From: an uncultured Bacteroidia bacterium
GTDB lineage: Bacteria; Bacteroidota; Bacteroidia; Bacteroidales; F082
Direction of reading: 5' to 3'
Length of the DNA: 64,000 nucleotides
Assembly (NCBI GenBank): GCA_913009755.1
Contig: CAJVWU010000006.1
Location: 1-64,000 of the forward strand
Numbering within the stretch: position 1 is the first letter of the stretch; every line of letters begins with the position of its first letter. The notes under the pieces are model-generated. The model did not search any database and had not been told where the DNA came from. It saw nothing but the letters and a program-made list of their open reading frames with translations. The position numbers and the translations under genes are program-made. Shown here one piece after another: positions 1 to 64,000 of the stretch.

Positions 1-2
1 TA

Positions 3-146
3 AAAGAGAGTGTAAGAGCAAAATTGAAAGTAATAATAAAACGGACTTTGAGACAATTCGGCTATCCACCGGATATGCAAAAACTGGCAACAGAAACCGT
101 ATTGAAACAAGCTGAATTAATAGCAAATGAGATAACAAATGAATAA
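3..146 (+). CDS. Type I restriction enzyme R subunit (HsdR-like), C-terminal end only
   Basis: An open frame enters from the left edge and stops at TAA 144-146, giving 47 residues. It contains VRAKLKVIIKRTLRQFGYPP followed by DMQKLATETVLKQAELIANE, which resembles the C-terminal helical segment of HsdR-type translocase/endonuclease subunits (RxxVKRxLRxxGYPPDxQxxAxExVLxQAE). HsdR couples ATP-driven DNA translocation to cleavage in type I restriction-modification. Only the tail is visible, so the motor and nuclease domains and any hsdM/hsdS partners lie outside. The identification rests on remembered family similarity over a short stretch. Another helical protein cannot be excluded. Confidence 0.65.
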   Translation, partial: KESVRAKLKVIIKRTLRQFGYPPDMQKLATETVLKQAELIANEITNE

Positions 147-375
147 GCCCACGCTGAGAAAGATGCTAACAAAATTGAAAGAAATGGTAGAAATGAAGAA
201 AGCCCAGCACCTAACAAAGGCTATACGTTGCTGCGATGTTTTTGATAACGATGGACAACAATAATTGTGTGCTGGTCAGAAGCTGGAATAAAATGTTTTA
301 ATGAAATCGTTTGCGGCCTTCATCCCAGGCCTGAAGGTCAGGGAAACTGAAAGCCTGATACAACATGCATCAAAA
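147..375. other. Intergenic, no gene seen
   Basis: No convincing reading frame. The stretch CAGCACCTAACAAAGGCTAT at about 217-236 followed by ACGTTGCTG has weak CAGCA...TGCTG dyad symmetry and resembles the untranslated tails often found behind accessory genes in Bacteroidota. It may be a degenerate recombination or repeat site, but nothing here proves it. Confidence 0.3.
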
Positions 376-951
376 CTATTCCAACACCTCAACACTTAAA
401 AACCTGATTCTCGGTTTCAGCCATTGCCCTTCTGCCGGTGACCGGTGTATTTTACAAACTACATCCATCCCTGCAACCACCTTCCCGAAAGCAGCAAAAC
501 CCTGCCCGTCGGGATTTCGCATACCGCCGTAATCCAGCGAGGGCTGTTTGCCGACACAAATAAAAAACTCACTTGTTGCCGTACCCGGCTCGTTGCGGGC
601 CATGCTGATCACACCATTTTTGTGCAAGACACCCGTTTCTTTTGTGGTTTCATGTTTTATCGGCGGTAGCATATCGGGATGCTGGTCTTCATACAAACCG
701 CCCTGAACCACTTCGATCTTAATCTCATTGTCCGGCTGATTGTCTGCCGTTACCGTTCTGTAAAAAGTGGCTTCTTTAAAACGTTTTTCTTTTACATATT
801 TCAAGAAGTTGGCTACTGTAACGGGTGCCTTGTCAGGATACAGTTCTACTGTGATATCACCCAGTTCCGTCCTGATGACCACCCGCGGGTTTTTGCCGGC
901 ACAGGTCAAAACAAAAGGAAAAAGAGTCAGAAAAAGAATTATTCTTTTCAT
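376..951 (-). CDS. Peptidyl-prolyl cis-trans isomerase, cyclophilin type, exported
   Basis: A cyclophilin that should catalyse prolyl cis-trans isomerisation in the cell envelope. The first ~20 residues are hydrophobic and end in VLTCAGKN, which fits a lipobox-like or cleavable signal. The fold begins at VVIRTELGDITVELYPDKAP and contains VANFLKYV, SEFFICVGKQPSLDYGG and FGKVVAGMDVV, the usual cyclophilin landmarks; the first catalytic motif is FYRTV rather than the common FHRVI. The ATG at 951 is preferred over an upstream in-frame TTG at 957. At 191 residues it is normal for secreted bacterial cyclophilins. It lies 14 bp behind the TauE-like gene on the same strand, so the two are probably co-transcribed. 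Confidence 0.9.
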   Translation of the reverse strand: MKRIILFLTLFPFVLTCAGKNPRVVIRTELGDITVELYPDKAPVTVANFLKYVKEKRFKEATFYRTVTADNQPDNEIKIEVVQGGLYEDQHPDMLPPIKHETTKETGVLHKNGVISMARNEPGTATSEFFICVGKQPSLDYGGMRNPDGQGFAAFGKVVAGMDVVCKIHRSPAEGQWLKPRIRFLSVEVLE

Positions 952-965
952 AGGCAACTGAGAAA

Positions 966-1760
966 TTAAATCATCGAAAGCACTGATTTGACAATCATGT
1001 AAACAGACAACGCTATCAGAACAAAAGACATCACTTTTTTTACACTTTTTTCAGGCAGGCGAATTGAAATTCTCGAACCGATTTTTGCACCGATAAAAAC
1101 CACAATACCCAATGACAGGGCAAGTTTCCAGTCGGGTTGGTTATTGATCAAATGCCCTCCCAATCCAAGCAAACCTGTAAAACTCACCATAAGTGAAGAG
1201 GTGGCAACGGCAATTTTTGCCGGAATGCCAAACCACAGAATCATGATCGGTACTTTGAACACCCCCCCGGCAATGCCCAGCAGTCCGGCGACAAAACCAA
1301 TTAAAAAAGCAACCGGTATGATAAGCGGAATGCTAATGCTGTATGAATTACCCCCAAACTCACGTTTCCAGTAGAACCTGCCGGTTTTTAACAACTGCTT
1401 TTTTTCTAAACCATTTTGTGTTTTCAACATAAAATAAGCAGCAACCATCAGAACAATTGCAAAGGCCAGTTTAAGATACAATTCGTTAAAGTGAACAGAT
1501 GTTAACCCGCCGGTAAAAGCCCCCAATCCGGTAAACGATTCCATAAAAAGTGCCAGTTTCCAGTCCACCAGTTTTGCTTTTCTGAAACGGGTAAAGGCAG
1601 AAAATCCGGTTACGGTTATCAGAAAAAGACTGAGTGTTGACGAATCCTGAAAATCATACCCCAAAAACAAAAGCAGGGGAACATACAGCACTCCGCCACC
1701 CAGTCCCACCATGCTCAGGATGATGCTGAAAACCAAAAAGACAATGATTTCGTAAATCAT
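966..1760 (-). CDS. Sulfite exporter TauE/SafE family membrane protein
   Basis: An integral membrane protein of 264 residues with about eight hydrophobic segments and two internal halves. Each half carries the Gly-rich pattern of this family: GLGGGVLYVPLLLFLG near the N-terminus and GLLGIAGGVFKVPIMILWF at about 160-180. TauE/SafE proteins export sulfite, sulfoacetate or other organosulfur anions. The substrate here cannot be deduced because no sulfur genes are adjacent. Its start codon overlaps the last codons of a decayed toxin gene upstream. It probably forms an operon with the downstream cyclophilin. Confidence 0.85.
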   Translation of the reverse strand: MIYEIIVFLVFSIILSMVGLGGGVLYVPLLLFLGYDFQDSSTLSLFLITVTGFSAFTRFRKAKLVDWKLALFMESFTGLGAFTGGLTSVHFNELYLKLAFAIVLMVAAYFMLKTQNGLEKKQLLKTGRFYWKREFGGNSYSISIPLIIPVAFLIGFVAGLLGIAGGVFKVPIMILWFGIPAKIAVATSSLMVSFTGLLGLGGHLINNQPDWKLALSLGIVVFIGAKIGSRISIRLPEKSVKKVMSFVLIALSVYMIVKSVLSMI

Positions 1761-1849
1761 TTCTTTGTTTTTAAATTAAATTTGAGACAGCATTCTTCGT
1801 TTTGTAACCTTTTGTCTTTCAGAAATTTTTTGCGGTAAGTAACTTTCAT
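1757..1849 (-). pseudogene. RelE/ParE-type toxin remnant (N-terminus only)
   Basis: A 30-codon reading frame starts MKVTYRKKFLKD, the beginning typical of RelE/ParE-superfamily toxins, then loses similarity and stops at 1757-1759, overlapping the TauE start. Its ATG overlaps the stop of the preceding antitoxin frame (TAATG), the usual translational coupling of antitoxin and toxin. About two thirds of a normal ~90-residue toxin is missing, so it cannot be functional. Confidence 0.6.
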
Positions 1850-2050
1850 TATTTTTTACCAAGTCCCGAATAATCTTCTTTTGCTTCATTTAACGTCAAA
1901 GTATCGTCATCCCTGTTTTTCATCCATCAATTGAATCAATGCATAATTCTCCAGTATCTCATCGTTTTGTTTGAAAGTATCAACCAGGATTTGAACAGCA
2001 ATCTTATTATGCTGTTTATTAAATATGTATTTCTTTTTTATTAAGCTCAT
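1849..2050 (-). pseudogene. Antitoxin gene with a frameshift (decayed TA module)
   Basis: From ATG 2050 the frame reads 47 residues: a KIAVQILVDTF segment, then DEILENYALIQLMDEKQ, then a stop at 1907. A second frame continues DDDTLTLNEAKEDY and ends at TAA 1849-1851. Together these match the layout of Bacteroidota Phd/RelB-like antitoxins: an AVQL beta-strand, a helix, and a terminal NEAKEDY-like segment. A single indel near 1905-1912 separates the halves. The partner toxin next to it is truncated, so the whole module is dead. Confidence 0.6.
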
Positions 2051-2092
2051 AAATACAAAATTACATAAATTTATATCAAAAAAGTACTTTTT

Positions 2093-3802
2093 TTATGATA
2101 CAACGACAAACCACACAAACCCGTGCGGTTCAAGTTTTATCTCCTCACGGTGGTCATCCATCAGGAAACCTTCATTATGTAAAACCACCAGGTTTTCATC
2201 GGGGAACGGATGGTTAAAGGTTTGCGGTTCCGATGACAGGTTGTTCACTACCAGCACCTTCTCGCCCGGCATTTCACGAACATAAGCAAGTATCTCATTC
2301 GGTGAACCCAAAAACCGGGTCTCTCCCCTTCCGAACACTTTCATGGACTGTCGGGCAGCCAGCATATTTTTAATGGTAGTGTAAATTACGGAATGAAAGT
2401 TTTCCTTGTCTTTCAATACATTTTCCAGCACCTGCCAGTCAATCCTGCCCCTGACCAGAAAACGGGTGTCATCTTTCCCTGTCAATTTGATTTGTTCTTT
2501 GTAATATTCTTTGTCATTCAGTTTCCCGAACTCATCGCCGTAATAGACCACCGGCGTTCCGGTCAGCGTCAGCATGAGCGAATAGGCCAGCGCTATCTTT
2601 CGGGGGTCTCTTTGCATCAACTCGGAAAGGCGGGCCGAAACACCCTCCCCCACCCTGAAATCCCATTCGGGCTTATGGCAATAATGTTCATGGATGAATT
2701 TACAGTCTTCTTCCGAAACGTACACCAGTTCAAGGCTTAGCTCGTCGTGTACTCTCAAGAAGGTGAACCACTGGGCATTGTCAGGTATTGGCGGGGTAAC
2801 CTCCGGGCTTAAGGTGTGGACAACAGGGGTTCGGCTTTCGGCAGCAATGGCTTTGAACATCATGGGCATCAGCGGAAAATGGTAAGCCGCATGGCATTCG
2901 TCACCATCGCCGAGGTATTTGACAACCTCCCTGGGTCTCTGACAGGCTTCGGCCAGCAGTAAAGTATCGGGCTTTACATAATCAAGCACCGCCCTGAAGA
3001 ATTTTACGATGATGTGTGTTTTGGGCAAATTTTCACAGGTTGTCCCCTCTTCTTTCCATAAATAAGGAATGGCATCGGCCCGAAAACCGTCCACGCTCTT
3101 TTTCTGCCAGTAAAGCAGATTGTCCGACATAGCGAGAAGCACTTCGGGATTTTTATAGTTCCAATCCGGTTGAAAGCTGAAAAACCGGTGAAAGTAGTAC
3201 CATCCGTCACCGTTGGGCTCCCAGTTGCTGTTTTCTATACCTTTGAAAAGAAGTCGGGCATTGCTGTATAAACCTGTATCTTTGCTCCAGATGAAATAGT
3301 TCCGGTAAGGATTGCCTTCCGACTTTCTTGCTTCCGCAAACAAGGGATGTTCATCGGAACAATGGTTGATGGCAATGTCAAAGATCACTTTGATGCCCCG
3401 AAGGTGTGCTTCCTTTAAGAAGTTCCCGAAAACCTGTTCCTGTTCCTTTTTTGAGAAACCTTCATCCAATCCGAGCAGGTCGGCACGGATACGGTCGTAA
3501 TTTCGGATGTCGAAACCGGCATCACGCATGGGCGAGTCCAGGATGGGCAACAGCCACAGGCAACTCACGCCCAGCTCCTGCAAATAGTCCAGCTTTTCCA
3601 TCAATCCGGTAAAATCCTTGTTGAACAGGTCCACATACAGCGAATACACCACGGCGTCTTTGTACCAGTCGCTTTGTGAATTACCGGCATGGTCGGATTG
3701 CGGTGTCAGGCGGGATAAAAAATCTTCCAGCAGAGCGGTATCTGTTTCGGGATAAAGGATTTCCCAGTAATGAAAAAGTAAATCTTTCGGGGTCATCGTC
3801 AT
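2093..3802 (-). CDS. GH13 family glycosidase/transglycosylase, trehalose synthase-like
   Basis: A cytoplasmic protein of 569 residues without a signal peptide and with a complete GH13 core. Conserved region I is DIAINH (142-147). Region II is GFRADAIPYL with nucleophile D243. Region III is LLLAEACQRP with acid/base E285. Region IV is VHDE with H352/D353. The GFRADAIPYL form is typical of trehalose synthase-like (maltose glucosyltransferase) and related GH13 subfamilies, so it probably acts on maltose, trehalose or sucrose-type disaccharides; the exact reaction is not certain. A short all-beta C domain follows residue ~480. A TATCTTTG promoter element lies 27 bp upstream. It belongs functionally with the glucan genes at 4.9-17.3 kb but is transcribed separately. 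A second in-frame ATG two codons in is an alternative start. Confidence 0.85.
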   Translation of the reverse strand: MTMTPKDLLFHYWEILYPETDTALLEDFLSRLTPQSDHAGNSQSDWYKDAVVYSLYVDLFNKDFTGLMEKLDYLQELGVSCLWLLPILDSPMRDAGFDIRNYDRIRADLLGLDEGFSKKEQEQVFGNFLKEAHLRGIKVIFDIAINHCSDEHPLFAEARKSEGNPYRNYFIWSKDTGLYSNARLLFKGIENSNWEPNGDGWYYFHRFFSFQPDWNYKNPEVLLAMSDNLLYWQKKSVDGFRADAIPYLWKEEGTTCENLPKTHIIVKFFRAVLDYVKPDTLLLAEACQRPREVVKYLGDGDECHAAYHFPLMPMMFKAIAAESRTPVVHTLSPEVTPPIPDNAQWFTFLRVHDELSLELVYVSEEDCKFIHEHYCHKPEWDFRVGEGVSARLSELMQRDPRKIALAYSLMLTLTGTPVVYYGDEFGKLNDKEYYKEQIKLTGKDDTRFLVRGRIDWQVLENVLKDKENFHSVIYTTIKNMLAARQSMKVFGRGETRFLGSPNEILAYVREMPGEKVLVVNNLSSEPQTFNHPFPDENLVVLHNEGFLMDDHREEIKLEPHGFVWFVVVS

Positions 3803-3828
3803 TTTGTTTTGAGGGTTTTTGCAATGAG

Positions 3829-3836
3829 CAAAGATA
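3829..3836 (-). promoter_or_regulatory. -7 promoter element (TATCTTTG) for the GH13 gene
   Basis: The minus strand reads TATCTTTG, an exact TAnnTTTG match to the Bacteroidota -7 box, 27 bp before the ATG at 3802. A clear TTTG -33 box was not identified. Confidence 0.6.
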
Positions 3837-3930
3837 GGAAAAAGGGGTACTATTCATTGATGATACAATAGGAGTTCATTGTTGAATTGAAACAAATAAA
3901 AGCAGTTAAAAAGAAGAATACCGGATTAAA

Positions 3931-4170
3931 CTATTGAGGGTCTGATATTGCAGTAACAATGAAATCTTTTCCATCAAAAACACCAATTGCCCTGTATTTT
4001 TTAGTAATCCTGAAATAATATTTCCCTTCTGTTTTAGGTTGTCGTTTCTTAAAATGTACAGAAGTTAACTGATTTAGTTTAAGCAACTCTTTTGCTTTCT
4101 GCTACTGATCAACCAGATTTCTTTTTTGGAGATATTCCAAAATGGAATTATCCAGTTCATATACTTCCAT
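3931..4170 (-). pseudogene. RelE-family toxin with an internal amber stop
   Basis: One frame runs from ATG 4170 to TAG 3931 with a single in-frame TAG at 4102-4104 (codon 23). The sequence before it is MEVYELDNSILEYLQKRN. After it comes KYYFRITKKYRAIGVFDGKD followed by FIVTAISDPQ, the C-terminal half of a RelE-like mRNA interferase of about 79 residues. The stop looks like a single C-to-T change of a CAG codon. It starts 3 bp behind the intact antitoxin gene, as expected for a TA pair. Confidence 0.75.
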
Positions 4171-4173
4171 AAA

Positions 4174-4377
4174 TCAGATATTGAGCATGTTGGATTTGGG
4201 AGTATTTAATGCTTTTTTAAATCGTTCCTCCATGTCAGGAGTAATTTCTTTATCGTCAAGAGGAAATAAAGTACCGGGAGGTTCTTCAGTATTCAGCAAA
4301 TAATTTAAGAATTCTTGTAAACTATCGAATTCCGTTTTATCCCAATTGATATTTTCTTTTATTGTTATGGTTGTCAT
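4174..4377 (-). CDS. Small antitoxin-like protein
   Basis: A 67-residue acidic protein with a beta-strand start (MTTITIKENINW) followed by helical segments (SLQEFLNYLLN, PDMEERFKKALN). I do not recognise a named family. Its size, charge, and position 3 bp upstream of a RelE-like toxin on the same strand fit a cognate antitoxin. The toxin has an internal stop, so this antitoxin may survive without a partner or protect against related toxins elsewhere. No strong promoter element was recognised upstream. Confidence 0.65.
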   Translation of the reverse strand: MTTITIKENINWDKTEFDSLQEFLNYLLNTEEPPGTLFPLDDKEITPDMEERFKKALNTPKSNMLNI

Positions 4378-4530
4378 AACATCATGAAATTTATGTACTA
4401 CAAAAATGCAAAAATCTGTTATGCCTTTTAAAACTCCTTTTGATGAAAATTACCAATAAAAACTGTTATTCCAAAATAATATTTACTTTTGTTTTAGTTG
4501 AATCTAAAATAAATATTTTTTCAGAACAGA

Positions 4531-4635
4531 ATGAATAAAAGAAAACTTTATAAAACTTTAGTTTCGAAAAAAGAGAGTAAAAAAATTACGATAATACTGG
4601 GCCCCAGGCAAATCGGGGAAACCGTTTTTTTGTAA
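4531..4635 (+). pseudogene. AAA-type ATPase fragment (Walker A end only)
   Basis: A 34-codon frame contains KITIILGPRQIGETVFL, which matches the LGPRQxGKTT Walker A region of the AAA_14/DUF4143-type ATPases common in Bacteroidota. The essential Lys of the P-loop is Glu here and the frame stops straight after. It is a remnant. Confidence 0.6.
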
Positions 4636-4693
4636 TTTTACACATCTTAATTATTTCAGGTAAAATATCGTGAAACCCGGGTTTGTTATCTAA

Positions 4694-4798
4694 AAACAAA
4701 AGCCTTTTGGTATCCATTACCGTGTTCAGGGTCACATCATCGAGGTGCTGGCTGTATTACACACTTCCCGTAATCCTGACATTTGGTCAAACCGATAA
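4694..4798 (+). pseudogene. ParE/RelE-type toxin C-terminal fragment
   Basis: A frame open from just after TAA 4691-4693 to TAA 4796-4798 reads FGIHYRVQGHIIEVLAVLHT then SRNPDIW. This closely resembles the last third of ParE/RelE-superfamily toxins (YRVxGDxIEVLAVLHTSRxP). No start codon or N-terminal part is present. It is the third toxin relic within 3 kb. Confidence 0.65.
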
Positions 4799-4870
4799 AA
4801 CCTTTTCAGCCAAAAGAATTTCACGCAGAATTATGGAAACAGAAGACATTTACAACTGAATACTAATCCG

Positions 4871-4878
4871 TATCTTTG
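4871..4878 (+). promoter_or_regulatory. -7 promoter element (TATCTTTG) for the SusA-like gene
   Basis: An exact TAnnTTTG match 37 bp before the ATG at 4915. It also decides the start, because transcription would begin at about 4885, downstream of an alternative in-frame TTG at 4876. Confidence 0.6.
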
Positions 4879-4914
4879 AAACCCCAAATCAAACCCTCAA
4901 AAAAAATCAATCTT

Positions 4915-6759
4915 ATGAAAATAAAAAGTTTTCCTTTCTTTTTACTCTTTATTTTTATTGGGACCATGTTATACGCCGAGGTCAGGGTTGACCCGCCTTC
5001 GTGGTGGGCAGGGATGAAAAACCCGGAACTGCAACTGATGGTTTACGGTAAAGGCATTTCTTCAACCACACCGGTTATTCAGTATGAAGGTGTTACACTT
5101 CACGATGTGGTTCATGTTGAAAGTTCCGATTATTTGTTTCTTAATCTTATCCTGGACAGTGATACCCGGCCCGGGAGTTTTAAGATTTTGTTCAAACAGG
5201 GTAAAAAAACCAAAGCCGAATATGATTTCGTGCTGAATAAAAGAGACCCGAATCCCACATTACACCAAGGATTTGACAATTCCGATGTCATCTACCTGCT
5301 CATGCCCGACCGTTTTGCCAACGGAGACACCACCAATGACAATGTGGACGGCATGATTGAAAAAGCCAACCGTTCCAATCCACTGGGACGTCATGGTGGC
5401 GACATAAAAGGCATTGCCGATCATCTGGACTATCTTAAAGAACTTGGCGTTACAACCGTCTGGATGAATCCGCTACTGGAAAACAACATGCCGCAGCAAT
5501 CTTATCACGGGTATGCCATTACCGATTATTATAAGGTGGACCCCCGTTTCGGCAGTAATCAGGATTATAGAAACCTGGTCAAGTCTGCCCATGAAAAAGG
5601 GCTGAAGATTATCATGGATATGGTGGAAAACCATTGCGGGACCGGTTATTACTGGAACGATAACCTGCCAACCCATGACTGGTACAACCAATGGCCGGCT
5701 TTTACCCGTTCCAACTACAGGGGAGGCGTGCAAAGTGACCCGCATGCTTCGGAATATGACTATAACAAAATGGTGAAAGGATGGTTTGATGTGACCATGG
5801 CCGACCTGGACCAGCACAATGAATTACTGGCCAAATTCCTCATTCAGAACACGATTTGGTGGATCGAGTATGCAGGATTGGACGGCATCAGACAGGACAC
5901 TTATCCTTATCCCTATAAAGATTTCATGGCTGACTGGATGAAAGCCATCCTCGAAGAATATCCCGGTTTCAACGTGGTGGGTGAAGTATGGCTGAATTAT
6001 CCTTCGCAGGTGGCTTACTGGTTAGACAACACGACGAATAAGGATGGTTACCGTTCGTACCTGACCAATGTTTTCGATTTCCCGCTGATGTATGCCATGA
6101 GCCGCGCCTTCAATGAAAAAGACAGTTGGGACAAAGGAACCCTTTCATTGTATGAAACCCTTTCAAGGGATTTGCTTTACAGCAACCCCATGAACATTGT
6201 TGTTTTTGCCGACAACCATGACGGCGACCGGTTTTTCAGCAAGGTGCAACAAGACATCCGGAAATTCAAACTGGGCATGGTTTTCCTGCTGACGGTGAGG
6301 GGCATCCCGCAATTGTATTATGGCGATGAGATTTTGATGACCGGGACGGAACATAAAAGCCACGGCGATATACGAAAGGATTTCCCGGGTGGATGGCCGG
6401 GTGACAAAAACAGTGCATTTACTGAACAAGGCCGTACACCTTTGCAAAGGGAAGCTTTTAATTTTATGCGAAGACTGCTGAACTGGCACAAAAACAATGA
6501 AGTGGTCCAATCGGGGGAATTCACACAATATATTCCAGAGAACGGAGTGTATGTTTATTTCAGGCACAACAAAAACGGAGCCGTCATGGTGATGCTGAAC
6601 AATGCCGAAAAAGACAGGGAAGTTGACCTGTCGCGTTTTGAAGAAAACCTGAAAGGTTACACGAAAGGGCGAAGTGTCCTGACCAGAAAATTATTCGAAA
6701 ACCTTGACACTATTATTGTCCCGGCCAAATCGCCGGTGATCGTGGAGCTTATAAAGTAA
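4915..6759 (+). CDS. SusA-like GH13 alpha-amylase/cyclomaltodextrinase
   Basis: A secreted 614-residue enzyme predicted to hydrolyse maltodextrins or cyclodextrins in the periplasm. Residues 1-21 are a signal peptide ending LYA. Residues ~22-110 form the N-terminal beta domain of cyclomaltodextrinase-type enzymes (VRVDPPSWWAGMKNPELQLM). The catalytic core has DMVENH (235-240), GIRQDTYPY with nucleophile D328, VVGEVW with acid/base E357 and FADNHD (431-436). This resembles SusA, the periplasmic neopullulanase of Bacteroides. The ATG at 4915 is chosen over an upstream TTG because it gives a clean signal peptide and lies behind the promoter. The GH31 gene starts 91 bp downstream on the same strand and is probably co-transcribed. 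Confidence 0.9.
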   Translation: MKIKSFPFFLLFIFIGTMLYAEVRVDPPSWWAGMKNPELQLMVYGKGISSTTPVIQYEGVTLHDVVHVESSDYLFLNLILDSDTRPGSFKILFKQGKKTKAEYDFVLNKRDPNPTLHQGFDNSDVIYLLMPDRFANGDTTNDNVDGMIEKANRSNPLGRHGGDIKGIADHLDYLKELGVTTVWMNPLLENNMPQQSYHGYAITDYYKVDPRFGSNQDYRNLVKSAHEKGLKIIMDMVENHCGTGYYWNDNLPTHDWYNQWPAFTRSNYRGGVQSDPHASEYDYNKMVKGWFDVTMADLDQHNELLAKFLIQNTIWWIEYAGLDGIRQDTYPYPYKDFMADWMKAILEEYPGFNVVGEVWLNYPSQVAYWLDNTTNKDGYRSYLTNVFDFPLMYAMSRAFNEKDSWDKGTLSLYETLSRDLLYSNPMNIVVFADNHDGDRFFSKVQQDIRKFKLGMVFLLTVRGIPQLYYGDEILMTGTEHKSHGDIRKDFPGGWPGDKNSAFTEQGRTPLQREAFNFMRRLLNWHKNNEVVQSGEFTQYIPENGVYVYFRHNKNGAVMVMLNNAEKDREVDLSRFEENLKGYTKGRSVLTRKLFENLDTIIVPAKSPVIVELIK

Positions 6760-6793
6760 AGTTTAAATGTTAAGCGAAAATCAACAAACGAGC

Positions 6794-6826
6794 AATCCCC
6801 CGAACCCTCTTTGGGAAAGGGGGAAT
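6794..6826. repeat. Small palindromic intergenic repeat
   Basis: An imperfect inverted repeat (TCCCCC at 6796-6801 and GGGGGA at 6819-6824, with CCC/GGG inside) between the SusA-like and GH31 genes. It resembles the dispersed CCCCCxxACCCxCTTTG-type repeats seen between genes in many bacteria. In the mRNA it would form a hairpin that could damp read-through or protect an end. It could be misread as part of an N-terminal extension of the next gene. Confidence 0.5.
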
Positions 6827-6850
6827 TTGTTGCGAGAAAAACAAAAAGAT

Positions 6851-9676
6851 ATGATAAAAAGCATTGGCTTTGTAATATTACTATTACTTCTGACCATCCG
6901 GGCAGGGGCCCAGGTGGCCTGGCTGGAGCCGCCCAATCCGCCGGTAGATGACACGGTCACACTTTTTTACGATGCTAACAAAGGCAACAAAGAACTTGCC
7001 GGATGGAAAGGAGATGTTTACCTGCGTACCGGAGTCATCACCAACAAAAGCATTGACGGGGACGACTGGAAACATGTTATCGGCAACTGGGGAAAGGATG
7101 ATAAAAGAGTTAAAATGACTGCCCGCGGCAACGGAATTTTCAGTTTCACCTTTGTCATCAAAAATTTTTACGGCTTGCGGGATGATGAAACGGCACAACA
7201 ACTGGCTTTTGTGTTCCGTAACCGGGACGGTTCCAAAGTGGGAAAAACCCGGGATAATGAAAATATCTTAGTTCCGGTAAACGGATTTGTGCCACCGGTT
7301 AAAAAAGCCCCGCGATATCTTTTAAAAACCCGGAAATACCTTTCTCATAAAGAAAATGGCAGCCGGTTAAACGTACTTACCGACCACGGGCTGGTGAGGA
7401 TCATACCTTTCACCCCCACTATTGTTGAGGTAAAAAACTTTCAGGGAAACAAACCCGTTCATGACTCTTCCAGTGCGGTTATCCTCCAGCCGGTCATTGT
7501 CAAAACACATCTAAAAGAAACTGCCGAATGGCTGAAACTGTCCACCGATAGTCTGGAAGTCCTTTTGCACAAAAATCCCTTTTTCATTGCCTATCGCTAT
7601 CACGGGGACACTATCCTGAAAGAAAAAAACGGCTTCTTCCGGCGAACGGACAATGATGGCTTGCAATTTGAGATCGGGAAACAGGAAAAACTATACGGGC
7701 TGGGGGAACGTGCTATTGATTTCAGTTTGAACGGCAATCGTTACAACCTTTACAACCGGCCCAAATACGGCTACGGATTGCCGGCAAAAAACCTGAACTA
7801 TTCAATTCCCCTGCTGGTTTCATCCAAACACTACCTGCTTTTTTTCGACAACCCGGAAAAAGGCTATGCCGACCTGGGTGAAACAAATAAAAACATTCTC
7901 GAATGGGGTGCCATTGGCGGTTTGATGAAATACTTTTTCATTGCCGCTCCCGGCTTTTACAATTTATCGCAACAATGGGCACTGCTCACCGGCAGGCAGC
8001 CACTACCGCCCCGTTGGGCATTGGGTAATCTGCAATCGAGAATGGCATATCGAACACAAAAAGAAACTGATTCCATCGTACATTTAATGCAGGCAAAAGA
8101 TTTTCCGGTTGATGCGGTCATAATTGATTTTTATTGGTTTGGCGACAGCATCAAGGGAACCATGGGCCGTTTGAAATGGTATAAACCCAACTGGCCCGAC
8201 CCGAAAGGAATGATCAGCAACTTCAGAAAAAAAGGGGTAAAAACCATCCTGATCACCGAACCGTACATTATTGATTCACTGAAAAATTTTAAGATCGCCG
8301 ACAGCCTGCACATTCTGGCCACCGATTCAACAGGTAAAACATATATTGACAAAGGTTTTTATTTCGGTTATGCCGGATTGATTGACATTTTTAAACCTGC
8401 AGCACAGCAATGGTTCTGGCAGCAATATGTGAAACAGATCAAGATCGGGGTTGCCGGCTGGTGGGGCGACCTGGGAGAACCCGAAAACCATCCATCGGAC
8501 ATGTTTCATGTTAATGGCAGTGCCGATGAGGTACACAATATTTACGCCCAATACTGGCATAAAATGTTGTTTGACAATTACAGGAAATATTATCCGTCTG
8601 TCCGCTTATTAAACCTGAACCGCACCGGATTTGCCGGATCACAGCGTTATTCCATTTACCCGTGGACAGGCGATGTGTCCAGAAGCTGGGATGGCTTGCA
8701 GGCTCAGTTACCACTGATGCTCCACATGAGCATGAGCGGGCTTCCTTTTATCCATTCCGATGCAGGTGGATTTGCCCAGGGCACCAAAGATGATGAACTT
8801 TACACCCGCTGGCTGCAGATGTCGTGCTTCTCCCCAATCCTGCGGCCACACGGATCGGGTATCCCTTCCGAACCGGTTTATTTTAGCAGGAAAACGCAGG
8901 ATATCGTGCGGCATTTCATGAAATTGCGCTACAGTCTGTTACCTTATATTTACACCACGGCCTCGCAGGCCAATGTCATGGGTTATCCCATCGTCAGGCC
9001 GCTGTTTTATGATTTTCAAGATGATACGGCAACTTACAACATTTCCGGGGAATATATGTTTGGGCCTGTGATACTGGTACACCCGATAATCAATCAGGGA
9101 GCAAAAGAAGTGGAAGTTTACCTTCCCGGAAACCGGTGGTACAGCTTTTGGAATGACGAACCTTTTGAAGGAGGCCAATGGCTGAAAATGAAAACCGAAT
9201 TGGAAACCATTCCCCTGTTTGTTAAGGAAGGTTCTTTTATCCCCATGGTGAAACCGGTAAAAAGTACCGATTATTATTCATCAAAAGAATTGACCGTTAG
9301 ATATTATCCGGGCAGCACAGGCGACACCTCCCGTTACACCATGTTTGAAGATGACGGAAAAACATTCGGTACCATTAAAAAAGGTGAGTTTGAACTGTTG
9401 CATTTCACCGGGATAAAAACAAGCCCCCATGAATTCCAACTCACAATGCAAAGAAACGGACAGGATTATGAGGGCAGGCCGGAAACACGGAAAATGAAAG
9501 TTGCGGTAATTGGCTTAATTGCAGAAGCAGAATACAAAGTACACCTAAACGGTAAAAAAATAAAACCGCTAAAAGCACCCGGAACAACAGGATTTTATTT
9601 CGATAAAAACGGTAGATTTGTAATTGTATTCGAATGGGATGGCCGGATGACTGAAATTATTATCCGGAAAAAATAA
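6851..9676 (+). CDS. GH31 alpha-glucosidase with an N-terminal glucan-locus module
   Basis: A 941-residue secreted enzyme predicted to release glucose from alpha-gluco-oligosaccharides. The signal peptide ends at residue ~20 (RAGA/Q). Residues ~22-145 form a beta module (ELAGWKGDVYLRTGVIT, KHVIGNWG, LAFVFRN) also present at the N-terminus of the amylase at 14438. The GH31 barrel follows: YGLGER at ~282, nucleophile D540 in GWWGDLGEP, acid/base D608 in WTGDVSRSWDGL, then SGLPFIHSDAGGF. A DUF5110-like C-terminal beta domain ends the protein. No T9SS tail or lipobox is seen, so the likely location is periplasmic. ATG 6851 is preferred because the 28 codons ahead of it are repeat sequence. Confidence 0.9.
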   Translation: MIKSIGFVILLLLLTIRAGAQVAWLEPPNPPVDDTVTLFYDANKGNKELAGWKGDVYLRTGVITNKSIDGDDWKHVIGNWGKDDKRVKMTARGNGIFSFTFVIKNFYGLRDDETAQQLAFVFRNRDGSKVGKTRDNENILVPVNGFVPPVKKAPRYLLKTRKYLSHKENGSRLNVLTDHGLVRIIPFTPTIVEVKNFQGNKPVHDSSSAVILQPVIVKTHLKETAEWLKLSTDSLEVLLHKNPFFIAYRYHGDTILKEKNGFFRRTDNDGLQFEIGKQEKLYGLGERAIDFSLNGNRYNLYNRPKYGYGLPAKNLNYSIPLLVSSKHYLLFFDNPEKGYADLGETNKNILEWGAIGGLMKYFFIAAPGFYNLSQQWALLTGRQPLPPRWALGNLQSRMAYRTQKETDSIVHLMQAKDFPVDAVIIDFYWFGDSIKGTMGRLKWYKPNWPDPKGMISNFRKKGVKTILITEPYIIDSLKNFKIADSLHILATDSTGKTYIDKGFYFGYAGLIDIFKPAAQQWFWQQYVKQIKIGVAGWWGDLGEPENHPSDMFHVNGSADEVHNIYAQYWHKMLFDNYRKYYPSVRLLNLNRTGFAGSQRYSIYPWTGDVSRSWDGLQAQLPLMLHMSMSGLPFIHSDAGGFAQGTKDDELYTRWLQMSCFSPILRPHGSGIPSEPVYFSRKTQDIVRHFMKLRYSLLPYIYTTASQANVMGYPIVRPLFYDFQDDTATYNISGEYMFGPVILVHPIINQGAKEVEVYLPGNRWYSFWNDEPFEGGQWLKMKTELETIPLFVKEGSFIPMVKPVKSTDYYSSKELTVRYYPGSTGDTSRYTMFEDDGKTFGTIKKGEFELLHFTGIKTSPHEFQLTMQRNGQDYEGRPETRKMKVAVIGLIAEAEYKVHLNGKKIKPLKAPGTTGFYFDKNGRFVIVFEWDGRMTEIIIRKK

Positions 9677-9706
9677 ATTATGTCAAAACAGAAAAACATA
9701 TTCATC

Positions 9707-11101
9707 ATGAAACAACGCATAAAAATCCTATTTTCGCTGGCTCTGTCGATACTGCTGATATCCGCCGGCCTGACCTCCTGCAACCAGACATCAGCAAAAA
9801 AAGAAAAACAAGAAAAAAGTAAATTACAGATGAAGCACGCAGACTGGAGCCGCAATGCCAACATTTATGAAGTAAACATCAGGCAATATACGCCGGAAGG
9901 AACCATCAATGCCTTCCGCAAACATCTGCCCCGCCTGAAAGATATGGGGGTTGACATTCTCTGGCTGATGCCGGTTCAGCCCATTGGCAAAAAAAACAGG
10001 AAAGGAACGTTAGGAAGTTATTATTCGGTGAGGGACTACAAAGCCGTAAACCCTGAGTTCGGCACCATGGACGACCTGAAAGCCCTGGTCAGCGAAGCCC
10101 ACGGGATGGGGATGCACGTTATCCTCGACTGGGTGGCCAACCACTCATCATGGGACAATGTATGGACCAAAGAACACCCGGATTTTTACGAAAAAAATGA
10201 AGACGGCAGTTTCCATTCGCCCTACGACTGGACGGATGTAATTGAATTTAATTACGACAATCCGGCCATGCGCGACAGCATGATCCGTGCGCTGGAGTTT
10301 TGGGTAAAAAAAGCCGATGTTGATGGTTACCGTTGTGATGTGGCCGGCATGGTCCCCACCGATTTCTGGAATGATGTCCGTACACGTCTCGAAAAGATCA
10401 AGCCGGTTTTCATGCTGGCCGAAGATGAAGACAACGTGGAGCTGGTTGAATATGCATTCGACATGAACTACACCTGGAAAATGATGCACCTGATGAACGA
10501 CATTGTCAAAGGAAAGAAAAAAGCCTCCAAAATTTGGGGTAACCTGGCCTGGAGCAAACACACTTTCCCATCCTATGTTTACCGGATGTATTTTACTTCC
10601 AATCACGATGAAAATTCATGGAATGGAACCACCAAAGAACGCCTCGGTGACGGCACACAAGCCTTTGCCGTTTTGACCTATCTGGTTCCGGGGATGCCAC
10701 TGATATATAGCGGACAGGAGGCAGCCAATGCAAAACGCCTGCGTTTCTTTGAAAAAGATACCATTGACTGGAGTAATGTGGCGCTGGGTGGTTTTTATAA
10801 AACGTTAAATGAGTTGAAGAAAAACAACAAAGCCCTCTGGAATGGAACTGCAGGCGGGGATATCATCAGGATCGGCAGAGACCAGAATAAAAATGTCTTT
10901 GCCTGCGAACGAAAAAAAGATGACAACAGGATTCTGGCAATTATTAATTTAAGCGCAAAAGAACAAAAATTCACTATTGACAGCGACATGTTTGTTGGTG
11001 ATTTTACCGATGTGTTCCGTGATGAAAAAGTTACTATTGATGTGGGCCATCAATTCGACTTGGAACCGTGGCAATACATTGTGCTGAAAAACCTGGATTG
11101 A
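9707..11101 (+). CDS. GH13 alpha-amylase family lipoprotein
   Basis: A 464-residue lipoprotein. The signal ends in the lipobox LTSC (C25) and is followed by a Lys-rich linker. The GH13 core starts at ~48 (RNANIYEVNIRQYTPEGT). It has DWVANH (141-146), GYRCDVAGMVP with nucleophile D211, FMLAED with acid/base E239 and TSNHDENSW (H300/D301), so the active site is complete. It probably acts on maltodextrins at the outer membrane or in the periplasm. The surface orientation cannot be fixed because the residues behind the Cys are NQTSAKKEK, not a clear surface-export signal. An upstream ATG at 9680, 3 bp after the GH31 stop, would add nine residues. It closes the SusA-GH31-GH13 operon. Confidence 0.88.
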   Translation: MKQRIKILFSLALSILLISAGLTSCNQTSAKKEKQEKSKLQMKHADWSRNANIYEVNIRQYTPEGTINAFRKHLPRLKDMGVDILWLMPVQPIGKKNRKGTLGSYYSVRDYKAVNPEFGTMDDLKALVSEAHGMGMHVILDWVANHSSWDNVWTKEHPDFYEKNEDGSFHSPYDWTDVIEFNYDNPAMRDSMIRALEFWVKKADVDGYRCDVAGMVPTDFWNDVRTRLEKIKPVFMLAEDEDNVELVEYAFDMNYTWKMMHLMNDIVKGKKKASKIWGNLAWSKHTFPSYVYRMYFTSNHDENSWNGTTKERLGDGTQAFAVLTYLVPGMPLIYSGQEAANAKRLRFFEKDTIDWSNVALGGFYKTLNELKKNNKALWNGTAGGDIIRIGRDQNKNVFACERKKDDNRILAIINLSAKEQKFTIDSDMFVGDFTDVFRDEKVTIDVGHQFDLEPWQYIVLKNLD

Positions 11102-11255
11102 TTTCCCATCCGGAATTGCATATACCAATTGTCATCAGTACTTCTTATAATTTCAAGTGACCTATTTCGCTTGGGTGTTCCCATGATGAAAACAGGAAAA
11201 GTTTGTTTTTCCCTTTTCCGGCGTGCAACCATTTTAATATAACTTTATGTCATAA

Positions 11256-11654
11256 ATATATACGGGCTTAAAGTTCGCGCCGTTTTACCGTTTTTATACA
11301 TACAGAAACAACCGGAACGGGGGTTTTTTACAAGTAAAATTCATTAGTGGTTATTTTGAACTTGAAAATATCAACTACTCTTATGAAGACAATGGTTTCA
11401 GTATCTCCGACAAATTTCACACTTATGGCTTTGGCCTTGCCTGGGGATGGGCATGGTATCCGTTTAAAACCATGGCCATGAACCTTAGTTTCGGCTTTCA
11501 ATACTTCCCCATGAGTACTCCCCATTCAATAACCAGAAACGGTATAAAATATACCATAGGGGATCCCTTTCTACTTGTTTATATCAATCCCTGGTATTGG
11601 GGCGGGCCGGGCAGTGCGATAGAAATTAAATTAACATTGGGCGGGATTTTTTAA
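11256..11654 (+). pseudogene. Outer-membrane beta-barrel protein, 5'-truncated remnant
   Basis: A frame without a start codon, open from 11256 to TAA 11652-11654. It has the alternating aromatic pattern of a small beta-barrel: LKFAPFYRFYTYRNN, FGLAWGWAWYPF, NLSFGFQYFP and a C-terminal EIKLTLGGIF ending in Phe. The in-frame stop at 11253 and lack of an ATG show that the N-terminal half and signal peptide are gone. The rest of the 11102-11785 gap holds only the LacI promoter. Confidence 0.55.
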
Positions 11655-11745
11655 CCGGTATTCAGTGATAGAATCAGTAAAAATCCACTCTCTAAGAAGG
11701 TGGTTTTCCAATTGAAATAAATCTCAATCGTTTGCTTAAAACCAT

Positions 11746-11753
11746 TAACTTTG
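11746..11753 (+). promoter_or_regulatory. -7 promoter element (TAACTTTG) for the LacI gene
   Basis: An exact TAnnTTTG match 32 bp before the ATG at 11786. No convincing -33 box at canonical spacing was seen. Confidence 0.55.
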
Positions 11754-11785
11754 TCTGACGGGAATTGCTTTCCGAAGAAAAATAT

Positions 11786-12793
11786 ATGAAACGACAAGTC
11801 ACCATAAAAGACATTGCCCAAAAACTGGGAATTTCCATCTCCACCGTGTCGAGGGCTTTGAAGAATCATCCCGACATCAGCCTGAAAACACGCCAGGCCG
11901 TTCAGGAACTGGCCAAACTGCTTGGCTATAAACCCAACCTGATCGCACTGAAACTAAAAAATAGCCGCACGAACACCATTGGCGTTATCATACCCGAAGT
12001 TGAACATTATTTTTTTTCCACCATTCTCAACGGTATTGAAGAGGTGGCCTATAAAGGAAATTACAGCGTCATGGTTTTTCAGTCCAACGAATCTTATATG
12101 CGTGAAGTGCTGAATACCCAAACTCTGCTGGCCAACCGTGTGGACGGCATTCTTGCTTCCTTTTCAAAACATACGCACGATTATTCACATTTCAACCAAC
12201 TTACCGAAAATGAAATCCCGCTGGTACTGTTCGACCGTTCCGTTGAAGACCTTCACGCCGACTGTGTAATTGTTGACGACTATTCAGGTGCTTATTCAGC
12301 CGTAAAACATTTGTTATCAAGGGGCTGCCAAAAAATTGCCTTTTATTCGGCACCCCAACATTTACAAATTGGCAAAGACAGGCTCCGGGGATATAAAACT
12401 GCAATTGAAGATCATGGCATTCATTATGACCCCAATCTTGTTTATGCGTGTGATACTTTTAATGAAGCCATTAAAATCTCAGAAAGCATCTTTAAAAAAC
12501 AAGACCGTCCGGATGCCGTTTTTGCCGTTAATGACCTGACTGCCATAGGTGCAATGAAGATGGCAAAAAAACTGAGGCTGAAAATTCCGAAGGACATAAA
12601 GTTTGTCGGGTTTGAAAACAGCCGCAGTTCCCGGATTTGCGAACCCGAGCTGACCACCGTTGACCAGTTTGGTTTTGAACTGGGTAAAAAAGCCACGGAA
12701 CTATTGCTGAAACGGATTAATCAGCAAACATACAATTACCAAACGGAAAAACAAATTATAAAAACCAACCTCATCATCCGCGAATCCACCTGA
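11786..12793 (+). CDS. LacI-family transcriptional regulator
   Basis: A 335-residue repressor/activator. The N-terminal helix-turn-helix is VTIKDIAQKLGISISTVSRA, with the hinge helix near KLLGYKPN. A periplasmic-binding-protein-like sugar domain follows (NTIGVIIPEVEHYFFSTILN, VDGILASFSK, IPLVLFDRSV, AVNDLTAIGAMKMAKKLRLK). ATG 11786 is preferred to an upstream TTG. Its position between the operon at 4.9-11.1 kb and the T9SS glucan proteins at 13.3-17.3 kb suggests that it controls these genes in response to maltose, glucose or a related sugar. That is inference from context; no operator was identified. Confidence 0.9.
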   Translation: MKRQVTIKDIAQKLGISISTVSRALKNHPDISLKTRQAVQELAKLLGYKPNLIALKLKNSRTNTIGVIIPEVEHYFFSTILNGIEEVAYKGNYSVMVFQSNESYMREVLNTQTLLANRVDGILASFSKHTHDYSHFNQLTENEIPLVLFDRSVEDLHADCVIVDDYSGAYSAVKHLLSRGCQKIAFYSAPQHLQIGKDRLRGYKTAIEDHGIHYDPNLVYACDTFNEAIKISESIFKKQDRPDAVFAVNDLTAIGAMKMAKKLRLKIPKDIKFVGFENSRSSRICEPELTTVDQFGFELGKKATELLLKRINQQTYNYQTEKQIIKTNLIIREST

Positions 12794-12952
12794 GTAAACA
12801 CGAAAACAAACCTACATCCGGGGAAGGATTCTTTGTCATATTTTTTTTGACATCATTTTCTTTTAAAAACCGATTTTACCGCAAACGATTGAAATATTTA
12901 TCATTCACAAATTACAGGCATTAACAATCTATTGATGGAGGTTTACGCAATA

Positions 12953-13105
12953 AAGATTGATATTTCCGCTATTTCCGGGAAGAGGGTTTAATCCTTTGCT
13001 GTAGAAATCAACAGGATTTCAATAAACACTTCTGGCCTGAACAGCGGTGTTTACATCATTAGCTTTTAACCGAAAACGGGATTAAAACAAGCAAATTTGT
13101 TATGA
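12953..13105 (+). pseudogene. Decayed T9SS C-terminal sorting domain
   Basis: One frame reads KIDISAISGKRV, stop, SFAVEINRISINTSGLNSGV, YIISF, stop, PKTGLKQANLL, stop. This is a recognisable type A sorting tail (compare IEIFDISGRVVKSVEV, LSDLQSGVYIISLHN, TAKFIKN in the gene at 13268) with two in-frame stops. The passenger protein that once preceded it is gone. The rest of the gap from 12794 to 13267 holds a promoter only. Confidence 0.65.
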
Positions 13106-13219
13106 ATTAACCGTTTATTTTTACTATTATTTTGGTGGACCTGTCCCTGACAAGTTGAGGTTTGTATTAAAAATCGTTAAAATAATTGCTTTATTTTAAT
13201 CAATGTTAATACGTTTTTT

Positions 13220-13227
13220 TACCTTTG
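13220..13227 (+). promoter_or_regulatory. -7 promoter element (TACCTTTG) for the glucan-binding protein
   Basis: An exact TAnnTTTG match 40 bp before the ATG at 13268, giving an AT-rich leader of roughly 35 nt. Confidence 0.6.
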
Positions 13228-13267
13228 ACCATAAATAACCATAAATTAATATTAAAATTATTACGTT

Positions 13268-14242
13268 ATGAGAAAAACTACTTTTAAATTCAGTGCATTA
13301 TTAATGTTTCTGTTATTAGGAACATTTATAATGGGACAGACAAAATTCACGGTCACATTTAATGTTGACATGTCCAATGCCAATCCTTTTGATCCGGCAA
13401 CAGATGATGTGTATATCTCCGGATCTTTTGCCGGGTGGACAGAACCCGGTAAAGATTCAACTTTCAAAATGGAACCTTCTTCAGAGGGAAACCCTATGAT
13501 TTACACCATTACTTTAAAAGCTGACTCGGGCTTGATTATGTATAAGTATTTCCGGGTAATTGATGACAGCGCAAGTTGGAATAATGGTGAATGGAATGGA
13601 GATCCCAACCGTATTACAATTCTCATTGCCGACAGCCTGACATTTGACAACGTATGGGCAAACAAACCCTATTTTGTTACCTTTAATGTAGATATGTCCA
13701 AAGCAAATCCATTTAATCCGTCAACGGACGATATCTATATTGCCGGTAGCATGGCAGGATGGCAGGAACCAGGTTCCATTCCGGAACTGAAACTGACACC
13801 TTCAGCAGGAGACACTACCCTATATACGATTACTCTCTTGATGTACAAAGGAGATTACAATTATAAATATTTCCGGGTAATTAATGACAGTGCAAGCTGG
13901 AATAATGGTGAATGGAATGGAGATCCCAACCGTGTAGTAACTGTTGATACTACAATGACCGTCACGAATCTTTGGGGTGATATATATTTCGGGATTTTTA
14001 ACAGAAAAGCCGAATTCACTTATGACATGTATCCAAATCCGGTTACAAACAAGTTAACAGTCAGTGGCGTTAATGACGTGAACAGAATTGAAATATTTGA
14101 TATTAGCGGAAGAGTCGTTAAATCTGTTGAGGTGGCTTCTGAAAAAGTATCTATGAATCTCAGTGATCTTCAAAGTGGGGTTTATATTATCAGTCTCCAC
14201 AACGCTAAGGGCATACAAACTGCTAAATTCATTAAGAATTAA
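13268..14242 (+). CDS. T9SS-secreted protein with two tandem glucan-binding-like modules
   Basis: A 324-residue secreted protein without a catalytic domain. A signal peptide (to ~23, ending MGQ) is followed by two homologous beta modules at ~26-125 and ~134-230. Each starts VTFNVDMSxANPFxPxTDDxY then I(S/A)GSxAGW and ends YKYFRVIxDSASWNNGEWNG. They resemble the starch-binding modules of SusE/SusF or CBM20/CBM48-like folds, with Trp residues placed for carbohydrate stacking. Residues ~250-324 are a T9SS type A tail (MYPNPVTNKLTVSGV, LQSGVYIISLHN, TAKFIKN). The protein probably binds alpha-glucan at the surface and presents it to the amylase encoded next. It has its own promoter and a strong terminator. 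Confidence 0.8.
   Translation: MRKTTFKFSALLMFLLLGTFIMGQTKFTVTFNVDMSNANPFDPATDDVYISGSFAGWTEPGKDSTFKMEPSSEGNPMIYTITLKADSGLIMYKYFRVIDDSASWNNGEWNGDPNRITILIADSLTFDNVWANKPYFVTFNVDMSKANPFNPSTDDIYIAGSMAGWQEPGSIPELKLTPSAGDTTLYTITLLMYKGDYNYKYFRVINDSASWNNGEWNGDPNRVVTVDTTMTVTNLWGDIYFGIFNRKAEFTYDMYPNPVTNKLTVSGVNDVNRIEIFDISGRVVKSVEVASEKVSMNLSDLQSGVYIISLHNAKGIQTAKFIKN
13541..13612 (+). repeat. 72-bp internal direct repeat, copy 1
   Basis: The end of the first binding module. It matches 13862-13933 at 68 of 72 positions by direct comparison, much more than needed for protein similarity alone. This suggests recent duplication or ongoing gene conversion between the two modules. Confidence 0.85.
13862..13933 (+). 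repeat. 72-bp internal direct repeat, copy 2
   Basis: The second copy of the repeat at 13541-13612, at the end of the second binding module. The four differences are all single-base changes. Confidence 0.85.
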
Positions 14243-14263
14243 ATTAACATATTGAAAGAAAGA

Positions 14264-14290
14264 AGGCCGGTTAACCACCGGCTTTTTTTA
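14264..14290 (+). terminator. Rho-independent terminator
   Basis: Stem GCCGGT/ACCGGC (14266-14271 with 14277-14282), a 5-nt loop, then seven T residues. It follows the glucan-binding protein gene. Confidence 0.85.
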
Positions 14291-14392
14291 TTTTATGTAA
14301 TTAATCCTTCTGATTTTTCATATAAGAAAATAACAAATCCCGGTTTTCGACAAAACAGCATTTAATTCTCTTCGCCACCCGTCTTTTTCCGT

Positions 14393-14400
14393 TACTTTTG
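14393..14400 (+). promoter_or_regulatory. -7 promoter element (TACTTTTG) for the large amylase
   Basis: An exact TAnnTTTG match 37 bp before the ATG at 14438. Confidence 0.6.
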
Positions 14401-14437
14401 CATCCATACTACAATAAAAACTTAAACAGAAAATATT

Positions 14438-17257
14438 ATGATCAAACATATTTCCACGATAATTTTTCTTATTCTTTTCTACAATTTTATCAACGCCCAG
14501 ATCATTGTTGTTGATCCTCCCTTTCCAACCGATCAAGACGAAGTAACCGTCACTTTTAATGCGCAGGAAGGCAGTGGCGGACTTGCAGGTTACGACGGTA
14601 CGGTTTATGCCCATACGGGTGTAATAACCGATAAAAGCCAATCGGGTTCAGATTGGAGGTATGTAAAAGCCGATTGGGGGGTGAATATTCCCGATTGCAA
14701 AATGGTACCGGTTGGCGAGGATTTATGGCAACTAACCATTGGCCCGTCTATTCGCGATTATTATGGAGTACCTGCCGGCGAGATCATTTTGAAGATGGCA
14801 TTCGTGTTCAGAAGCGCTACTGAGGTTGACGGGGCCTGGCTTGAGGGCAAAACTGAATCCGGAGGAGATATTTTTTATGATGTTTCTGAAATACCGGCCC
14901 TCACGGTTCGCATCACCTCCCCGGAAGAATCTCCTTTTATAGCCGAATTGCTTGACACATTACACGTTACCTGGCAAACAAACCTTTCCGATTCCTCATT
15001 TCTTTACATTAACAACCAAAAAGTATTTGCCGATACGGGTTCTTCGTTCCAATATGAACTGGCGGCTAACCATTACGGTGCAAACTGGATAAAAGCCGTT
15101 GCGGTAAATGATACCAACAGGGTTGCCGATTCATTTTATTTTTATGTGAGGCGGCCCTTAACCATTGAAGAAAGACCCGCAGGCGTTGCTGACGGAATTA
15201 ATTACCTTGATGATACGACGGTTATCCTCTGCCTGTATGCCCCGCATAAAAAATATGTTTTTGCTTTGGGCAGTTATTGCGGTTGGCAGGTTTCGGATGA
15301 TGTTTACATGAAACAAACACCCGACAGTAACAGGTACTGGGTGGAAATTACCGGCCTGGAACCCGGCAAACAATATATTTTTCAATACCTGATTGACGGC
15401 ACAATCAGGGTGGGCGATATTTATGCCGCCCAGGTAAGCGATCCGTGGAACGACAAATACATCAGCCCCAGCACTTACCCTGACATTCCTGCGTATCCGG
15501 AAGACAAAACTTCGGGAATAGCCACCGTATTCCAAACGGCACAACAACCTTACCAGTGGGAGGTAACTGATTTTAATCCCCCGGCAGAAACCGACCTGGT
15601 GGTGTATGAAATGCTTGTACGCGATTTCATTGATGCCCACGATTTCAGCACCTTGACTGACACGCTCGATTACTTTCAAAAACTGGGCATCAATGCCATT
15701 GAACTGATGCCGGTGAGTGAGTTTGAAGGCAACCTGAGCTGGGGCTACAACCCGAACTATTATTTTGCCCCCGATAAATATTACGGGCCCAGGGACACTT
15801 ACAAGCATTTTATTGACGAATGCCACAAACGGGGAATTGCCGTGATCATGGACATGGTTTTAAACCATGCTTACGGAACCTGCCCGCTGGTGATGATGTA
15901 CTGGGACAGCCAGAACAACCGGCCGGCAGCCAACAATCCATGGTTCAACCAAATATGTCCTCACGAACCGTATTGCTGGGGATATGATTTTAACCATAAA
16001 AGCAAGGATACCCAACACTTTGTTGACAGCGTAAACAGCTATTGGCTGACTGAATATAAAATTGACGGATTCCGGTTTGACTTCACAAAAGGTTTTACAA
16101 ATAACAATACCGGTGGAAACTACGATGCCGACAGGATTGCCATCCTCAAAAGAATGGCCGATAAAATATGGTCTGTAAAACCCAATGCGTATGTTATCCT
16201 CGAACATTTTACCGCGAACAGCGAAGAAAAGGTACTGGCCAATTATGGTATGATGCTCTGGGGCAACATGAATTACAATTACAATGAGGCCACTATGGGA
16301 TACAATGAGGATGGCAAATCGAACTTTTCGTGGATATCCTATAAACAGCGGGGATGGAACGATCCCCATGTGATGGGTTACATGGAAAGCCACGATGAAG
16401 AAAGGCTGATGTTTAAAAACGAAACGTATGGCAATTCAAGCGACAATTACGATGTAAAAGATACAGCTACCGCATTACAACGGCAAGCCCTGGCAGCCAA
16501 TTTCTTTTTCACGGTTCCCGGACCAAAAATGATCTGGCAGTTCGGTGAAAGAGGTTATGACTATTCCATTAACTGGCCCTGCATGCAGGAGAACAAGTGC
16601 CGTACCGACCCAAAACCCCCGCGATGGGACTATCTCGAAAACTGGGAAAGGCGTACCCTGATGTACACCTGGGCGTCACTGATCGCGTTGAAAAAAGATC
16701 AGGACGTTTTCAAAAGTGATAATTTTGATATGTTCACCAATTACGCCACGAAAAGGATGAGGTTGTCATCCCCTGATCTGTCGGTTGTCATTCTGGGTAA
16801 TTTTGATGTAATTGAAGGTTCCATTGACCCGGACTTTTATTTTACCGGAACCTGGTACGATTACTGGACCGGTGATTCAATAGAAGTAACCAACGTAAAC
16901 AGCTCCATTCAACTTGAGGCCGGTGAATTCAGGCTATACACCAGTAAAAAACTTAAAACACCTGACTTTGTCGGTATTGGCGAAAACAATTCCACGGGGG
17001 CAGTCAGCGATTTTACCCTATTCCCCAATCCTGCGGATCATTATTTTCAACTGGTAATGCACCTGAAAAGGGAAACTACACTGAAAGCCGTAATTTATGA
17101 TTTGCAGGGAAAGCCCGTAAAAGAATTGTTTAACGGCAGGCTATCAGGCGGTCTTAAAAAACTGACATTCAATATATCCGGTTTCCAACAGGGATTATAC
17201 TTTGTTGCGATCCGGTCGGAAGGGCAACAAAAGGTGAAAAAGCTGATGGTAAATTAG
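14438..17257 (+). CDS. Large T9SS-secreted multidomain GH13 amylase
   Basis: A 939-residue surface or extracellular alpha-glucan hydrolase. The signal peptide ends at ~20 (INA/Q). Residues ~22-150 are the same module as in the GH31 enzyme (GLAGYDGTVYAHTGVIT, LKMAFVFRS). Residues ~155-238 look like an Ig-like linker domain. Residues ~245-345 resemble a CBM48/E-set module (FALGSYCGWQVSDDVYMKQT). The GH13 core has DMVLNH (472-477), GFRFDFTKGF with nucleophile D548, VILEHF with acid/base E589 and MESHDEE (H652/D653). A T9SS type A tail (LFPNPADHYFQLV, LYFVAIRSEGQQKVKKLMVN) occupies the last ~85 residues. The domain order resembles pullulanase/branching-type GH13 proteins, so the enzyme may tolerate alpha-1,6 branches; that is inference. 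Confidence 0.88.
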   Translation: MIKHISTIIFLILFYNFINAQIIVVDPPFPTDQDEVTVTFNAQEGSGGLAGYDGTVYAHTGVITDKSQSGSDWRYVKADWGVNIPDCKMVPVGEDLWQLTIGPSIRDYYGVPAGEIILKMAFVFRSATEVDGAWLEGKTESGGDIFYDVSEIPALTVRITSPEESPFIAELLDTLHVTWQTNLSDSSFLYINNQKVFADTGSSFQYELAANHYGANWIKAVAVNDTNRVADSFYFYVRRPLTIEERPAGVADGINYLDDTTVILCLYAPHKKYVFALGSYCGWQVSDDVYMKQTPDSNRYWVEITGLEPGKQYIFQYLIDGTIRVGDIYAAQVSDPWNDKYISPSTYPDIPAYPEDKTSGIATVFQTAQQPYQWEVTDFNPPAETDLVVYEMLVRDFIDAHDFSTLTDTLDYFQKLGINAIELMPVSEFEGNLSWGYNPNYYFAPDKYYGPRDTYKHFIDECHKRGIAVIMDMVLNHAYGTCPLVMMYWDSQNNRPAANNPWFNQICPHEPYCWGYDFNHKSKDTQHFVDSVNSYWLTEYKIDGFRFDFTKGFTNNNTGGNYDADRIAILKRMADKIWSVKPNAYVILEHFTANSEEKVLANYGMMLWGNMNYNYNEATMGYNEDGKSNFSWISYKQRGWNDPHVMGYMESHDEERLMFKNETYGNSSDNYDVKDTATALQRQALAANFFFTVPGPKMIWQFGERGYDYSINWPCMQENKCRTDPKPPRWDYLENWERRTLMYTWASLIALKKDQDVFKSDNFDMFTNYATKRMRLSSPDLSVVILGNFDVIEGSIDPDFYFTGTWYDYWTGDSIEVTNVNSSIQLEAGEFRLYTSKKLKTPDFVGIGENNSTGAVSDFTLFPNPADHYFQLVMHLKRETTLKAVIYDLQGKPVKELFNGRLSGGLKKLTFNISGFQQGLYFVAIRSEGQQKVKKLMVN

Positions 17258-17353
17258 TAACAGGCTGGGGGGGGGGTGCTCTTTCCGCGGTTGATGCCCT
17301 CACCAACAGTTTTAATATTCAACGGTTTTGTACTTTTCTTTTAATGCAGGCTG

Positions 17354-17373
17354 GCGGCGAATTTATTCGCCGC
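17354..17373. repeat. Perfect hairpin, 9-bp arms
   Basis: GCGGCGAAT and ATTCGCCGC form a perfect dyad with a 2-nt centre, about 100 bp behind the amylase stop. It may act as a transcript-end structure, although it has no T-tract on the plus strand. Confidence 0.5.
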
Positions 17374-17376
17374 TAC

Positions 17377-17412
17377 AAAAAAAAGACCTCCCGACAGAAC
17401 ATCAGGAGGTCT
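17377..17412 (-). terminator. Rho-independent terminator of the small secreted protein gene
   Basis: Stem AGACCTCC/GGAGGTCT (17384-17391 with 17405-17412). On the minus strand it is followed by a run of T residues (A-run 17377-17383 on plus). Confidence 0.85.
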
Positions 17413-17437
17413 AAAACCAAATTAATTAATGAAAAAG

Positions 17438-17680
17438 TCACTTTTTATCGCCACTTGTCTTTTTTGCGCTTTTTTTCTCGTCACACGTTTTTGCAGAGGA
17501 ATGGCACTCACTTTTCATGGTACATTCCTTTGAATTGGATTTTTTATTCTTCTTGGGTTTTTTATCATGATCAACAACCGTAACTACATTCTGATGATTA
17601 AAGGCCATCCCGAAAGTTGATGTTGCCATACTTCCAAAAAATAACATGCTCAATCCCAAGGCTAAAACTTTTTTCTTCAT
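17438..17680 (-). CDS. Small Lys- and Cys-containing secreted protein
   Basis: An 80-residue protein with a signal peptide (MKKKVLALGLSMLFFGSMAT) followed by a very basic tail rich in Lys and Ser, with three Cys (KECTMKSECHSSAKTCDEKK). I recognise no family. It has its own promoter element, ATG and terminator, which supports a real gene. The Cys/His residues could bind a metal, or the Lys-rich tail could bind cell-wall or nucleic-acid anions; neither can be shown from sequence. It is divergent from the two-component system at 17840, which may regulate it. Confidence 0.7.
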   Translation of the reverse strand: MKKKVLALGLSMLFFGSMATSTFGMAFNHQNVVTVVDHDKKPKKNKKSNSKECTMKSECHSSAKTCDEKKSAKKTSGDKK

Positions 17681-17720
17681 AATTTTTTAATTAAATTTTC
17701 TTATCTTTACTTGAATGATA

Positions 17721-17728
17721 CAAATGTA
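17721..17728 (-). promoter_or_regulatory. -7 promoter element (TACATTTG) for the small secreted protein
   Basis: The minus strand reads TACATTTG, 41 bp before the ATG at 17680. Confidence 0.55.
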
Positions 17729-17816
17729 AAAGCAAATCACCCCTTAATCCTGTTAAACAGTTGTTAAAAACTGTTAATAAAATGTTAAATTGTCATACTT
17801 GCTGAGGGGCAGTCTT

Positions 17817-17824
17817 TAATTTTG
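17817..17824 (+). promoter_or_regulatory. -7 promoter element (TAATTTTG) for the two-component system
   Basis: An exact TAnnTTTG match 15 bp before the ATG at 17840. It overlaps the in-frame TTG at 17822 and so rules that codon out as a start. Confidence 0.55.
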
Positions 17825-17839
17825 GAAAGAATTCCTTCT

Positions 17840-19123
17840 ATGAAAAAAAGAACTATTATAGCTATTGCCATCGTTATTTCAATTTCGGTATTGGGCATTG
17901 TTTTTACCCAGTTGTTCTGGGTGAAGAAATCGTTGGACCTGAAAGGAAAACAGTTTGATAACAGTATACGCATTGCATTAAAAAGTGTGATCAACCAATT
18001 GATGGAAATTAAAAACGATTCGGTTTTTCAGGAACATTTATATAAACTTTCATGCCGGAAGGTCAAACTGGATGTAACCGACTTTGTGATGCCTTCGACG
18101 CTTGATTCGCTGATGCACGAAGAAATGAATTCAATGGGCATGACCGATAATTACTATTATGGAATTTACAATAAGTTGAATGACCGGTTTGCCACAGGAC
18201 ATTTAGGCAATAAAAGCAAAGAACTGTTGAAATCCCCTTATCAATATTCAATAGCAAGCATCTTCAAACCAGGTAACTATTATCTGACAGCCTATTTTCC
18301 AACCAAAACAAGTATTGTTTTACGGCAAATGGAAATATGGCTGCTGTTGTCGGTTTTTTTCATTGTTATTGTGATTATCAGTTTTGTTTTTGTTATCCTG
18401 ACCATTCTTCAGCAAAAGAAACTTTCGGAGTTAAAAACCGATTTTATCAACAACATGACCCACGAATTTAAAACACCCCTTGCCACTACATCCCTGGCAG
18501 CCGAAATGCTCTTAAGGCCTGAAGTAACAAGTAAAAAGGAGAAAGTCAACAAATATGTCAAAGTAATTATTGATGAAAACCAGCGACTGAAAAATCATGT
18601 GGAACAGGTTCTTGAAATATCATCCCTTGAAAACGGGAAAAAAGACTATAATTTCAAAGAAACTGATATTCATGAATTGGTGAAACTGGTTGTTAAACGA
18701 TTTGAACTTCATTTAAAAGAAAAGAACATCAATTTAACCCTTAAACTTGATGCAACCCGTCATACAATCAAAGCCAACACAACCGAAATAATAAATGTGA
18801 TATTCAATTTGCTGGATAATGCGATCAAATACTCGCCTTCAAATACCCGGATATTGATTAAAACCCGGAATAGCAAAAGCGGAATCTTTTTGAGTATCCG
18901 GGATAAGGGTATTGGTATCCGGCCCGAACATCATAAAGATGTTTTTAAAAATCTGTTCAGGGTGCCTACCGGTAATATTCATGAAGTAAGGGGATTTGGA
19001 CTTGGCCTTTATTATGTAAAAAACGTAATTGACTATCATCACGGATATATTGAGCTTGACAGCCAACCGGGCAGAGGTTCAACATTTGATATTTTTCTTC
19101 CGTTTAACAATAAGATAACTTAA
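17840..19123 (+). CDS. Sensor histidine kinase, RprX-like
   Basis: A 427-residue inner-membrane kinase. Transmembrane segments lie at ~6-28 and ~167-190, enclosing a ~135-residue periplasmic sensor domain of unknown ligand. The HisKA motif is FINNMTHEFKTPLA with phospho-acceptor H208. The ATP-binding domain has the N box IFNLLDNAIKYSP, the G1 box RDKGIGI, LFRVPTG and the G2 box GFGLGLYYV. The architecture and order with the next gene match the Bacteroides RprX-RprY pair. The response regulator follows within 80 bp, so they form one operon. Inputs and targets are unknown. Confidence 0.9.
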   Translation: MKKRTIIAIAIVISISVLGIVFTQLFWVKKSLDLKGKQFDNSIRIALKSVINQLMEIKNDSVFQEHLYKLSCRKVKLDVTDFVMPSTLDSLMHEEMNSMGMTDNYYYGIYNKLNDRFATGHLGNKSKELLKSPYQYSIASIFKPGNYYLTAYFPTKTSIVLRQMEIWLLLSVFFIVIVIISFVFVILTILQQKKLSELKTDFINNMTHEFKTPLATTSLAAEMLLRPEVTSKKEKVNKYVKVIIDENQRLKNHVEQVLEISSLENGKKDYNFKETDIHELVKLVVKRFELHLKEKNINLTLKLDATRHTIKANTTEIINVIFNLLDNAIKYSPSNTRILIKTRNSKSGIFLSIRDKGIGIRPEHHKDVFKNLFRVPTGNIHEVRGFGLGLYYVKNVIDYHHGYIELDSQPGRGSTFDIFLPFNNKIT

Positions 19124-19200
19124 TGTAAGGAATCATGCCTTTGGACGACAAACAAACAAAATCACGTGAACTAATATTGAACAAAAAACAGGTAGCCACT

Positions 19201-19947
19201 ATGACACAAAAAGAAAACAGACCGGTCAAAATATTGTTTGTTGAAGATGACGCCAATCTGAGCATGGTGCTTAAAGACTACCTTGAGATGATTGGATATG
19301 AGGTGGATCACGCTGCTGACGGGATAGCAGGACTTGATTATTTTAACAAAAATAATTATGAGATGCTGATCCTGGATGTGATGATGCCGAAGAAAGACGG
19401 CTTTACTTTAGCTTCCGAGATCAGGGAAAATGACCTAACCACACCTATTATTTTCCTAACGGCAAAAAATCTGAAACAAGACCGGATCAGGGGCTTTCAA
19501 AACGGGTGTGATGATTACATTACCAAACCGTTCAACACCGAAGAACTGAGCCTCCGAATTAAAGCCATCCTGAAACGTTGTGAAAACAGTAATCAGACAA
19601 ACCCTGCAATACAACATGAGATATTTCCTATTGGGAGGTTCACCTTCAATGCTACCAGCATGCTCCTTTCGGACAATGAGGGCGAACGAAAACTGACCAA
19701 AAAAGAAACAGGATTGTTAAAACTGCTAAGTGAAAATGTCAACACCCTGCTTACACGAGAAACGGCACTTGAACAGGTTTGGGGCGAAAACGACTATTTT
19801 ATCGGAAGGAGCATGGATGTGTTCATCACCAAACTTAGAAAATACCTGCGGCCTGATCCCAACGTAAAAATTACCAATATTCACGGTATCGGATTTAAGC
19901 TTGAAGTGAGCGGGCCGGTAAAGGAACGTGCAAAAAGTATGGCTTAA
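19201..19947 (+). CDS. Response regulator, OmpR/RprY-like
   Basis: A 248-residue DNA-binding response regulator. The receiver domain has the acidic pair VEDD, phospho-acceptor D59 in LILDVMMPKKDG, the Thr switch IIFLTAKN and Lys in ITKPF. A winged-helix OmpR-type output domain follows (KLTKKETGLLKLLSENVNTL, RSMDVFITKLRKYL, NIHGIGFKLEV). An upstream in-frame ATG at 19135 would add 22 residues; the internal start is preferred because the receiver begins six residues after it. Its TAA stop overlaps the stop of the convergent S9 peptidase gene in a shared TTAA. Confidence 0.9.
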   Translation: MTQKENRPVKILFVEDDANLSMVLKDYLEMIGYEVDHAADGIAGLDYFNKNNYEMLILDVMMPKKDGFTLASEIRENDLTTPIIFLTAKNLKQDRIRGFQNGCDDYITKPFNTEELSLRIKAILKRCENSNQTNPAIQHEIFPIGRFTFNATSMLLSDNEGERKLTKKETGLLKLLSENVNTLLTRETALEQVWGENDYFIGRSMDVFITKLRKYLRPDPNVKITNIHGIGFKLEVSGPVKERAKSMA

Positions 19948-22076
19948 TTGTTTTTCCCCAACAGCATCAGCATAAAAGCATCTTCCAGCGCTGTTTCCTT
20001 GTATTGTTCAAATCTTCCCGAGGCACCGCCATGTCCGAAATCCATATTCGTTTTTAACAACACCAGATTATCACCGGTTTTCATCTCCCTGAGCCTGGCC
20101 ACCCATTTTGCCGGTTCCCAGTACTGCACCTGGCTGTCATGCAATCCGGTAAGGACAAGTATGTTGGGGTAATCCTGCGCTTTTACATTATCATAGGGCG
20201 AATACGACAACATGTATTTGTAATATTCTTCGTCATTGGGGTTTCCCCATTCATCATATTCGCCGGTGGTGAGGGGAATACTTTCATCAAGCATAGTGGT
20301 TACCACATCCACAAAAGGCACATCGGCAATCACCCCTTTAAACAGCCCGGGATCGTAATTGATGACTGCTCCGATAAGCAATCCGCCGGCACTGCCGCCG
20401 TAAGCAAACAATTTATCAGATGAAGAATATTTATTTTCAATCAGGTATTTTGCACAATCAATAAAATCGAAAAAAGTATTTTTTTTATTTAACAGTTTAC
20501 CGTCTTCATACCATTGTCTTCCCATTTCTTCACCACCGCGCACGTGTGCAATGGCAATGACAAAACCCCGGTCGAGCAAACTTAATCTTGGGGATGAAAA
20601 AGATGACTCGGTACTGTAACCGTACGAACCATATCCGTAAAGCCGTAAAGGGTGGGATCCATCCCTTATAAATCCTTTTTTGTAAACAATGGAAACCGGT
20701 ACTTTTACCCCGTCGCGGGCGACTGCAAACAAGCGGTCTGTTATATATTCACCGGGGTTGTATCCGCCAAGAACTTCATCCTGTTTCAACAGGGTGGTTT
20801 TCCCCGAGATCATATCATAATCATTAATGGTCATGGGTGTTTTCAGGCTGGTAAAACCGTACCGCAGTTTCCGGCTGTCGTATTTGGGGTTTTCCGAGGT
20901 ATAGGCATAATAATCTTTCTCATCAAAACTTACATACTGATCTTTGTTGTTTTTCAGGTTGAAAACACGGAACCGCCGCAATCCGTTTTTGCGTTCGGTA
21001 ACGACATAAAAATCACGAAAAACATCAATGTATTCCAATAAAACATCATCCCGGTTCGGAATCAGTTCTTTCCAGTTTTCTATCGGGGTTTTATCCTCTG
21101 GCGTTTCCATCAACCGGAAATTTTTTGCCTCCTTGTTGGTCCTGATCAGCCAGCGGCCGCCCTGATGTGAAATGTCATATTCATGGTCACGTTGCCTTTT
21201 TTGAAACACTTTGAATTTCCCATCGGCATCATTTGCATTCAAAATCCTGTACTCGGCAGATAAAGTGCTGGATGAACCGATAACCAGGTATTTGTCAGAT
21301 TTGGTCTTGTAAACGAAAACATCATAAGTGGGGTCGGTTTCTTCATATACAACCACATCTTTTTCAGGGTTTTCTCCAAGGTGGTGCCTCATGATCCGAT
21401 AGGCTCTCAGTGTTTTGTCTTTTATGGCATAAAATACCGTTTTGTTATCGTTGGCCCAGGTGATATCCCCGGTTGTATTGGGTATATTATCTGTGTAATT
21501 ATCCCCTGTTTCCAGGTTTTTAAAACGGATGGAATACTTTCTGCGGCTGACCGTATCAACACTGTAGGCAAGCAACTCGTTATTTTGGCTTACTTCCCAG
21601 TCGCCAATCTCAAAAAAATGATGGCCTCTGGCCATTTTGTTCCCGTCAAGCATTATTTCTTCCGGTGCATCTTTTTTTAGTTTTTTCCGGCAATAGACAG
21701 GATATTGCTTTCCTTTTTCATAACGTGTATAATATTGGTACCCCCTCAGGTTGTATGGCACCGACATGTCCTTTTGCTTGATGCGCCCCACAATTTCCTT
21801 GTACAGTTTTTTTTGTAGTTTCTCTGTTTTTTTCATCACCCGGGCGGTATATTCGTTTTCTTCTTTCAGGTAATCAATTACTTTGGGATTGTCCCTTTGA
21901 TTCAACCAATAATAATTGTCAACGCGTGTGTTTCCGAACTCATGAAATTCTTTTTTTATCTTTTTCGCTCCGGGGGCATCCATAATTTCGTGTGTTTCTT
22001 GTGCGCAAGCCTGTAAACTCACAAGCATGGCTATCATCATCGGCAATAATATCAAAAAATTTGATTTATTGTTCAT
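19944..22076 (-). CDS. S9A prolyl oligopeptidase / oligopeptidase B-like lipoprotein
   Basis: A 710-residue serine peptidase that cleaves short peptides. It has an N-terminal lipoprotein signal ending LQAC (C24) and an N-terminal beta-propeller domain starting at the VDNYYWLNQRDNPKVIDYL motif of the family. The alpha/beta-hydrolase domain carries the catalytic triad S562 (GGSAGG), D647 (LTGLHDSQV) and H682 (FGHGG). The acidic residues near the active site (DEWGNP) resemble oligopeptidase B, which cuts after Lys/Arg, but specificity is uncertain. It is 24 bp behind the TonB-dependent receptor gene and probably co-transcribed, which hints at a peptide substrate for both. Confidence 0.9.
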   Translation of the reverse strand: MNNKSNFLILLPMMIAMLVSLQACAQETHEIMDAPGAKKIKKEFHEFGNTRVDNYYWLNQRDNPKVIDYLKEENEYTARVMKKTEKLQKKLYKEIVGRIKQKDMSVPYNLRGYQYYTRYEKGKQYPVYCRKKLKKDAPEEIMLDGNKMARGHHFFEIGDWEVSQNNELLAYSVDTVSRRKYSIRFKNLETGDNYTDNIPNTTGDITWANDNKTVFYAIKDKTLRAYRIMRHHLGENPEKDVVVYEETDPTYDVFVYKTKSDKYLVIGSSSTLSAEYRILNANDADGKFKVFQKRQRDHEYDISHQGGRWLIRTNKEAKNFRLMETPEDKTPIENWKELIPNRDDVLLEYIDVFRDFYVVTERKNGLRRFRVFNLKNNKDQYVSFDEKDYYAYTSENPKYDSRKLRYGFTSLKTPMTINDYDMISGKTTLLKQDEVLGGYNPGEYITDRLFAVARDGVKVPVSIVYKKGFIRDGSHPLRLYGYGSYGYSTESSFSSPRLSLLDRGFVIAIAHVRGGEEMGRQWYEDGKLLNKKNTFFDFIDCAKYLIENKYSSSDKLFAYGGSAGGLLIGAVINYDPGLFKGVIADVPFVDVVTTMLDESIPLTTGEYDEWGNPNDEEYYKYMLSYSPYDNVKAQDYPNILVLTGLHDSQVQYWEPAKWVARLREMKTGDNLVLLKTNMDFGHGGASGRFEQYKETALEDAFMLMLLGKNN

Positions 22077-22100
22077 AAAAAAAGGCTGTTATTCCCGGCG

Positions 22101-24425
22101 TTAAAAGTAAAACGTAAGCCCCAGGCTGGGCATAACCGGCAGTTGATAAACTATTTCACCGGTTAGCAGGTCAACATAAAAAACATTCTTACGGTTCATT
22201 ACATTGATCACACTGAAATCAATGACCAGTTTGCTGTGGGCACTAAAATAAAAATTCTTTTTTACATCAATATCAAGACGGTGATAAGTCGGGAGGCGTC
22301 CGCCAAACAGATCAGCATAAATTACACCCAACTGGCCGTTTTCGGTAGTATAATCATTAGAAACCCCACCCGGCATGGTCAAATGTTCATAAAAACCCTG
22401 AACCTGGGTAAAGGGGAATCCCGTTCCAAAATTATAACGGGCACCAAACTCCCATTGATTTTTGGCCCCTGCCGTATAAGAAAACACCACGTTGACATTC
22501 ATCCGCCTGTCGAAACCCGGCGTATAGGTGATCATCTCCCCTTGTGAGTTTTCATAAGACCGATGAACATATCCCAGGGAATATACAAACCACAGGTACA
22601 ACCTTTTATAATCAGTCTTCATGGAAAAGTCCACTCCGTAAGCATTTCCTTTTTCCAGGATAAAATCTTTTGTTTCAACGTCAGGGGCACCGGGAGGGGC
22701 CTGCGACTCGTCATAAAGCTTAAACCGGTTGATGTTGGTTAGCTGAGGGAAATATTTATAATATCCCTCAATGTTGAAATTGATATACTTACCTGCATCA
22801 ATTTCAGCACCCAGTATCAGGTGGTCAGACTTTTGCAGTTTACTCTTCACCTCTTTCCCGTTAAAAGTCTTGGGCAGGTTTTCAGGGCCGGAGAGGAATC
22901 CGTAAAACAGCGTAACCACATCACGGTCAGAAGTAGCCGCAATGAGGTTTTGTGAATACATCCCTCCGGCAAACTTCAACCTGAAATTCCTGGTGACGTT
23001 ATATTTGATGGCCAGCCTGGGTTCCAGTGAAATATTGGCCAACGAAGCATACCATTCAAATCGTAAACCCGGTTCAAAAATAAATTTACCGACCGTGGTT
23101 TTATACTGGGCATAAAGCCCGATTTGAGTTGTATTTTGTTCCTGGTTGATCTTGGCACCGGCAAAATTGGAAAAATCATAAGTGGTCTTGTATCCTCCCA
23201 TTTCAACACCGTATTTCAAGGCATCCTTGCCTAAAAAATAAGTAAAATTAAATGCGGCATTAAATCCCCCGATTGAACTCTCACGGGGGGTTAATGAAGT
23301 AGATTGAAAATTACTTTTGTATTTTGAATAAGATATTATCCCCTCAACGAGCACAGGGGATTTGCCGGGAATAATCAGAAAATTCATCCCGCCACCAAAT
23401 GAGTTCCAGCCAAAATCGGCTATTGATTTATAGTTTTTTACATTATCGTTAAAATTAAATCCAAAAAAACTAACCTTGCTGCCATTGGCTGAATTGAGGG
23501 ATATTTTACCGTAAAGATCCAGAAAATCAAAGGGTAATCCGTTTTTATCCACATAACTGTAAAAAACCTTTGAACTCTGGCTCAGGTATGAATTTTTCAT
23601 GGAAAGGATAAAAGATGAACTTCCTTCCTCAGGAGATTTTTGTTTTTTTATGGGGCCTTCAAGATAAGCCCTCGCCCCAAAAGCAGAAGCCCCTACAGCC
23701 CCGGAAAAATATTTTTTGTTACCGTCTTTGTAAGTAATATCCATAATGGAAGATATACGAGTTCCGTATTCGGCATTAAATCCTCCTGTATAAACATCAG
23801 CCGTTCGTATCAGATCCGTCTCAAAAACCGAAAAAACACCCAGCGAATGAAACGGATTGTAGATCACCATGCCATCCAGCAATATTTTATTCTGAATGGG
23901 TGAACCGCCACGTACATAAAACTGGCCGCCCTGTTCACCAGTATAAATAATCCCGGGGACAACCTGCAGATATTGTGCAAAGTCGGCCTGACCCATTGAG
24001 GGAATTTTATTGATCTGTTTTGGGGTAATTTTGACAATGGAGGTATTTGTCTCGGTACGTTGTGCCTGCCTCTCGGCACTTATTTCAACGGTTTCCAGTT
24101 TTACTGAAGACTTTTTCAGGTAGAACTTTTTATTTAACAACTTGTTGCCTTCCAGTTTCACCTGTTGCCTGATGGTATCGTATCCCAGGTAGGTGACCAG
24201 AAGGGTATAACTACCGGGCGGTATTTTTGAGATCAGAAAATAACCGTTCACATCGGTGGAGGCACCATGGGAAGTACCGATCAGATAAACATTGGCCAAT
24301 ATAGCCGGTTCGCCGGACATTTCTTCATATACAAACCCGCGGATGGAAGCACCCTGCCCATGCAACCCGTAAAAAATCATGAATAATAAAGGAAATAACA
24401 GGAAATTCTTCTGCTTAATACTCAT
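22101..24425 (-). CDS. TonB-dependent outer-membrane receptor with carboxypeptidase-regulatory-like domain
   Basis: A 774-residue outer-membrane transporter. After the signal peptide, a CarboxypepD_reg-like beta domain (IRGFVYEEMSGEPAILANVY, GYFLISKIPPGSYTLLVTYL) leads to the plug (VETVEISAERQAQ, VPGIIYTGEQGGQFYVRGGS, GFNAEYGTRISSIMDI) and a 22-strand-type barrel ending in LGLTFYF. It lacks a SusD partner, so it belongs to the non-SusC TonB receptors. ATG 24425 is preferred to a TTG at 24434. A TACCTTGC promoter-like element lies at 24460-24467. The S9 oligopeptidase follows directly. Substrate unknown; a peptide or metal complex is possible. Confidence 0.9.
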   Translation of the reverse strand: MSIKQKNFLLFPLLFMIFYGLHGQGASIRGFVYEEMSGEPAILANVYLIGTSHGASTDVNGYFLISKIPPGSYTLLVTYLGYDTIRQQVKLEGNKLLNKKFYLKKSSVKLETVEISAERQAQRTETNTSIVKITPKQINKIPSMGQADFAQYLQVVPGIIYTGEQGGQFYVRGGSPIQNKILLDGMVIYNPFHSLGVFSVFETDLIRTADVYTGGFNAEYGTRISSIMDITYKDGNKKYFSGAVGASAFGARAYLEGPIKKQKSPEEGSSSFILSMKNSYLSQSSKVFYSYVDKNGLPFDFLDLYGKISLNSANGSKVSFFGFNFNDNVKNYKSIADFGWNSFGGGMNFLIIPGKSPVLVEGIISYSKYKSNFQSTSLTPRESSIGGFNAAFNFTYFLGKDALKYGVEMGGYKTTYDFSNFAGAKINQEQNTTQIGLYAQYKTTVGKFIFEPGLRFEWYASLANISLEPRLAIKYNVTRNFRLKFAGGMYSQNLIAATSDRDVVTLFYGFLSGPENLPKTFNGKEVKSKLQKSDHLILGAEIDAGKYINFNIEGYYKYFPQLTNINRFKLYDESQAPPGAPDVETKDFILEKGNAYGVDFSMKTDYKRLYLWFVYSLGYVHRSYENSQGEMITYTPGFDRRMNVNVVFSYTAGAKNQWEFGARYNFGTGFPFTQVQGFYEHLTMPGGVSNDYTTENGQLGVIYADLFGGRLPTYHRLDIDVKKNFYFSAHSKLVIDFSVINVMNRKNVFYVDLLTGEIVYQLPVMPSLGLTFYF

Positions 24426-24503
24426 TGCGATCAACTTCTAATGATTAGAAAAAACCCGTGCAAGGTAAATAAAAAGAGTATTCGGTTTTCACAGGCCTGA
24501 AGT

Positions 24504-24529
24504 AAAAAAAAAGAGGCGGGAAACCCGCC
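24504..24529 (-). terminator. Rho-independent terminator of the LiaF-like gene
   Basis: Stem GGCGGG/CCCGCC (24515-24520 with 24524-24529) and a 9-nt T-tract on the minus strand (A-run 24504-24512). Confidence 0.85.
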
Positions 24530-24564
24530 CCTTTTGTAGAAACATTAAATATATGGTATAAAGG

Positions 24565-25476
24565 TTAGTACCTTGTGATCGTGTAACTGGAAACAGCCGC
24601 ATCCACACTGATGAATATTTTGTTTTTGCTGTTTTCAAAATTTTCAGTCCGGTAATGTCCGCGCTCAACTCTTTCAAATCCCTGGATGGTCTTTCCCGAC
24701 AGAACGGTACTGATTTTCAGGTCGCATCCCGATTGTTCGGGTATTTGCAATTTGATGGATGAGGCCCCGGCATCTATATTGATGTTTGTTTTGGGATAGT
24801 AGTCACCCAACTTGATTTTAAAACTGGCCGCCCCGGCATCCACATCCAGGTTTTTTATCTTGAATGAGGACAAGTCAAACTTCACGGAAGAAGCACCCAC
24901 ATCAAGGTTTATATCCCATACGGGATAAGTATTGAGGCTCATGTTCACATCATTTTCATCATGATTGCGCATTAAAATATGGTGACTCGACTCAGGTTGA
25001 ATAATAACTTTTGCATTGTCTTCACTGGTTTTCAGCACATAAGAATAGCGCACCCATGATCCCCGTTTGTCGAACTCCAACAATTTATTTGTCGAATCCC
25101 GGATGATAAACGAACCTGCCGCAGCATCCAGATCGAGGGTAGCCGTGGCCACCGTATCGTTAAAAGGAATGGTGAACGACTGTGCTATACTTTTCTTTGA
25201 CGGTTCGTTCCACCAGCGTGAACCTTCTTCAAAACGGTTTACATCAACGGTGGTGTTGAACATAAAAACCAGCGTACCTGCAAGTACCAGTAAGGTCAGC
25301 CCCAACTTGATCCAGCTTTTGGCCGGGAGTATGGAAATCCCCCACAACACAAGGATAACAGGCCACAACCGCCATAATGAACGCCAGTCGAAAAAGACCA
25401 TGCCCAGGTTTTGTAAGATAAACAATACACCGAGGAATATGAGGATTACACCCCAGAAAACATTTGAGAATTTCAT
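24565..25476 (-). CDS. LiaF/DUF5668-type membrane protein
   Basis: A 303-residue protein. The N-terminal part has about four hydrophobic segments (FWGVILIFLGVLFILQNLG, LWPVILVLWGISIL), the LiaI/LiaF-like transmembrane region. The second half is a repetitive soluble beta domain (NLDVGASSVKFDLSSFKIKN, LDVDAGAASFKIKLGD, NINIDAGASSIKLQIPEQSG), the 'toast-rack' type fold of LiaF-like proteins. It starts inside the end of the PspC gene (4-bp overlap), so the two are translationally coupled. Such pairs act in envelope-stress responses in other bacteria; the role here is inferred. Confidence 0.85.
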   Translation of the reverse strand: MKFSNVFWGVILIFLGVLFILQNLGMVFFDWRSLWRLWPVILVLWGISILPAKSWIKLGLTLLVLAGTLVFMFNTTVDVNRFEEGSRWWNEPSKKSIAQSFTIPFNDTVATATLDLDAAAGSFIIRDSTNKLLEFDKRGSWVRYSYVLKTSEDNAKVIIQPESSHHILMRNHDENDVNMSLNTYPVWDINLDVGASSVKFDLSSFKIKNLDVDAGAASFKIKLGDYYPKTNINIDAGASSIKLQIPEQSGCDLKISTVLSGKTIQGFERVERGHYRTENFENSKNKIFISVDAAVSSYTITRY

Positions 25477-25907
25477 GATTTTACTTTTTTAGAGGGTTTG
25501 AAAATTTCAGGCATTAACAACAAGACACCGGCCATGATAAGCAGCAAAGGCCAGAAATCGGAAAAACTGTAAAAAGGAATTATTTGTCCAAGCAGTATCA
25601 ACACCCCGAAAGCAATCAGAACAATACCGGCAATCAGGCTGGTGTTCTTTTTCCTTGACGGGACGATAGCGGACTCTTCAACTGCCGGGCCGTTGGTTCC
25701 TAAATCGGAAAAAGAAGTAACCCGGGCCGGAATAGCGATCCACAAAATGATGTAAACCAAAATCCCGCCCCCTCCAAACAATACCAGCAAAACAAAGATT
25801 ATCCTTATGATAACGGCATCAATATTAAAATAATCGGCGAGGCCTCCTGCCACACCCCCGATAACTTTATCGGTATTTGAACGATATAATTTCTCAGAAT
25901 TTGACAT
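25473..25907 (-). CDS. PspC-domain membrane protein
   Basis: A 144-residue membrane protein. The PspC domain (KLYRSNTDKVIGGVAGGLAD, YFNIDAVIIRIIFVLLVLFG) covers the first ~65 residues. A linker and two more hydrophobic segments (IAGIVLIAFGVLILLGQIIP, PLLLIMAGVLLLMPEIF) follow. PspC proteins help sense membrane stress. It leads the operon with the LiaF-like gene and has a TATATTTG promoter element 61 bp upstream. Confidence 0.88.
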   Translation of the reverse strand: MSNSEKLYRSNTDKVIGGVAGGLADYFNIDAVIIRIIFVLLVLFGGGGILVYIILWIAIPARVTSFSDLGTNGPAVEESAIVPSRKKNTSLIAGIVLIAFGVLILLGQIIPFYSFSDFWPLLLIMAGVLLLMPEIFKPSKKVKS

Positions 25908-26238
25908 GTGTTAAAAAATTAAATTTTTAAATAATTTTATGTACTAAACCATGAACAATTTGTGCGACAAATATATAGGAACATCCGGGTGGTGTAAATA
26001 AGAATTCGGCGAATGGCGGTATTTAGTCGGTGAAATAAGAACCATAATTTAGTCTGTATTCCAGATAAGAGCGTATCATGTTGAAATTATAACACTTATC
26101 CCGGATTTTACTGTTAAATAAAGTTAACGGAATAGATGGTTTTAGGTTTGATTTTGTACCTTTACCGTTCTTCCTTTTGAAGGGGTTAAAGTATTATTTA
26201 ACGAGACAGAAAAACATTAATAAATCAAATTTTAAACC
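25908..26238. other. Divergent intergenic region
   Basis: 331 bp between the PspC and icd genes with no reading frame of interest. It holds the PspC promoter element and, for icd, a weak TACCTTTA at 26157-26164 (one base from the TAnnTTTG consensus). Confidence 0.5.
25968..25975 (-). promoter_or_regulatory. -7 promoter element (TATATTTG) for the PspC operon
   Basis: The minus strand reads TATATTTG, an exact TAnnTTTG match, 61 bp before the ATG at 25907. Confidence 0.55.
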
Positions 26239-27465
26239 ATGAATAAAATCCATGTAGCCAATCCGGTTGTTGAATTGGACGGAGACGAAATGACACGGGT
26301 TATCTGGGAAATGATCAAACGTAAACTGATCTTGCCATACCTTGATATTGACCTGAAATACTACGATCTGAGTATTCAGAAACGGGATGAAACCGATGAC
26401 CGGATCACGGTTGATGCAGCCAACGCCATTAAAAAGTACAACGTGGGCATTAAGTGTGCAACCATTACCCCCGATGAACACAGGGTAGAAGAATTCGGGC
26501 TAAAACAAATGTGGAAATCACCCAACGGGACCCTTCGTAACATTTTGGACGGAACCGTATTTCGCGAACCCATTTTAATGAAAAACATACCCCGCCTGGT
26601 ACCCGGATGGAAAAAACCCATCATCATCGGACGTCATGCTTTTGGCGACCAATACATGGCAACCGATTTCGTTACCAAAGGCAAAGGAAGGCTTACCATT
26701 AAGTTTACTCCCGATGATGGAGGTGAACCGCAGGAATATAGGGTCAACGATTTTGATGGTGACGGCGTTGCCATGGCCATGTACAATACCGACAAATCCA
26801 TAAGAGGGTTTGCCCATGCCTGTTTCAACATGGCATTGAGTAAAGAACAGGTACTCTTTTTGTCAACCAAAAACACCATCCTCAAAAAATATGATGGCCG
26901 TTTCAAAGATATTTTCCAGGAAATATTTGATAACGAATACAAAGACAAATTTGAAGAAAAAGGTATTTATTACGAACACCGGTTAATTGATGACATGGTG
27001 GCACAGGTAATGAAAAAAGAAGGCGGCTTTGTTTGGGCTTGTAAAAATTATGACGGTGATGTCCAGTCCGATATCCTGGCACAGGGCTTTGGTTCGCTGG
27101 GGTTAATGACCTCGGTTTTGGTTACCCCTGACGGGAAAACCATGGAAGCCGAAGCAGCACATGGAACGGTTACACGGCATTACCGCATGTACCAGCAAGG
27201 CAAGCCCACATCCACCAATCCCATCGCTTCAATATTTGCATGGACACGCGGGTTGGCCCATCGTGGAAGACTCGACAACAACCAGAAACTGGTCAGCTTT
27301 GCCCACAATGTTGAACAGGTGTGCATTGAAACCGTTGAATCGGGAAAAATGACCAAAGACCTGGCCCTGCTTATCCACGGTAGTGAAATGAAAACTACCG
27401 ATTATCTGACTACCGGGGAATTTCTGGATGCCCTGGATGAAAACCTGCAACACAAACTGAGTTAA
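26239..27465 (+). CDS. icd: Isocitrate dehydrogenase (NADP+), eukaryote-like dimeric type
   Basis: A 408-residue cytoplasmic TCA enzyme converting isocitrate to 2-oxoglutarate and CO2. Family landmarks: [13 protein letters not shown] at the N-terminus, [39 protein letters not shown] with the substrate-binding Ser-Asn-Thr-Arg residues, [28 protein letters not shown] with metal-binding Asp residues, and [12 protein letters not shown] for NADP binding. This is the type II form shared with mitochondria, not the E. coli-type enzyme. The citrate synthase gene follows 34 bp later, so the two TCA genes are probably one transcript. Confidence 0.95.
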
Positions 27466-27499
27466 TTAATAAACAGTAAAACATTAAAGTGATAAAATT

Positions 27500-28807
27500 A
27501 TGACAACATTAAAAGAAGCTTTGTTCAAAAAGATTGAACAGCACAGGCCGCGGACAACGCGGCTGATGAAAGAGTATGGCGATAAAGTAGTAGCGGATGT
27601 TACGGCTCAGCAAATACTCGGGGGTATGAGAGGCATCAAGAGTCTGATTACGGACATCTCCTACCTTGACCCTTACGAAGGTATCCGTTATCGCGGATAT
27701 ACACTTCCGGAAGTTTTTGAAAAACTCCCTAAACCCGAAGGAAAAGAAATGCCTTATGTTGAAGGCATGTATTATTTGCTGTTAACCGGTGATATCCCCA
27801 CCGAAAGCCAGGTGGCTGATGTAATTTATGATTTCAGCAACCGCAGGCTTCTGCCCCGCTATGTTTTTGAAGTTATTGATGCTTTCCCAAACCATAGCCA
27901 CCCGATGGCCATCATGTCGGCAGCCGTTATGTCCATGGAGAGGGAGTCATTATTCAATACACGTTACCAAGGCGGAATGAGCAAAATGGATTATTGGGAC
28001 CCGACCTTTGAAGATGCGACAAATCTTCTGGCCAAACTCCCATTGATCGGCGCTTACATTTACGATAAACTATATTTAAACAAAAAGGATGTCTATCCCG
28101 ATCCGACCCTCGATTTTGGCGGAAACTTTGCATACATGCTTCAAAAAGACGAACCTTATGATGATGTGGCCAGGATGTATTTCATTGTTCATGCCGACCA
28201 TGAAAGCGGTAACGTAAGTGCACATACCGGGCATTTGATTGCCAGTTCATTGTCTGATGTATATTATTCCGTATCCGGGATGATCAACGGGCTGGCCGGC
28301 CCGTTACATGGCCTGGCCAACCAGGAAGTATTGCGCTGGATACAGGATGTCAAACAAAAAATGGGGGATAAGCTTCCCAGCAAAGAAGAAATGAAAAAAT
28401 TTGTTTGGGATACCCTCAACAGCGGACAGGTAATCCCCGGTTACGGACATGCCGTATTAAGAAAAACCGACCCGAGATACATGGTTCAACGCGAATTTGC
28501 ACTGAAACACATGGCCGATGACGAATTGTTCCAATACGTCAGCATGCTTTATGAGGTAGTTCCCCCCATCTTAAAAGAACAGGGAAAAGCCAAAAATCCA
28601 TGGCCGAATGTTGACGCACAGTCCGGTGTAATTCAGTGGCATTACGGGTTAACGCAATATGACTTCTATACGGTACTGTTTGCCATTGGACGTGCATTTG
28701 GCGTACTCTCCAATATTATCTGGGACCGTGCTTTGGGATACCCCATCGAACGGCCAAAATCAATCACTACCGATATGCTCGAAGAAATGGTTGGAATCAA
28801 AAAATAA
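27500..28807 (+). CDS. gltA: Citrate synthase, eukaryote-like type
   Basis: A 435-residue enzyme condensing oxaloacetate and acetyl-CoA. Conserved sites include GIRYRGYTLPE, NHSHPMAIMSAA, HADHESGNVSAHTGHLIASS, GPLHGLANQEVLRWI with a catalytic His, GYGHAVLRKTDPR with the second catalytic His and Asp in NVDAQSG. Sequence style (long N-terminal arm, LHGLANQEVL) places it with the mitochondrial-like dimeric enzymes. It shares an operon with icd and is followed by a strong terminator. No aconitase gene is adjacent. The gene name follows common bacterial usage. Confidence 0.93.
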   Translation: MTTLKEALFKKIEQHRPRTTRLMKEYGDKVVADVTAQQILGGMRGIKSLITDISYLDPYEGIRYRGYTLPEVFEKLPKPEGKEMPYVEGMYYLLLTGDIPTESQVADVIYDFSNRRLLPRYVFEVIDAFPNHSHPMAIMSAAVMSMERESLFNTRYQGGMSKMDYWDPTFEDATNLLAKLPLIGAYIYDKLYLNKKDVYPDPTLDFGGNFAYMLQKDEPYDDVARMYFIVHADHESGNVSAHTGHLIASSLSDVYYSVSGMINGLAGPLHGLANQEVLRWIQDVKQKMGDKLPSKEEMKKFVWDTLNSGQVIPGYGHAVLRKTDPRYMVQREFALKHMADDELFQYVSMLYEVVPPILKEQGKAKNPWPNVDAQSGVIQWHYGLTQYDFYTVLFAIGRAFGVLSNIIWDRALGYPIERPKSITTDMLEEMVGIKK

Positions 28808-28832
28808 CCGACCTTTAAAAACCAATTCCAGG

Positions 28833-28861
28833 AAAGCCCTGTTTAATGCAGGGCTTTTTTT
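28833..28861 (+). terminator. Rho-independent terminator
   Basis: Stem AAAGCCCTG/CAGGGCTTT (28833-28841 with 28849-28857), a 7-nt loop and a T-tract. It ends the icd-gltA transcript. A TATTTTCG promoter-like box at 28861-28868 for the next gene touches its end. Confidence 0.88.
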
Positions 28862-28919
28862 ATTTTCGCATTCTGTTTTACAGGTTACGCTGCAAATATC
28901 ATCTGAAGAAAACAATAAA

Positions 28920-29330
28920 ATGATAACACAAAAAGAAATAACCCTTCCTGCCATGCGCCGGGGTTTTCATAATATTGACCGGATTGTTACCGAAGCTTTC
29001 GGCCGGCTTCCCGAATACGGCCTCATGAACATTTTTGTAAAACATACATCGGCTGCGCTCATGATCAATGAAAATGCCGACCCGGATGTTCAAACCGACC
29101 TCGATACCCTGCTCAAAAGGGTGGCCCCGGAGGACGACCCCGCTTATATCCATACCCTTGAAGGGGCCGATGACATGCCTGCACATTTCAAATCTGCCTT
29201 ACTGGGTTCGTCGCTTACGATACCCATAACCAACCACAAGCTGAATACAGGTACGTGGCAGGGAATTTATTTTTGCGAATTTCGCCGGAACGGGGGAAAC
29301 CGTAAACTGGTGGTTACTGTTTTTCAATAA
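28920..29330 (+). CDS. YjbQ family protein (secondary thiamine-phosphate synthase fold)
   Basis: A 136-residue UPF0047/YjbQ protein. Recognisable blocks are NIFVKHTSAALMINENADPD, PAYIHTLEGADDMPAHFKSA, LLGSSLTIPI and GTWQGIYFCEFR. Some homologues show weak thiamine-phosphate synthase activity; the true role is unknown. ATG 28920 is chosen because the frame upstream is the terminator and the previous gene. It stands alone between the citrate synthase terminator and the convergent acpH. Confidence 0.88.
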   Translation: MITQKEITLPAMRRGFHNIDRIVTEAFGRLPEYGLMNIFVKHTSAALMINENADPDVQTDLDTLLKRVAPEDDPAYIHTLEGADDMPAHFKSALLGSSLTIPITNHKLNTGTWQGIYFCEFRRNGGNRKLVVTVFQ

Positions 29331-29360
29331 TGGCCGTCTTGTGAAAGAAATGATTATTGA

Positions 29361-29954
29361 TTAATAACGGCAGTTATTTTCAATTTCATTTACGGTATAT
29401 GTCTGTAACCCGGGATAAAAAGAACTAAAATCCGAATAAAGATCATCATAGTTTTTCATTAGTTTTTCCACCGCATTTTTCATTCCTGAGCCAAAACCGG
29501 TACGGCGATCCATTCCTTTGAAAACCTTTTTTAATCCGTTAAAATCGGCATAGGCCACAAGCCAGTTTTGGGTAACAAGAAACGGCAGAAGCCCTTTTGT
29601 TATTTTTGGCAATAACACATATCTGTCCAGCAAAATACTGTAAACATGCCCGGCGTAAAAGGGTAAAGGTTCATTGTGATATTCATTCCAGTTCCTGGCA
29701 AGAAAATGATCATAATAAATGTCAACCACTATGCCCGAATACTTTCCAAACGCATTCCTGATCCTGGCCACACTGTTCCGGAATACGTCATGACGGTCGG
29801 TAAAAACATCAATTTTCCGGTGAAGCTGAATGCCAAAACGAATGTCCCCCTGATAATTCATCACCGTCTTCCCTTTCACCGCATCAGCAACAAAATTACC
29901 GAACAGGATGTCCTCATTTTCACCCGAAAGATGGGCGTGTGCCAAAAAATTCAT
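29361..29954 (-). CDS. acpH: Acyl carrier protein phosphodiesterase (DUF479)
   Basis: A 197-residue HD-like hydrolase that removes the phosphopantetheine arm from acyl carrier protein. The N-terminus MNFLAHAHLSGENEDILFGN and the following FVAD, GIQLHRKIDVFTDRHDVFR and VDIYYDHFLARNW are the family's conserved metal-binding His/Asp blocks. Length is typical. It is convergent with the YjbQ gene. A TACTTTTA box just upstream is a weak promoter candidate. Confidence 0.88.
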   Translation of the reverse strand: MNFLAHAHLSGENEDILFGNFVADAVKGKTVMNYQGDIRFGIQLHRKIDVFTDRHDVFRNSVARIRNAFGKYSGIVVDIYYDHFLARNWNEYHNEPLPFYAGHVYSILLDRYVLLPKITKGLLPFLVTQNWLVAYADFNGLKKVFKGMDRRTGFGSGMKNAVEKLMKNYDDLYSDFSSFYPGLQTYTVNEIENNCRY

Positions 29955-30127
29955 TACCTAAGTTTGTTGTAAAAGTAAGGATAAATGGATGAATTGGTGG
30001 AATTTTATTTTAATGTGCCGGAAATTAAATATTATCAAAATTTGACGAAAGGATTACCATAAGTTTAAAAAACCTTATTCTGTAAAAGAAACCTTAGTGG
30101 AAACCGCAAACGGAACTTAAAAAGATA

Positions 30128-30165
30128 GCCACGAATGCACGAATGAATATTCGTGCATTCGTGGC
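30128..30165. repeat. Long perfect hairpin repeat (17-bp arms)
   Basis: GCCACGAATGCACGAAT (30128-30144) and its exact reverse complement (30149-30165) flank the loop GAAT. The arms contain ACGAATGCACGAAT, itself a short direct repeat of CACGAAT. This is typical of dispersed REP-like intergenic elements. It could fold into a very stable stem ahead of iorA. Confidence 0.85.
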
Positions 30166-30236
30166 ATTAAATTCAAACTACAATTTAAATCCATTATAGA
30201 TTGGAATTCCCAAACAGGTCGGGGAATGAAATTTAA

Positions 30237-30244
30237 TAATTTTG
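30237..30244 (+). promoter_or_regulatory. -7 promoter element (TAATTTTG) for iorAB
   Basis: An exact TAnnTTTG match 36 bp before the ATG at 30280. It lies downstream of an in-frame ATG at 30226 and so excludes that start. Confidence 0.6.
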
Positions 30245-30279
30245 CAAGGTTTGAAAACAACTTTAGCTTGAAGAATAAA

Positions 30280-31908
30280 ATGGAAAAATTATTATTACTC
30301 GGTGACGAATCCATAGCCCAGGGTGCTCTGGATGCAGGCATTTCGGGCGTTTATGCGTATCCCGGAACCCCTTCAACCGAGATTACCGAATATATCCAGA
30401 ATTCAAAGCAAACAGAAAATGTCAAAGTCAGGTCGCAGTGGTCAGCCAACGAAAAGACGGCTATGGAAACTGCACTCGGCATGTCTTATGCCGGTAAACG
30501 GGCCCTGGTTTGCATGAAACATGTTGGGTTAAATGTGGCCGCCGATCCTTTCATCAACTCCTCCATTACCGGTGCCAATGGCGGATTGGTCGTGGTGTCG
30601 GCCGATGACCCTTCCATGCACAGTTCACAAAACGAACAGGACTCCAGGTTTTATGGAAAGTTTGCCCAGATTCCGATTATGGAACCCTCGAACCAGCAGG
30701 AAGCTTACGAAATGACCCGGTATGCGTTTGAACTTTCCGAAAAAATGGGAACACCGGTTTTGATGAGGGTTACCACCCGGCTTTCCCATTCAAGGTCTAT
30801 TGTTACATGCAGCAAACCGAAATCACAGAACGAACTGCATTTGCCATCTTCGCTTAAACAATACATCCTGCTGCCGGTAAATGCAAAAAAACAATACAAC
30901 GACCTGCTCGGCAAACAGGTTCATTTTGAAGAAGAAGCAGCCCGTTCAGGATTTAATGTAATGATTGATGGCGAAGATAACCGGTTGGGAATCATCACTT
31001 GTGGATTAGCGTATAATTATCTGGCTGAAAACTTTACCGATTTCAAAGTACCCTTTCCTGTGCTAAAAATTTCGCAATATCCCGTACCTGTTAAAATGAT
31101 GAAAAAACTGGTTGACCATGTTGAAGAAGTACTGGTTTTAGAAGAAGGCTACCCCCTTATTGAAGAACTGTTGCGCGGGATGCTCAACGAGGGTAAAAAA
31201 ATAAAAGGGAGATTGGACGGCAGCCTGCCCCGTGCCGGCGAACTCAACCCCAAACTTGTTGCCAAAGCCTTGGGAATAGAAGCAAATGAAGGGTTTGATC
31301 TTCCCGATGTCCTTGTGGGCAGGTCTCCCCTGTTGTGCGATGGCTGTTCGCATACCGATTCTTTCCTCGCACTGAATGAGGTCATGAAAAAATATTCGGC
31401 AGGACGTGTATTTTCCGATATCGGATGTTATACCCTGAGCGCCCTCCCACCACTGGAATCAATAAACAGTTGTGTTGACATGGGGGCATCCATTACGATG
31501 GCCATTGGTGCTGCCGATGCAGGTCTGGTTCCCGCAGTAGCTGCTATCGGCGATTCAACATTTACCCATTCGGGAATCACAGGATTGCTTGATGCGGTCA
31601 ACAACAACTCCCCCATCACCGTCTTGATCCTTGACAATTCCACAACAGCCATGACCGGGGGCCAACATTCTGCAGCTTTTAACCGGCTGGATGATATTGT
31701 GCGTGGTGTTGGTGTTGACCCTGACCACATCCATGTGATCAAACCTTTGCGGCGACTGCATGAAGAAAACGTAAACATTATCGAAAAAGAGGTGGGATAT
31801 GAAGGCGTTTCAGTGATCATTGCCCGCCGTGAGTGCGTACAAACACTGGCACGCAGGATGAAATTAAAGGCACTGGAAAAAAAGAAAGCCCGGGAAGTTG
31901 AAGCCTGA
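30280..31908 (+). CDS. iorA: Indolepyruvate ferredoxin oxidoreductase alpha subunit-like protein lacking the ferredoxin domain
   Basis: A 542-residue TPP-dependent 2-oxoacid oxidoreductase subunit predicted to oxidise aryl pyruvates to aryl-acetyl-CoA. The N-terminal pyrimidine-binding half starts GDESIAQGALDAGISGVYAY then PGTPSTEI. The TPP-binding half has LLCDGCSHTDSF, FSDIGCYTLSALPPL, MGASITMAIGAADAGL and GDSTFTHSGITGLLDAVNNN. Typical IorA proteins end with two [4Fe-4S] clusters (CxxCxxC...). This one ends after RRECVQTLARRMKLKALEKK with no Cys cluster, so an external ferredoxin-like partner would be needed. iorB follows 20 bp later. The start at 30280 is set by the promoter. Confidence 0.82.
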   Translation: MEKLLLLGDESIAQGALDAGISGVYAYPGTPSTEITEYIQNSKQTENVKVRSQWSANEKTAMETALGMSYAGKRALVCMKHVGLNVAADPFINSSITGANGGLVVVSADDPSMHSSQNEQDSRFYGKFAQIPIMEPSNQQEAYEMTRYAFELSEKMGTPVLMRVTTRLSHSRSIVTCSKPKSQNELHLPSSLKQYILLPVNAKKQYNDLLGKQVHFEEEAARSGFNVMIDGEDNRLGIITCGLAYNYLAENFTDFKVPFPVLKISQYPVPVKMMKKLVDHVEEVLVLEEGYPLIEELLRGMLNEGKKIKGRLDGSLPRAGELNPKLVAKALGIEANEGFDLPDVLVGRSPLLCDGCSHTDSFLALNEVMKKYSAGRVFSDIGCYTLSALPPLESINSCVDMGASITMAIGAADAGLVPAVAAIGDSTFTHSGITGLLDAVNNNSPITVLILDNSTTAMTGGQHSAAFNRLDDIVRGVGVDPDHIHVIKPLRRLHEENVNIIEKEVGYEGVSVIIARRECVQTLARRMKLKALEKKKAREVEA

Positions 31909-31928
31909 ACCGTTGAAAATTAAAACTC

Positions 31929-32513
31929 ATGAAAAAAGATATTATAATATCAGGGGTAGGTGGTCAGGGTATCCTTACCATCGCAGCCACCATTGGCACG
32001 GCAGCATTAATTGAGGGGTTACATCTTAAACAATCGGAAGTACACGGTATGGCGCAACGTGGCGGTGATGTCCAGGCTCACCTCCGTTTATCTTCCGGTC
32101 CCATCGCCTCCGACCTGATCCCCGAAGGGGAAGCAGACCTCATTATTTCGGTTGAACCGCTCGAATCACTCCGGTTTGTCAATATGCTTAACACCGAAAC
32201 CGGCTGGTTGATCACAAGCATGAACCCATTCAATAACATCCGCAATTATCCACAGCTTGAAGAAATATTGCATGCCATCTGGAAATTACCCCGGTATGTT
32301 ACCATAGATGCAGAACGGGTAGCCAAAGACCAGGGATCGGTTAAAGCTGCCAATATTGTTGTACTGGGTTCAGCTTCCCCTTTTCTGGGTCTTAATTACG
32401 GTTCACTGGAAAAGGCTCTGGAAAAAATGTTTTCAAAAAAAGGCAAAGACATGGTTATATTAAACCATAAAGCCCTTAAAGCAGGCAGGGACTACGCTGA
32501 AAAACACACTTAA
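31929..32513 (+). CDS. iorB: Indolepyruvate ferredoxin oxidoreductase beta subunit
   Basis: A 194-residue subunit of the 2-oxoacid:acceptor oxidoreductase gamma/beta type. The start DIIISGVGGQGILTIAATIG is the characteristic Gly-rich motif. KQSEVHGMAQRGGDVQAHLR and DLIISVEPLESLRFV are further family blocks. It forms the complex with the preceding IorA-like subunit. The operon has only these two genes. Confidence 0.9.
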   Translation: MKKDIIISGVGGQGILTIAATIGTAALIEGLHLKQSEVHGMAQRGGDVQAHLRLSSGPIASDLIPEGEADLIISVEPLESLRFVNMLNTETGWLITSMNPFNNIRNYPQLEEILHAIWKLPRYVTIDAERVAKDQGSVKAANIVVLGSASPFLGLNYGSLEKALEKMFSKKGKDMVILNHKALKAGRDYAEKHT

Positions 32514-32544
32514 TAATCTTCCTGTTTTCAAAACCGGAAAACCG

Positions 32545-32552
32545 TATTTTTG
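32545..32552 (+). promoter_or_regulatory. -7 promoter element (TATTTTTG) for the M23 peptidase
   Basis: An exact TAnnTTTG match 25 bp before the ATG at 32578. Confidence 0.55.
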
Positions 32553-32577
32553 CACTCATTTATTTGAGAGGTAACTT

Positions 32578-33795
32578 ATGCTGAGAAAACTTTTTTATTG
32601 TTTTATTATATTGTTTTTGTTCTTGCTTTCATGTAGCCGTCCCGAAAAAAATATCCCCGTAAAAAATACAGTGGAGATTCCTGAACCGGCAAAAATATAC
32701 GGGATAGCCGTAGATAGCTTACATGTGATAAAAGACAAAGTCAAAAAAAATGAATTCCTGGCCGATATCCTCCTGAGATACGGCGTTGACTATGCCGCCA
32801 TTGATTACATTGCACGACACACAAAAGACACCTTTGACGTAAGAAAGATCAGGCGGGGGAATCCTTATACAGTAATCCAAACCAACGATTCAATTCCAAA
32901 AACCCTGTATTTTATTTATGAAATTACACCTTCTTCTTTTGTGATGTATCATTTGTCTGATTCGTTATATGCTAAGCTGGGACATAAGAAGGTAATTACG
33001 AAAACTGAAAAACTTTCGGGTACTATCCGGTCATCACTCTGGAATTCACTGGTTGACCAGGGTGCGGATCCGAACCTGGCCAATAACCTTTCGGAAATCT
33101 ATGCCTGGACAATTGACTTCTTCGGCTTACAAAAAGGGGATTCGTACAAAGCAATTTATGAAAAGTATTTTGTGAATGGCCGTTATATCAGTTTGGGAAG
33201 AGTTAAGGCAGCTTCCTTTAATCATAACGGAAAAAATATTTATGCTTTTTATTTTGTACAAAATGATAAAGGCGATTATTTTGACGAAAAGGGCAACAGC
33301 CTTGAACGGACTTTTCTTAAAGCACCTTTACGCTTTACGCGCATAAGTTCACGATTTTCAAACAGTCGGTGGCATCCGGTTCTCAAAATAAGAAGGCCTC
33401 ATCACGGTGTGGATTATGCAGCACCCATGGGCACACCGGTCCATACGGTTGGCGACGGCACTGTGATTGCCAAAGGCTATCAAAAACGTGGCGGTGGCAA
33501 CTATCTTAAAATCAAACATAACGGGACTTATACAACTTCTTATATGCACCTGAATGGGTTTGCTAAAGGGATGAAAGCGGGTAAAAAAGTTAAACAGGGT
33601 GACCTGATCGGTTATGTTGGCAAAACCGGCCTTGCCACCGGCCCACACCTTGATTTCAGGTTTTACAGGAACGGCAGGGCGATTAACCCGCTAAAAGTTG
33701 AATCACCCCCTGCCAAGCCCGTTGATCCGGCTTACCAAGCAGCCTTCGATTCGGTTGTGGCACATTACATTCCCCTGCTCGATTCGATTAAATAA
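32578..33795 (+). CDS. M23 family metallopeptidase lipoprotein (LytM-like)
   Basis: A 405-residue envelope protein. The lipobox is LLSC (C19). Residues ~45-250 form an N-terminal domain resembling the OapA/LysM-like region of periplasmic M23 proteins (FLADILLRYGVDYAAIDYIA). The LytM domain (~255-375) has the zinc motif HHGVD (H275 and D279), MHLNG (H324) and GPHLDF (H357, D359). Canonical enzymes have HxH at the last site; here the second His is Asp, which could still coordinate zinc. It should cleave peptidoglycan peptides during growth or act as a regulator of such enzymes. It stands alone. Confidence 0.88.
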   Translation: MLRKLFYCFIILFLFLLSCSRPEKNIPVKNTVEIPEPAKIYGIAVDSLHVIKDKVKKNEFLADILLRYGVDYAAIDYIARHTKDTFDVRKIRRGNPYTVIQTNDSIPKTLYFIYEITPSSFVMYHLSDSLYAKLGHKKVITKTEKLSGTIRSSLWNSLVDQGADPNLANNLSEIYAWTIDFFGLQKGDSYKAIYEKYFVNGRYISLGRVKAASFNHNGKNIYAFYFVQNDKGDYFDEKGNSLERTFLKAPLRFTRISSRFSNSRWHPVLKIRRPHHGVDYAAPMGTPVHTVGDGTVIAKGYQKRGGGNYLKIKHNGTYTTSYMHLNGFAKGMKAGKKVKQGDLIGYVGKTGLATGPHLDFRFYRNGRAINPLKVESPPAKPVDPAYQAAFDSVVAHYIPLLDSIK

Positions 33796-33803
33796 TCTCT
33801 CCG

Positions 33804-34668
33804 TTGTTGGTGTCCTCACTTACAACATTTATTGCCACACGCTTTTATAATTTTCTGAATTTGCCTCAAAAAATCGTATTGATTACAAAAGATAACAACA
33901 ATGAAATTAACTACCTATACTCCGCCACCGGCAACAAACTCGCCAACCTCACCACAACCAACCACGCCATTGTAACCACAACCGATTATATTGATAACTT
34001 TGTTTACGAAAACAACGAACTGAAATACATTTTGACAGCAGAAGGCCGCATAGTACCCAACAGGACGGGAGGATACGATTACCAGTTAGGTAGATTTTTA
34101 TGCACTGATCCATTAGCAGATAAATTCGTTTGGGTATCTCCATATAATTATGCTGAAAATTCTCCAATTTCTAACGTTGATTTTTGGGGTTTACAAAAAG
34201 TCTTTTTTCAAAAAGCACTTACGAATGACGAAAATTATCAAAAAGTATCTAATATTAATAAGCAAACAAGATTATAAAAACTATACTAGATTTAAACGTG
34301 GATATTTTGATCATGTAAATGATTCTGAAATTGGCGTTGCATTTGAAAATGGCGAGAAAGGAGTTATAGCTATTGGATTGAATGATATAGATAATGACGA
34401 TATTATAGATAAAGATAAAAAAGCAGACAAAGCTTCATCTTTAAATCATGAAGAAATTGCCCATGGTTTAGATGTACTTTTAAATGGGAAACAAACTAAA
34501 TCAACTGAGGAAGGTCATAAATTTTATTATGGAGTTGAAGACTATAACTCTCCTTCAAATGAAGAGGTATTGAAAGATAAGAAATATAATGGTACAATAG
34601 CAAAAGAACAACTTTTGGAAATATACAAAATAATTGATAACAATGAAGACAAAAACAAGAAACGATAA
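33804..34668 (+). pseudogene. RHS-repeat protein C-terminal fragment with HEXXH-type toxin tip, frameshifted
   Basis: The first frame (to TAA ~34275) carries RHS-core remnants: LYSATGNKLANLTTTN, TTDYIDNFVYENNELKYILT, EGRIVPNRTGGYDYQ, LGRFLCTDPLADKFVWVSPY and NYAENSPISNVDFWGLQ. Between GGYDYQ and LGRFL the usual ~40 residues (DHLGNTR region) are missing. A second frame, shifted near 34262-34278, continues YTRFKRGYFDHVNDSEIGVA and contains NHEEIAHGLD, an HEXXH zinc-protease motif at 34447-34464, and ends at 34668. So the toxin tip is a putative metallopeptidase. No ATG precedes the core and the N-terminal ~90% of an RHS protein is absent. Base composition turns AT-rich from ~34150. Confidence 0.75.
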
Positions 34669-34712
34669 TCAATCCTGTAATAAGGCATTATTTTAAAAAA
34701 AATTATCATTCG

Positions 34713-35333
34713 TTGCAAATTCTTTTTATATCAAACATACTTGCTTTAACCTCTTGTTCTAATAATTCTGTAAATCAATGTCTTAAAAATTATTTTTTAG
34801 AAACAACTAATATTAATCAGCCTCCATCGTTTAAAATTATAAAGGAAATAAAGCAAAAAAACTCCGGATGTGAATATATTATTACGATAGTGTGTTCTGT
34901 TTTTAACCGTGATTATTTCCCAAATACCATATTTTATAAAAATAATAGGAAATTTTTCATTCAATTCACCGAGCCGAAAACAAAGCCTGCAATTTTGTTT
35001 GATTTATCAAGTGAAGTTGGTAAAGAAGAAAATCTTGTTATTGAAACAATTAATAATCGGAAAAATAGTTTAAAAGAAACGTTTTCAGTAATTCTTGAGA
35101 AGAAACTAAAATGTAAGGATGAAATAGTTTATGTATTTAGAATAAAAGGTTTTTTTCGTTATTATGAGGGATTGTTTGATATAGTTTATTTTGTGACAGA
35201 TGAAGCAGGGGTAATTGGATCATATATTTCAAAGTTTACCGACAAGGGTGTTGAAATTTATTTGGCCCCTGGAGGTAATATCTGTAGAGAACAAATTGAC
35301 TATTCGAAAATGGAAGAAGGTAGCTTTAGATAA
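34713..35333 (+). CDS. Lipoprotein next to the RHS toxin tip (candidate immunity protein)
   Basis: A 206-residue protein with a lipoprotein signal (ILFISNILALTSC) and no family that I recognise. The mature part alternates charged and aromatic residues (YVFRIKGFFRYYEGLFDIVY) as in a beta-rich fold. The start is uncertain: the frame has no ATG, and TTG 34713 is the best candidate. It lies 44 bp behind the RHS toxin tip, shares its low GC content, and is followed by a terminator, so an immunity function in the periplasm is a reasonable inference. It may itself be a decaying gene. Confidence 0.5.
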   Translation: MQILFISNILALTSCSNNSVNQCLKNYFLETTNINQPPSFKIIKEIKQKNSGCEYIITIVCSVFNRDYFPNTIFYKNNRKFFIQFTEPKTKPAILFDLSSEVGKEENLVIETINNRKNSLKETFSVILEKKLKCKDEIVYVFRIKGFFRYYEGLFDIVYFVTDEAGVIGSYISKFTDKGVEIYLAPGGNICREQIDYSKMEEGSFR

Positions 35334-35462
35334 ACTCCCTCCTGGCGCAAGATACTGTGTTAAAATCCAAATTTATTTTCATTTTTTTCAAAGTGTTTTA
35401 TTAATTTTGACACTAGCCGAAAGAGGGCTTTGGTTGATACTTTGAACTGAAGTCTATCTTGT

Positions 35463-35493
35463 ATAGTGGGAGTTTGTCTCCCACTATTTTTTT
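35463..35493 (+). terminator. Rho-independent terminator
   Basis: Perfect stem ATAGTGGGAG/CTCCCACTAT (35463-35472 with 35478-35487), a 5-nt loop and seven T residues. It closes the RHS/lipoprotein segment. Confidence 0.88.
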
Positions 35494-35563
35494 GCTCCGC
35501 AAAAAAGCCGAAAGAAGGCTTGATCTCCACATTATCTGATGTCTATTGATTTCCTTCATAACT

Positions 35564-35690
35564 TATGCTGCTATGTTCTGTTGGTAATTTTCAACATAGG
35601 TTGTATCATTTTTCCACAGAGTATAGATTAAACCCAGGAGCTTCCTTTGAACCGCTGTGGCAGCTACCATGGACAATCCTTTCTTTTCAA
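35564..35690 (-). mobile_element. IS110-family transposase C-terminal remnant
   Basis: The minus strand encodes FEKKGLSMVAATAVQRKLLG then LIYTLWKNDTTYVENYQQ, then a stop at 35564-35566. This resembles the last ~40 residues of IS110/IS116/IS902 transposases (xxVAxxRKLLxLIYTLWK). The rest of the element is missing and the break abuts the RhuM remnant on the other strand, so this is a scar of an old insertion and deletion. Confidence 0.6.
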
Positions 35691-35707
35691 AGAGTAGATT
35701 CAAAAAA

Positions 35708-36094
35708 GTTAATCTCGGCCTTAGCAGTTTCAAAGGAATGAAACCAACAAAAAAAGAAACAGAAATAGCAAAGAACTATCTTTCAGAACCGGAACGAAAT
35801 ATACTGAACCGAATTGTTACAGCATTTCTTGAAATTGCCGAGATTCAGGCACTCAATCAAACGCCAATGTATATGAAAGATTGGATTGAGCAACTTGATA
35901 CTTTCCTGAAAATGACGAAAAAGGACGTCCTAAAACATGCGGGGAGCATAAGCCACCCGTAAGCATTACAAAAAGCACATTCAGAATATGAGAAATACAA
36001 AGAGCTAATTAAAAATGAAATTTCAGAGGTTGAAAAACATTTTATTAAACAAATTAGCGATACTACAAAAAAGATAAAAAAACAAAAAGGATGA
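35708..36094 (+). pseudogene. RhuM-family protein, C-terminal remnant with an internal stop
   Basis: A frame reading FKKVNLGLSSFKGMKPTKKE, IAKNYLSEPERNILNRIVTA, FLEIAEIQALNQTPMYMKDW and IEQLDTFLKM matches the C-terminal half of virulence RhuM family proteins. It hits TAA at 35960-35962 after GSISHP, then continues in the same frame with ALQKAHSEYEKYKELIKNEI to a stop at 36092-36094. The N-terminal half is missing. The remaining 36095-36363 holds no convincing gene. Confidence 0.7.
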
Positions 36095-36363
36095 CCAATA
36101 ATATGATTCCAAAATGCCACCGCAAAAGCCAGCAGTTAACAACAAATAATATCCCATAGCCGGTGCAGTAGTTATAAGAAAAATGAGAAGTAAAATAAAC
36201 ATACAAGTAATCAACGAAAACCCTGCAAATAAACGGCTACGAGCCATATTTACAAACCGTTATCCCGATGGGATAATTTTCCTGTTCTACGTTGTGTTTT
36301 CTCCCTCAACCCAATAAGATGCGTAAGGATTTCGTCCTGCCGGCGACAAATTATAAAAAGATC

Positions 36364-37395
36364 ATGGAAAAAGTATTGTTGGGGTTTTTGTTTGGTTTTT
36401 TGTTTGTTGCAGCATCCTGTACCAAAAACGACAATCCCCGATCGGCCACACCAAGTGGGGATGAAGGATTGTGGCTTGTGCCGCCAGGCAAAGTCCTTTT
36501 CAAAGATCTTCCGAAAGACAGAATTCCATCCATTGATAATCCTAAGTTTATTCCGGCAGGCCAAAGCAATTTAAAACCAAATGATCTTGTACTGGTCACG
36601 AATGCAGGGATCGAAACCAGGGTTTATCCTGTGCAGATAATGGATGCCCACGAAATTGTCAATGACCAAATCAACGGAGAATATTTCGCGATCACTTACT
36701 GCCCCAGGACAGGAAGCGCGATGCAATGGAACCGGAAAATTAACGGAAAGGTCACTGAATTCGGCGTTTCGGGCATGTTGTACAACGAAAATCTGATGCC
36801 ATACGACCGGAACACGGAAAGCATCTGGTCGCAAATGAAAATGCAATGCGTGAATGGAATCCTGATTGGGATGATTCCAGAAACTAAATCCGTTTTGGAA
36901 ATTAAATTTTCAACCCTTATAAATGCATATCCTAATGCAATGGTACTTAATCCGGCCGGGTTGAGGCAAACCGGTTTCCTGAAAAATGAACCTGATGACG
37001 GTGAAAATAATGTCATCCTGCCATCCGGTCAGCAATATTTCGGCATTGTAAAAAATGACCGTCTCTTACTTTTTAATTTTCAGTTGTTTAAAGAAGGGGT
37101 TCAAGTGTTTATAACCAATTTTAGGGGTTCTTCACTGATTGTTTGCGGTAGTTATGAATTGCATCTTTATACCGCTTTTTTAAATAAAACATCAGCCGAC
37201 AAGTATAAATACAGCCCCGTACAAAACGAGTTGCCAGTCATTATGAAAGATGACAGAGGAAACAGGTATGACCTGTTTGGAGAAGTCGTTGAGGGCCCGG
37301 ACAAAGGAAGCCGTCTTGAAACGGCCACCGCTTATGTTGCGCGGTCATTTGCCTGGGATTTGTTTTTCAGTGATATTGAATTATTTAAACAATAG
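36364..37395 (+). CDS. DUF3179 domain lipoprotein
   Basis: A 343-residue lipoprotein (signal ending VAASC, C19). The DUF3179 domain is recognised by FAITYCPRTGSAMQWNRKIN, FGVSGMLYNENLMPYDRNTE and SIWSQMKMQCVNG. In most family members the YCP motif reads YCPLCxxA; here the second Cys is replaced (YCPRTGSA). The function of DUF3179 proteins is unknown. ATG 36364 is preferred to an upstream ATG/GTG-rich stretch because it begins a clean signal peptide. A bidirectional terminator separates it from the convergent SusD gene. Confidence 0.85.
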   Translation: MEKVLLGFLFGFLFVAASCTKNDNPRSATPSGDEGLWLVPPGKVLFKDLPKDRIPSIDNPKFIPAGQSNLKPNDLVLVTNAGIETRVYPVQIMDAHEIVNDQINGEYFAITYCPRTGSAMQWNRKINGKVTEFGVSGMLYNENLMPYDRNTESIWSQMKMQCVNGILIGMIPETKSVLEIKFSTLINAYPNAMVLNPAGLRQTGFLKNEPDDGENNVILPSGQQYFGIVKNDRLLLFNFQLFKEGVQVFITNFRGSSLIVCGSYELHLYTAFLNKTSADKYKYSPVQNELPVIMKDDRGNRYDLFGEVVEGPDKGSRLETATAYVARSFAWDLFFSDIELFKQ

Positions 37396-37427
37396 CACCG
37401 TCCGGATTGTCTACAACCACAAACATA

Positions 37428-37460
37428 AAAAAAGACCGCCTTGTTGGACGGTCTTTTTTT
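37428..37460. terminator. Bidirectional terminator
   Basis: GACCG/CGGTC arms with adjacent CC/GG pairing, flanked by an A-run (37426-37433) and a T-run (37454-37460). It serves the DUF3179 gene and the convergent SusD gene. Confidence 0.8.
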
Positions 37461-37487
37461 ATTTTCATCAAATATTCTTATTCAGGA

Positions 37488-39017
37488 TTATTTATCCCAG
37501 AATATGTGTGTTTTTAAAAGGTCTCCACCTATTGCACTGGCAGCTTCGGCATACGAAGCGGCATTCAGTGTTTGTTCGGCAATAGGATAGGTAATCCTCC
37601 TAGGTACTGTTCCACCTGATCCCTCAGCAGGGGAAGGCACCTGATGCATTTCCGGATAACCCAGCCTTCTGAATGACGTGTATCCGACAAAGCCTCTGTA
37701 ATAAAAAGCCAGCCATGCCTGGATGCCAATCTTTTGGTGCCAGTCGCCGGGAGCAGTACTATAGGCCACATCGGGATTGGCAAGATAAGCAGCAGTCATG
37801 GAAGCAACATCGGTTGGGTTATAATGTTTGCCCAGCCAGAAGTTCATAGATGAAGTAATCCCTTTATTATACCAATCTTCAGCAGAACCACCCACAGAGT
37901 AACCTCTCTCGGCAGCTTCGGACAGGTAAAAACACATTTCGGTATAATCCAGCATGACCATCGGGAAAGTTTCATCAGCCACATTGCTGCCATCAACATC
38001 CGTTGAAAGCCGCTCACCGGCATCAGTATTTGTATTGGGAATGTGTGAATACTGGGTATAAGCACTGCTGTATCCGGCATCACCACCATAATAAGCCAAT
38101 TTAACCTCAGCAGGATTTGATGAAGTATCAACCAGGGTAAAATAAGGATATAGACGCGGGTCTGCCAGATCGTTCATTATATCAATAATTGTACTTGTTG
38201 CTACATAATCATGCCTGCCACTTTGGATCAAATTCTCGAAGATCGGGTTGGCATTAATTCCGCCGGGGTAAGCAAGCTCACAATTTTCACCCGGCCCAAA
38301 GCCTTTTTTATATGCCAATTCTACCGTCTTTTTAGCCAATGTTTCATCAACAGATGACAAGGTAATCCCCAGTTTAACTTTCAGGGTATTGGCAAACTTT
38401 TTCCACATGTCCACATCACCACTAAAATAGAGGTCATCACTACCAAAGCTACCATTCGTTGCGTCTAATCCGCCAAGGTCAGTATCCAGCCTGTTGATCA
38501 GATCTTTATAAATGGTAAATGCATCATCATATACCGGTGAAATGTTATCAATATCCAATGCTTCGGTGTAAGGAACATTTCCAAACATATCCACCATTCG
38601 CTGATAGGTGTAAACCATCAGGATATCGGTGATCAGAATCCTGTTTTGCTTGGCTGCTGCTTCAGCATCCCCGGCGGTAACTTCCTCTCCAATAATATTT
38701 TTGGCTTCCAGGAAGTCACGCAGAATATTCCGGTAATAGGTTCTGAAATTATTGCTGGCTATATCCCTGGTAACCACATCGTAGTTGGACTCATCAGTAT
38801 AAGTTGTCTCAGTCCAGTACTGCGCCCAGAGCTTCCAGTTGTTAAGATTAACATTGGGAGTTGCAACCTGGTCGGCAAGGGCTACTTGCGCATTTGCGAA
38901 TAAGAAATTACCAGGAACTTTTGTTGGATGCTTCGTATCCACGTTCAATTTCTCGAGGTCCTTTTGACAGGATGTTATCCCGATCAAAACTATTAATATT
39001 AAATAAATTCTTTTCAT
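37488..39017 (-). CDS. SusD/RagB-like nutrient-binding lipoprotein (SusD-like_2), pair A
   Basis: A 509-residue outer-membrane lipoprotein (lipobox ITSC, C17) that should cap the SusC channel and bind substrate. Helical TPR-like SusD framework blocks are visible: LNVDTKHPTKVPGNFLFANA near the N-terminus, WAQYWTETTYTDESNY, DVPYTEA-like NVPYTEALDI, GDVDMWKKFANTLKVKLGI, and MLDYTEMCFYLSEAAERGYS near the C-terminus. It belongs to the SusD-like_2 subgroup. It lies 12 bp behind its SusC. No glycosidase, sulfatase or regulator is adjacent, so the ligand cannot be guessed. Confidence 0.92.
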   Translation of the reverse strand: MKRIYLILIVLIGITSCQKDLEKLNVDTKHPTKVPGNFLFANAQVALADQVATPNVNLNNWKLWAQYWTETTYTDESNYDVVTRDIASNNFRTYYRNILRDFLEAKNIIGEEVTAGDAEAAAKQNRILITDILMVYTYQRMVDMFGNVPYTEALDIDNISPVYDDAFTIYKDLINRLDTDLGGLDATNGSFGSDDLYFSGDVDMWKKFANTLKVKLGITLSSVDETLAKKTVELAYKKGFGPGENCELAYPGGINANPIFENLIQSGRHDYVATSTIIDIMNDLADPRLYPYFTLVDTSSNPAEVKLAYYGGDAGYSSAYTQYSHIPNTNTDAGERLSTDVDGSNVADETFPMVMLDYTEMCFYLSEAAERGYSVGGSAEDWYNKGITSSMNFWLGKHYNPTDVASMTAAYLANPDVAYSTAPGDWHQKIGIQAWLAFYYRGFVGYTSFRRLGYPEMHQVPSPAEGSGGTVPRRITYPIAEQTLNAASYAEAASAIGGDLLKTHIFWDK

Positions 39018-39029
39018 GATATTTCTTGT

Positions 39030-42000
39030 TTAAAATTGTACTTTAACAGTTAATCCGATATTTCGCGTAGAAGGCATTACGCCCGACTGCCATCCCTGAA
39101 CATTTCCGGCTCCCTGACTGGATTCCGGGTCGGCATAAGGAAGGCTTTTTGAAATAATCCAAAGATTAGATCCAACAAGACTTAATGAAACCGCGTAAAG
39201 CGCTTTCGATTTGTCCATTAACTTCTGGGGCAATGAATAAGTTAAAACAACTTCCCTGAGCTTTACATAATTAGCATTATAAACAAATGCGCTGTTCGGA
39301 TTTCTTGACCAGCCAAATACACGATAGTCATCACCATGTACCCTTGTTGTATTTTTCTCCCAAACGGGTTCTTCAGGGGTACCTGTGTTGACAACACCGT
39401 CCAGAATCAATCCGCCACCATCAGCTAAGGAATTCCTTACCGGATTTCCGAGATCATTGGTGAAAACAGTCTCGGGATATAATCCCGTCCCCATGCCGTA
39501 CCATTGGTCTAAGGAGAATACGCTTCCGCCCTGTTGCCAGTCAATGAGGAAGCTGAATGCCCAGTTGTTAGCGAATGAAAACCTGTTGTTGATCCCAGCA
39601 ATCCAATCCGGGGTAATGTTTCCGATAACCACATCGGAAGTTGATGTCCTCAGGTAGTATCCGTCAGATCCGATAACTTTATCACCATTATCATTGTAAA
39701 CATAATCGGTGCCCTGAATAGTCCCGTAAGGTTCACCCACACGGGCATTAATAGAAACACCACCCTGGAGAGCTGCCAATTGCAGGTTATCAACACCTTC
39801 GGCCAGCGAAACAACTTTGTTTACATTTTTGGCCCAGTTCACTGTAATATCCCACCTGAATTTCGTTTTCGCCACAGGTGCCCCGGTCAAGGTTAGTTCC
39901 CAGCCGGCATTTTGAATCTCACCGGCATTTACATATTTAAAGGAATATCCTGTTGCGGTGGACACGGCTACAGGAAGAATCTGGTCAACTGTATTGTTTT
40001 TATAATAAGCCAAATCGAAGCCCAATCTTTTTTGGAGCATGGTCATTTCCAAGCCGGCTTCAATACTGGTTGTTGTTTCCGGTTTCAGATTGGGATTGTT
40101 TTTGGTACTGGGTACCGAGAACAAAGGCGTAACACCGTAAGAGGGAAACTGTGTATAAGTGTCTGTAATACTTGCAAAAGGCGCATCGTTACCGACCTGT
40201 GCATAGCCAAGCCTTAATTTACCGAGTTGTAACCAGTCTGCCTTTACCAATTCGGAGAAAAGCCAACTGGCAGAAATAGAAGGATAATAATAAGTATTTT
40301 TATCTGGCGGAAGTGTTGAAGACTGGTCTCTCCTGATACTTCCGTCAATATAAATTTGATTGATAAGTCCCAGTGATACACTTGCATAATAACCGTTAAC
40401 GCCAATAGTAGCCAAACGTTCATCAGGAGGTGACTGGGCATTTCTGCTGTTTGAAAGCGTATACAAATCGGGGACAATCAAACCACCCTGAGTTGAAGCA
40501 TAAAGCAGATCGTTCTTTTGCCTTCTGATATTGACCCCCAATAAAACATTCAAACTAACACTTTTCCAGCTTTGGTTATATGTGCCCATAATGTCCGTAT
40601 TGGATTCGGTAAAATTCTGGGTACGCCTGGCATATCCTGAAGTGACATTGGGACGGCCAACGCCAAATTCACCCGAGGCAGAACCAATGGCTTTTCTTTC
40701 TTCCAACAGATAGCTGTAAGTATCAAAACCGAAGCGGCCCATAACATCAAAATGTTTATTGATCTTCCAATTAACCATGGCATAACCCAATAAACGGCTT
40801 CTTCCGTCTGTTTCATAGTTTTTATAACGAACCCAGTACGGGTTATCCCAATAGGCCGGCGCATGATCATAAGGACTGTTTGGGTTCCAGGTAAGGTTGT
40901 TGCCTGTGTTGTCAAACAGTTGTTGCTGTTCTTTATAATCCACATTGGTTTCCATCCACTGCCGGAACGAGGAAAAGATGTTATCGCTATATCCGGTTGA
41001 GTTACGTCCTTTGCTGCTCATTTTGATATAGGTTAACTTACCCGTAACCGTTAAGCCATGAACAATCTCATACGAACCGGAAAAATCCAGGTTGTTCTTA
41101 TTCATATAACTGTTGGGTAAAATACCCGAACCGGTATTGTTTGTATAAGCCAGCCTGAAAGTGGTTGACTCTCCGCCACCGGCAACTGCAACCGTATTTG
41201 AAAAGTTCCATGCATTTTGCATGAAATAGGCCGGGCCGTTTTCAGCAGCTACCCACGGCCTTGCTTTTTTGTAATAAGGAGAGGCAGGATAATAAGAATC
41301 GTATTGATAAACCATCAAAGACGGGTCAAATTTCTGGCCGAATGAAGCATCTTCATAAGTAGGAACTGTTAAATCCAACTTACCGTCACCATTAATGTCC
41401 CAATCCCTGTCCAATCCGGGATATTCCGGGCCACCGCTGTAGAACCAGCCGTAACCGGCACCATATTGCTGCTGGTATGTGGGGAAAGTGCTTCTATCAA
41501 CCATTCCCACTGTAGCGTTTGAACTGAGGGTGACACCCCAGCGTTTTTGACCGGGTTCGGATCTTTTACCTTTTTTGGTCGTGATCATAATAACCCCATT
41601 GGCCGCACGTGATCCGTAAAGTGCGGTAGCTGCAGCACCTTTCAGTATGTCAATTGATGCAATATCACTGGCATCAATGTCGGCGGCAGCGTTTCCATAG
41701 TCGTATCCGTTACGCCCGCTCACCTGGCCGGGATCATTAACAATGTCGTTGCTGATGGGTACACCATCCACAACGAACAACGCCTGGTTATTCCCTGTTA
41801 AAGAAGATGAACCCCTGATAATAACATTGGTGGAGCCACCTAAGTTATTATTCTGTTTGATGTCAACACCGGCAGATTTGCCTTGAAGGTTGTTGATGAA
41901 ATTGGCTGTTTTAACCTGACTGATTTCATCTCCGCTTAGTTTTTGCGTGGCGTAACCCAGTGATTTCTTTTTCCGGGAAATACCGAGAGCCGTTACAACA

Positions 42001-42317
42001 ACCTCTTCCATCAGTTGTGCTTCCGGCTGCATGGTAATGTTGATTGTTGATTCATTACCAATCTTGTACTCAATTGTCTTCATTCCAATGAAGGCAAACA
42101 CCAACGTAGTAGCATCAGGTGCTACCTGAATCGAATAGTTACCATCCAAATCGGTAGTCGTACCAACTGTCGTTCCTTTTACCTGAACTGTTGCTCCAGG
42201 GATACCCTTTCCATCTTCGGAACTGATAACCTTACCACTTAGTGTCCTTGTTTGTGCATTTGCATATTGCAAGCCTGCTAAAAACAAGAGCACCAGCAAA
42301 ATTGTAAATTTCCTCAT
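39030..42317 (-). CDS. SusC/RagA family TonB-linked outer-membrane protein, pair A
   Basis: A 1095-residue outer-membrane importer. The signal peptide ends NAQ. It is followed by the CarboxypepD_reg-like domain (SGKVISSEDGKGIPGATVQV, DLDGNYSIQV), the SusC signature region (MEEVVVTALGISRKKKSLGY), the plug (AALYGSRAANGVIMITTKKG) and a barrel ending NIGLTVKVQF. Its first 18 codons and leader are identical in DNA to those of pair B, whereas the rest differs strongly. It is co-transcribed with the following SusD gene. A TAAATTGC promoter-like element lies 68 bp upstream. Confidence 0.93.
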   Translation of the reverse strand: MRKFTILLVLLFLAGLQYANAQTRTLSGKVISSEDGKGIPGATVQVKGTTVGTTTDLDGNYSIQVAPDATTLVFAFIGMKTIEYKIGNESTINITMQPEAQLMEEVVVTALGISRKKKSLGYATQKLSGDEISQVKTANFINNLQGKSAGVDIKQNNNLGGSTNVIIRGSSSLTGNNQALFVVDGVPISNDIVNDPGQVSGRNGYDYGNAAADIDASDIASIDILKGAAATALYGSRAANGVIMITTKKGKRSEPGQKRWGVTLSSNATVGMVDRSTFPTYQQQYGAGYGWFYSGGPEYPGLDRDWDINGDGKLDLTVPTYEDASFGQKFDPSLMVYQYDSYYPASPYYKKARPWVAAENGPAYFMQNAWNFSNTVAVAGGGESTTFRLAYTNNTGSGILPNSYMNKNNLDFSGSYEIVHGLTVTGKLTYIKMSSKGRNSTGYSDNIFSSFRQWMETNVDYKEQQQLFDNTGNNLTWNPNSPYDHAPAYWDNPYWVRYKNYETDGRSRLLGYAMVNWKINKHFDVMGRFGFDTYSYLLEERKAIGSASGEFGVGRPNVTSGYARRTQNFTESNTDIMGTYNQSWKSVSLNVLLGVNIRRQKNDLLYASTQGGLIVPDLYTLSNSRNAQSPPDERLATIGVNGYYASVSLGLINQIYIDGSIRRDQSSTLPPDKNTYYYPSISASWLFSELVKADWLQLGKLRLGYAQVGNDAPFASITDTYTQFPSYGVTPLFSVPSTKNNPNLKPETTTSIEAGLEMTMLQKRLGFDLAYYKNNTVDQILPVAVSTATGYSFKYVNAGEIQNAGWELTLTGAPVAKTKFRWDITVNWAKNVNKVVSLAEGVDNLQLAALQGGVSINARVGEPYGTIQGTDYVYNDNGDKVIGSDGYYLRTSTSDVVIGNITPDWIAGINNRFSFANNWAFSFLIDWQQGGSVFSLDQWYGMGTGLYPETVFTNDLGNPVRNSLADGGGLILDGVVNTGTPEEPVWEKNTTRVHGDDYRVFGWSRNPNSAFVYNANYVKLREVVLTYSLPQKLMDKSKALYAVSLSLVGSNLWIISKSLPYADPESSQGAGNVQGWQSGVMPSTRNIGLTVKVQF

Positions 42318-42363
42318 AATGTAAAATTTTGGTTATAGATATAATTAATTTTAATAAGATTCA
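42266..42363 (-). repeat. 98-bp identical leader/start segment, copy A
   Basis: By direct comparison identical at all 98 positions to 47175-47272. It spans ~46 bp of 5' untranslated leader, the start codon and the first ~17 codons (signal peptide) of the SusC gene. Confidence 0.9.
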
Positions 42364-42384
42364 ATGTGAATCCTAAATAACGCC

Positions 42385-42392
42385 GCAATTTA
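42385..42392 (-). promoter_or_regulatory. Candidate -7 promoter element (TAAATTGC), pair A
   Basis: The minus strand reads TAAATTGC, a variant of TAnnTTTG, 68 bp before the SusC ATG. The same octamer sits at the equivalent place before pair B although the surrounding bases differ, which supports function. Confidence 0.45.
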
Positions 42393-42422
42393 CTAATAAA
42401 TATATTGCGTTAACAAGCTGTT

Positions 42423-42464
42423 AAAAAAAAAAAGGCCGTCTCGTTTAAAACGAGACGGCCTTTT
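42423..42464 (-). terminator. Strong hairpin terminator behind pair B
   Basis: A nearly perfect palindrome with arms containing GGCCGTCTCG and CGAGACGGCC, flanked by A- and T-runs. On the minus strand it ends with more than 10 T residues. It separates the two SusC-SusD operons. Confidence 0.88.
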
Positions 42465-42508
42465 AGATTAAAAACTACAAAAAAGGGGGATAAATTTTAA
42501 ATTAATCC

Positions 42509-43894
42509 CTATTTCTGCCACCACATTTTTGTGTACAGCGTAGTTGATGGAGTATTTTTATTATACAATACTTCTGACGTAGCATAGGGATACCGGTTCG
42601 GGATTCCCCTTGTATTTACAGGAGTTAACTTAGGAATTCCGGTTCTTCGATAATCAACGAACGATTCCGGTTTTAAATAATCGGCAACGTACTTTTGAGT
42701 AAGGATTTCCTTCAGGGACGGAGAATTTTCGGTACCGTCGTAAGTAGCAATTTTTGCAGAAAGCCAGGCGTCTGAAACCGAATCGTAATGTTCGTCTATA
42801 TTCTTATATTTTTCAATGCTTGATGTTATCCCGTTTATAATATAGGTTTTAGCCATTTCATAATCACCTGCCTGATGGTACGCTTCGGCAGCGATAAACA
42901 TTAATTCGGAGTATGTCATAAGTTCGACAGGCGAATCCTTTTCTCCGTAATAAATGCCGGCAAAATAATCTGCCCCGTCAGGTGTAGCCTGATAAATAAC
43001 ACTACGCGGATCGTCATTGTCATCGGCGAGAGAATTAAAGAATGCAACATTGTTTCTCATATCACCCCTTTGATCTTCATATTGGTACATCGGGTTTTGT
43101 ACAGAAGGGCCCGTTCCGAATTTGAATGCCAAATCGTCTGAGTTACCGGCCATAACATTTTGGTTTTTGACAATACCAATAATATCAGTAGCCCAGGTAC
43201 TGTTTTTATTTGACAAATGGAGGGTATATCTCGCTTTCAACGACCAGGCAACTTTTATCCATGCATCAGTATCCCCTCCAAAGAAATAGTCACTTGTTGA
43301 GAGTTGTTGATCAAACGCTGTCGGAGTTTGTTTCAAAAGATTGATTGCACTGGAGAGCAGACTTTGAATCGTATCATAAACCTGTTGTTGTGAATCGTAT
43401 TTAGGTGTTAAATTAGCTTCTCCCATAAATGCTTCCGAATAAGGCACATCTCCCCACAAATCAGTAGCATTTCCCAGCCAGATAGCCATTAGAATTTTGG
43501 ATATTCCGCCATAAACAGGAGAAAAAGTTTCCGGATTTAAGGATTTATCCATCAAAATCTTGGTACTCATCATACCACCCTGAGTATAAAATGAACCCCA
43601 GACATTATCCACATCGGAAGAAAGGTAAATATAGCCGTTAATGGCGGCAGCTTGACGAGCTGCACCCATGGCATATTGATCCCACATAGAAGTTGTTCCT
43701 ACGACATCCATACCTCCCAAAATGTAGCCCATTTGTGCTTCAATGGAAGGCAACAGCACAAAACCAGGAACATCTGTAACCGAATTAGGATCCTCGTTAA
43801 CAGATGGATCCAGCCACTTTTTTTTGCATGATGTTACTGAGAACAGTAGCATTACTATCAGTGTGGCAATCGTTATATAATTTATTTTTTTCAT
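42509..43894 (-). CDS. SusD/RagB-like nutrient-binding lipoprotein (SusD-like_2), pair B
   Basis: A 461-residue outer-membrane lipoprotein (lipobox VTSC, C23). Framework blocks: WLDPSVNEDPNSVTDVPGFV, DLWGDVPYSEAFMGEANLTP, GGDTDAWIKVAWSLKARYTL, ELMTYSELMFIAAEAYHQAG and a C-terminus ending in TKMWWQK. It is the substrate-capturing lid of the SusC encoded 29 bp upstream. It is only distantly similar to the SusD of pair A, so the two systems probably take different ligands. Confidence 0.92.
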   Translation of the reverse strand: MKKINYITIATLIVMLLFSVTSCKKKWLDPSVNEDPNSVTDVPGFVLLPSIEAQMGYILGGMDVVGTTSMWDQYAMGAARQAAAINGYIYLSSDVDNVWGSFYTQGGMMSTKILMDKSLNPETFSPVYGGISKILMAIWLGNATDLWGDVPYSEAFMGEANLTPKYDSQQQVYDTIQSLLSSAINLLKQTPTAFDQQLSTSDYFFGGDTDAWIKVAWSLKARYTLHLSNKNSTWATDIIGIVKNQNVMAGNSDDLAFKFGTGPSVQNPMYQYEDQRGDMRNNVAFFNSLADDNDDPRSVIYQATPDGADYFAGIYYGEKDSPVELMTYSELMFIAAEAYHQAGDYEMAKTYIINGITSSIEKYKNIDEHYDSVSDAWLSAKIATYDGTENSPSLKEILTQKYVADYLKPESFVDYRRTGIPKLTPVNTRGIPNRYPYATSEVLYNKNTPSTTLYTKMWWQK

Positions 43895-43923
43895 CGTTTT
43901 AAATTTAATAATTAAAATAATAG

Positions 43924-46900
43924 TTAAAATCCTACTTTTAAACCAATGGTATAAGATTTTGTACCAGGCATATTAAAATAATCAAAACCTTGAGCATTGG
44001 ACGCTCCCAATAAACTTGTTTCGGGGTCAATACCTGTATAAGGTGTTGAAAGCCACAAGTTGTATCCTGTAAAATAAAGGTTAAGATTCCTTATCCAGGA
44101 AACATTTTTCAAAACGCTCCTCTTGAAATCATAAGAAAGCGTAATCGTACGTAAACGAACCCAGTCTGCATCCTGAATATAAGGAGACGAAGGACCTGTA
44201 AATCCGCTTCCGTATCCATCCCAGAACCTCCAGTTTTCATCTAATTTAACTTTTTGAGTATTGGATTTACCGGTGGAAACAATATCTCCGGTTTCGGGGT
44301 CCACATGGCCCATAACACCTTTCCACACATAATCCTTGTTACGATCTTCCGTATCTTTGCTTTTTCCAAAATAATCTAAAGCGCCAAGCGTTCCGTTCCA
44401 CATCTGTCCGCCATTTTTAATATCAATTAAAAATGAAAGACTTGCACCTTTAAATGTTAAGGTATTGGTAATACCCATAGTCCAATTGGCCTGAATGGAA
44501 CCTAACTTAGTGGTACCGGTGCCTGGAATAGGATAACCGTAGAATTCATCATCCGGATTGTCATCTATTATTAAATTACCCGATTTATCCCTGACCCAAT
44601 CGGTACCGTAAATACTACGATACTGGGTTCCTGCAACAGCTCTTACCTGAGGTTCTGTAAATCCGCCGAGAAACACATTAGGTACACCGGGTGCAAGTTT
44701 TGTAACAACAGTATTGGGGTTTGACCAGTTTACAGTAACATTCCACAACAGATTATTCGTTTTCACAATATCTGCCGACACCAACAACTCGATTCCGGTA
44801 GTTTTCATTTCGGCAGCATTCATATATCTCTGGCCATAACCCGATGAAGGTGCGGTAGGAACATTCAACAGCAAGCCGCTGTTTACACGCTGGAAATAGT
44901 CAGCATCTATCCGAAAACGACTTTTCAAAAAACGAGCATCGAATCCGACAGACCATGATTTGGCTTTTTCAGGTTTTAGTTGATTGTTTCCCAATGTAAA
45001 ATCCTTGGAATACCCATTCACACCCAAAAACGGGAAACTAATGCCATTGGTCCAGCCATCTCCGGTACCAGCCTGGGAAAAATAGGTGTCGGTATTGTAA
45101 GCACTGGGTATATTTGCAATAATTGCATAGGAAGCACGAAATTTAGCAAACGAAAGGACTTTTGAGTCTTTCAAAAAAGGCAATTGCGAAAATATCCAAC
45201 TCACGCTTGCCGAAGGATAGAAAAACGAATTATCACTTTCCGGCAAAGTTGTCGAACCTTCATAACGTCCGGTAACATCAACATACAACATATTCATATA
45301 AGACAATCCCACATCAAAATAAAAAGCACGTGTTCTGTACTTACTTTCTTGCTGATATCCTTTCACATCGTTGGTATTGGAAACATCATAGAAATCAGGT
45401 ATGATAAGTCCGTTAGCTTCTGCTCTAACTCGTTTATAACGTGTCTCATACATATTAAAACCGAGCATCGTAGTAAATGTAAATTTTTCACTGAGATTTT
45501 TTTGAATATTAAGAAATATATCCTGATTTAAATCCATGTTGAACCTGTTATTAGGCATAGAATATCCCTCGGGGTAACCATTTGAGTGTATTGCAAAATT
45601 ATTAGTCGAATAATAGTCGTAAAAGTCAATACCCCCGCGATAGCTTAATTTCAACCAATCAGTAATATTCCATGCGAGAGCTAAAGTGCCAAAAAGACGA
45701 TTTACTTCATCCCTGTAATTAATCTTGTTGGCGACCCAATAAGGGTTATCATAGCCTTTACCGTTGCGGTATGATCTTTGCTGACCGTGTCTGTAAAGCC
45801 CTGTGAATTGATATCCATAAGCATTATTAAAGGTAGGCGGTGTCCTTAATAAACCCAACATAACACCGGAAAGGTTACTCCCCTGTTGTTTACGATTAGC
45901 GACGGTATTAGTATAGTTCACAACAGCGCTGATTTTCAAATTTTTGGCCGGTTTATGTGAAGCATTAAAACTGAATGTATTTCTGACTAATGTATTATTG
46001 GGAACAACACCCTTAATATTAGTATTAGAAAGTGAAACATAAAAGGTGGTAACGTCATTTCCTCCTGAAACATTTATATTATTATTAAGTGTAATCCCTG
46101 TTTGAAAAAAGTCGTAGGGATCATAGGTGCCCGCCTTTTTATTTGAGGCGTAAGGGCTGCTTTCTCCGACAATACGGCCGTTGGGATCCCAATACTTCAG
46201 ATAATCGTCCATTGGAGTTGTACCGCCAAATGATTTAGGAACATCACCGGGAACATATTTCGGATCGGTTGTATATCTTAAGGTATCAATTGCCGGCCCC
46301 CAGGATGTACCGTTGTAAAAATGGGAATCAGGGTCCTGATAAGCAGATACATTGTATCCGAATTGGTTATAATAGTCAGCATACAAGTAACCTCCCTGTG
46401 CATATTTGTTTTGTAAAGCAGGAACCTGTGAAATTTGTTCAAATTTAGTGGAAGTATTAAAGTTAATACTCAATCCCTTTTGTTTCTTCCCGTGTTTTGT
46501 CGTAATAATAATGACTCCATTGCCCGCTCTTAATCCGTAAAGAGCAGTTGCTGCGCCACCTTTTAAAACAGAAATAGAAGCAATGTCATCAGGGTTAATG
46601 TCAATAGTACGACCGGAATAAGCTACATCGGCAACAGTACCGGCAACACCATTTGAAGCAACGGGAACACCGTCAATTACATAAAGTGGCTGATTGTTTC
46701 CAAGAATGGATGAAGAACCACGAATTTCAATAAAGGGAGCAGAGCCGACAGCCCCTGAAGAATTTGTAACACGTACTCCTGCCACTTTTCCTGCAAGAGC
46801 ATTAACCACATCGGTTACATTTGTCTTACTTATCTCGGCAGCAGGAATGTTTGTAACCGAATACCCAAGAGCTCTTTTCTTCCTTGAAATGCCCAAAGCC

Positions 46901-47226
46901 GTAACAACGACTTCGTTCATAGCAACAGCTTCGGTTTTCATAACCACGTTAATAGTGGTTTTACCCGCAATGGCAATTTCTTGTGTTTTCATTCCCATAA
47001 ACGAAAACACCAATGTGGTGTAACTTGGTTTTACGTCAATAGAATATTTTCCATCAACATCAGTAACGGTACCTACATAAGTACCTTTCACCTGAACTGT
47101 TACTCCAGGGATACCCTTTCCGTCTTCGGAACTGGTAACCTTACCACTAATGGTTCTTGTTTGCGCATTTGCAAATTGCAAGCCTGCTAAAAACAAGAGC
47201 ACCAGCAAAATTGTAAATTTCCTCAT
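43924..47226 (-). CDS. SusC/RagA family TonB-linked outer-membrane protein, pair B
   Basis: A 1100-residue outer-membrane importer with signal peptide, CarboxypepD_reg-like domain (SGKVTSSEDGKGIPGVTVQV), SusC signature (MNEVVVTALGISRKKRALGY), plug (GGAATALYGLRAGNGVIIIT) and a barrel ending SYTIGLKVGF. The N-terminal ~120 residues are very similar to pair A and the first codons identical in DNA; similarity falls off in the plug and barrel. It is transcribed as SusC-SusD with its own promoter and terminator. Confidence 0.93.
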   Translation of the reverse strand: MRKFTILLVLLFLAGLQFANAQTRTISGKVTSSEDGKGIPGVTVQVKGTYVGTVTDVDGKYSIDVKPSYTTLVFSFMGMKTQEIAIAGKTTINVVMKTEAVAMNEVVVTALGISRKKRALGYSVTNIPAAEISKTNVTDVVNALAGKVAGVRVTNSSGAVGSAPFIEIRGSSSILGNNQPLYVIDGVPVASNGVAGTVADVAYSGRTIDINPDDIASISVLKGGAATALYGLRAGNGVIIITTKHGKKQKGLSINFNTSTKFEQISQVPALQNKYAQGGYLYADYYNQFGYNVSAYQDPDSHFYNGTSWGPAIDTLRYTTDPKYVPGDVPKSFGGTTPMDDYLKYWDPNGRIVGESSPYASNKKAGTYDPYDFFQTGITLNNNINVSGGNDVTTFYVSLSNTNIKGVVPNNTLVRNTFSFNASHKPAKNLKISAVVNYTNTVANRKQQGSNLSGVMLGLLRTPPTFNNAYGYQFTGLYRHGQQRSYRNGKGYDNPYWVANKINYRDEVNRLFGTLALAWNITDWLKLSYRGGIDFYDYYSTNNFAIHSNGYPEGYSMPNNRFNMDLNQDIFLNIQKNLSEKFTFTTMLGFNMYETRYKRVRAEANGLIIPDFYDVSNTNDVKGYQQESKYRTRAFYFDVGLSYMNMLYVDVTGRYEGSTTLPESDNSFFYPSASVSWIFSQLPFLKDSKVLSFAKFRASYAIIANIPSAYNTDTYFSQAGTGDGWTNGISFPFLGVNGYSKDFTLGNNQLKPEKAKSWSVGFDARFLKSRFRIDADYFQRVNSGLLLNVPTAPSSGYGQRYMNAAEMKTTGIELLVSADIVKTNNLLWNVTVNWSNPNTVVTKLAPGVPNVFLGGFTEPQVRAVAGTQYRSIYGTDWVRDKSGNLIIDDNPDDEFYGYPIPGTGTTKLGSIQANWTMGITNTLTFKGASLSFLIDIKNGGQMWNGTLGALDYFGKSKDTEDRNKDYVWKGVMGHVDPETGDIVSTGKSNTQKVKLDENWRFWDGYGSGFTGPSSPYIQDADWVRLRTITLSYDFKRSVLKNVSWIRNLNLYFTGYNLWLSTPYTGIDPETSLLGASNAQGFDYFNMPGTKSYTIGLKVGF

Positions 47227-47272
47227 AATGTAAAATTTTGGTTATAGATATAATTAATTTTAATAAGATTCA
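47175..47272 (-). repeat. 98-bp identical leader/start segment, copy B
   Basis: The partner of 42266-42363. Identity stops abruptly on both sides: in codon 18 of the CDS, and just after GATTCA in plus-strand orientation. Confidence 0.9.
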
Positions 47273-47292
47273 TCGTGAACTCTAAAAACAGT

Positions 47293-47300
47293 GCAATTTA
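47293..47300 (-). promoter_or_regulatory. Candidate -7 promoter element (TAAATTGC), pair B
   Basis: The minus strand reads TAAATTGC 67 bp before the SusC ATG, the same octamer at the same distance as in pair A. Confidence 0.45.
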
Positions 47301-47470
47301 TTAATAAATATTTAATACATCCCTAACATTAACATAAAAATCTTTTAGAATTACCACAATTAAGATTTATTCTAAACAAGGGTATGTTTGCACTTAAGGT
47401 TATTTTCATCCTGTTCGTTCTCTGAAAAATCATGAATCTACTCCCTAAAAGATTTCAAATTCAAGAATAA

Positions 47471-47884
47471 TTAATCTAAAATTTTATAATTGAGTAATAA
47501 AATCAGCCAAACAATTATGCCGATAACCACGCCGGTCATACTGAACTCATTTTGGATGAAATAATTCGTCCCTGCCAGCAACAGATAGCTTAATGTAAAA
47601 AGGTAGAATCCGGATTTTTTTCTTCGCAACAGTTGTGCTCCGCTGAATGTCAACCCTGAATACAGGACAAGTTGAAGGATCAGCATAACAAAAATGCTCG
47701 TCCCTGCAAAAGCATCATACCCCCATTTAAAAAGAAAAGTTTTGTTAAAAACAGAATACCCTAGAACGGCAAAAAACAATATCAACCCCAAAATACCTTC
47801 AATGAGTATTGCCAGGGAAGTAAGCCTGAAGAAAAAGGGCAAACCTGTATTTTTTACATTTCTGACAACGGGTTCAAAAGTCAT
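47471..47884 (-). CDS. Small four-helix membrane protein, unknown function
   Basis: A 137-residue protein with about four hydrophobic helices (LTSLAILIEGILGLILFFAV, GTSIFVMLILQLVLYSGLTF, FYLFTLSYLLLAGTNYFI, TGVVIGIIVWLILLLNYKIL). I recognise no named family. It starts 7 bp behind the next entry on the same strand, and both are similar in build, so they are probably an operon of related membrane proteins. Confidence 0.75.
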   Translation of the reverse strand: MTFEPVVRNVKNTGLPFFFRLTSLAILIEGILGLILFFAVLGYSVFNKTFLFKWGYDAFAGTSIFVMLILQLVLYSGLTFSGAQLLRRKKSGFYLFTLSYLLLAGTNYFIQNEFSMTGVVIGIIVWLILLLNYKILD

Positions 47885-47891
47885 GGGTACG

Positions 47892-48341
47892 TTATTTCAT
47901 AAATTTCAGGTTTCGATAGTATAAAAGTATAAAAATTATCGATAATAACAAGGGAATTATTGGAAAAGGGGCACCGGGAATATAAAATTCATAAATAATC
48001 AGCAGCAGGATTTGCGCTATGGCATATAAATGAAACCCTGTTCTGTTTAGTTTCCACATCATGATTGCTCCCATCAGGGAAACCAGATAAAGGATTCCCT
48101 GGAACAGGAAAAAACCCGGAGATACATTCATCACCATCTTAAGGCTTTTCATTTCAAGCCCACTTTCCGTGAAGTTGAACTGCCCTGCTTCAAACATCTG
48201 TTTGATCAGGTCATAAAAAAGATATAAAATAAGATTGGCAAAAGCTGATAATCCGCTGCCCGCAAAAGTAAAAACACACAGCAGGGTCAGCATGGGCGGC
48301 CGCTGCTGACGGTTATCTGGTGGTTGATGGTTATCTTCCAT
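47892..48341 (-). CDS. Small membrane protein downstream of a heptamer repeat tract
   Basis: A 149-residue protein with a polar N-terminus (MEDNHQPPDNRQQRPP) and four hydrophobic segments (MLTLLCVFTFAGSGLSAFAN, GFFLFQGILYLVSLMGAIMM, GFHLYAIAQILLLIIYEFYI, IPLLLSIIFILLYYRN). No named family recognised. A run of sixteen 7-bp repeats ends 10 bp before its ATG, where a promoter and leader would be expected, so its expression may depend on repeat number. Confidence 0.75.
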   Translation of the reverse strand: MEDNHQPPDNRQQRPPMLTLLCVFTFAGSGLSAFANLILYLFYDLIKQMFEAGQFNFTESGLEMKSLKMVMNVSPGFFLFQGILYLVSLMGAIMMWKLNRTGFHLYAIAQILLLIIYEFYIPGAPFPIIPLLLSIIFILLYYRNLKFMK

Positions 48342-48351
48342 TTTTAAAATG

Positions 48352-48463
48352 TTCTCAGTTCTCAGTTCTCAGTTCTCAGTTCTCAGTTCTCAGTTCTCAG
48401 TTCTCAGTTCTCAGTTCTCAGTTCTCAGTTCTCAGTTCTCAGTTCTCAGTTCTCAGTTCTCAG
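48352..48463. repeat. Heptamer tandem repeat, 16 copies of TTCTCAG
   Basis: Sixteen uninterrupted perfect copies (112 bp) of TTCTCAG on the plus strand (CTGAGAA on minus), directly upstream of the membrane protein operon read on the minus strand. A two-unit trace (TTCTGAG TTCTCAG) occurs at about 50760-50773. Such perfect short tandem repeats change length by slippage. Confidence 0.95.
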
Positions 48464-48537
48464 CCTGCCGCAAATCCGAAGGAAACGGGGCTTTAGTAGT
48501 CGAATCCCGGACGTCCTGTGGACGATGGGGATATGTC

Positions 48538-48577
48538 CATCCCCTTAATTCCCCGCCGGCGGGGGATTAAGGGGATG
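48538..48577. repeat. Palindromic repeat with 20-bp arms
   Basis: CATCCCCTTAATTCCCCGCC is followed at once by its reverse complement with one mismatch. This form is typical of dispersed MITE/REP-like intergenic elements in Bacteroidota. It lies between the heptamer tract and the ammonia-lyase gene and may double as its transcript end. Confidence 0.85.
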
Positions 48578-48649
48578 GTTCTGCACGTGTTTCCAAATTG
48601 AACACACTACACCCCTGGCACCAATTTCACACATTGCACCAATCATCAG

Positions 48650-50173
48650 TTATCCAAGTTCCCCCACCTCAGCTTCAACTTCCCGGAGAATCTCACAAGA
48701 TTTAACCAGTTCTTTCATTGTATTATGATCTTTGTAAAGGGGCCGGTCAATATCCAGAAAGTCAACATATCGCCTGACCACTTCATGAGCTTTCCTTACG
48801 CCTTTTCCAAACTGATAATCCCTGAAGTCGAGTGCCTGGGCAGCAGCCATAAATTCGATACCGAGTATGCCATAAGCATTATCCAGTATCTGGAAATTTT
48901 TAATGGCCGTATTCATGCCCATTGAAACAAAATCCTCCTGGTCGGCAGCAGCAGGGATGGACTGAATGCTTGCCGGTGCCGATAATATCTTTTGTTCAAC
49001 GATCTGCATATCGGCGGTGTACTGGCTCAACATCAATCCTGAAAACATACCGGCACCTTTTGAAAGAAAAGCCGGCAATCCTGCACTCAGGGCCGGATTG
49101 TTCAGCCTGTTCATCCGCCTTTCCGAAAGCACACTGACCATCGTAATGGCAACACCGGCCATATCCATGGGCAACGCAACCGGGCTGCCCTGGAAGTTTG
49201 CTCCTGATAGTTGCATGTTTTCTTCAGGGAAAAAGATGGGGTTATCGCCAACACCGTTCAATTCAATTTCTACTTGTTCGTGGGCATAAGCCAATGCATC
49301 ATGAGCGGTACCGATTACCTGAGGTGTTGACCGCATGGAATAAGCATCCTGAACTTTGTGTTTAACCTTCCCGGATTTCAGGTCGCCGCCATTGATCATC
49401 TTATTGATGGAAAGGGCCGAACGGACAGCTCCTTTGAACCCTCTGACTTCGTGAAGCCTGGCTGTGTATGGGCTCATATTGGCTTTCAATGCTTCCAGCG
49501 ACATGGATGCCGCTATTTCCGCTTGTTTCAGCCAACGGTTGGCATCATATAAAAACAGGGCGCTCATGGCAGTAAGAACATTGGACCCATTTATCACACC
49601 TAGTCCGTCGCGGGCATGCAGGCCCGGAACCGCAATACCGGCACGCCCCATCGCTTCTGTTCCTTCTAAAAGTTCACCTTGATAAAATGCCTTTCCTTCG
49701 CCAAGCAAAAGCAACGCTATTTGTGCCATAGGAGCAAGATCACCTGAGGCACCGACCGACCCTTTCCTGCATACATAAGGAGTAACCCCTTTGTTAAGCA
49801 TCTCCACCAACGTTTGTGTGATGACCGGACGGATACCCGAATTACCGTGCGCATGGACGTTGATCCGGCCTACCATAGCCCCCCTGACATAATCTTCGGG
49901 CATGGCCTCCCCGATTCCGGCAGCGTGATTATAAATCAGGTATTTCTGAAAATCCTTTACCTGGTCATCATTTAAAATAATCTCGGAAAATTCACCGATA
50001 CCTGTATTTACACCATACATAATTTCATGGGCTTCTATCTTTTTCTCCAGCATGACCCGGCATTTTTCGATACGTTTGATTGCCGGTGGGTCAAGTTCAA
50101 CTTTTTCACCATGACGGGCTACATTTACGACCGCTTCAATAGTAAGTCCTGCACCTTTTATTATCAATGTCAT
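48650..50173 (-). CDS. hutH: Aromatic amino acid ammonia-lyase, histidine ammonia-lyase-like
   Basis: A 507-residue MIO-dependent enzyme that eliminates ammonia from an aromatic amino acid, most likely histidine to urocanate. The prosthetic MIO group forms from Ala-Ser-Gly 142-144 in GSVGASGDLAPMA. Catalytic Tyr53 is in YGVNTGIGEFSE. VINGSNVLTAMSALFLYDAN, VQDAYSMRSTPQVIG and GDNPIF are further family blocks. The substrate-selecting pair that reads Ser-His in typical histidine ammonia-lyases is Asn-His here (YNHAAGIGE, 82-83), so specificity should be treated as open. No hutU, hutI or ftcD lies nearby. A TAACTTCG promoter-like box is at 50217-50224. Confidence 0.8.
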   Translation of the reverse strand: MTLIIKGAGLTIEAVVNVARHGEKVELDPPAIKRIEKCRVMLEKKIEAHEIMYGVNTGIGEFSEIILNDDQVKDFQKYLIYNHAAGIGEAMPEDYVRGAMVGRINVHAHGNSGIRPVITQTLVEMLNKGVTPYVCRKGSVGASGDLAPMAQIALLLLGEGKAFYQGELLEGTEAMGRAGIAVPGLHARDGLGVINGSNVLTAMSALFLYDANRWLKQAEIAASMSLEALKANMSPYTARLHEVRGFKGAVRSALSINKMINGGDLKSGKVKHKVQDAYSMRSTPQVIGTAHDALAYAHEQVEIELNGVGDNPIFFPEENMQLSGANFQGSPVALPMDMAGVAITMVSVLSERRMNRLNNPALSAGLPAFLSKGAGMFSGLMLSQYTADMQIVEQKILSAPASIQSIPAAADQEDFVSMGMNTAIKNFQILDNAYGILGIEFMAAAQALDFRDYQFGKGVRKAHEVVRRYVDFLDIDRPLYKDHNTMKELVKSCEILREVEAEVGELG

Positions 50174-50254
50174 AATTCAGTTATTTTTAAAAAAATAAAC
50201 ACTTTGTTTGAACCGGCGAAGTTAAGAAATCGGTGAACAAAAACATTTATTATT

Positions 50255-50262
50255 TACTTTTG
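50255..50262 (+). promoter_or_regulatory. -7 promoter element (TACTTTTG) for the thioredoxin-like gene
   Basis: An exact TAnnTTTG match 34 bp before the ATG at 50296. Transcription would start near 50269, so ATG 50233 is excluded and ATG 50275 would have almost no leader. Confidence 0.55.
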
Positions 50263-50295
50263 CCGCGTTTTTTTATGCTAAATTTTAAATGCGAT

Positions 50296-50664
50296 ATGTA
50301 TCCTGCCGAACTGGAAAATATTGAAGATGTAATTTTAAAAATAAAACAGGAGCCTGCATTGATGCTCTATTTTTACAGTGATCATTGTGCCCCCTGCCTC
50401 AGCCTGCGGCCAAAGGTGATCGAACTTATTCAGAAAGAATTCCCGCGAGTTTCAATGTATCTGGTCAACTCGGAAAAACATCCTGAAATTGCCGCTGCAC
50501 ACCATTGTTTCTCAAACCCTACCCTTATCCTTTATTTTGATAGCAGGGAATATCGGCGAATGAGCAAATATGTTTCCATTTCACAGCTTTCCGGAGAAAT
50601 TTTACGCCCTTATGAACTGATGTTCGGGGATTATCAGGAAGCCAGGCAGAGGCCGGGGTTTTGA
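50296..50664 (+). CDS. Thioredoxin-like protein with CAPC active site
   Basis: A 122-residue cytoplasmic thioredoxin-fold protein. The active site is HCAPCLSLRPKV, close to the WCGPC of thioredoxin but with Asp-His before the Cys. The cis-Pro loop is seen in FSNPTLILYF. It lacks the Trp of classical thioredoxins and the rest is divergent, so it may be a thiol oxidoreductase with a special partner. The start is chosen from the promoter position; ATG 50275 is the alternative. It has its own promoter and no obvious operon partner. Confidence 0.8.
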   Translation: MYPAELENIEDVILKIKQEPALMLYFYSDHCAPCLSLRPKVIELIQKEFPRVSMYLVNSEKHPEIAAAHHCFSNPTLILYFDSREYRRMSKYVSISQLSGEILRPYELMFGDYQEARQRPGF

Positions 50665-50917
50665 GTCATAGATATGAGGTCTGGAGTTTGGGATTTGGAA
50701 ATATTCAATTAGCCGGCAATCATGAATTATGAAACGGCATCAATAAATCCACATTCGGTTCTGAGTTCTCAGTTCTTTTTAATTCAATAACTTATCCATT
50801 CATCCAACATCCCGGTATTCTTCAAATACATATTCATCGTTTTTTTTTTCCACTTCCCTGTAACCTATCAACCGGCTTACACGTCATCTATTCTATAAGC
50901 AGTATCTTTACCAATTA
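50665..50917. other. Intergenic region before the sigma factor gene
   Basis: Contains a two-unit trace of the TTCTCAG heptamer at about 50760-50773 and TATCTTTA at 50903-50910, one base from the -7 consensus and close to the sigma factor start. No gene seen. Confidence 0.5.
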
Positions 50918-51403
50918 ATGACTATTGACGAGTACAATATTAGTGTGGATGACTTTTCCGACGGGGTTTATCGCTTCGTGTTGAAAAACTGCCACAATAG
51001 TGAATTGGCACATGATCTTGTGCAGGATTCGTTTATGCGTTTATGGATCAAGAGAAAAGAGGTGAATTTTAAAAAAGGGAAATCCTGGCTTTTTTCCACT
51101 GCCTACCATAGGTTGATTGACCACGTCAGAAAAAATGACCGGATCAGTTCCATTGAAGGCAGGGAACATCATACACCCCTTTCTTACGATCAGTATTCCG
51201 ATGTGAAAGAAGTTCTTGACCGGGCTGTAAGGCAACTTCCTGACATACAACGGTCTGTGGTTCTGTTAAGGGATTACGAAGGATACTCGTACCGGGAGAT
51301 CGGTGAAATTACAAGCCTTTCGGAATCGCAGGTAAAAGTGTATATTTACAGGGCACGCCTGTTTTTGAAAAAATACATCGTTAGCCCGGATTTGGTAATA
51401 TGA
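50918..51403 (+). CDS. RNA polymerase sigma factor, ECF (sigma-70 family)
   Basis: A 161-residue ECF sigma factor. Region 2 contains AHDLVQDSFMRLWIKRKEVN and WLFSTAYHRLIDHVRKNDR. Region 4 contains LPDIQRSVVLLRDYEGYSYR then EIGEITSLSESQVKVYIYRA with a helix-turn-helix. It directs transcription of a small set of target genes. The anti-sigma-like membrane protein gene follows 57 bp later, which is the usual regulatory pairing. Confidence 0.9.
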   Translation: MTIDEYNISVDDFSDGVYRFVLKNCHNSELAHDLVQDSFMRLWIKRKEVNFKKGKSWLFSTAYHRLIDHVRKNDRISSIEGREHHTPLSYDQYSDVKEVLDRAVRQLPDIQRSVVLLRDYEGYSYREIGEITSLSESQVKVYIYRARLFLKKYIVSPDLVI

Positions 51404-51460
51404 TTGGGATATGGAATACCGGTAAATTGGAACGATGGAACAATAGAACAATAGAACAAA

Positions 51461-52531
51461 ATGAAAGTCAACAGAAATAACTATGAAGTGTGGTTGTTGG
51501 ATTATTCCGACGGCAAACTGAATGCTGCCCAAACGGCTGATCTGATGGCTTTCCTGGAAGAAAACCCGGATATGAAAGAGGAGTTCGATGCTTTTGATGC
51601 CATCACACTTGAACCTGAATACATCCGGTTTAAACAAAAAGCGCAGCTGAAGAAATTGCCGGTCATCCCTGCAGGGGAAGTGGACGAAAACAACTACGAA
51701 CACTTTTTTATTGCCTGGCATGAAAATGATTTAACCCCATCCCAAAAAGATGATGTACTCGCTTTTCTTGAACAAAACCCACAACTTGAACCGGAATTCA
51801 GATTACACGGGAAATTACAGATAACAGCCAATGAAGAAATTGTTTTCCCGGAAAAAGAACAACTGAGAAAAGGCCGGAAAATCGCTGCCTATTGGTGGCC
51901 GGTGGCTGCTGCTGCCCTATTTCTGTTGTTATTTGCAATGTACGGATTGCTAAAGAAGGAAACCGTTCCGCAAGTTCATAATTATGGCCTGATTGGTAAA
52001 ATGGAACCGGTATCTATTGTTTTGCCTTCTGCTGTTTTGACCGGGGTGCGGGTTAATTCATTTCCTATCCCGTTGACAGAAAACAAAGTGATAGAGACCC
52101 GGGAAATTACTGTAAAGCAAGATGTTTTGAATTCTTTGCCAGACCGGTCGGTTGAGATTGCACTGGCAATGCCCTCAATTTCTTTCAAAACACAACCCAT
52201 CAGCATGGAGAACGGTACGATGCCTGCCCGACTGAATTACGAAACAAAAAAACCTAAACAAAAAAACCTGTTGGCCAGGATATTTAAAAATCTGGCCGGG
52301 AAATTATCGGGCAAACAAGCCAAAAACAATAAACAGGGAACGCACAAGAAAGAACCCGCCATGCTTCGCGTGCTCGACCGCAGCATCCTTGTTTTCAACA
52401 CGGTAACCGGCAGCAAAACGGAGTTGGAAAAAACTTATGATCAAGAGGGCAACCTGACTCAATACCGGGTGGAAGGAGAATCTCTTTTGTGGTCGAAGAA
52501 CGTGAATTTAAACAATAAGCACAGAAAGTAG
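51461..52531 (+). CDS. Membrane-anchored anti-sigma-like protein with duplicated N-terminal motif
   Basis: A 356-residue protein with one transmembrane helix at ~150-170 (WPVAAAALFLLLFAMYGLL). The cytoplasmic N-terminal part holds two related motifs: NYEVWLLDYSDGKLNAAQTA then DLMAFLEENPDMKEEF (~7-42), and NYEHFFIAWHENDLTPSQKD then DVLAFLEQNPQLEPEF (~78-113). Each resembles a minimal zinc-free anti-sigma segment. The periplasmic part is long and basic with a Lys-rich linker and is not recognised. Its place behind the ECF sigma gene supports an anti-sigma role. A short GAACAATA-type repeat precedes the start. Confidence 0.75.
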   Translation: MKVNRNNYEVWLLDYSDGKLNAAQTADLMAFLEENPDMKEEFDAFDAITLEPEYIRFKQKAQLKKLPVIPAGEVDENNYEHFFIAWHENDLTPSQKDDVLAFLEQNPQLEPEFRLHGKLQITANEEIVFPEKEQLRKGRKIAAYWWPVAAAALFLLLFAMYGLLKKETVPQVHNYGLIGKMEPVSIVLPSAVLTGVRVNSFPIPLTENKVIETREITVKQDVLNSLPDRSVEIALAMPSISFKTQPISMENGTMPARLNYETKKPKQKNLLARIFKNLAGKLSGKQAKNNKQGTHKKEPAMLRVLDRSILVFNTVTGSKTELEKTYDQEGNLTQYRVEGESLLWSKNVNLNNKHRK

Positions 52532-52568
52532 GCAGGTAACATTTTTGTCACCTGACAGAACCCCAACC

Positions 52569-53561
52569 TCAATAATGTGATTTACTATCAATAAGAATAT
52601 TTTCTCCGCCCTGATGAAGTGCATAATTGAAGCCGGGCTGCAGGCTGAATGCACCGGTTTCCCCGTTTTTACTGACAGCAATGTAACCCACCTGACGTCT
52701 TTTGTTTTCAGGGTCTTTTTTTACGATGCGCATTACCGCTTCTTCACAAGCCTGTTGCGGTGTTCTGCCGTTTCGCATCAGTTCAACAACAAGGAACGAG
52801 CCCAGGGTTTTCATGACCAGTTCCCCCATCCCGGTTGCCGTTGCCCCGCCCACTTCATTATCAACAAACAACCCCGCGCCAATGATGGGCGAATCGCCTA
52901 CCCTGCCATGCAATTTGAAAGCCAGTCCGCTGGTGGTACAGGCACCGGCCAGTTCACCGTTTTCATTAACAGCCAACAGGCCGATGGTATCATGGTATTT
53001 GTTGGGTTCATTTTCCCAGTTTGTAACCGGATCATAATGTGATTTTTCCAGCCATTCTTTCCAGGCTTTCTCTGCGCCCGGCGTGAGCAGGTTTTGTTCT
53101 TTGAAACCGCTTTCAACGGCAAACTGCAGGGCGCCCTCACCGGCGAGGATCACGTGGGGTGTTTTTTCCATCACCAGGCGGGCAACTGACACGGGATGGA
53201 CTATATTTTCCAGGAAACATACTGAACCGGCATTGCCGTCAGGCGCCATAATGGAAGCGTCGAGGGTAACGTGGCCGTCCCTGTCGGGCAGGCCCCCGAT
53301 GCCTACGCTGTGGTTTTCCGGATCGGCTTCCACAACCATCACCCCTTTTTCAACGGCATCCAGTACCTTGCCGCCCGATTGCAGGGTTTTCATCGCCTCC
53401 GCATTGGCGGGAATGCCGTGTTTCCAGGTGGAAATGATGACAGGCAGTTGTTTTTTTACAGGAACTTTACCTGACAAGGTGTTTGACTTTAAAACTGAAG
53501 GCAGCAAGCTCAACATCCCGGCTGCCGCTGATCGTTCAATAAATTTTCTTCTGTTTAACAT
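52569..53561 (-). CDS. N4-(beta-N-acetylglucosaminyl)-L-asparaginase (glycosylasparaginase)
   Basis: A 330-residue N-terminal-nucleophile hydrolase that splits the GlcNAc-Asn bond of N-linked glycopeptides. It starts with a Tat-like signal (MLNRRKFIERSAAAGMLSLL). The autocatalytic site is KYHDTIGLLAV with T192 as the expected new N-terminus after cleavage. GRVGDSPIIGAGLFVDNEVG and ATATGMGELVMK are substrate-binding blocks of the beta chain. Length is typical. It should act in the periplasm on glycopeptides. It is convergent with the anti-sigma gene. Confidence 0.92.
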   Translation of the reverse strand: MLNRRKFIERSAAAGMLSLLPSVLKSNTLSGKVPVKKQLPVIISTWKHGIPANAEAMKTLQSGGKVLDAVEKGVMVVEADPENHSVGIGGLPDRDGHVTLDASIMAPDGNAGSVCFLENIVHPVSVARLVMEKTPHVILAGEGALQFAVESGFKEQNLLTPGAEKAWKEWLEKSHYDPVTNWENEPNKYHDTIGLLAVNENGELAGACTTSGLAFKLHGRVGDSPIIGAGLFVDNEVGGATATGMGELVMKTLGSFLVVELMRNGRTPQQACEEAVMRIVKKDPENKRRQVGYIAVSKNGETGAFSLQPGFNYALHQGGENILIDSKSHY

Positions 53562-53577
53562 AACTTAAATTTTTATT

Positions 53578-53622
53578 ACACGGAGGTTCACAGAGGAGAC
53601 ACAGAGGTTCACAGAGTTAAAG
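53578..53622. repeat. CACAGAG-type direct repeats, downstream flank of the GxxExxY gene
   Basis: Three copies of CACAGAG within 40 bp (TTCACAGAGGAGACACAGAG, then GTTCACAGAG), next to the 3' end of the GxxExxY gene. A related set lies on the other side of the gene at 53998-54036. Confidence 0.7.
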
Positions 53623-53988
53623 GATATATCTTCTCAAACCTTCTTTTAATAATTTGACGTTAAAGTTTATCAGTAAACCGATTTTTTTCTCGGAAAATTT
53701 CAAATAGGTCAGGATTTGGGCTTCGTGAACAGGATGTAATTCATCAATCGATTTGATTTCAACAATTACCTGATCTTCGACCAACAAATCCAATCTGTAT
53801 CCATATTCAATGTACAGATCTTTGTAAATAACAGGAACAGGAATTTGCCTTTCAACCTTTAATCCACGTTCTGTCAGTTCATATTCGAGGCATTGCTCAT
53901 AAGCTGATTCCAACAATCCCGGACCAAGAGTCCTGTGGACTTCAATAGCTGCTCCAATGATTTTCTCAGTTATTTTATTTATTTCCAT
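53617..53988 (-). CDS. GxxExxY protein
   Basis: A 123-residue protein of the GxxExxY family. The name-giving motif is GLLESAY in [19 protein letters not shown]. The centre has [19 protein letters not shown], a D...ExK arrangement as in PD-(D/E)XK nucleases, and the C-terminus reads [16 protein letters not shown]. The molecular function is unknown. Such genes are often scattered singly and flanked by short repeats, as here. It is not clearly part of a neighbouring operon. Confidence 0.9.
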
Positions 53989-53997
53989 ATTTATTCC

Positions 53998-54036
53998 CTC
54001 CGTGCTTCTCTGTGTACCCTCTGTGGGCTCTGTGAC
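53998..54036. repeat. CACAGAG-type direct repeats, upstream flank of the GxxExxY gene
   Basis: The minus strand here reads GTCACAGAGCCCACAGAG then GGTACACAGAG and ACGGAGG, the same unit and orientation (relative to the gene) as the reverse complement of the set at 53578-53622. A GCAGAGGACGCAG stretch at about 54095-54115 (minus) is a further degenerate copy. Confidence 0.65.
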
Positions 54037-54085
54037 CCATTTATTTTTCTTGTGAATTCATAATATCTATTGTAATTATCTGCGT

Positions 54086-55474
54086 TCATAGCGCCTTCAC
54101 TGCGTCCTCTGCGGTTAATTTTGGTTTATATCCGTTCAGCCCGTAAAAAGCAATGTAAAGGTAACTAAATACAGGGATGATAAAAGACAAATGGACACCA
54201 TAAGCATCGGCAACCATGCCCTGAAAAACTGGCAGGACAGCACCACCAAGGATCATCATGACCAATAATGATGAGCCCTGGCTGGTAAATTTCCCCAGCC
54301 CCGCGATAGCCAGCGTAAAAATGTTTGACCACATAATGGAATTGAACAAGCCGATGGCAATGACCGACCACAAGGCAACCGGCCCCTTATTGAGCAATGC
54401 GGTAGCCAGCAAAACAATATTGATAAAAGCAAAAAGGTAAAGTGTCCGTTGGGGCAATGATTTACCGAGGAAAAATGCCGCCAGGTTAATCAGGAGAAAA
54501 AACCCATAAACCAGGGCCGTTACAAAACCGTTGGTCATTCCGATCACCACGAAAGCGGCCAGCGGGATCAGGATCATCCCAGCCGTTTTCAGTGTTGTGT
54601 TTTTCGTCCTGCTTAAAGAAACAGCACCCAGAAACCTCCCGATCATCTGCCCTCCCCAATAAATGGCAACAAACTTGCTGGCTTCGATGTGCGACAACCC
54701 GCCGATTTCGTCAAGCCCGAGATAATTGATCATCATGCTGCCGATGCTTACCTCGCCACCGACATACATAAAAATGGCAATCATCCCAAAAACCAGTTGC
54801 CTGTATTTTAATGCGCCGAAACCGGTTTTAGTTTCACCGGGGTTTGTAAACCGTGGCAGCCGGGTGGCTTTTATCAAACCGGCCATCAGTAAAAAGATAA
54901 AGGCAAAAAACAGGTAAGGGATCTTTACGGCATCGGAACCGGGTGAATTGGCAAAATATTTAAAAATCAGAAACCCCCCGATAACAGGACCGATAGTGGT
55001 ACCCAACGAATTGAAACCCTGTGCCAGGTTCAATCTTGATGAAGCTGACTTTTCTGATCCCAGGATGGCAACATACGGATTGGCAGCAATCTGAAGCAAC
55101 GTAAATCCCAGCCCCATCACAAACAATGCTGACAGGAAAAATATGTATACATGAAACTCGGCAGCCGGATAAAACAGCAATGCCCCTGTGGCTGAAATGA
55201 TCAATCCTGCCATGATGCCTTTTTTATAACCCATCCTGTTAATGGGGTCACCATAAAGTACCGAAACGATAAAATAAATGACAGAGCCTACAAAATAAGC
55301 TCCGAAAAAACTAAACTGAACCAACATTGATTTGGTGTAATTCAAATCAAAAACCTGCTTCATATAGGGTATTAAAATATCATTGAGGACGGTCATAAAT
55401 CCCCACATAAAAAACAGGAAAGTCAGGCTGATGAAAGCGGCAGTATATGATCTTTGGGTTGTTTTAACGGACAT
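54086..55474 (-). CDS. MFS sugar transporter, FHS/FucP-like
   Basis: A 462-residue permease with 12 hydrophobic segments. The N-terminal helix pair (AAFISLTFLFFMWGFMTVLN then DILIPYMKQVFDLNYTKSML) and the block GYKKGIMAGLIISATGALLF, FTLLQIAANPYVAILG are characteristic of the fucose-galactose-glucose:H+ symporter subfamily. It moves a monosaccharide across the inner membrane, possibly fucose, glucose or GlcNAc. ATG 55474 is preferred to a TTG at 55504. The neighbouring glycosylasparaginase could supply amino sugars, but that link is speculative. Confidence 0.88.
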   Translation of the reverse strand: MSVKTTQRSYTAAFISLTFLFFMWGFMTVLNDILIPYMKQVFDLNYTKSMLVQFSFFGAYFVGSVIYFIVSVLYGDPINRMGYKKGIMAGLIISATGALLFYPAAEFHVYIFFLSALFVMGLGFTLLQIAANPYVAILGSEKSASSRLNLAQGFNSLGTTIGPVIGGFLIFKYFANSPGSDAVKIPYLFFAFIFLLMAGLIKATRLPRFTNPGETKTGFGALKYRQLVFGMIAIFMYVGGEVSIGSMMINYLGLDEIGGLSHIEASKFVAIYWGGQMIGRFLGAVSLSRTKNTTLKTAGMILIPLAAFVVIGMTNGFVTALVYGFFLLINLAAFFLGKSLPQRTLYLFAFINIVLLATALLNKGPVALWSVIAIGLFNSIMWSNIFTLAIAGLGKFTSQGSSLLVMMILGGAVLPVFQGMVADAYGVHLSFIIPVFSYLYIAFYGLNGYKPKLTAEDAVKAL

Positions 55475-55561
55475 GCGATGTGAATAACAATCAACAAATA
55501 TCAAAAATTTCTATGTTCATACCAAATGGTTAACACGTAAAACCCATAAATTTTCCTGAAT

Positions 55562-55623
55562 AAAAAAAGTTGGCACAAGCTCATGAAGTCATTTTCACTG
55601 TATGCTTACGCCAACTCTTTGTC
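55562..55623 (-). terminator. Hairpin with long loop behind the Omp28-like gene
   Basis: GTTGGC/GCCAAC outer arms with inner AAGC/GCTT and TGAA/TTCA pairings, followed on the minus strand by a 7-nt T-tract. Unusually large for a terminator, so it may also be an RNA element in its own right. Confidence 0.5.
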
Positions 55624-55641
55624 GAACTACAATTTCTTTAT

Positions 55642-57300
55642 TTATCTGATACTCACCTTACGGACAAATGATCCGGTTACGGCATCCACTTTCAGGAGAT
55701 ACATTCCCGGCAATAAATTATTGGTATGTATTTCAAAATGTTTCCGGCCGGGAGAAACTTCATTCAGTTTCTCACTATAAATCAATTTTCCAATCCTATC
55801 TGTAATGCTTATATCTACCGGTGAGTAATCTGACAGATAAAAATCAATATTGAGGTTGTCCGTTGCCGGGTTGGGATAGACATTTACATCACTGATCAGT
55901 TCGGGCACTTCAATACCTACAATACTGTATTGAAACTCATTTCTGGCAATACTGCCAAAATCACTTCCTTCAAAAATGATGTTATTGCCACCGTAAACCA
56001 AAGCATAATAATCCGTACCGTTTCCTCCGGCATCATGAATGACAAACTGAAAGCAATTTCCATAATCAAGTTCAATGGGGATGATCATCTGGCCCGGTGT
56101 ATCGTAAGGCCCGCCATGCTGGACAGTGTCGCCGAGCGAATTGTAGATCTCCCATGTTGTTTCCTCCGGGTGGTCATCCAGTATCAGGGCAAGGACAATA
56201 TTTCCCGAGACCAACGATGCTTCATACATTGGGGAGTTAGAAGTGTTGTTTGACGGATAATCATCATTGGCACCGTTAGGATTGTCACAGGAGATTACAA
56301 GGTGATTGGTATCCTGAACGGCAAAATTAACTGTTGAAAGCTGGATTTGTGCGGTGGCAAGAAAAGCAAGATCACCTGACCATTCATAAGATTGCGGCTC
56401 GCCGTCGTTGACCGAATAATGGATTGTAAATGAAGTCAGGTCCGTGCTGCCATTGTTCCGGATAATCACCGCAGGGGTCACGGAACCACTGCAATTATAA
56501 GAGGTAACATCCATTACGCTCAGTATTTGAGCATCAAGTGAATAAACAGGAGTGATCGGGTCGGTGCTGCTGTTGGCCGCCTGAAACACTTCCTTGGTAC
56601 TGCTGTTCTGAACAAAACTTACCGCACCCAATTCATTGTTGTCATAAACATTTTCCAATGCCCAGGCATTTTGCAGGATGACATAATCACCCGAATCCAT
56701 TGAAGATGGCATTTCAGCCCCTCCCTGTGTAGGCAAAAGTTTTTTCATGACATTGTAAAAATCCTTTTCACCGTTACTGCCCGGAGGTGTGTTGAAGTGA
56801 ATGTGTTTTTCAATCACCACAACATGCCCCACTAAATTTCCGCTTACCTGATCGGTTGCATGAATAAGAGTGGTCAGATAAATAGTGTCTTCATCAGGCG
56901 AAAGCTGTTGCTGAACCTGTATCTCAAACGGTGAAGAAACCGCAGCCGCATTATTAATGGTAGTTTGGTTGACCTGTGAAGGCATACCATTGAAATATGT
57001 CCCGTCAAGCATAACATGTGGTACACTGTTTACATTATAATAACTGGTTCGTGCTGTGTTATCAGCTTTATTAGCCAGGTACATGGGATCATTTCCGGGA
57101 GCCGGCCACCAGACATGGTATTTTATGGCCGTGATAATATCCGAATTGGCTTGCAACAAAGCGTCAAAAGCCGGGTTCTGTTGCCCGCACGGCACACAGG
57201 TTGAACTGGTGCATTCTTCTGCAAGAACCATACGTTGTGATTGCGTATAGCCGGAAACTACCATGAAAAGACTAAATAAGAAAAGTGCAATTTTTTTCAT
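55642..57300 (-). CDS. T9SS-secreted Omp28-like protein with thioredoxin-type CxxC
   Basis: A 552-residue secreted protein. The signal peptide ends near residue 20. The next block, AEECTSSTCVPCGQQNPAFD, has a CVPC thioredoxin-like motif and belongs to the Omp28-related family; VNSVPHVMLDGTYFNG is the cis-Pro loop region. The middle part contains Ig-like beta domains. The last ~75 residues form a T9SS type A tail (NVYPNPATDNLNIDFYLSDY, LLPGMYLLKVDA, VRKVSIR). The role is unknown, possibly thiol exchange at the surface. A TACATTTG promoter element lies 34 bp upstream. Confidence 0.82.
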   Translation of the reverse strand: MKKIALFLFSLFMVVSGYTQSQRMVLAEECTSSTCVPCGQQNPAFDALLQANSDIITAIKYHVWWPAPGNDPMYLANKADNTARTSYYNVNSVPHVMLDGTYFNGMPSQVNQTTINNAAAVSSPFEIQVQQQLSPDEDTIYLTTLIHATDQVSGNLVGHVVVIEKHIHFNTPPGSNGEKDFYNVMKKLLPTQGGAEMPSSMDSGDYVILQNAWALENVYDNNELGAVSFVQNSSTKEVFQAANSSTDPITPVYSLDAQILSVMDVTSYNCSGSVTPAVIIRNNGSTDLTSFTIHYSVNDGEPQSYEWSGDLAFLATAQIQLSTVNFAVQDTNHLVISCDNPNGANDDYPSNNTSNSPMYEASLVSGNIVLALILDDHPEETTWEIYNSLGDTVQHGGPYDTPGQMIIPIELDYGNCFQFVIHDAGGNGTDYYALVYGGNNIIFEGSDFGSIARNEFQYSIVGIEVPELISDVNVYPNPATDNLNIDFYLSDYSPVDISITDRIGKLIYSEKLNEVSPGRKHFEIHTNNLLPGMYLLKVDAVTGSFVRKVSIR

Positions 57301-57333
57301 TTTTTTCTATTTAAATTAAAACCGGATTCCCGG

Positions 57334-57341
57334 CAAATGTA
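57334..57341 (-). promoter_or_regulatory. -7 promoter element (TACATTTG) for the Omp28-like gene
   Basis: The minus strand reads TACATTTG, an exact TAnnTTTG match, 34 bp before the ATG at 57300. The rest of 57342-57613 holds only the divergent promoter below. Confidence 0.55.
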
Positions 57342-57543
57342 TTAATAATCACCCAAAAACTATTGAACTTAACCATCCTGAAAGACAACAAAGGATCAAA
57401 AAAGGTTGGCTGTCAGATCAGCTTTCGAACAGAAACAAAAAGATTATTAAAAAACAATATCCATATCTGCAACATTTTGCAACTAAAACCTGTCCGTTAA
57501 TTTCATTATCAATTTTTAACATCTTTCGTATTACGATTTTTTA

Positions 57544-57551
57544 TAACTTTG
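57544..57551 (+). promoter_or_regulatory. -7 promoter element (TAACTTTG) for the small T9SS protein
   Basis: An exact TAnnTTTG match 62 bp before the ATG at 57614. Confidence 0.55.
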
Positions 57552-57613
57552 CAACCGATAACTTATAGTATAAGTTTTGAATTTTAATCTATTACATAAC
57601 AAATAAACCAAAC

Positions 57614-58348
57614 ATGATGAAAAGGATTTTACTTACATTTATTATCGCTCTATTTGCAACAACTTTCATGTTCGGGCAGGATATTTACCTGACATGGGGA
57701 GGAAAAAAACTGGCGGACACGGTATATGTGTGGGGAGAACCTGACGCATCCTTAATTGTATTTAATGCCATATTTCATAATGATTCCGATAATGGGATGA
57801 ATGTATTGGTTGTCAGAAAAGAGATGTCCATGCTTGATAATACCATCAGTGCATTTTGCTGGGGGGCATGTTATTCTCCAACCGTAGATACTTCTTTAAA
57901 GCACCAATTTATCCCGGCAGGTGGTCAAAGCGATTCTACGCAGTTCACAGGTGATTACACCCCGAATGGTGTAATCGGCACTTCCATTATTAAATATACT
58001 TTTTATAACATGGACAACCCGGATCAAAGACTAGAAGTAGTAGCAAAATTCTGGGCATCACCCGAAGGCATTGCTGAAGATGCCATGCGCGGCGGCAGTG
58101 TTTCAAACATTTATCCTAATCCTGCCACAAATTTTGTTACCATTGATTATCAATTGACACCCAACGTCAACAGCGCGATTGTTAAAATATTTAACCTGTT
58201 GGGTTCAACGGTTACAGAAACGGTCATGAAAAAAGGGGGCAATCGTTTAAAGATGGATGTTTCCAACCTTAAAAACGGCGTTTATTTTTACGCAGTAGTG
58301 ATCAACGGTAATATTTACAAAACAAAGAAGCTTGTTATTCAGCATTAA
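57614..58348 (+). CDS. Small T9SS-secreted protein, unknown function
   Basis: A 244-residue secreted protein. The signal peptide ends FMFGQ. A ~135-residue beta domain (IYLTWGGKKLADTVYVWGEP, FNAIFHNDSDNGMNVLVVRK, FCWGACYSPTVDTS) is not recognised; its two Cys in CWGAC could pair. The last ~80 residues are a T9SS type A tail (IYPNPATNFVTIDYQLTPNV, LKNGVYFYAVVINGNIYKTK). It stands alone with its own promoter and terminator. Start could be the second Met. Confidence 0.8.
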   Translation: MMKRILLTFIIALFATTFMFGQDIYLTWGGKKLADTVYVWGEPDASLIVFNAIFHNDSDNGMNVLVVRKEMSMLDNTISAFCWGACYSPTVDTSLKHQFIPAGGQSDSTQFTGDYTPNGVIGTSIIKYTFYNMDNPDQRLEVVAKFWASPEGIAEDAMRGGSVSNIYPNPATNFVTIDYQLTPNVNSAIVKIFNLLGSTVTETVMKKGGNRLKMDVSNLKNGVYFYAVVINGNIYKTKKLVIQH

Positions 58349-58364
58349 AGATAAAAACAAATTG

Positions 58365-58398
58365 AAAAAAACCCGGTCATTAACTGACCGGGTTTTTT
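58365..58398. terminator. Bidirectional terminator
   Basis: Stem AAACCCGGTCA/TGACCGGGTTT (58369-58379 with 58385-58395), a 5-nt loop, T-run on plus and A-run before it. It serves the T9SS protein gene and the convergent metK. Confidence 0.9.
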
Positions 58399-58423
58399 TC
58401 GTTTCAGGCGGTAATGATACCGA

Positions 58424-59728
58424 CTATAGATTGAAAGCTTTTTTTACCTCATCAACTTTATTCAATTGTTCCCAGGCAAAAAACTGTACTTCTTTCAGAT
58501 AAACTTTTTCACCGTTACTATTCACCTTTTCAACCGATCCCTTATCCTTGTATGCCAGTTCAACTTCCTCTTTAAAAGGTTGTCTTCCGAAATGGCCATA
58601 AGAGGCCGTTTTTAAAAATATAGGATATTTAAGTCCAAACTGTTTAACGATCTCATAAGGCCGCAGGTCAAACAGTTCCCTTATAATTTCTGCAATCCGG
58701 CTGTCGGACAATATTTTTCCCGAAGCATCATGAACATGGGCAGTGCCAAAAGTATCAATAAAGAATCCGACCGGTTCATCCACGCCGATGGCATAAGCTA
58801 CCTGAACAAGCAATTTGTCGGCAACCCCGGCAGCCACCATATTTTTGGCAATGTGCCGTGCGGCATAAGCCGCCGACCGGTCAACTTTTGAGGCATCTTT
58901 TCCCGAAAAGGCACCCCCGCCATGCGCACCGTGGCCACCGTATGTGTCCACAATGATCTTCCGGCCCGTAAGCCCCGTATCGCCGTGAGGGCCTCCAATG
59001 ACAAATTTACCGGTGGGATTAACCAGAAGCCGGTAATCGGAATCAAACAGTTTTTGAATACGCCCGGGATATTGTCTTTTGACACGCGGAATAAGATATT
59101 CCCAGATATCATTTTTGATCTTTTCCTGCATGGCTTTTTCTTCATCGAAATCATCATGTTGTGTGGAAATCACAATAGTATCAATCCTTTTCGGGGTACC
59201 GTCATCATGGTATTCTAATGTTACCTGCGATTTTGTGTCCGGCCTCAGATAAGTCATCACTTTACCTTCGCGGCGTATTTTTGCCAGTTCGAAAAGCAGG
59301 TCGTGGGCCAGTTCCGAGGTAAGTGGCATAAAATTATCCATTTCGCGGGTAGCATAGCCAAACATCATTCCCTGATCGCCCGCTCCCTGGTTCTCTTCCA
59401 CCTGACGGTCAACACCCTGACGGATATCCGATGACTGTTCGTGCAAGGCGGAAATAACCGCACATGAGTTGGAATCAAAACGGTATTCGGCTTTGGTGTA
59501 GCCGATATGGCGGATAACATCACGTGACACTTTCTGAAGGTCAACAAACGCAGTAGTATATACTTCACCTGCCACAAATACCAGCCCGGTGGTTACCAAC
59601 GTTTCGCAAGCTACTTTTGAATTGGGGTCCTGTTTCAGCATCTCATCCAAAACAGCATCGGAAATCTGGTCGGCTACCTTGTCGGGATGGCCTTCCGATA
59701 CAGACTCCGAAGTAAATAAATATGACAT
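58424..59728 (-). CDS. metK: S-adenosylmethionine synthetase
   Basis: A 434-residue cytoplasmic enzyme making S-adenosylmethionine from methionine and ATP. Landmarks: [20 protein letters not shown] at the N-terminus, [15 protein letters not shown], the P-loop-like [20 protein letters not shown] and [20 protein letters not shown]. Near the C-terminus, [20 protein letters not shown] deviates from the common GHFGR...WE ending, and the tail carries a short extra segment. A SAM-II-type riboswitch candidate in the leader suggests feedback control by the product. Confidence 0.95.
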
Positions 59729-59820
59729 ATCGTATTCTTTTTTAGAAAATTAAATTTAAAATTGAATTATCTTTTTTATTATAATCCTATTCATTTATAA
59801 TTGGGAAAAACTTTGCCTGG

Positions 59821-59884
59821 CAGGATAAAAATTGTTTTAGCATTTTTTTATCGTGGTTGCAAGCAATCAAATCCTTCCACACGA
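59821..59884 (-). promoter_or_regulatory. SAM-II-type riboswitch candidate upstream of metK
   Basis: Read on the minus strand, the leader contains in order GUGG, GAUUUG, CUUGCAACCAC, AUAAA, GCUAAA. The first and third elements form P1 (GUGG at 59877-59880 with CCAC at 59853-59856), and GAUUG in the P1 loop can pair with CAAUU just after GCUAAA to make the pseudoknot. GAUUU, UUGCA, UAAA and GCUAAA with this order and spacing are the conserved core of the SAM-II (metA) aptamer. It lies ~95 nt before the ATG, inside the transcript from the promoter at 59908-59915. Binding is not shown; the match is by eye. Confidence 0.75.
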
Positions 59885-59907
59885 ACGTTTTCCTGAAAAC
59901 GAGAGCG

Positions 59908-59915
59908 CAAAGATA
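59908..59915 (-). promoter_or_regulatory. -7 promoter element (TATCTTTG) for metK
   Basis: The minus strand reads TATCTTTG, an exact TAnnTTTG match, giving a leader of about 170 nt that contains the riboswitch candidate. Confidence 0.6.
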
Positions 59916-59986
59916 ATTATTTGTTGAAATAATAAAAATAAAGGATGTTAAAAAAAGGCTAAAAATTGGAGGGGTGGAAGGGTACC

Positions 59987-60901
59987 TTATTTTTTTGTCA
60001 GCTTCCTGAATATGTCTTCCATTTTCTGTTCGCTTTGCGAAAGGGAAAGCACATGAAATTTATTGTCAACGGCAAACTGAAAAATATCCTGCCTGATGTC
60101 TTTGTTGTCCCGGGCTTCAAGTAGCCATTCCCCTGATTTCAACCGGACTGCATTTTTTATAAAAGGCAACTTCTTCAGTATCGCTTTATCCAGTGTTTCT
60201 TTAAATTCAACTTTAAACCGCAGGGTGCTGCCCGTTAATTTTGAAAGATTTGCCGTAGTGTCGTCAGCAACAATTTTCCCTTTGTCAATGATAATAACCC
60301 GTCCGCATATTGCTTCCACTTCCTGCATGATATGCGTGGAAAGGATCACCGTTTTTTGTTTTCCAAGCTCGGCAATAATCTGGCGAATTTCCACAAGCTG
60401 GTTGGGGTCAAGGCCGGAAGTGGGCTCATCCAGTATCAGTATTTCCGGGTCATGGATCAGTGCCTGTGCCAGCCCGACCCGCTGGCGATAACCTTTTGAC
60501 AATGCACCGATCTTTTTTTTCTGTTCAGGCCCAAGTCCGGTGAGTTGGATGATATTACGCACTGCCTGGTCAGTATTTTTGATGTGTTTGTAAATACGGA
60601 GGACAAATTTCAGATACTCCCTGACGTACATGTCCAGATAAAGCGGGTTGTTTTCAGGGAGGTAACCCATGTATTGCCGTGTTTTCAACGAGTCCTCCTG
60701 AACATCAAATCCTTTTATTGATGCTGAACCGGAAGAAGGTGGAATAAAAGAGGTCAGGATTCTCATCAGCGTTGATTTTCCTGCACCGTTTGGGCCCAGC
60801 AAACCGACAACTTCACCTTTATCAATACTAAGGCTTACCTTATTGAGTGCTTTTTGTGCCCCGTAAATTTTGGTGATATTTTTTATTTCAATGGTTGACA
60901 T
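59987..60901 (-). CDS. gldA: ABC transporter ATP-binding protein, GldA-like
   Basis: A 304-residue ABC ATPase. Walker A GLLGPNGAGKST (~35-43), signature LSKGYRQRVGLAQAL, Walker B ILILDEPTSGLDP and the His switch STHIMQEVEAIC are complete. The C-terminal ~85 residues form the extra regulatory domain of the CcmA/GldA type. The N-terminus and overall sequence fit GldA, the ATPase of the gliding-motility ABC transporter, but the partner genes gldF and gldG are not nearby and gliding cannot be claimed from this gene alone. A TAGTTTTG promoter element lies 20 bp upstream. Confidence 0.85.
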   Translation of the reverse strand: MSTIEIKNITKIYGAQKALNKVSLSIDKGEVVGLLGPNGAGKSTLMRILTSFIPPSSGSASIKGFDVQEDSLKTRQYMGYLPENNPLYLDMYVREYLKFVLRIYKHIKNTDQAVRNIIQLTGLGPEQKKKIGALSKGYRQRVGLAQALIHDPEILILDEPTSGLDPNQLVEIRQIIAELGKQKTVILSTHIMQEVEAICGRVIIIDKGKIVADDTTANLSKLTGSTLRFKVEFKETLDKAILKKLPFIKNAVRLKSGEWLLEARDNKDIRQDIFQFAVDNKFHVLSLSQSEQKMEDIFRKLTKK

Positions 60902-60920
60902 AACTATAAGATCGAACAGG

Positions 60921-60928
60921 CAAAACTA
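60921..60928 (-). promoter_or_regulatory. -7 promoter element (TAGTTTTG) for gldA
   Basis: The minus strand reads TAGTTTTG, an exact TAnnTTTG match, 20 bp before the ATG at 60901. Confidence 0.5.
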
Positions 60929-61172
60929 ACAAGGATTTTTGAAATAGGAAATCACAGACTTTTCCGGCTAAATTTTATTTTGATGGGCCGGCTAAATATA
61001 TAGTCTGTAAAAAGTCCCTGCGCAGCATAGCCAATAACAGCTTAAAGAGTTTTATTGTTGACTTTATATTCGGTTTTTATAACATTGCATTTGAAACAAT
61101 TTATCCCCGGCACATCAAAATAAAATTTAAGCATTTTTAGTTGTTTCGCATTGGCAAATCAAAAAAAGTTTC

Positions 61173-61180
61173 TATTTTTG
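61173..61180 (+). promoter_or_regulatory. -7 promoter element (TATTTTTG) for the ribosomal protein operon
   Basis: An exact TAnnTTTG match 53 bp before the rplM ATG. A TTGG at 61151-61154 could be the -33 box. The gap from 60929 to this point contains no gene. Confidence 0.65.
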
Positions 61181-61182
61181 CA

Positions 61183-61198
61183 GCCCAATTTTCAGGGC
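61183..61198 (+). promoter_or_regulatory. Leader hairpin candidate upstream of rplM
   Basis: GCCC/GGGC (61183-61186 with 61195-61198) at the very start of the predicted transcript. Autoregulatory leaders are common for ribosomal protein operons, but a 4-bp stem is weak evidence. Confidence 0.35.
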
Positions 61199-61232
61199 AA
61201 ATTATAAAACTGCTTAAGAAACAATTAGATAG

Positions 61233-61688
61233 ATGAATACCTTGAGTTATAAGACGGTTAGTGCAAATAAAAACACAGTCAATAAGGAGTGGGTTTTGAT
61301 TGATGCAGAGAACCAGGTGTTGGGCAGGCTGGCCTCAGCCGCAGCCATCCTTTTAAGGGGAAAACACAAACCCAGCTTTACGCCGCATGTTGATTGTGGC
61401 GACAATGTGATCATTATTAACGCTGACAAAATCAGGCTTACCGGCAATAAATGGGACAATAAAGTGTATATCCGTCACAGTGGATACCCCGGTGGACAAC
61501 GTTCGACAACAGCCCGTGAAATGATGACCAAAAAGCCTACGGCGATGGTTGAAAAAGCCATTAAAGGCATGTTGCCCAAGAACAAACTTGGTGCCGAAAT
61601 GTTCCGTAACCTAAAGGTATATGCAGGAACCGAGCACAATCAGGAAGCTCAAAAACCCCGGAAGATCAATATTAACGAAATCAGATAA
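61233..61688 (+). CDS. rplM: Ribosomal protein L13 (uL13)
   Basis: A 151-residue large-subunit protein. Typical blocks: [80 protein letters not shown] and [19 protein letters not shown]. Normal length. It heads the conserved rplM-rpsI-rpsB-tsf cluster and the next gene starts 5 bp after its stop. Confidence 0.97.
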
Positions 61689-61693
61689 ACACA

Positions 61694-62080
61694 ATGGACG
61701 TAATTCACACTCTCGGCAGAAGAAAAAAAGCTATTGCACGAATCTATTTACAGGAAGGCAAAGGCGAGATCACCGTTAACAAACGTAATTTCAAAGATTT
61801 TTTCCCTATGGGAACACTTCATTATGTTGTTGAACAACCGCTTCTGCTTACCGATTCGATGGGAAAATATAACATCAAAGTAAACCTTAACGGTGGTGGA
61901 ATTACCGGTCAGGCAGAAGCCCTTCGACTGGCCATCTCACGTGCTTTGCTCAAGATTGACCCTGAGTTCCGTCCTGTATTAAAAGAAAACGGCCTTCTGA
62001 AAAGAGACCCCCGGATGGTTGAACGTAAAAAGCCGGGGCAACCCAAAGCACGCAAGAAATTCCAGTTCAGTAAACGTTAA
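61694..62080 (+). CDS. rpsI: Ribosomal protein S9 (uS9)
   Basis: A 128-residue small-subunit protein with LGRRKKAIARIYLQEGKGEI, NLNGGGITGQAEALRLAISR and the basic C-terminal tail RKKPGQPKARKKFQFSKR that reaches the decoding centre. Co-transcribed with rplM. Confidence 0.97.
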   Translation: MDVIHTLGRRKKAIARIYLQEGKGEITVNKRNFKDFFPMGTLHYVVEQPLLLTDSMGKYNIKVNLNGGGITGQAEALRLAISRALLKIDPEFRPVLKENGLLKRDPRMVERKKPGQPKARKKFQFSKR

Positions 62081-62116
62081 TTTTCATTTACTCCGGAACG
62101 TGTTTAGTATCCAAAT

Positions 62117-62145
62117 CATCGAAACTCCCCCGGGACTATTCGATG
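62117..62145 (+). promoter_or_regulatory. Hairpin in the rpsI-rpsB spacer
   Basis: A perfect 7-bp stem CATCGAA/TTCGATG (62117-62123 with 62139-62145) with an inner TCCC/GGGA pairing, 38 bp before the rpsB ATG and without a T-tract. It is more likely a regulatory or processing structure than a terminator. S2 autoregulates its own operon in other bacteria, but no specific match to a known leader is claimed. Confidence 0.5.
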
Positions 62146-62183
62146 GTTGCTTTTAGAGAATGTAAACAATTAAATTTTAAAAA

Positions 62184-63095
62184 ATGACAAGAGTAAGTTT
62201 TGAAAATTTGCTTGATGCAGGTGTTCATTTTGGACACCTCCGACGCAAATGGAACCCCAACATGGCTCCTTATATTTTTATGGAGCGGAATGGCATTCAC
62301 ATTATTGACCTTTATAAAACCGAAGCCAAACTTCAGGAAGCTCAAAATGCAATTAAACAAATTGCCAAGTCAGGACGGCGAATACTTTTTGTAGCCACAA
62401 AAAAACAGGCAAAAGAAATTGTTGCCGAAGCCGTGAAAAAGGTAAATATGCCTTATGTTACCGAGCGATGGCCCGGTGGTATGCTTACCAATTTTGCCAC
62501 CATCCGTAAAGCGGTACGTAAAATGACCAACATTGACAAACTGATGACAACAAATTCTTACAATATCCTGTCGAAACGCGAAAGGTTGCACATCACCCGC
62601 GAACGGGCCAAACTGGAGAAGAACCTGGGCAGTATTGCCGATATGAGTCGCCTTCCGGCTGCTATTTTTGTGGTTGACATCAACAAAGAAAAAATTTCAG
62701 TGGCCGAAGCCCGGAAATTGAACATCCCTGTATTTGCAATGGTTGACACCAATACCGACCCTACACTTGTTGATTTTGCCATTCCGGCCAATGATGACGC
62801 TTCAAAATCAATTGCCCTTATCGTTAATGCCATGACGATGGCCATTGCCGAAGGGTTGAACGAAAGAAGGGCGGCCCGCGAAAAACAACAAGCCGAAGAA
62901 GAAAAAAAGACTGCCGAAAAAGCCCGTGAAGCTGAAGAAGCAGCTAAGGAAACTGTGGTTGATATCCCGGAAGAAGTGGAAGATAAATTGGTGAAAGGGG
63001 AAAAACCAGAGCCCAAAATCCACAAACTGCGCGAAGGGTCAAAAGGGGAAAGCAAGCCGAAAAGGCCGAGAAAGATCATTACGAAGAAAAAATAA
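62184..63095 (+). CDS. rpsB: Ribosomal protein S2 (uS2) with a charged C-terminal extension
   Basis: A 303-residue small-subunit protein. Landmarks: LLDAGVHFGHLRRKWNPNMA, PYVTERWPGGMLTNFATIRK, MSRLPAAIFVVDINKEKISV, NIPVFAMVDTNTDPTLVDFA and IPANDDASKSIALIVNAM. The core ends near residue 225. The remaining ~75 residues are Glu/Lys/Ala-rich (KQQAEEEKKTAEKAREAEEA) and longer than in many bacteria; this part is likely helical or disordered. Confidence 0.96.
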   Translation: MTRVSFENLLDAGVHFGHLRRKWNPNMAPYIFMERNGIHIIDLYKTEAKLQEAQNAIKQIAKSGRRILFVATKKQAKEIVAEAVKKVNMPYVTERWPGGMLTNFATIRKAVRKMTNIDKLMTTNSYNILSKRERLHITRERAKLEKNLGSIADMSRLPAAIFVVDINKEKISVAEARKLNIPVFAMVDTNTDPTLVDFAIPANDDASKSIALIVNAMTMAIAEGLNERRAAREKQQAEEEKKTAEKAREAEEAAKETVVDIPEEVEDKLVKGEKPEPKIHKLREGSKGESKPKRPRKIITKKK

Positions 63096-63122
63096 ATTAT
63101 TAAAGAAAAACACTGAATGACC

Positions 63123-63950
63123 ATGAAAATCACAGCTCAACAAGTAAATGAACTGCGAAAGCGTACCGGCGCCGGTATGATGGATTGCAAAAAAGCCCTC
63201 GTTGAAAGTGAAGGCGATATGGATAAAGCCATTGACATCCTGCGTAAAAAAGGACAAAAAATAGCTGCCAAACGTGCCGACCGTGCCGCTGACGAAGGCG
63301 TGGTACTGGCAAAAGTAAGCGATGACAAAACTTTTGCCGCCACAATAATGATCAATTGTGAAACCGATTTTGTTGCCAAAAACAATGATTTCATTGCTTT
63401 TGTACAATCGGTCCTTGACCTTGCCATCAACAACAAAGTTGAAAATGCCGACGAACTGAAATCCCTGAAAATGGATGGGGGTACCGTTGAAGAGAACATT
63501 ACGAACCAGTCCGGTGTGATCGGTGAAAAAATTCAACTGGGCGCTTATGGTGTGGTTGAATCCCCGTCAGTTTTTGCTTATGTTCATCCGGGCAACCGTA
63601 TTGCCACTATTGCCGGTCTGAACCAAGCCGGCGACTTTGCCCAAACAGGCAAAGACGTGGTGATGCAAATTGCCGCCATGTCACCCGTTGCCCTCGACAA
63701 AGATGATGTTCCACAATCGGTTATTGATCATGAAATTGAGATTGGCAAAGACCAGGCACGCCAGGAAGGCAAACCGGAAGCCATCCTCGAAAAGATCGCT
63801 ATCGGTAAACTGAACAAATTCTTTAAGGAAAGCACCTTGCTGAATCAGACTTTTATAAAAGATTCAAAGCAAACCGTCGGACAGTACCTTAAAGCAACGG
63901 ACAAAGAGTTGACCGTTACGGCATTTAAACGCCTGGCACTGGGATCGTAA
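63123..63950 (+). CDS. tsf: Elongation factor Ts
   Basis: A 275-residue nucleotide-exchange factor for EF-Tu. The N-terminal UBA-like domain and signature are TAQQVNELRKRTGAGMMDCK then KALVESEGDMDKAIDILRKK. The core has the IMINCETDFVAKNNDFIAFV block, the usual EF-Tu contact region. ATG 63123 (MKITAQQ) is preferred; ATG 63117 would add two residues. Classical pairing with rpsB just upstream, and a terminator follows. Confidence 0.96.
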   Translation: MKITAQQVNELRKRTGAGMMDCKKALVESEGDMDKAIDILRKKGQKIAAKRADRAADEGVVLAKVSDDKTFAATIMINCETDFVAKNNDFIAFVQSVLDLAINNKVENADELKSLKMDGGTVEENITNQSGVIGEKIQLGAYGVVESPSVFAYVHPGNRIATIAGLNQAGDFAQTGKDVVMQIAAMSPVALDKDDVPQSVIDHEIEIGKDQARQEGKPEAILEKIAIGKLNKFFKESTLLNQTFIKDSKQTVGQYLKATDKELTVTAFKRLALGS

Positions 63951-63972
63951 CCCGATTTCATAAAACATTTTT

Positions 63973-64000
63973 AAAGCCGGGTGATTTTCATCCGGCTTTT
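63973..64000 (+). terminator. Rho-independent terminator behind tsf
   Basis: Stem AAAGCCGGGTGA/TCATCCGGCTTT with one G-U pair, a short T loop and terminal T residues that run to the window edge. Confidence 0.85.

Follow-up and report, generated by a model that had tools for sequence, protein, structure and literature searches.

SAM-II riboswitches of the Bacteroides group were included in the work of Corbino et al. in 2005, with B. thetaiotaomicron appearing in a figure legend (PMC1273637), and the SAM-II long-loop family RF01726 was listed for Bacteroidetes by Weinberg et al. in 2010 (PMC2864571). A survey from 2007 reported no species with both SAM-I and SAM-II (PMC2258182). Translation initiation in Bacteroidetes has been found to depend on mRNA structure and on single bases near the start codon (PMC6847099). 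The ribosomes of Bacteroidota work without Shine-Dalgarno (SD) sequences, which raises the question of how a riboswitch known for SD masking or for terminators would act there. In the main texts of openly available papers we found no published description of the leader element reported here, nor one of SAM-II control of metK in Bacteroidota. The finding of the aptamer itself is not new, because it is a routine member of a described family; what the leader adds is a candidate anti-aptamer strand, which offers a concrete and testable answer to how SAM-II acts without SD pairing.

The window (the whole stretch of 64,000 nucleotides that was analysed) contains on its minus strand the metK gene, the product of which makes S-adenosylmethionine (SAM) and scores 521.9 bits against TIGR01034 (cut-off 309.4). 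Upstream of the gene, cmscan placed RF01726 on the same strand with 69.9 bits against a gathering score of 44, aligned along the full model (positions 1-60 of 60; whole-window E 1.8e-11) and separated from metK by 98 nt. This was the sole Rfam match in the window at the gathering threshold, and the sole one with E<=1 within 59000-60200. The features of the locus, in the order in which they would be transcribed, are:

59908-59915, minus strand: TATCTTTG, a Bacteroidota -7 promoter box (TAnnTTTG) recognised in the sequence, 27 nt from the end of the box to P1
59886-59901, minus strand: small 5'-terminal hairpin CGUUUU/AAAACG in the promoter-to-aptamer interval, recognised in the sequence
59827-59886, minus strand: SAM-II (long loop) aptamer, RF01726 (cmscan)
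59877-59881, minus strand: 5' strand of the P1 helix, UGUGG, with its partner at 59852-59856 (model structure line)
59858-59867, minus strand: 5' strand of the P2 pseudoknot, AUUGCUUGCA (outer-triplet covariation)
59852-59856, minus strand: 3' strand of the P1 helix, CCACG (model structure line)
59831-59842, minus strand: 3' strand of the P2 pseudoknot, UGCUAAAACAAU (covariation; GCUAA core in 110/110 loci)
59787-59843, minus strand: possible 18-codon frame opened by the AUG of the pseudoknot strand, unlikely to be functional (frames vary among 110 loci)
59824-59831, minus strand: UUUUUAUC, predicted to pair with GAUAAAAA (59845-59852) as the inner helix of the alternative hairpin (minimum-energy fold)
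59802-59819, minus strand: proposed anti-aptamer strand CAGGCAAAGUUUUUCCCA, complement of the aptamer 5' half UGUGGAAGGAUUUGAUUGCUUG (duplex, minimum-energy fold)
58424-59728, minus strand: metK, methionine adenosyltransferase, 434 aa, the controlled gene (TIGR01034, ORF)

The exact borders of P2 are our own reading. A sequence-only reading of this DNA had proposed a SAM-II-type element in the metK leader, and the proposal is borne out by the covariance model, by covariation of P1 and the pseudoknot, by the promoter position and by the gene association described below. The SAM-II blocks that it named do follow one another in the order given, on the minus strand, the core blocks GAUUUG, UUGC and GCUAAA all being found in the aptamer, and the element lies between a -7 box and the gene as it had said. 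It had put the element at 59821-59884, which is the right site but a few bases off, and had left the strand unstated. The sequence evidence supports the assignment of the element as a SAM-II-type aptamer in the metK leader.

The box at 59908-59915 leads us to infer that transcription starts within the 27 nt before P1. Of the 110 loci compared here, 107 have a TAnnTTTG box no more than 70 nt upstream of P1, where 7.7 would be expected, with a median spacing of 15 nt. The hairpin that fills the interval in the window (-2.8 kcal/mol) is no more stable than chance (z +0.16); among the 32 leaders with at least 20 nt from box to P1, 22 fold below -3 kcal/mol in this interval and the mean z is -1.77. 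Such promoter-aptamer hairpins recur in relatives with differing sequence, and the 5'-terminal hairpin perhaps serves mRNA stability.

The association with metK was surveyed in 455 genomes, 395 from across the phylum and 61 relatives, with the window's genome (G000) in both sets. At the chosen E-values matches were obtained in 63 of the 395 and 50 of the 61 genomes, of which 57 and 49 had matches above the cut-off. At all 105 distinct places above the cut-off, metK follows on the same strand. Five of the 11 places below the cut-off also precede metK; the other six have no metK in the DNA stretch examined and were excluded from the 116 distinct places, which left 110 loci for the leader tests (in L059 the metK start was placed from the alignment, and the expected codon reads CAT). 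A later search of the order, in 393 genomes partly overlapping the earlier ones, gave above-cut-off matches in 263, and 60 further loci, picked by us among the top matches listed and mostly one per family, all precede metK. The element is thus conserved in related metK leaders, all 165 above-cut-off matches opened in Bacteroidota genomes being ahead of this gene. Among named or described organisms, above-cut-off RF01726 stands at 47 of 80 metK loci, the carriers including Flavobacterium, Tenacibaculum, Porphyromonas, Capnocytophaga and many Bacteroidales; it was found at metK in none of seven records from Hymenobacter, Pontibacter and Algoriphagus. In the 33 described metK loci without above-cut-off SAM-II (within L126-L196), a -7-like box is often seen by eye about 30-70 nt from the metK start, and because it lies so near, the leader there is apparently simply short; in one of the 33 (L180) a SAM-II core is visible by eye. 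One of the six below-cut-off places without metK, a 31.9-bit SAM-II match in a genome from another class of the phylum (G156, L093:1975-2030), has GCUAAAAAGG near its 3' end; it lies about 100 nt ahead of the gene for a metY-like protein of 436 residues, which by eye resembles O-acetylhomoserine sulfhydrylase.

The P1 stem and the H-type P2 pseudoknot of RF01726 are kept, with covariation, among the 110 loci. One P1 pair is U-A in 61 loci and A-U in 49. The outer triplet of P2 is CUG/CAG in 47 loci and UUG/CAA in 28; by hand count it pairs fully, with G-U allowed, in 84, the remainder being unpaired in that fixed register, so that the pseudoknot which the sequence-only reading had called possible now has covariation behind it. 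By eye, GAUUUG, UUGC and GCUAAA occur in most relatives' matches, AAUUUG in many, and UUUA or shortened blocks in some. The GCUAAA core is shared by the alpha-proteobacterial SAM-II family (RF00521); NUGCUAA is present in 108 of the 110 loci, i.e., with U before GC, which we take to be a difference from the crystallised metX SAM-II sequence. Large insertions were seen between P1 and the A-rich strand in family f7 (many of L061-L087), and inside the P1 loop in family f4 (L031, L072, L081, L085, L089-L092), in which GUG also takes the place of the AUG found in most other loci.

The sequence-only reading had proposed a check of the other met genes of this genome for the same motif. The window's genome has a single SAM-II match above the cut-off, and metH has SAM-I (RF00162, 79.7 bits) instead, at G000:C46:12188-12296 (L202:2689-2797), about 105 nt ahead of the gene. 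A candidate second SAM-II copy, a lone 22.2-bit match with E 0.15 and no metK nearby, was dismissed. SAM-I is also present in 49 of 67 genomes chosen among those with SAM-II at metK. At 20 SAM-I loci that were opened, the N-termini of the next genes were by eye mostly those of methionine-pathway enzymes and none was metK-like. Eight of these neighbours were checked with models: metH (in the window's genome), a metF-type reductase, O-acetylhomoserine sulfhydrylase and one SusC-type protein scored above the cut-off; the other four, namely the N-terminal part of a metH, a protein resembling MetX and proteins of the cystathionine lyase/synthase and homoserine dehydrogenase types, fell short of the cut-offs of the models they matched. 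In Euzebyella (L161), SAM-II at 848-930 stands before metK and SAM-I at 2332-2451 just after it, for the neighbouring transcript; in G029:C1 the two elements, at 1273624-1273726 and 1273897-1274021, lie in divergent leaders 170 nt apart.

In the aligned leaders listed, GUCAAAUC and GCAAUC can be read downstream of the aptamer, which are complements of aptamer GAUUUGAC and GAUUGC. The duplex energy of the aptamer 5' half (P1 strand to UUGC) with the first 75 nt or less of the leader was compared with 200 dinucleotide-preserving shuffles per leader, using energy models that leave out pseudoknots and co-transcriptional folding. Over 110 loci the mean z was -2.01, with 87 loci below -1 and 52 below -2, against -0.33 for the reversed aptamer (29/110 below -1), -0.17 for DNA upstream of the aptamer (17/110) and +0.17 for the first 75 nt of metK (5/110). 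The 65 representatives with leader similarity below 0.6 gave -1.96. The test was repeated on 59 loci fetched after it had been fixed (the 60 later loci less L254, which is without the UUGC-A-CC pattern), and gave a mean z of -1.86, with 43 loci below -1 and 3 at or above zero; the controls stood at -0.02 (reversed aptamer), +0.03 (upstream DNA) and +0.10 (first metK codons). Described loci with the aptamer gave -1.53 (30/44 below -1, 6/44 above zero), 3 of the 47 being too short or patternless and some records being genomes of the first set. A whole-fold version, in which loci with the start codon more than 170 nt away were dropped, gave -2.61, with 91 of 107 loci below -1. Loci that did not fall below z -1 numbered 23 of 110 and 16 of 59.

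The complementarity is in part specific to each locus. When aptamer strands were swapped among 102 of the 110 loci (57 distinct strands; loci with long inserted loops dropped), the own strand beat foreign ones by a mean of 0.94 z (Wilcoxon p 3.5e-14, relatedness not corrected for); it was outright best in only 6 of the 102 and within the best tenth in 35. Lineage-specific changes of the aptamer loop are mirrored in the leader as GAGUAG/CUACUC (L009), GAGUUGA/UCAACUC (L109) and GAGAUGA/UUAUCUC (L096), and the leader thus appears sometimes to carry the matching change. The end of the putative strand precedes the start codon by a median of 29 nt (quartiles 26 and 34; 104 loci), and by 37 nt (quartiles 31 and 45.5) in the 59 later loci. 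From these comparisons we conclude that an anti-aptamer strand is under selection in the group. Two related ideas were set aside: pairing between the leader and the 3' strand of the aptamer (GCUAAAG/CUUUAGC) is clear in L003, L065 and L073 and weak overall (mean z -0.57 against 0.00 in the control), and a link of a P1 base to UCCA or UCCU in the leader was a modest trend only (UCCU in 36 of the 49 loci of A type and 26 of the 61 of U type).

The window's locus taken alone makes a weak case for the anti-aptamer, the evidence being modest. Its duplex UGUGGAAGGAUUUGAUUGCUUG/CAGGCAAAGUUUUUCCCA has -16.5 kcal/mol and z -2.14 against shuffled leaders, and 38% of foreign aptamers suit its leader as well as its own does. 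The gap from the proposed strand to the start codon is 73 nt, against the medians of 29 and 37 elsewhere; in its congeners L047 and L059, z is +0.32 and -0.97. The related 3'-strand pairing test gave z +0.51 in the window and does not support the inner helix GAUAAAAA/UUUUUAUC of the minimum-energy fold.

Several other explanations were weighed. Purines dominate the aptamer strand and pyrimidines the leader, and foreign aptamers also pair with the leaders better than shuffles do (mean z -0.98), as though the complementarity reflected base composition, or a general stabilising hairpin and no switch; the effect is not accounted for, however, by dinucleotide-preserving shuffles or by the controls with reversed aptamer, upstream DNA and coding sequence, and own aptamers outdo swapped ones, and we regard this explanation as unlikely. 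The leader has more C than G at 107 of 110 loci, compared with 61 of 110 for the upstream region, an excess which is partly forced because the leader pairs with a purine-rich strand. The classic SAM-II output proposed for Proteobacteria, in which SAM binding permits a downstream intrinsic terminator or hides the SD, has precedent in the putative terminators at many SAM-II RNAs (PMC1273637, PMC2258182) and in the SD masking supported for S. meliloti metA (PMC9373788). Here terminator-like sites after the aptamer at -6 kcal/mol occur in 5 of 104 loci, above the 0.6% of shuffles, but the other 99, the window among them, have none, and a limit of -4 kcal/mol or better likewise finds intrinsic terminators between P2 and metK in 5 of 104 loci and none in the window leader. 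With the aptamer held, the structure of the leader alone is near chance (29/104 loci below -1, mean z -0.33 against shuffles; as in the terminator test, loci with the start codon more than 120 nt away were left out of the 110). Read by eye, the 20 nt ahead of the window's metK ATG contain nothing resembling GGAG, and SD sequences are reported to be absent from Bacteroidetes mRNAs (PMC6847099). The classic output is accordingly rated very improbable. A further candidate, in which the freed leader strand sequesters the metK start, was also rejected: the unpaired probability from -15 to +10 goes from 0.55 in the whole fold to 0.51 when the aptamer is left out, being then lower by more than 0.1 in 19 of 104 loci and higher in 2, and by these fold predictions general start-codon sequestration is not supported as a rule. 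Because leader structure is close to that of shuffles, terminators are rare and there is no general start masking, neither of the usual platforms suits most loci.

The opposite sign, an ON switch in which the long anti-aptamer hairpin is itself a terminator that SAM prevents, would be suggested by terminator-like hairpins at -6 kcal/mol in the SAM-free fold of 25 of 104 loci (8% in shuffles), and in about a quarter of the loci these would give an ON switch in the species concerned. Such a hairpin is lacking in the other 79, the window included, the T-tract content of the leaders is not above that of shuffles (6.17 vs 6.33), and metK would increase with its own product; among the readings considered we hold this one to be the least probable. 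In two of the 47 described loci, both from Bacteroidales (L121:945-1005 and L132:941-1000), the aptamer match overlaps the metK start, an arrangement of which no case was met among the 110 or the later 60 loci; there the pseudoknot itself could mask the start, and because the aptamer meets the start with no room for an anti-aptamer strand, these loci favour translational control. It is also conceivable that the AUG in AAUGCUAAA is a real initiation codon, of a leader peptide or of metK itself, which SAM hides. NUG stands at this position, with A-rich surroundings, in 108 of 110 loci (98 AUG, 9 GUG, 1 CUG; the remaining two read AAG) and in all 60 later ones (54 AUG, 4 UUG, 1 CUG, 1 GUG); by eye, the AUG of L121 is in frame with metK four codons before the usual start and the frame of L132 stops on the metK start, and in S. 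meliloti metA an SD that lies within the SAM-II RNA serves a start codon 74 nt downstream (PMC9373788). Against this, the frames run from 3 to 441 codons among the 110 loci, their phases to metK are even (32, 35, 43), L018 alone reads into metK in frame, and the peptides are similar only among close relatives. The U of the AUG may be conserved because it can pair with the A of UUGCA in P2. An upstream start is quite improbable in our view, and in the window the frame is probably incidental. A leader-peptide attenuator was rejected as well, since length, phase and peptide vary over the 110 loci and no conserved biased peptide was found.

We consider it likely that the element is a SAM-II riboswitch in the 5' leader of metK which turns metK expression down at high SAM levels; what we infer are the binding of SAM, the OFF direction, the long hairpin as the SAM-free state and the coupling step. 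Transcription would begin shortly before P1. With SAM bound, P1 and the P2 pseudoknot would hold; with SAM scarce, the strand made next (59802-59819) would pair with the aptamer 5' half, and aptamer and leader would form a single long hairpin, the expressing state. Since the leader is complementary to the aptamer beyond shuffles and prefers its own aptamer, the SAM-free state is probably such a competing hairpin, which would dissolve the aptamer. Coupling would be by means other than SD masking: our best guess is that the SAM-bound form alters ribosome access to the SD-less start region or exposes the C-/U-rich, G-poor strand for Rho loading, the composition of the freed strand being one that would suit either effect. 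A broader proposal, which we would back and doubt in equal measure, is that in SD-less Bacteroidota SAM-II has acquired a platform of its own, a co-evolving anti-aptamer strand which typically ends 25-45 nt before metK and competes for the 5' strands of P1 and P2, so that SAM would switch metK between a long hairpin and a state in which the C/U-rich leader lies open to the ribosome or to Rho; in a few species the pseudoknot would meet the start codon directly, and the same cells would use SAM-II for metK and SAM-I for methionine synthesis.

Compared with known systems, the aptamer shows no difference from RF01726 as described (PMC2864571), with a full-length match of 69.9 bits, the same phylum and a cis-regulatory position; the anti-aptamer strand and the metK association were not found in the main text of that paper, its supplements aside. 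The alpha-proteobacterial SAM-II metA element RF00521 (PMC1273637) likewise has P1 and the P2 pseudoknot, a promoter just before P1 and a methionine/SAM target, but the target is metA there and metK here, and here terminators are few, and the window shows no SD-based platform. In the S. meliloti metA SAM-II (Scheuer et al. 2022, PMC9373788) the start codon also lies well past the aptamer, 74 nt there and 45-283 nt here (median 62.5), whereas the SD inside the riboswitch and the terminator reported there are both unseen in the window. SAM-I (S-box, RF00162) shares ligand and genome with the element and differs in its fold and its targets, which are metH here and metY-, metX- or metB/C-like genes elsewhere. 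That one genome can carry both SAM-I and SAM-II, with different targets in the cases opened, updates the 2007 survey (PMC2258182) and provides a natural comparison of two sensors for one ligand.
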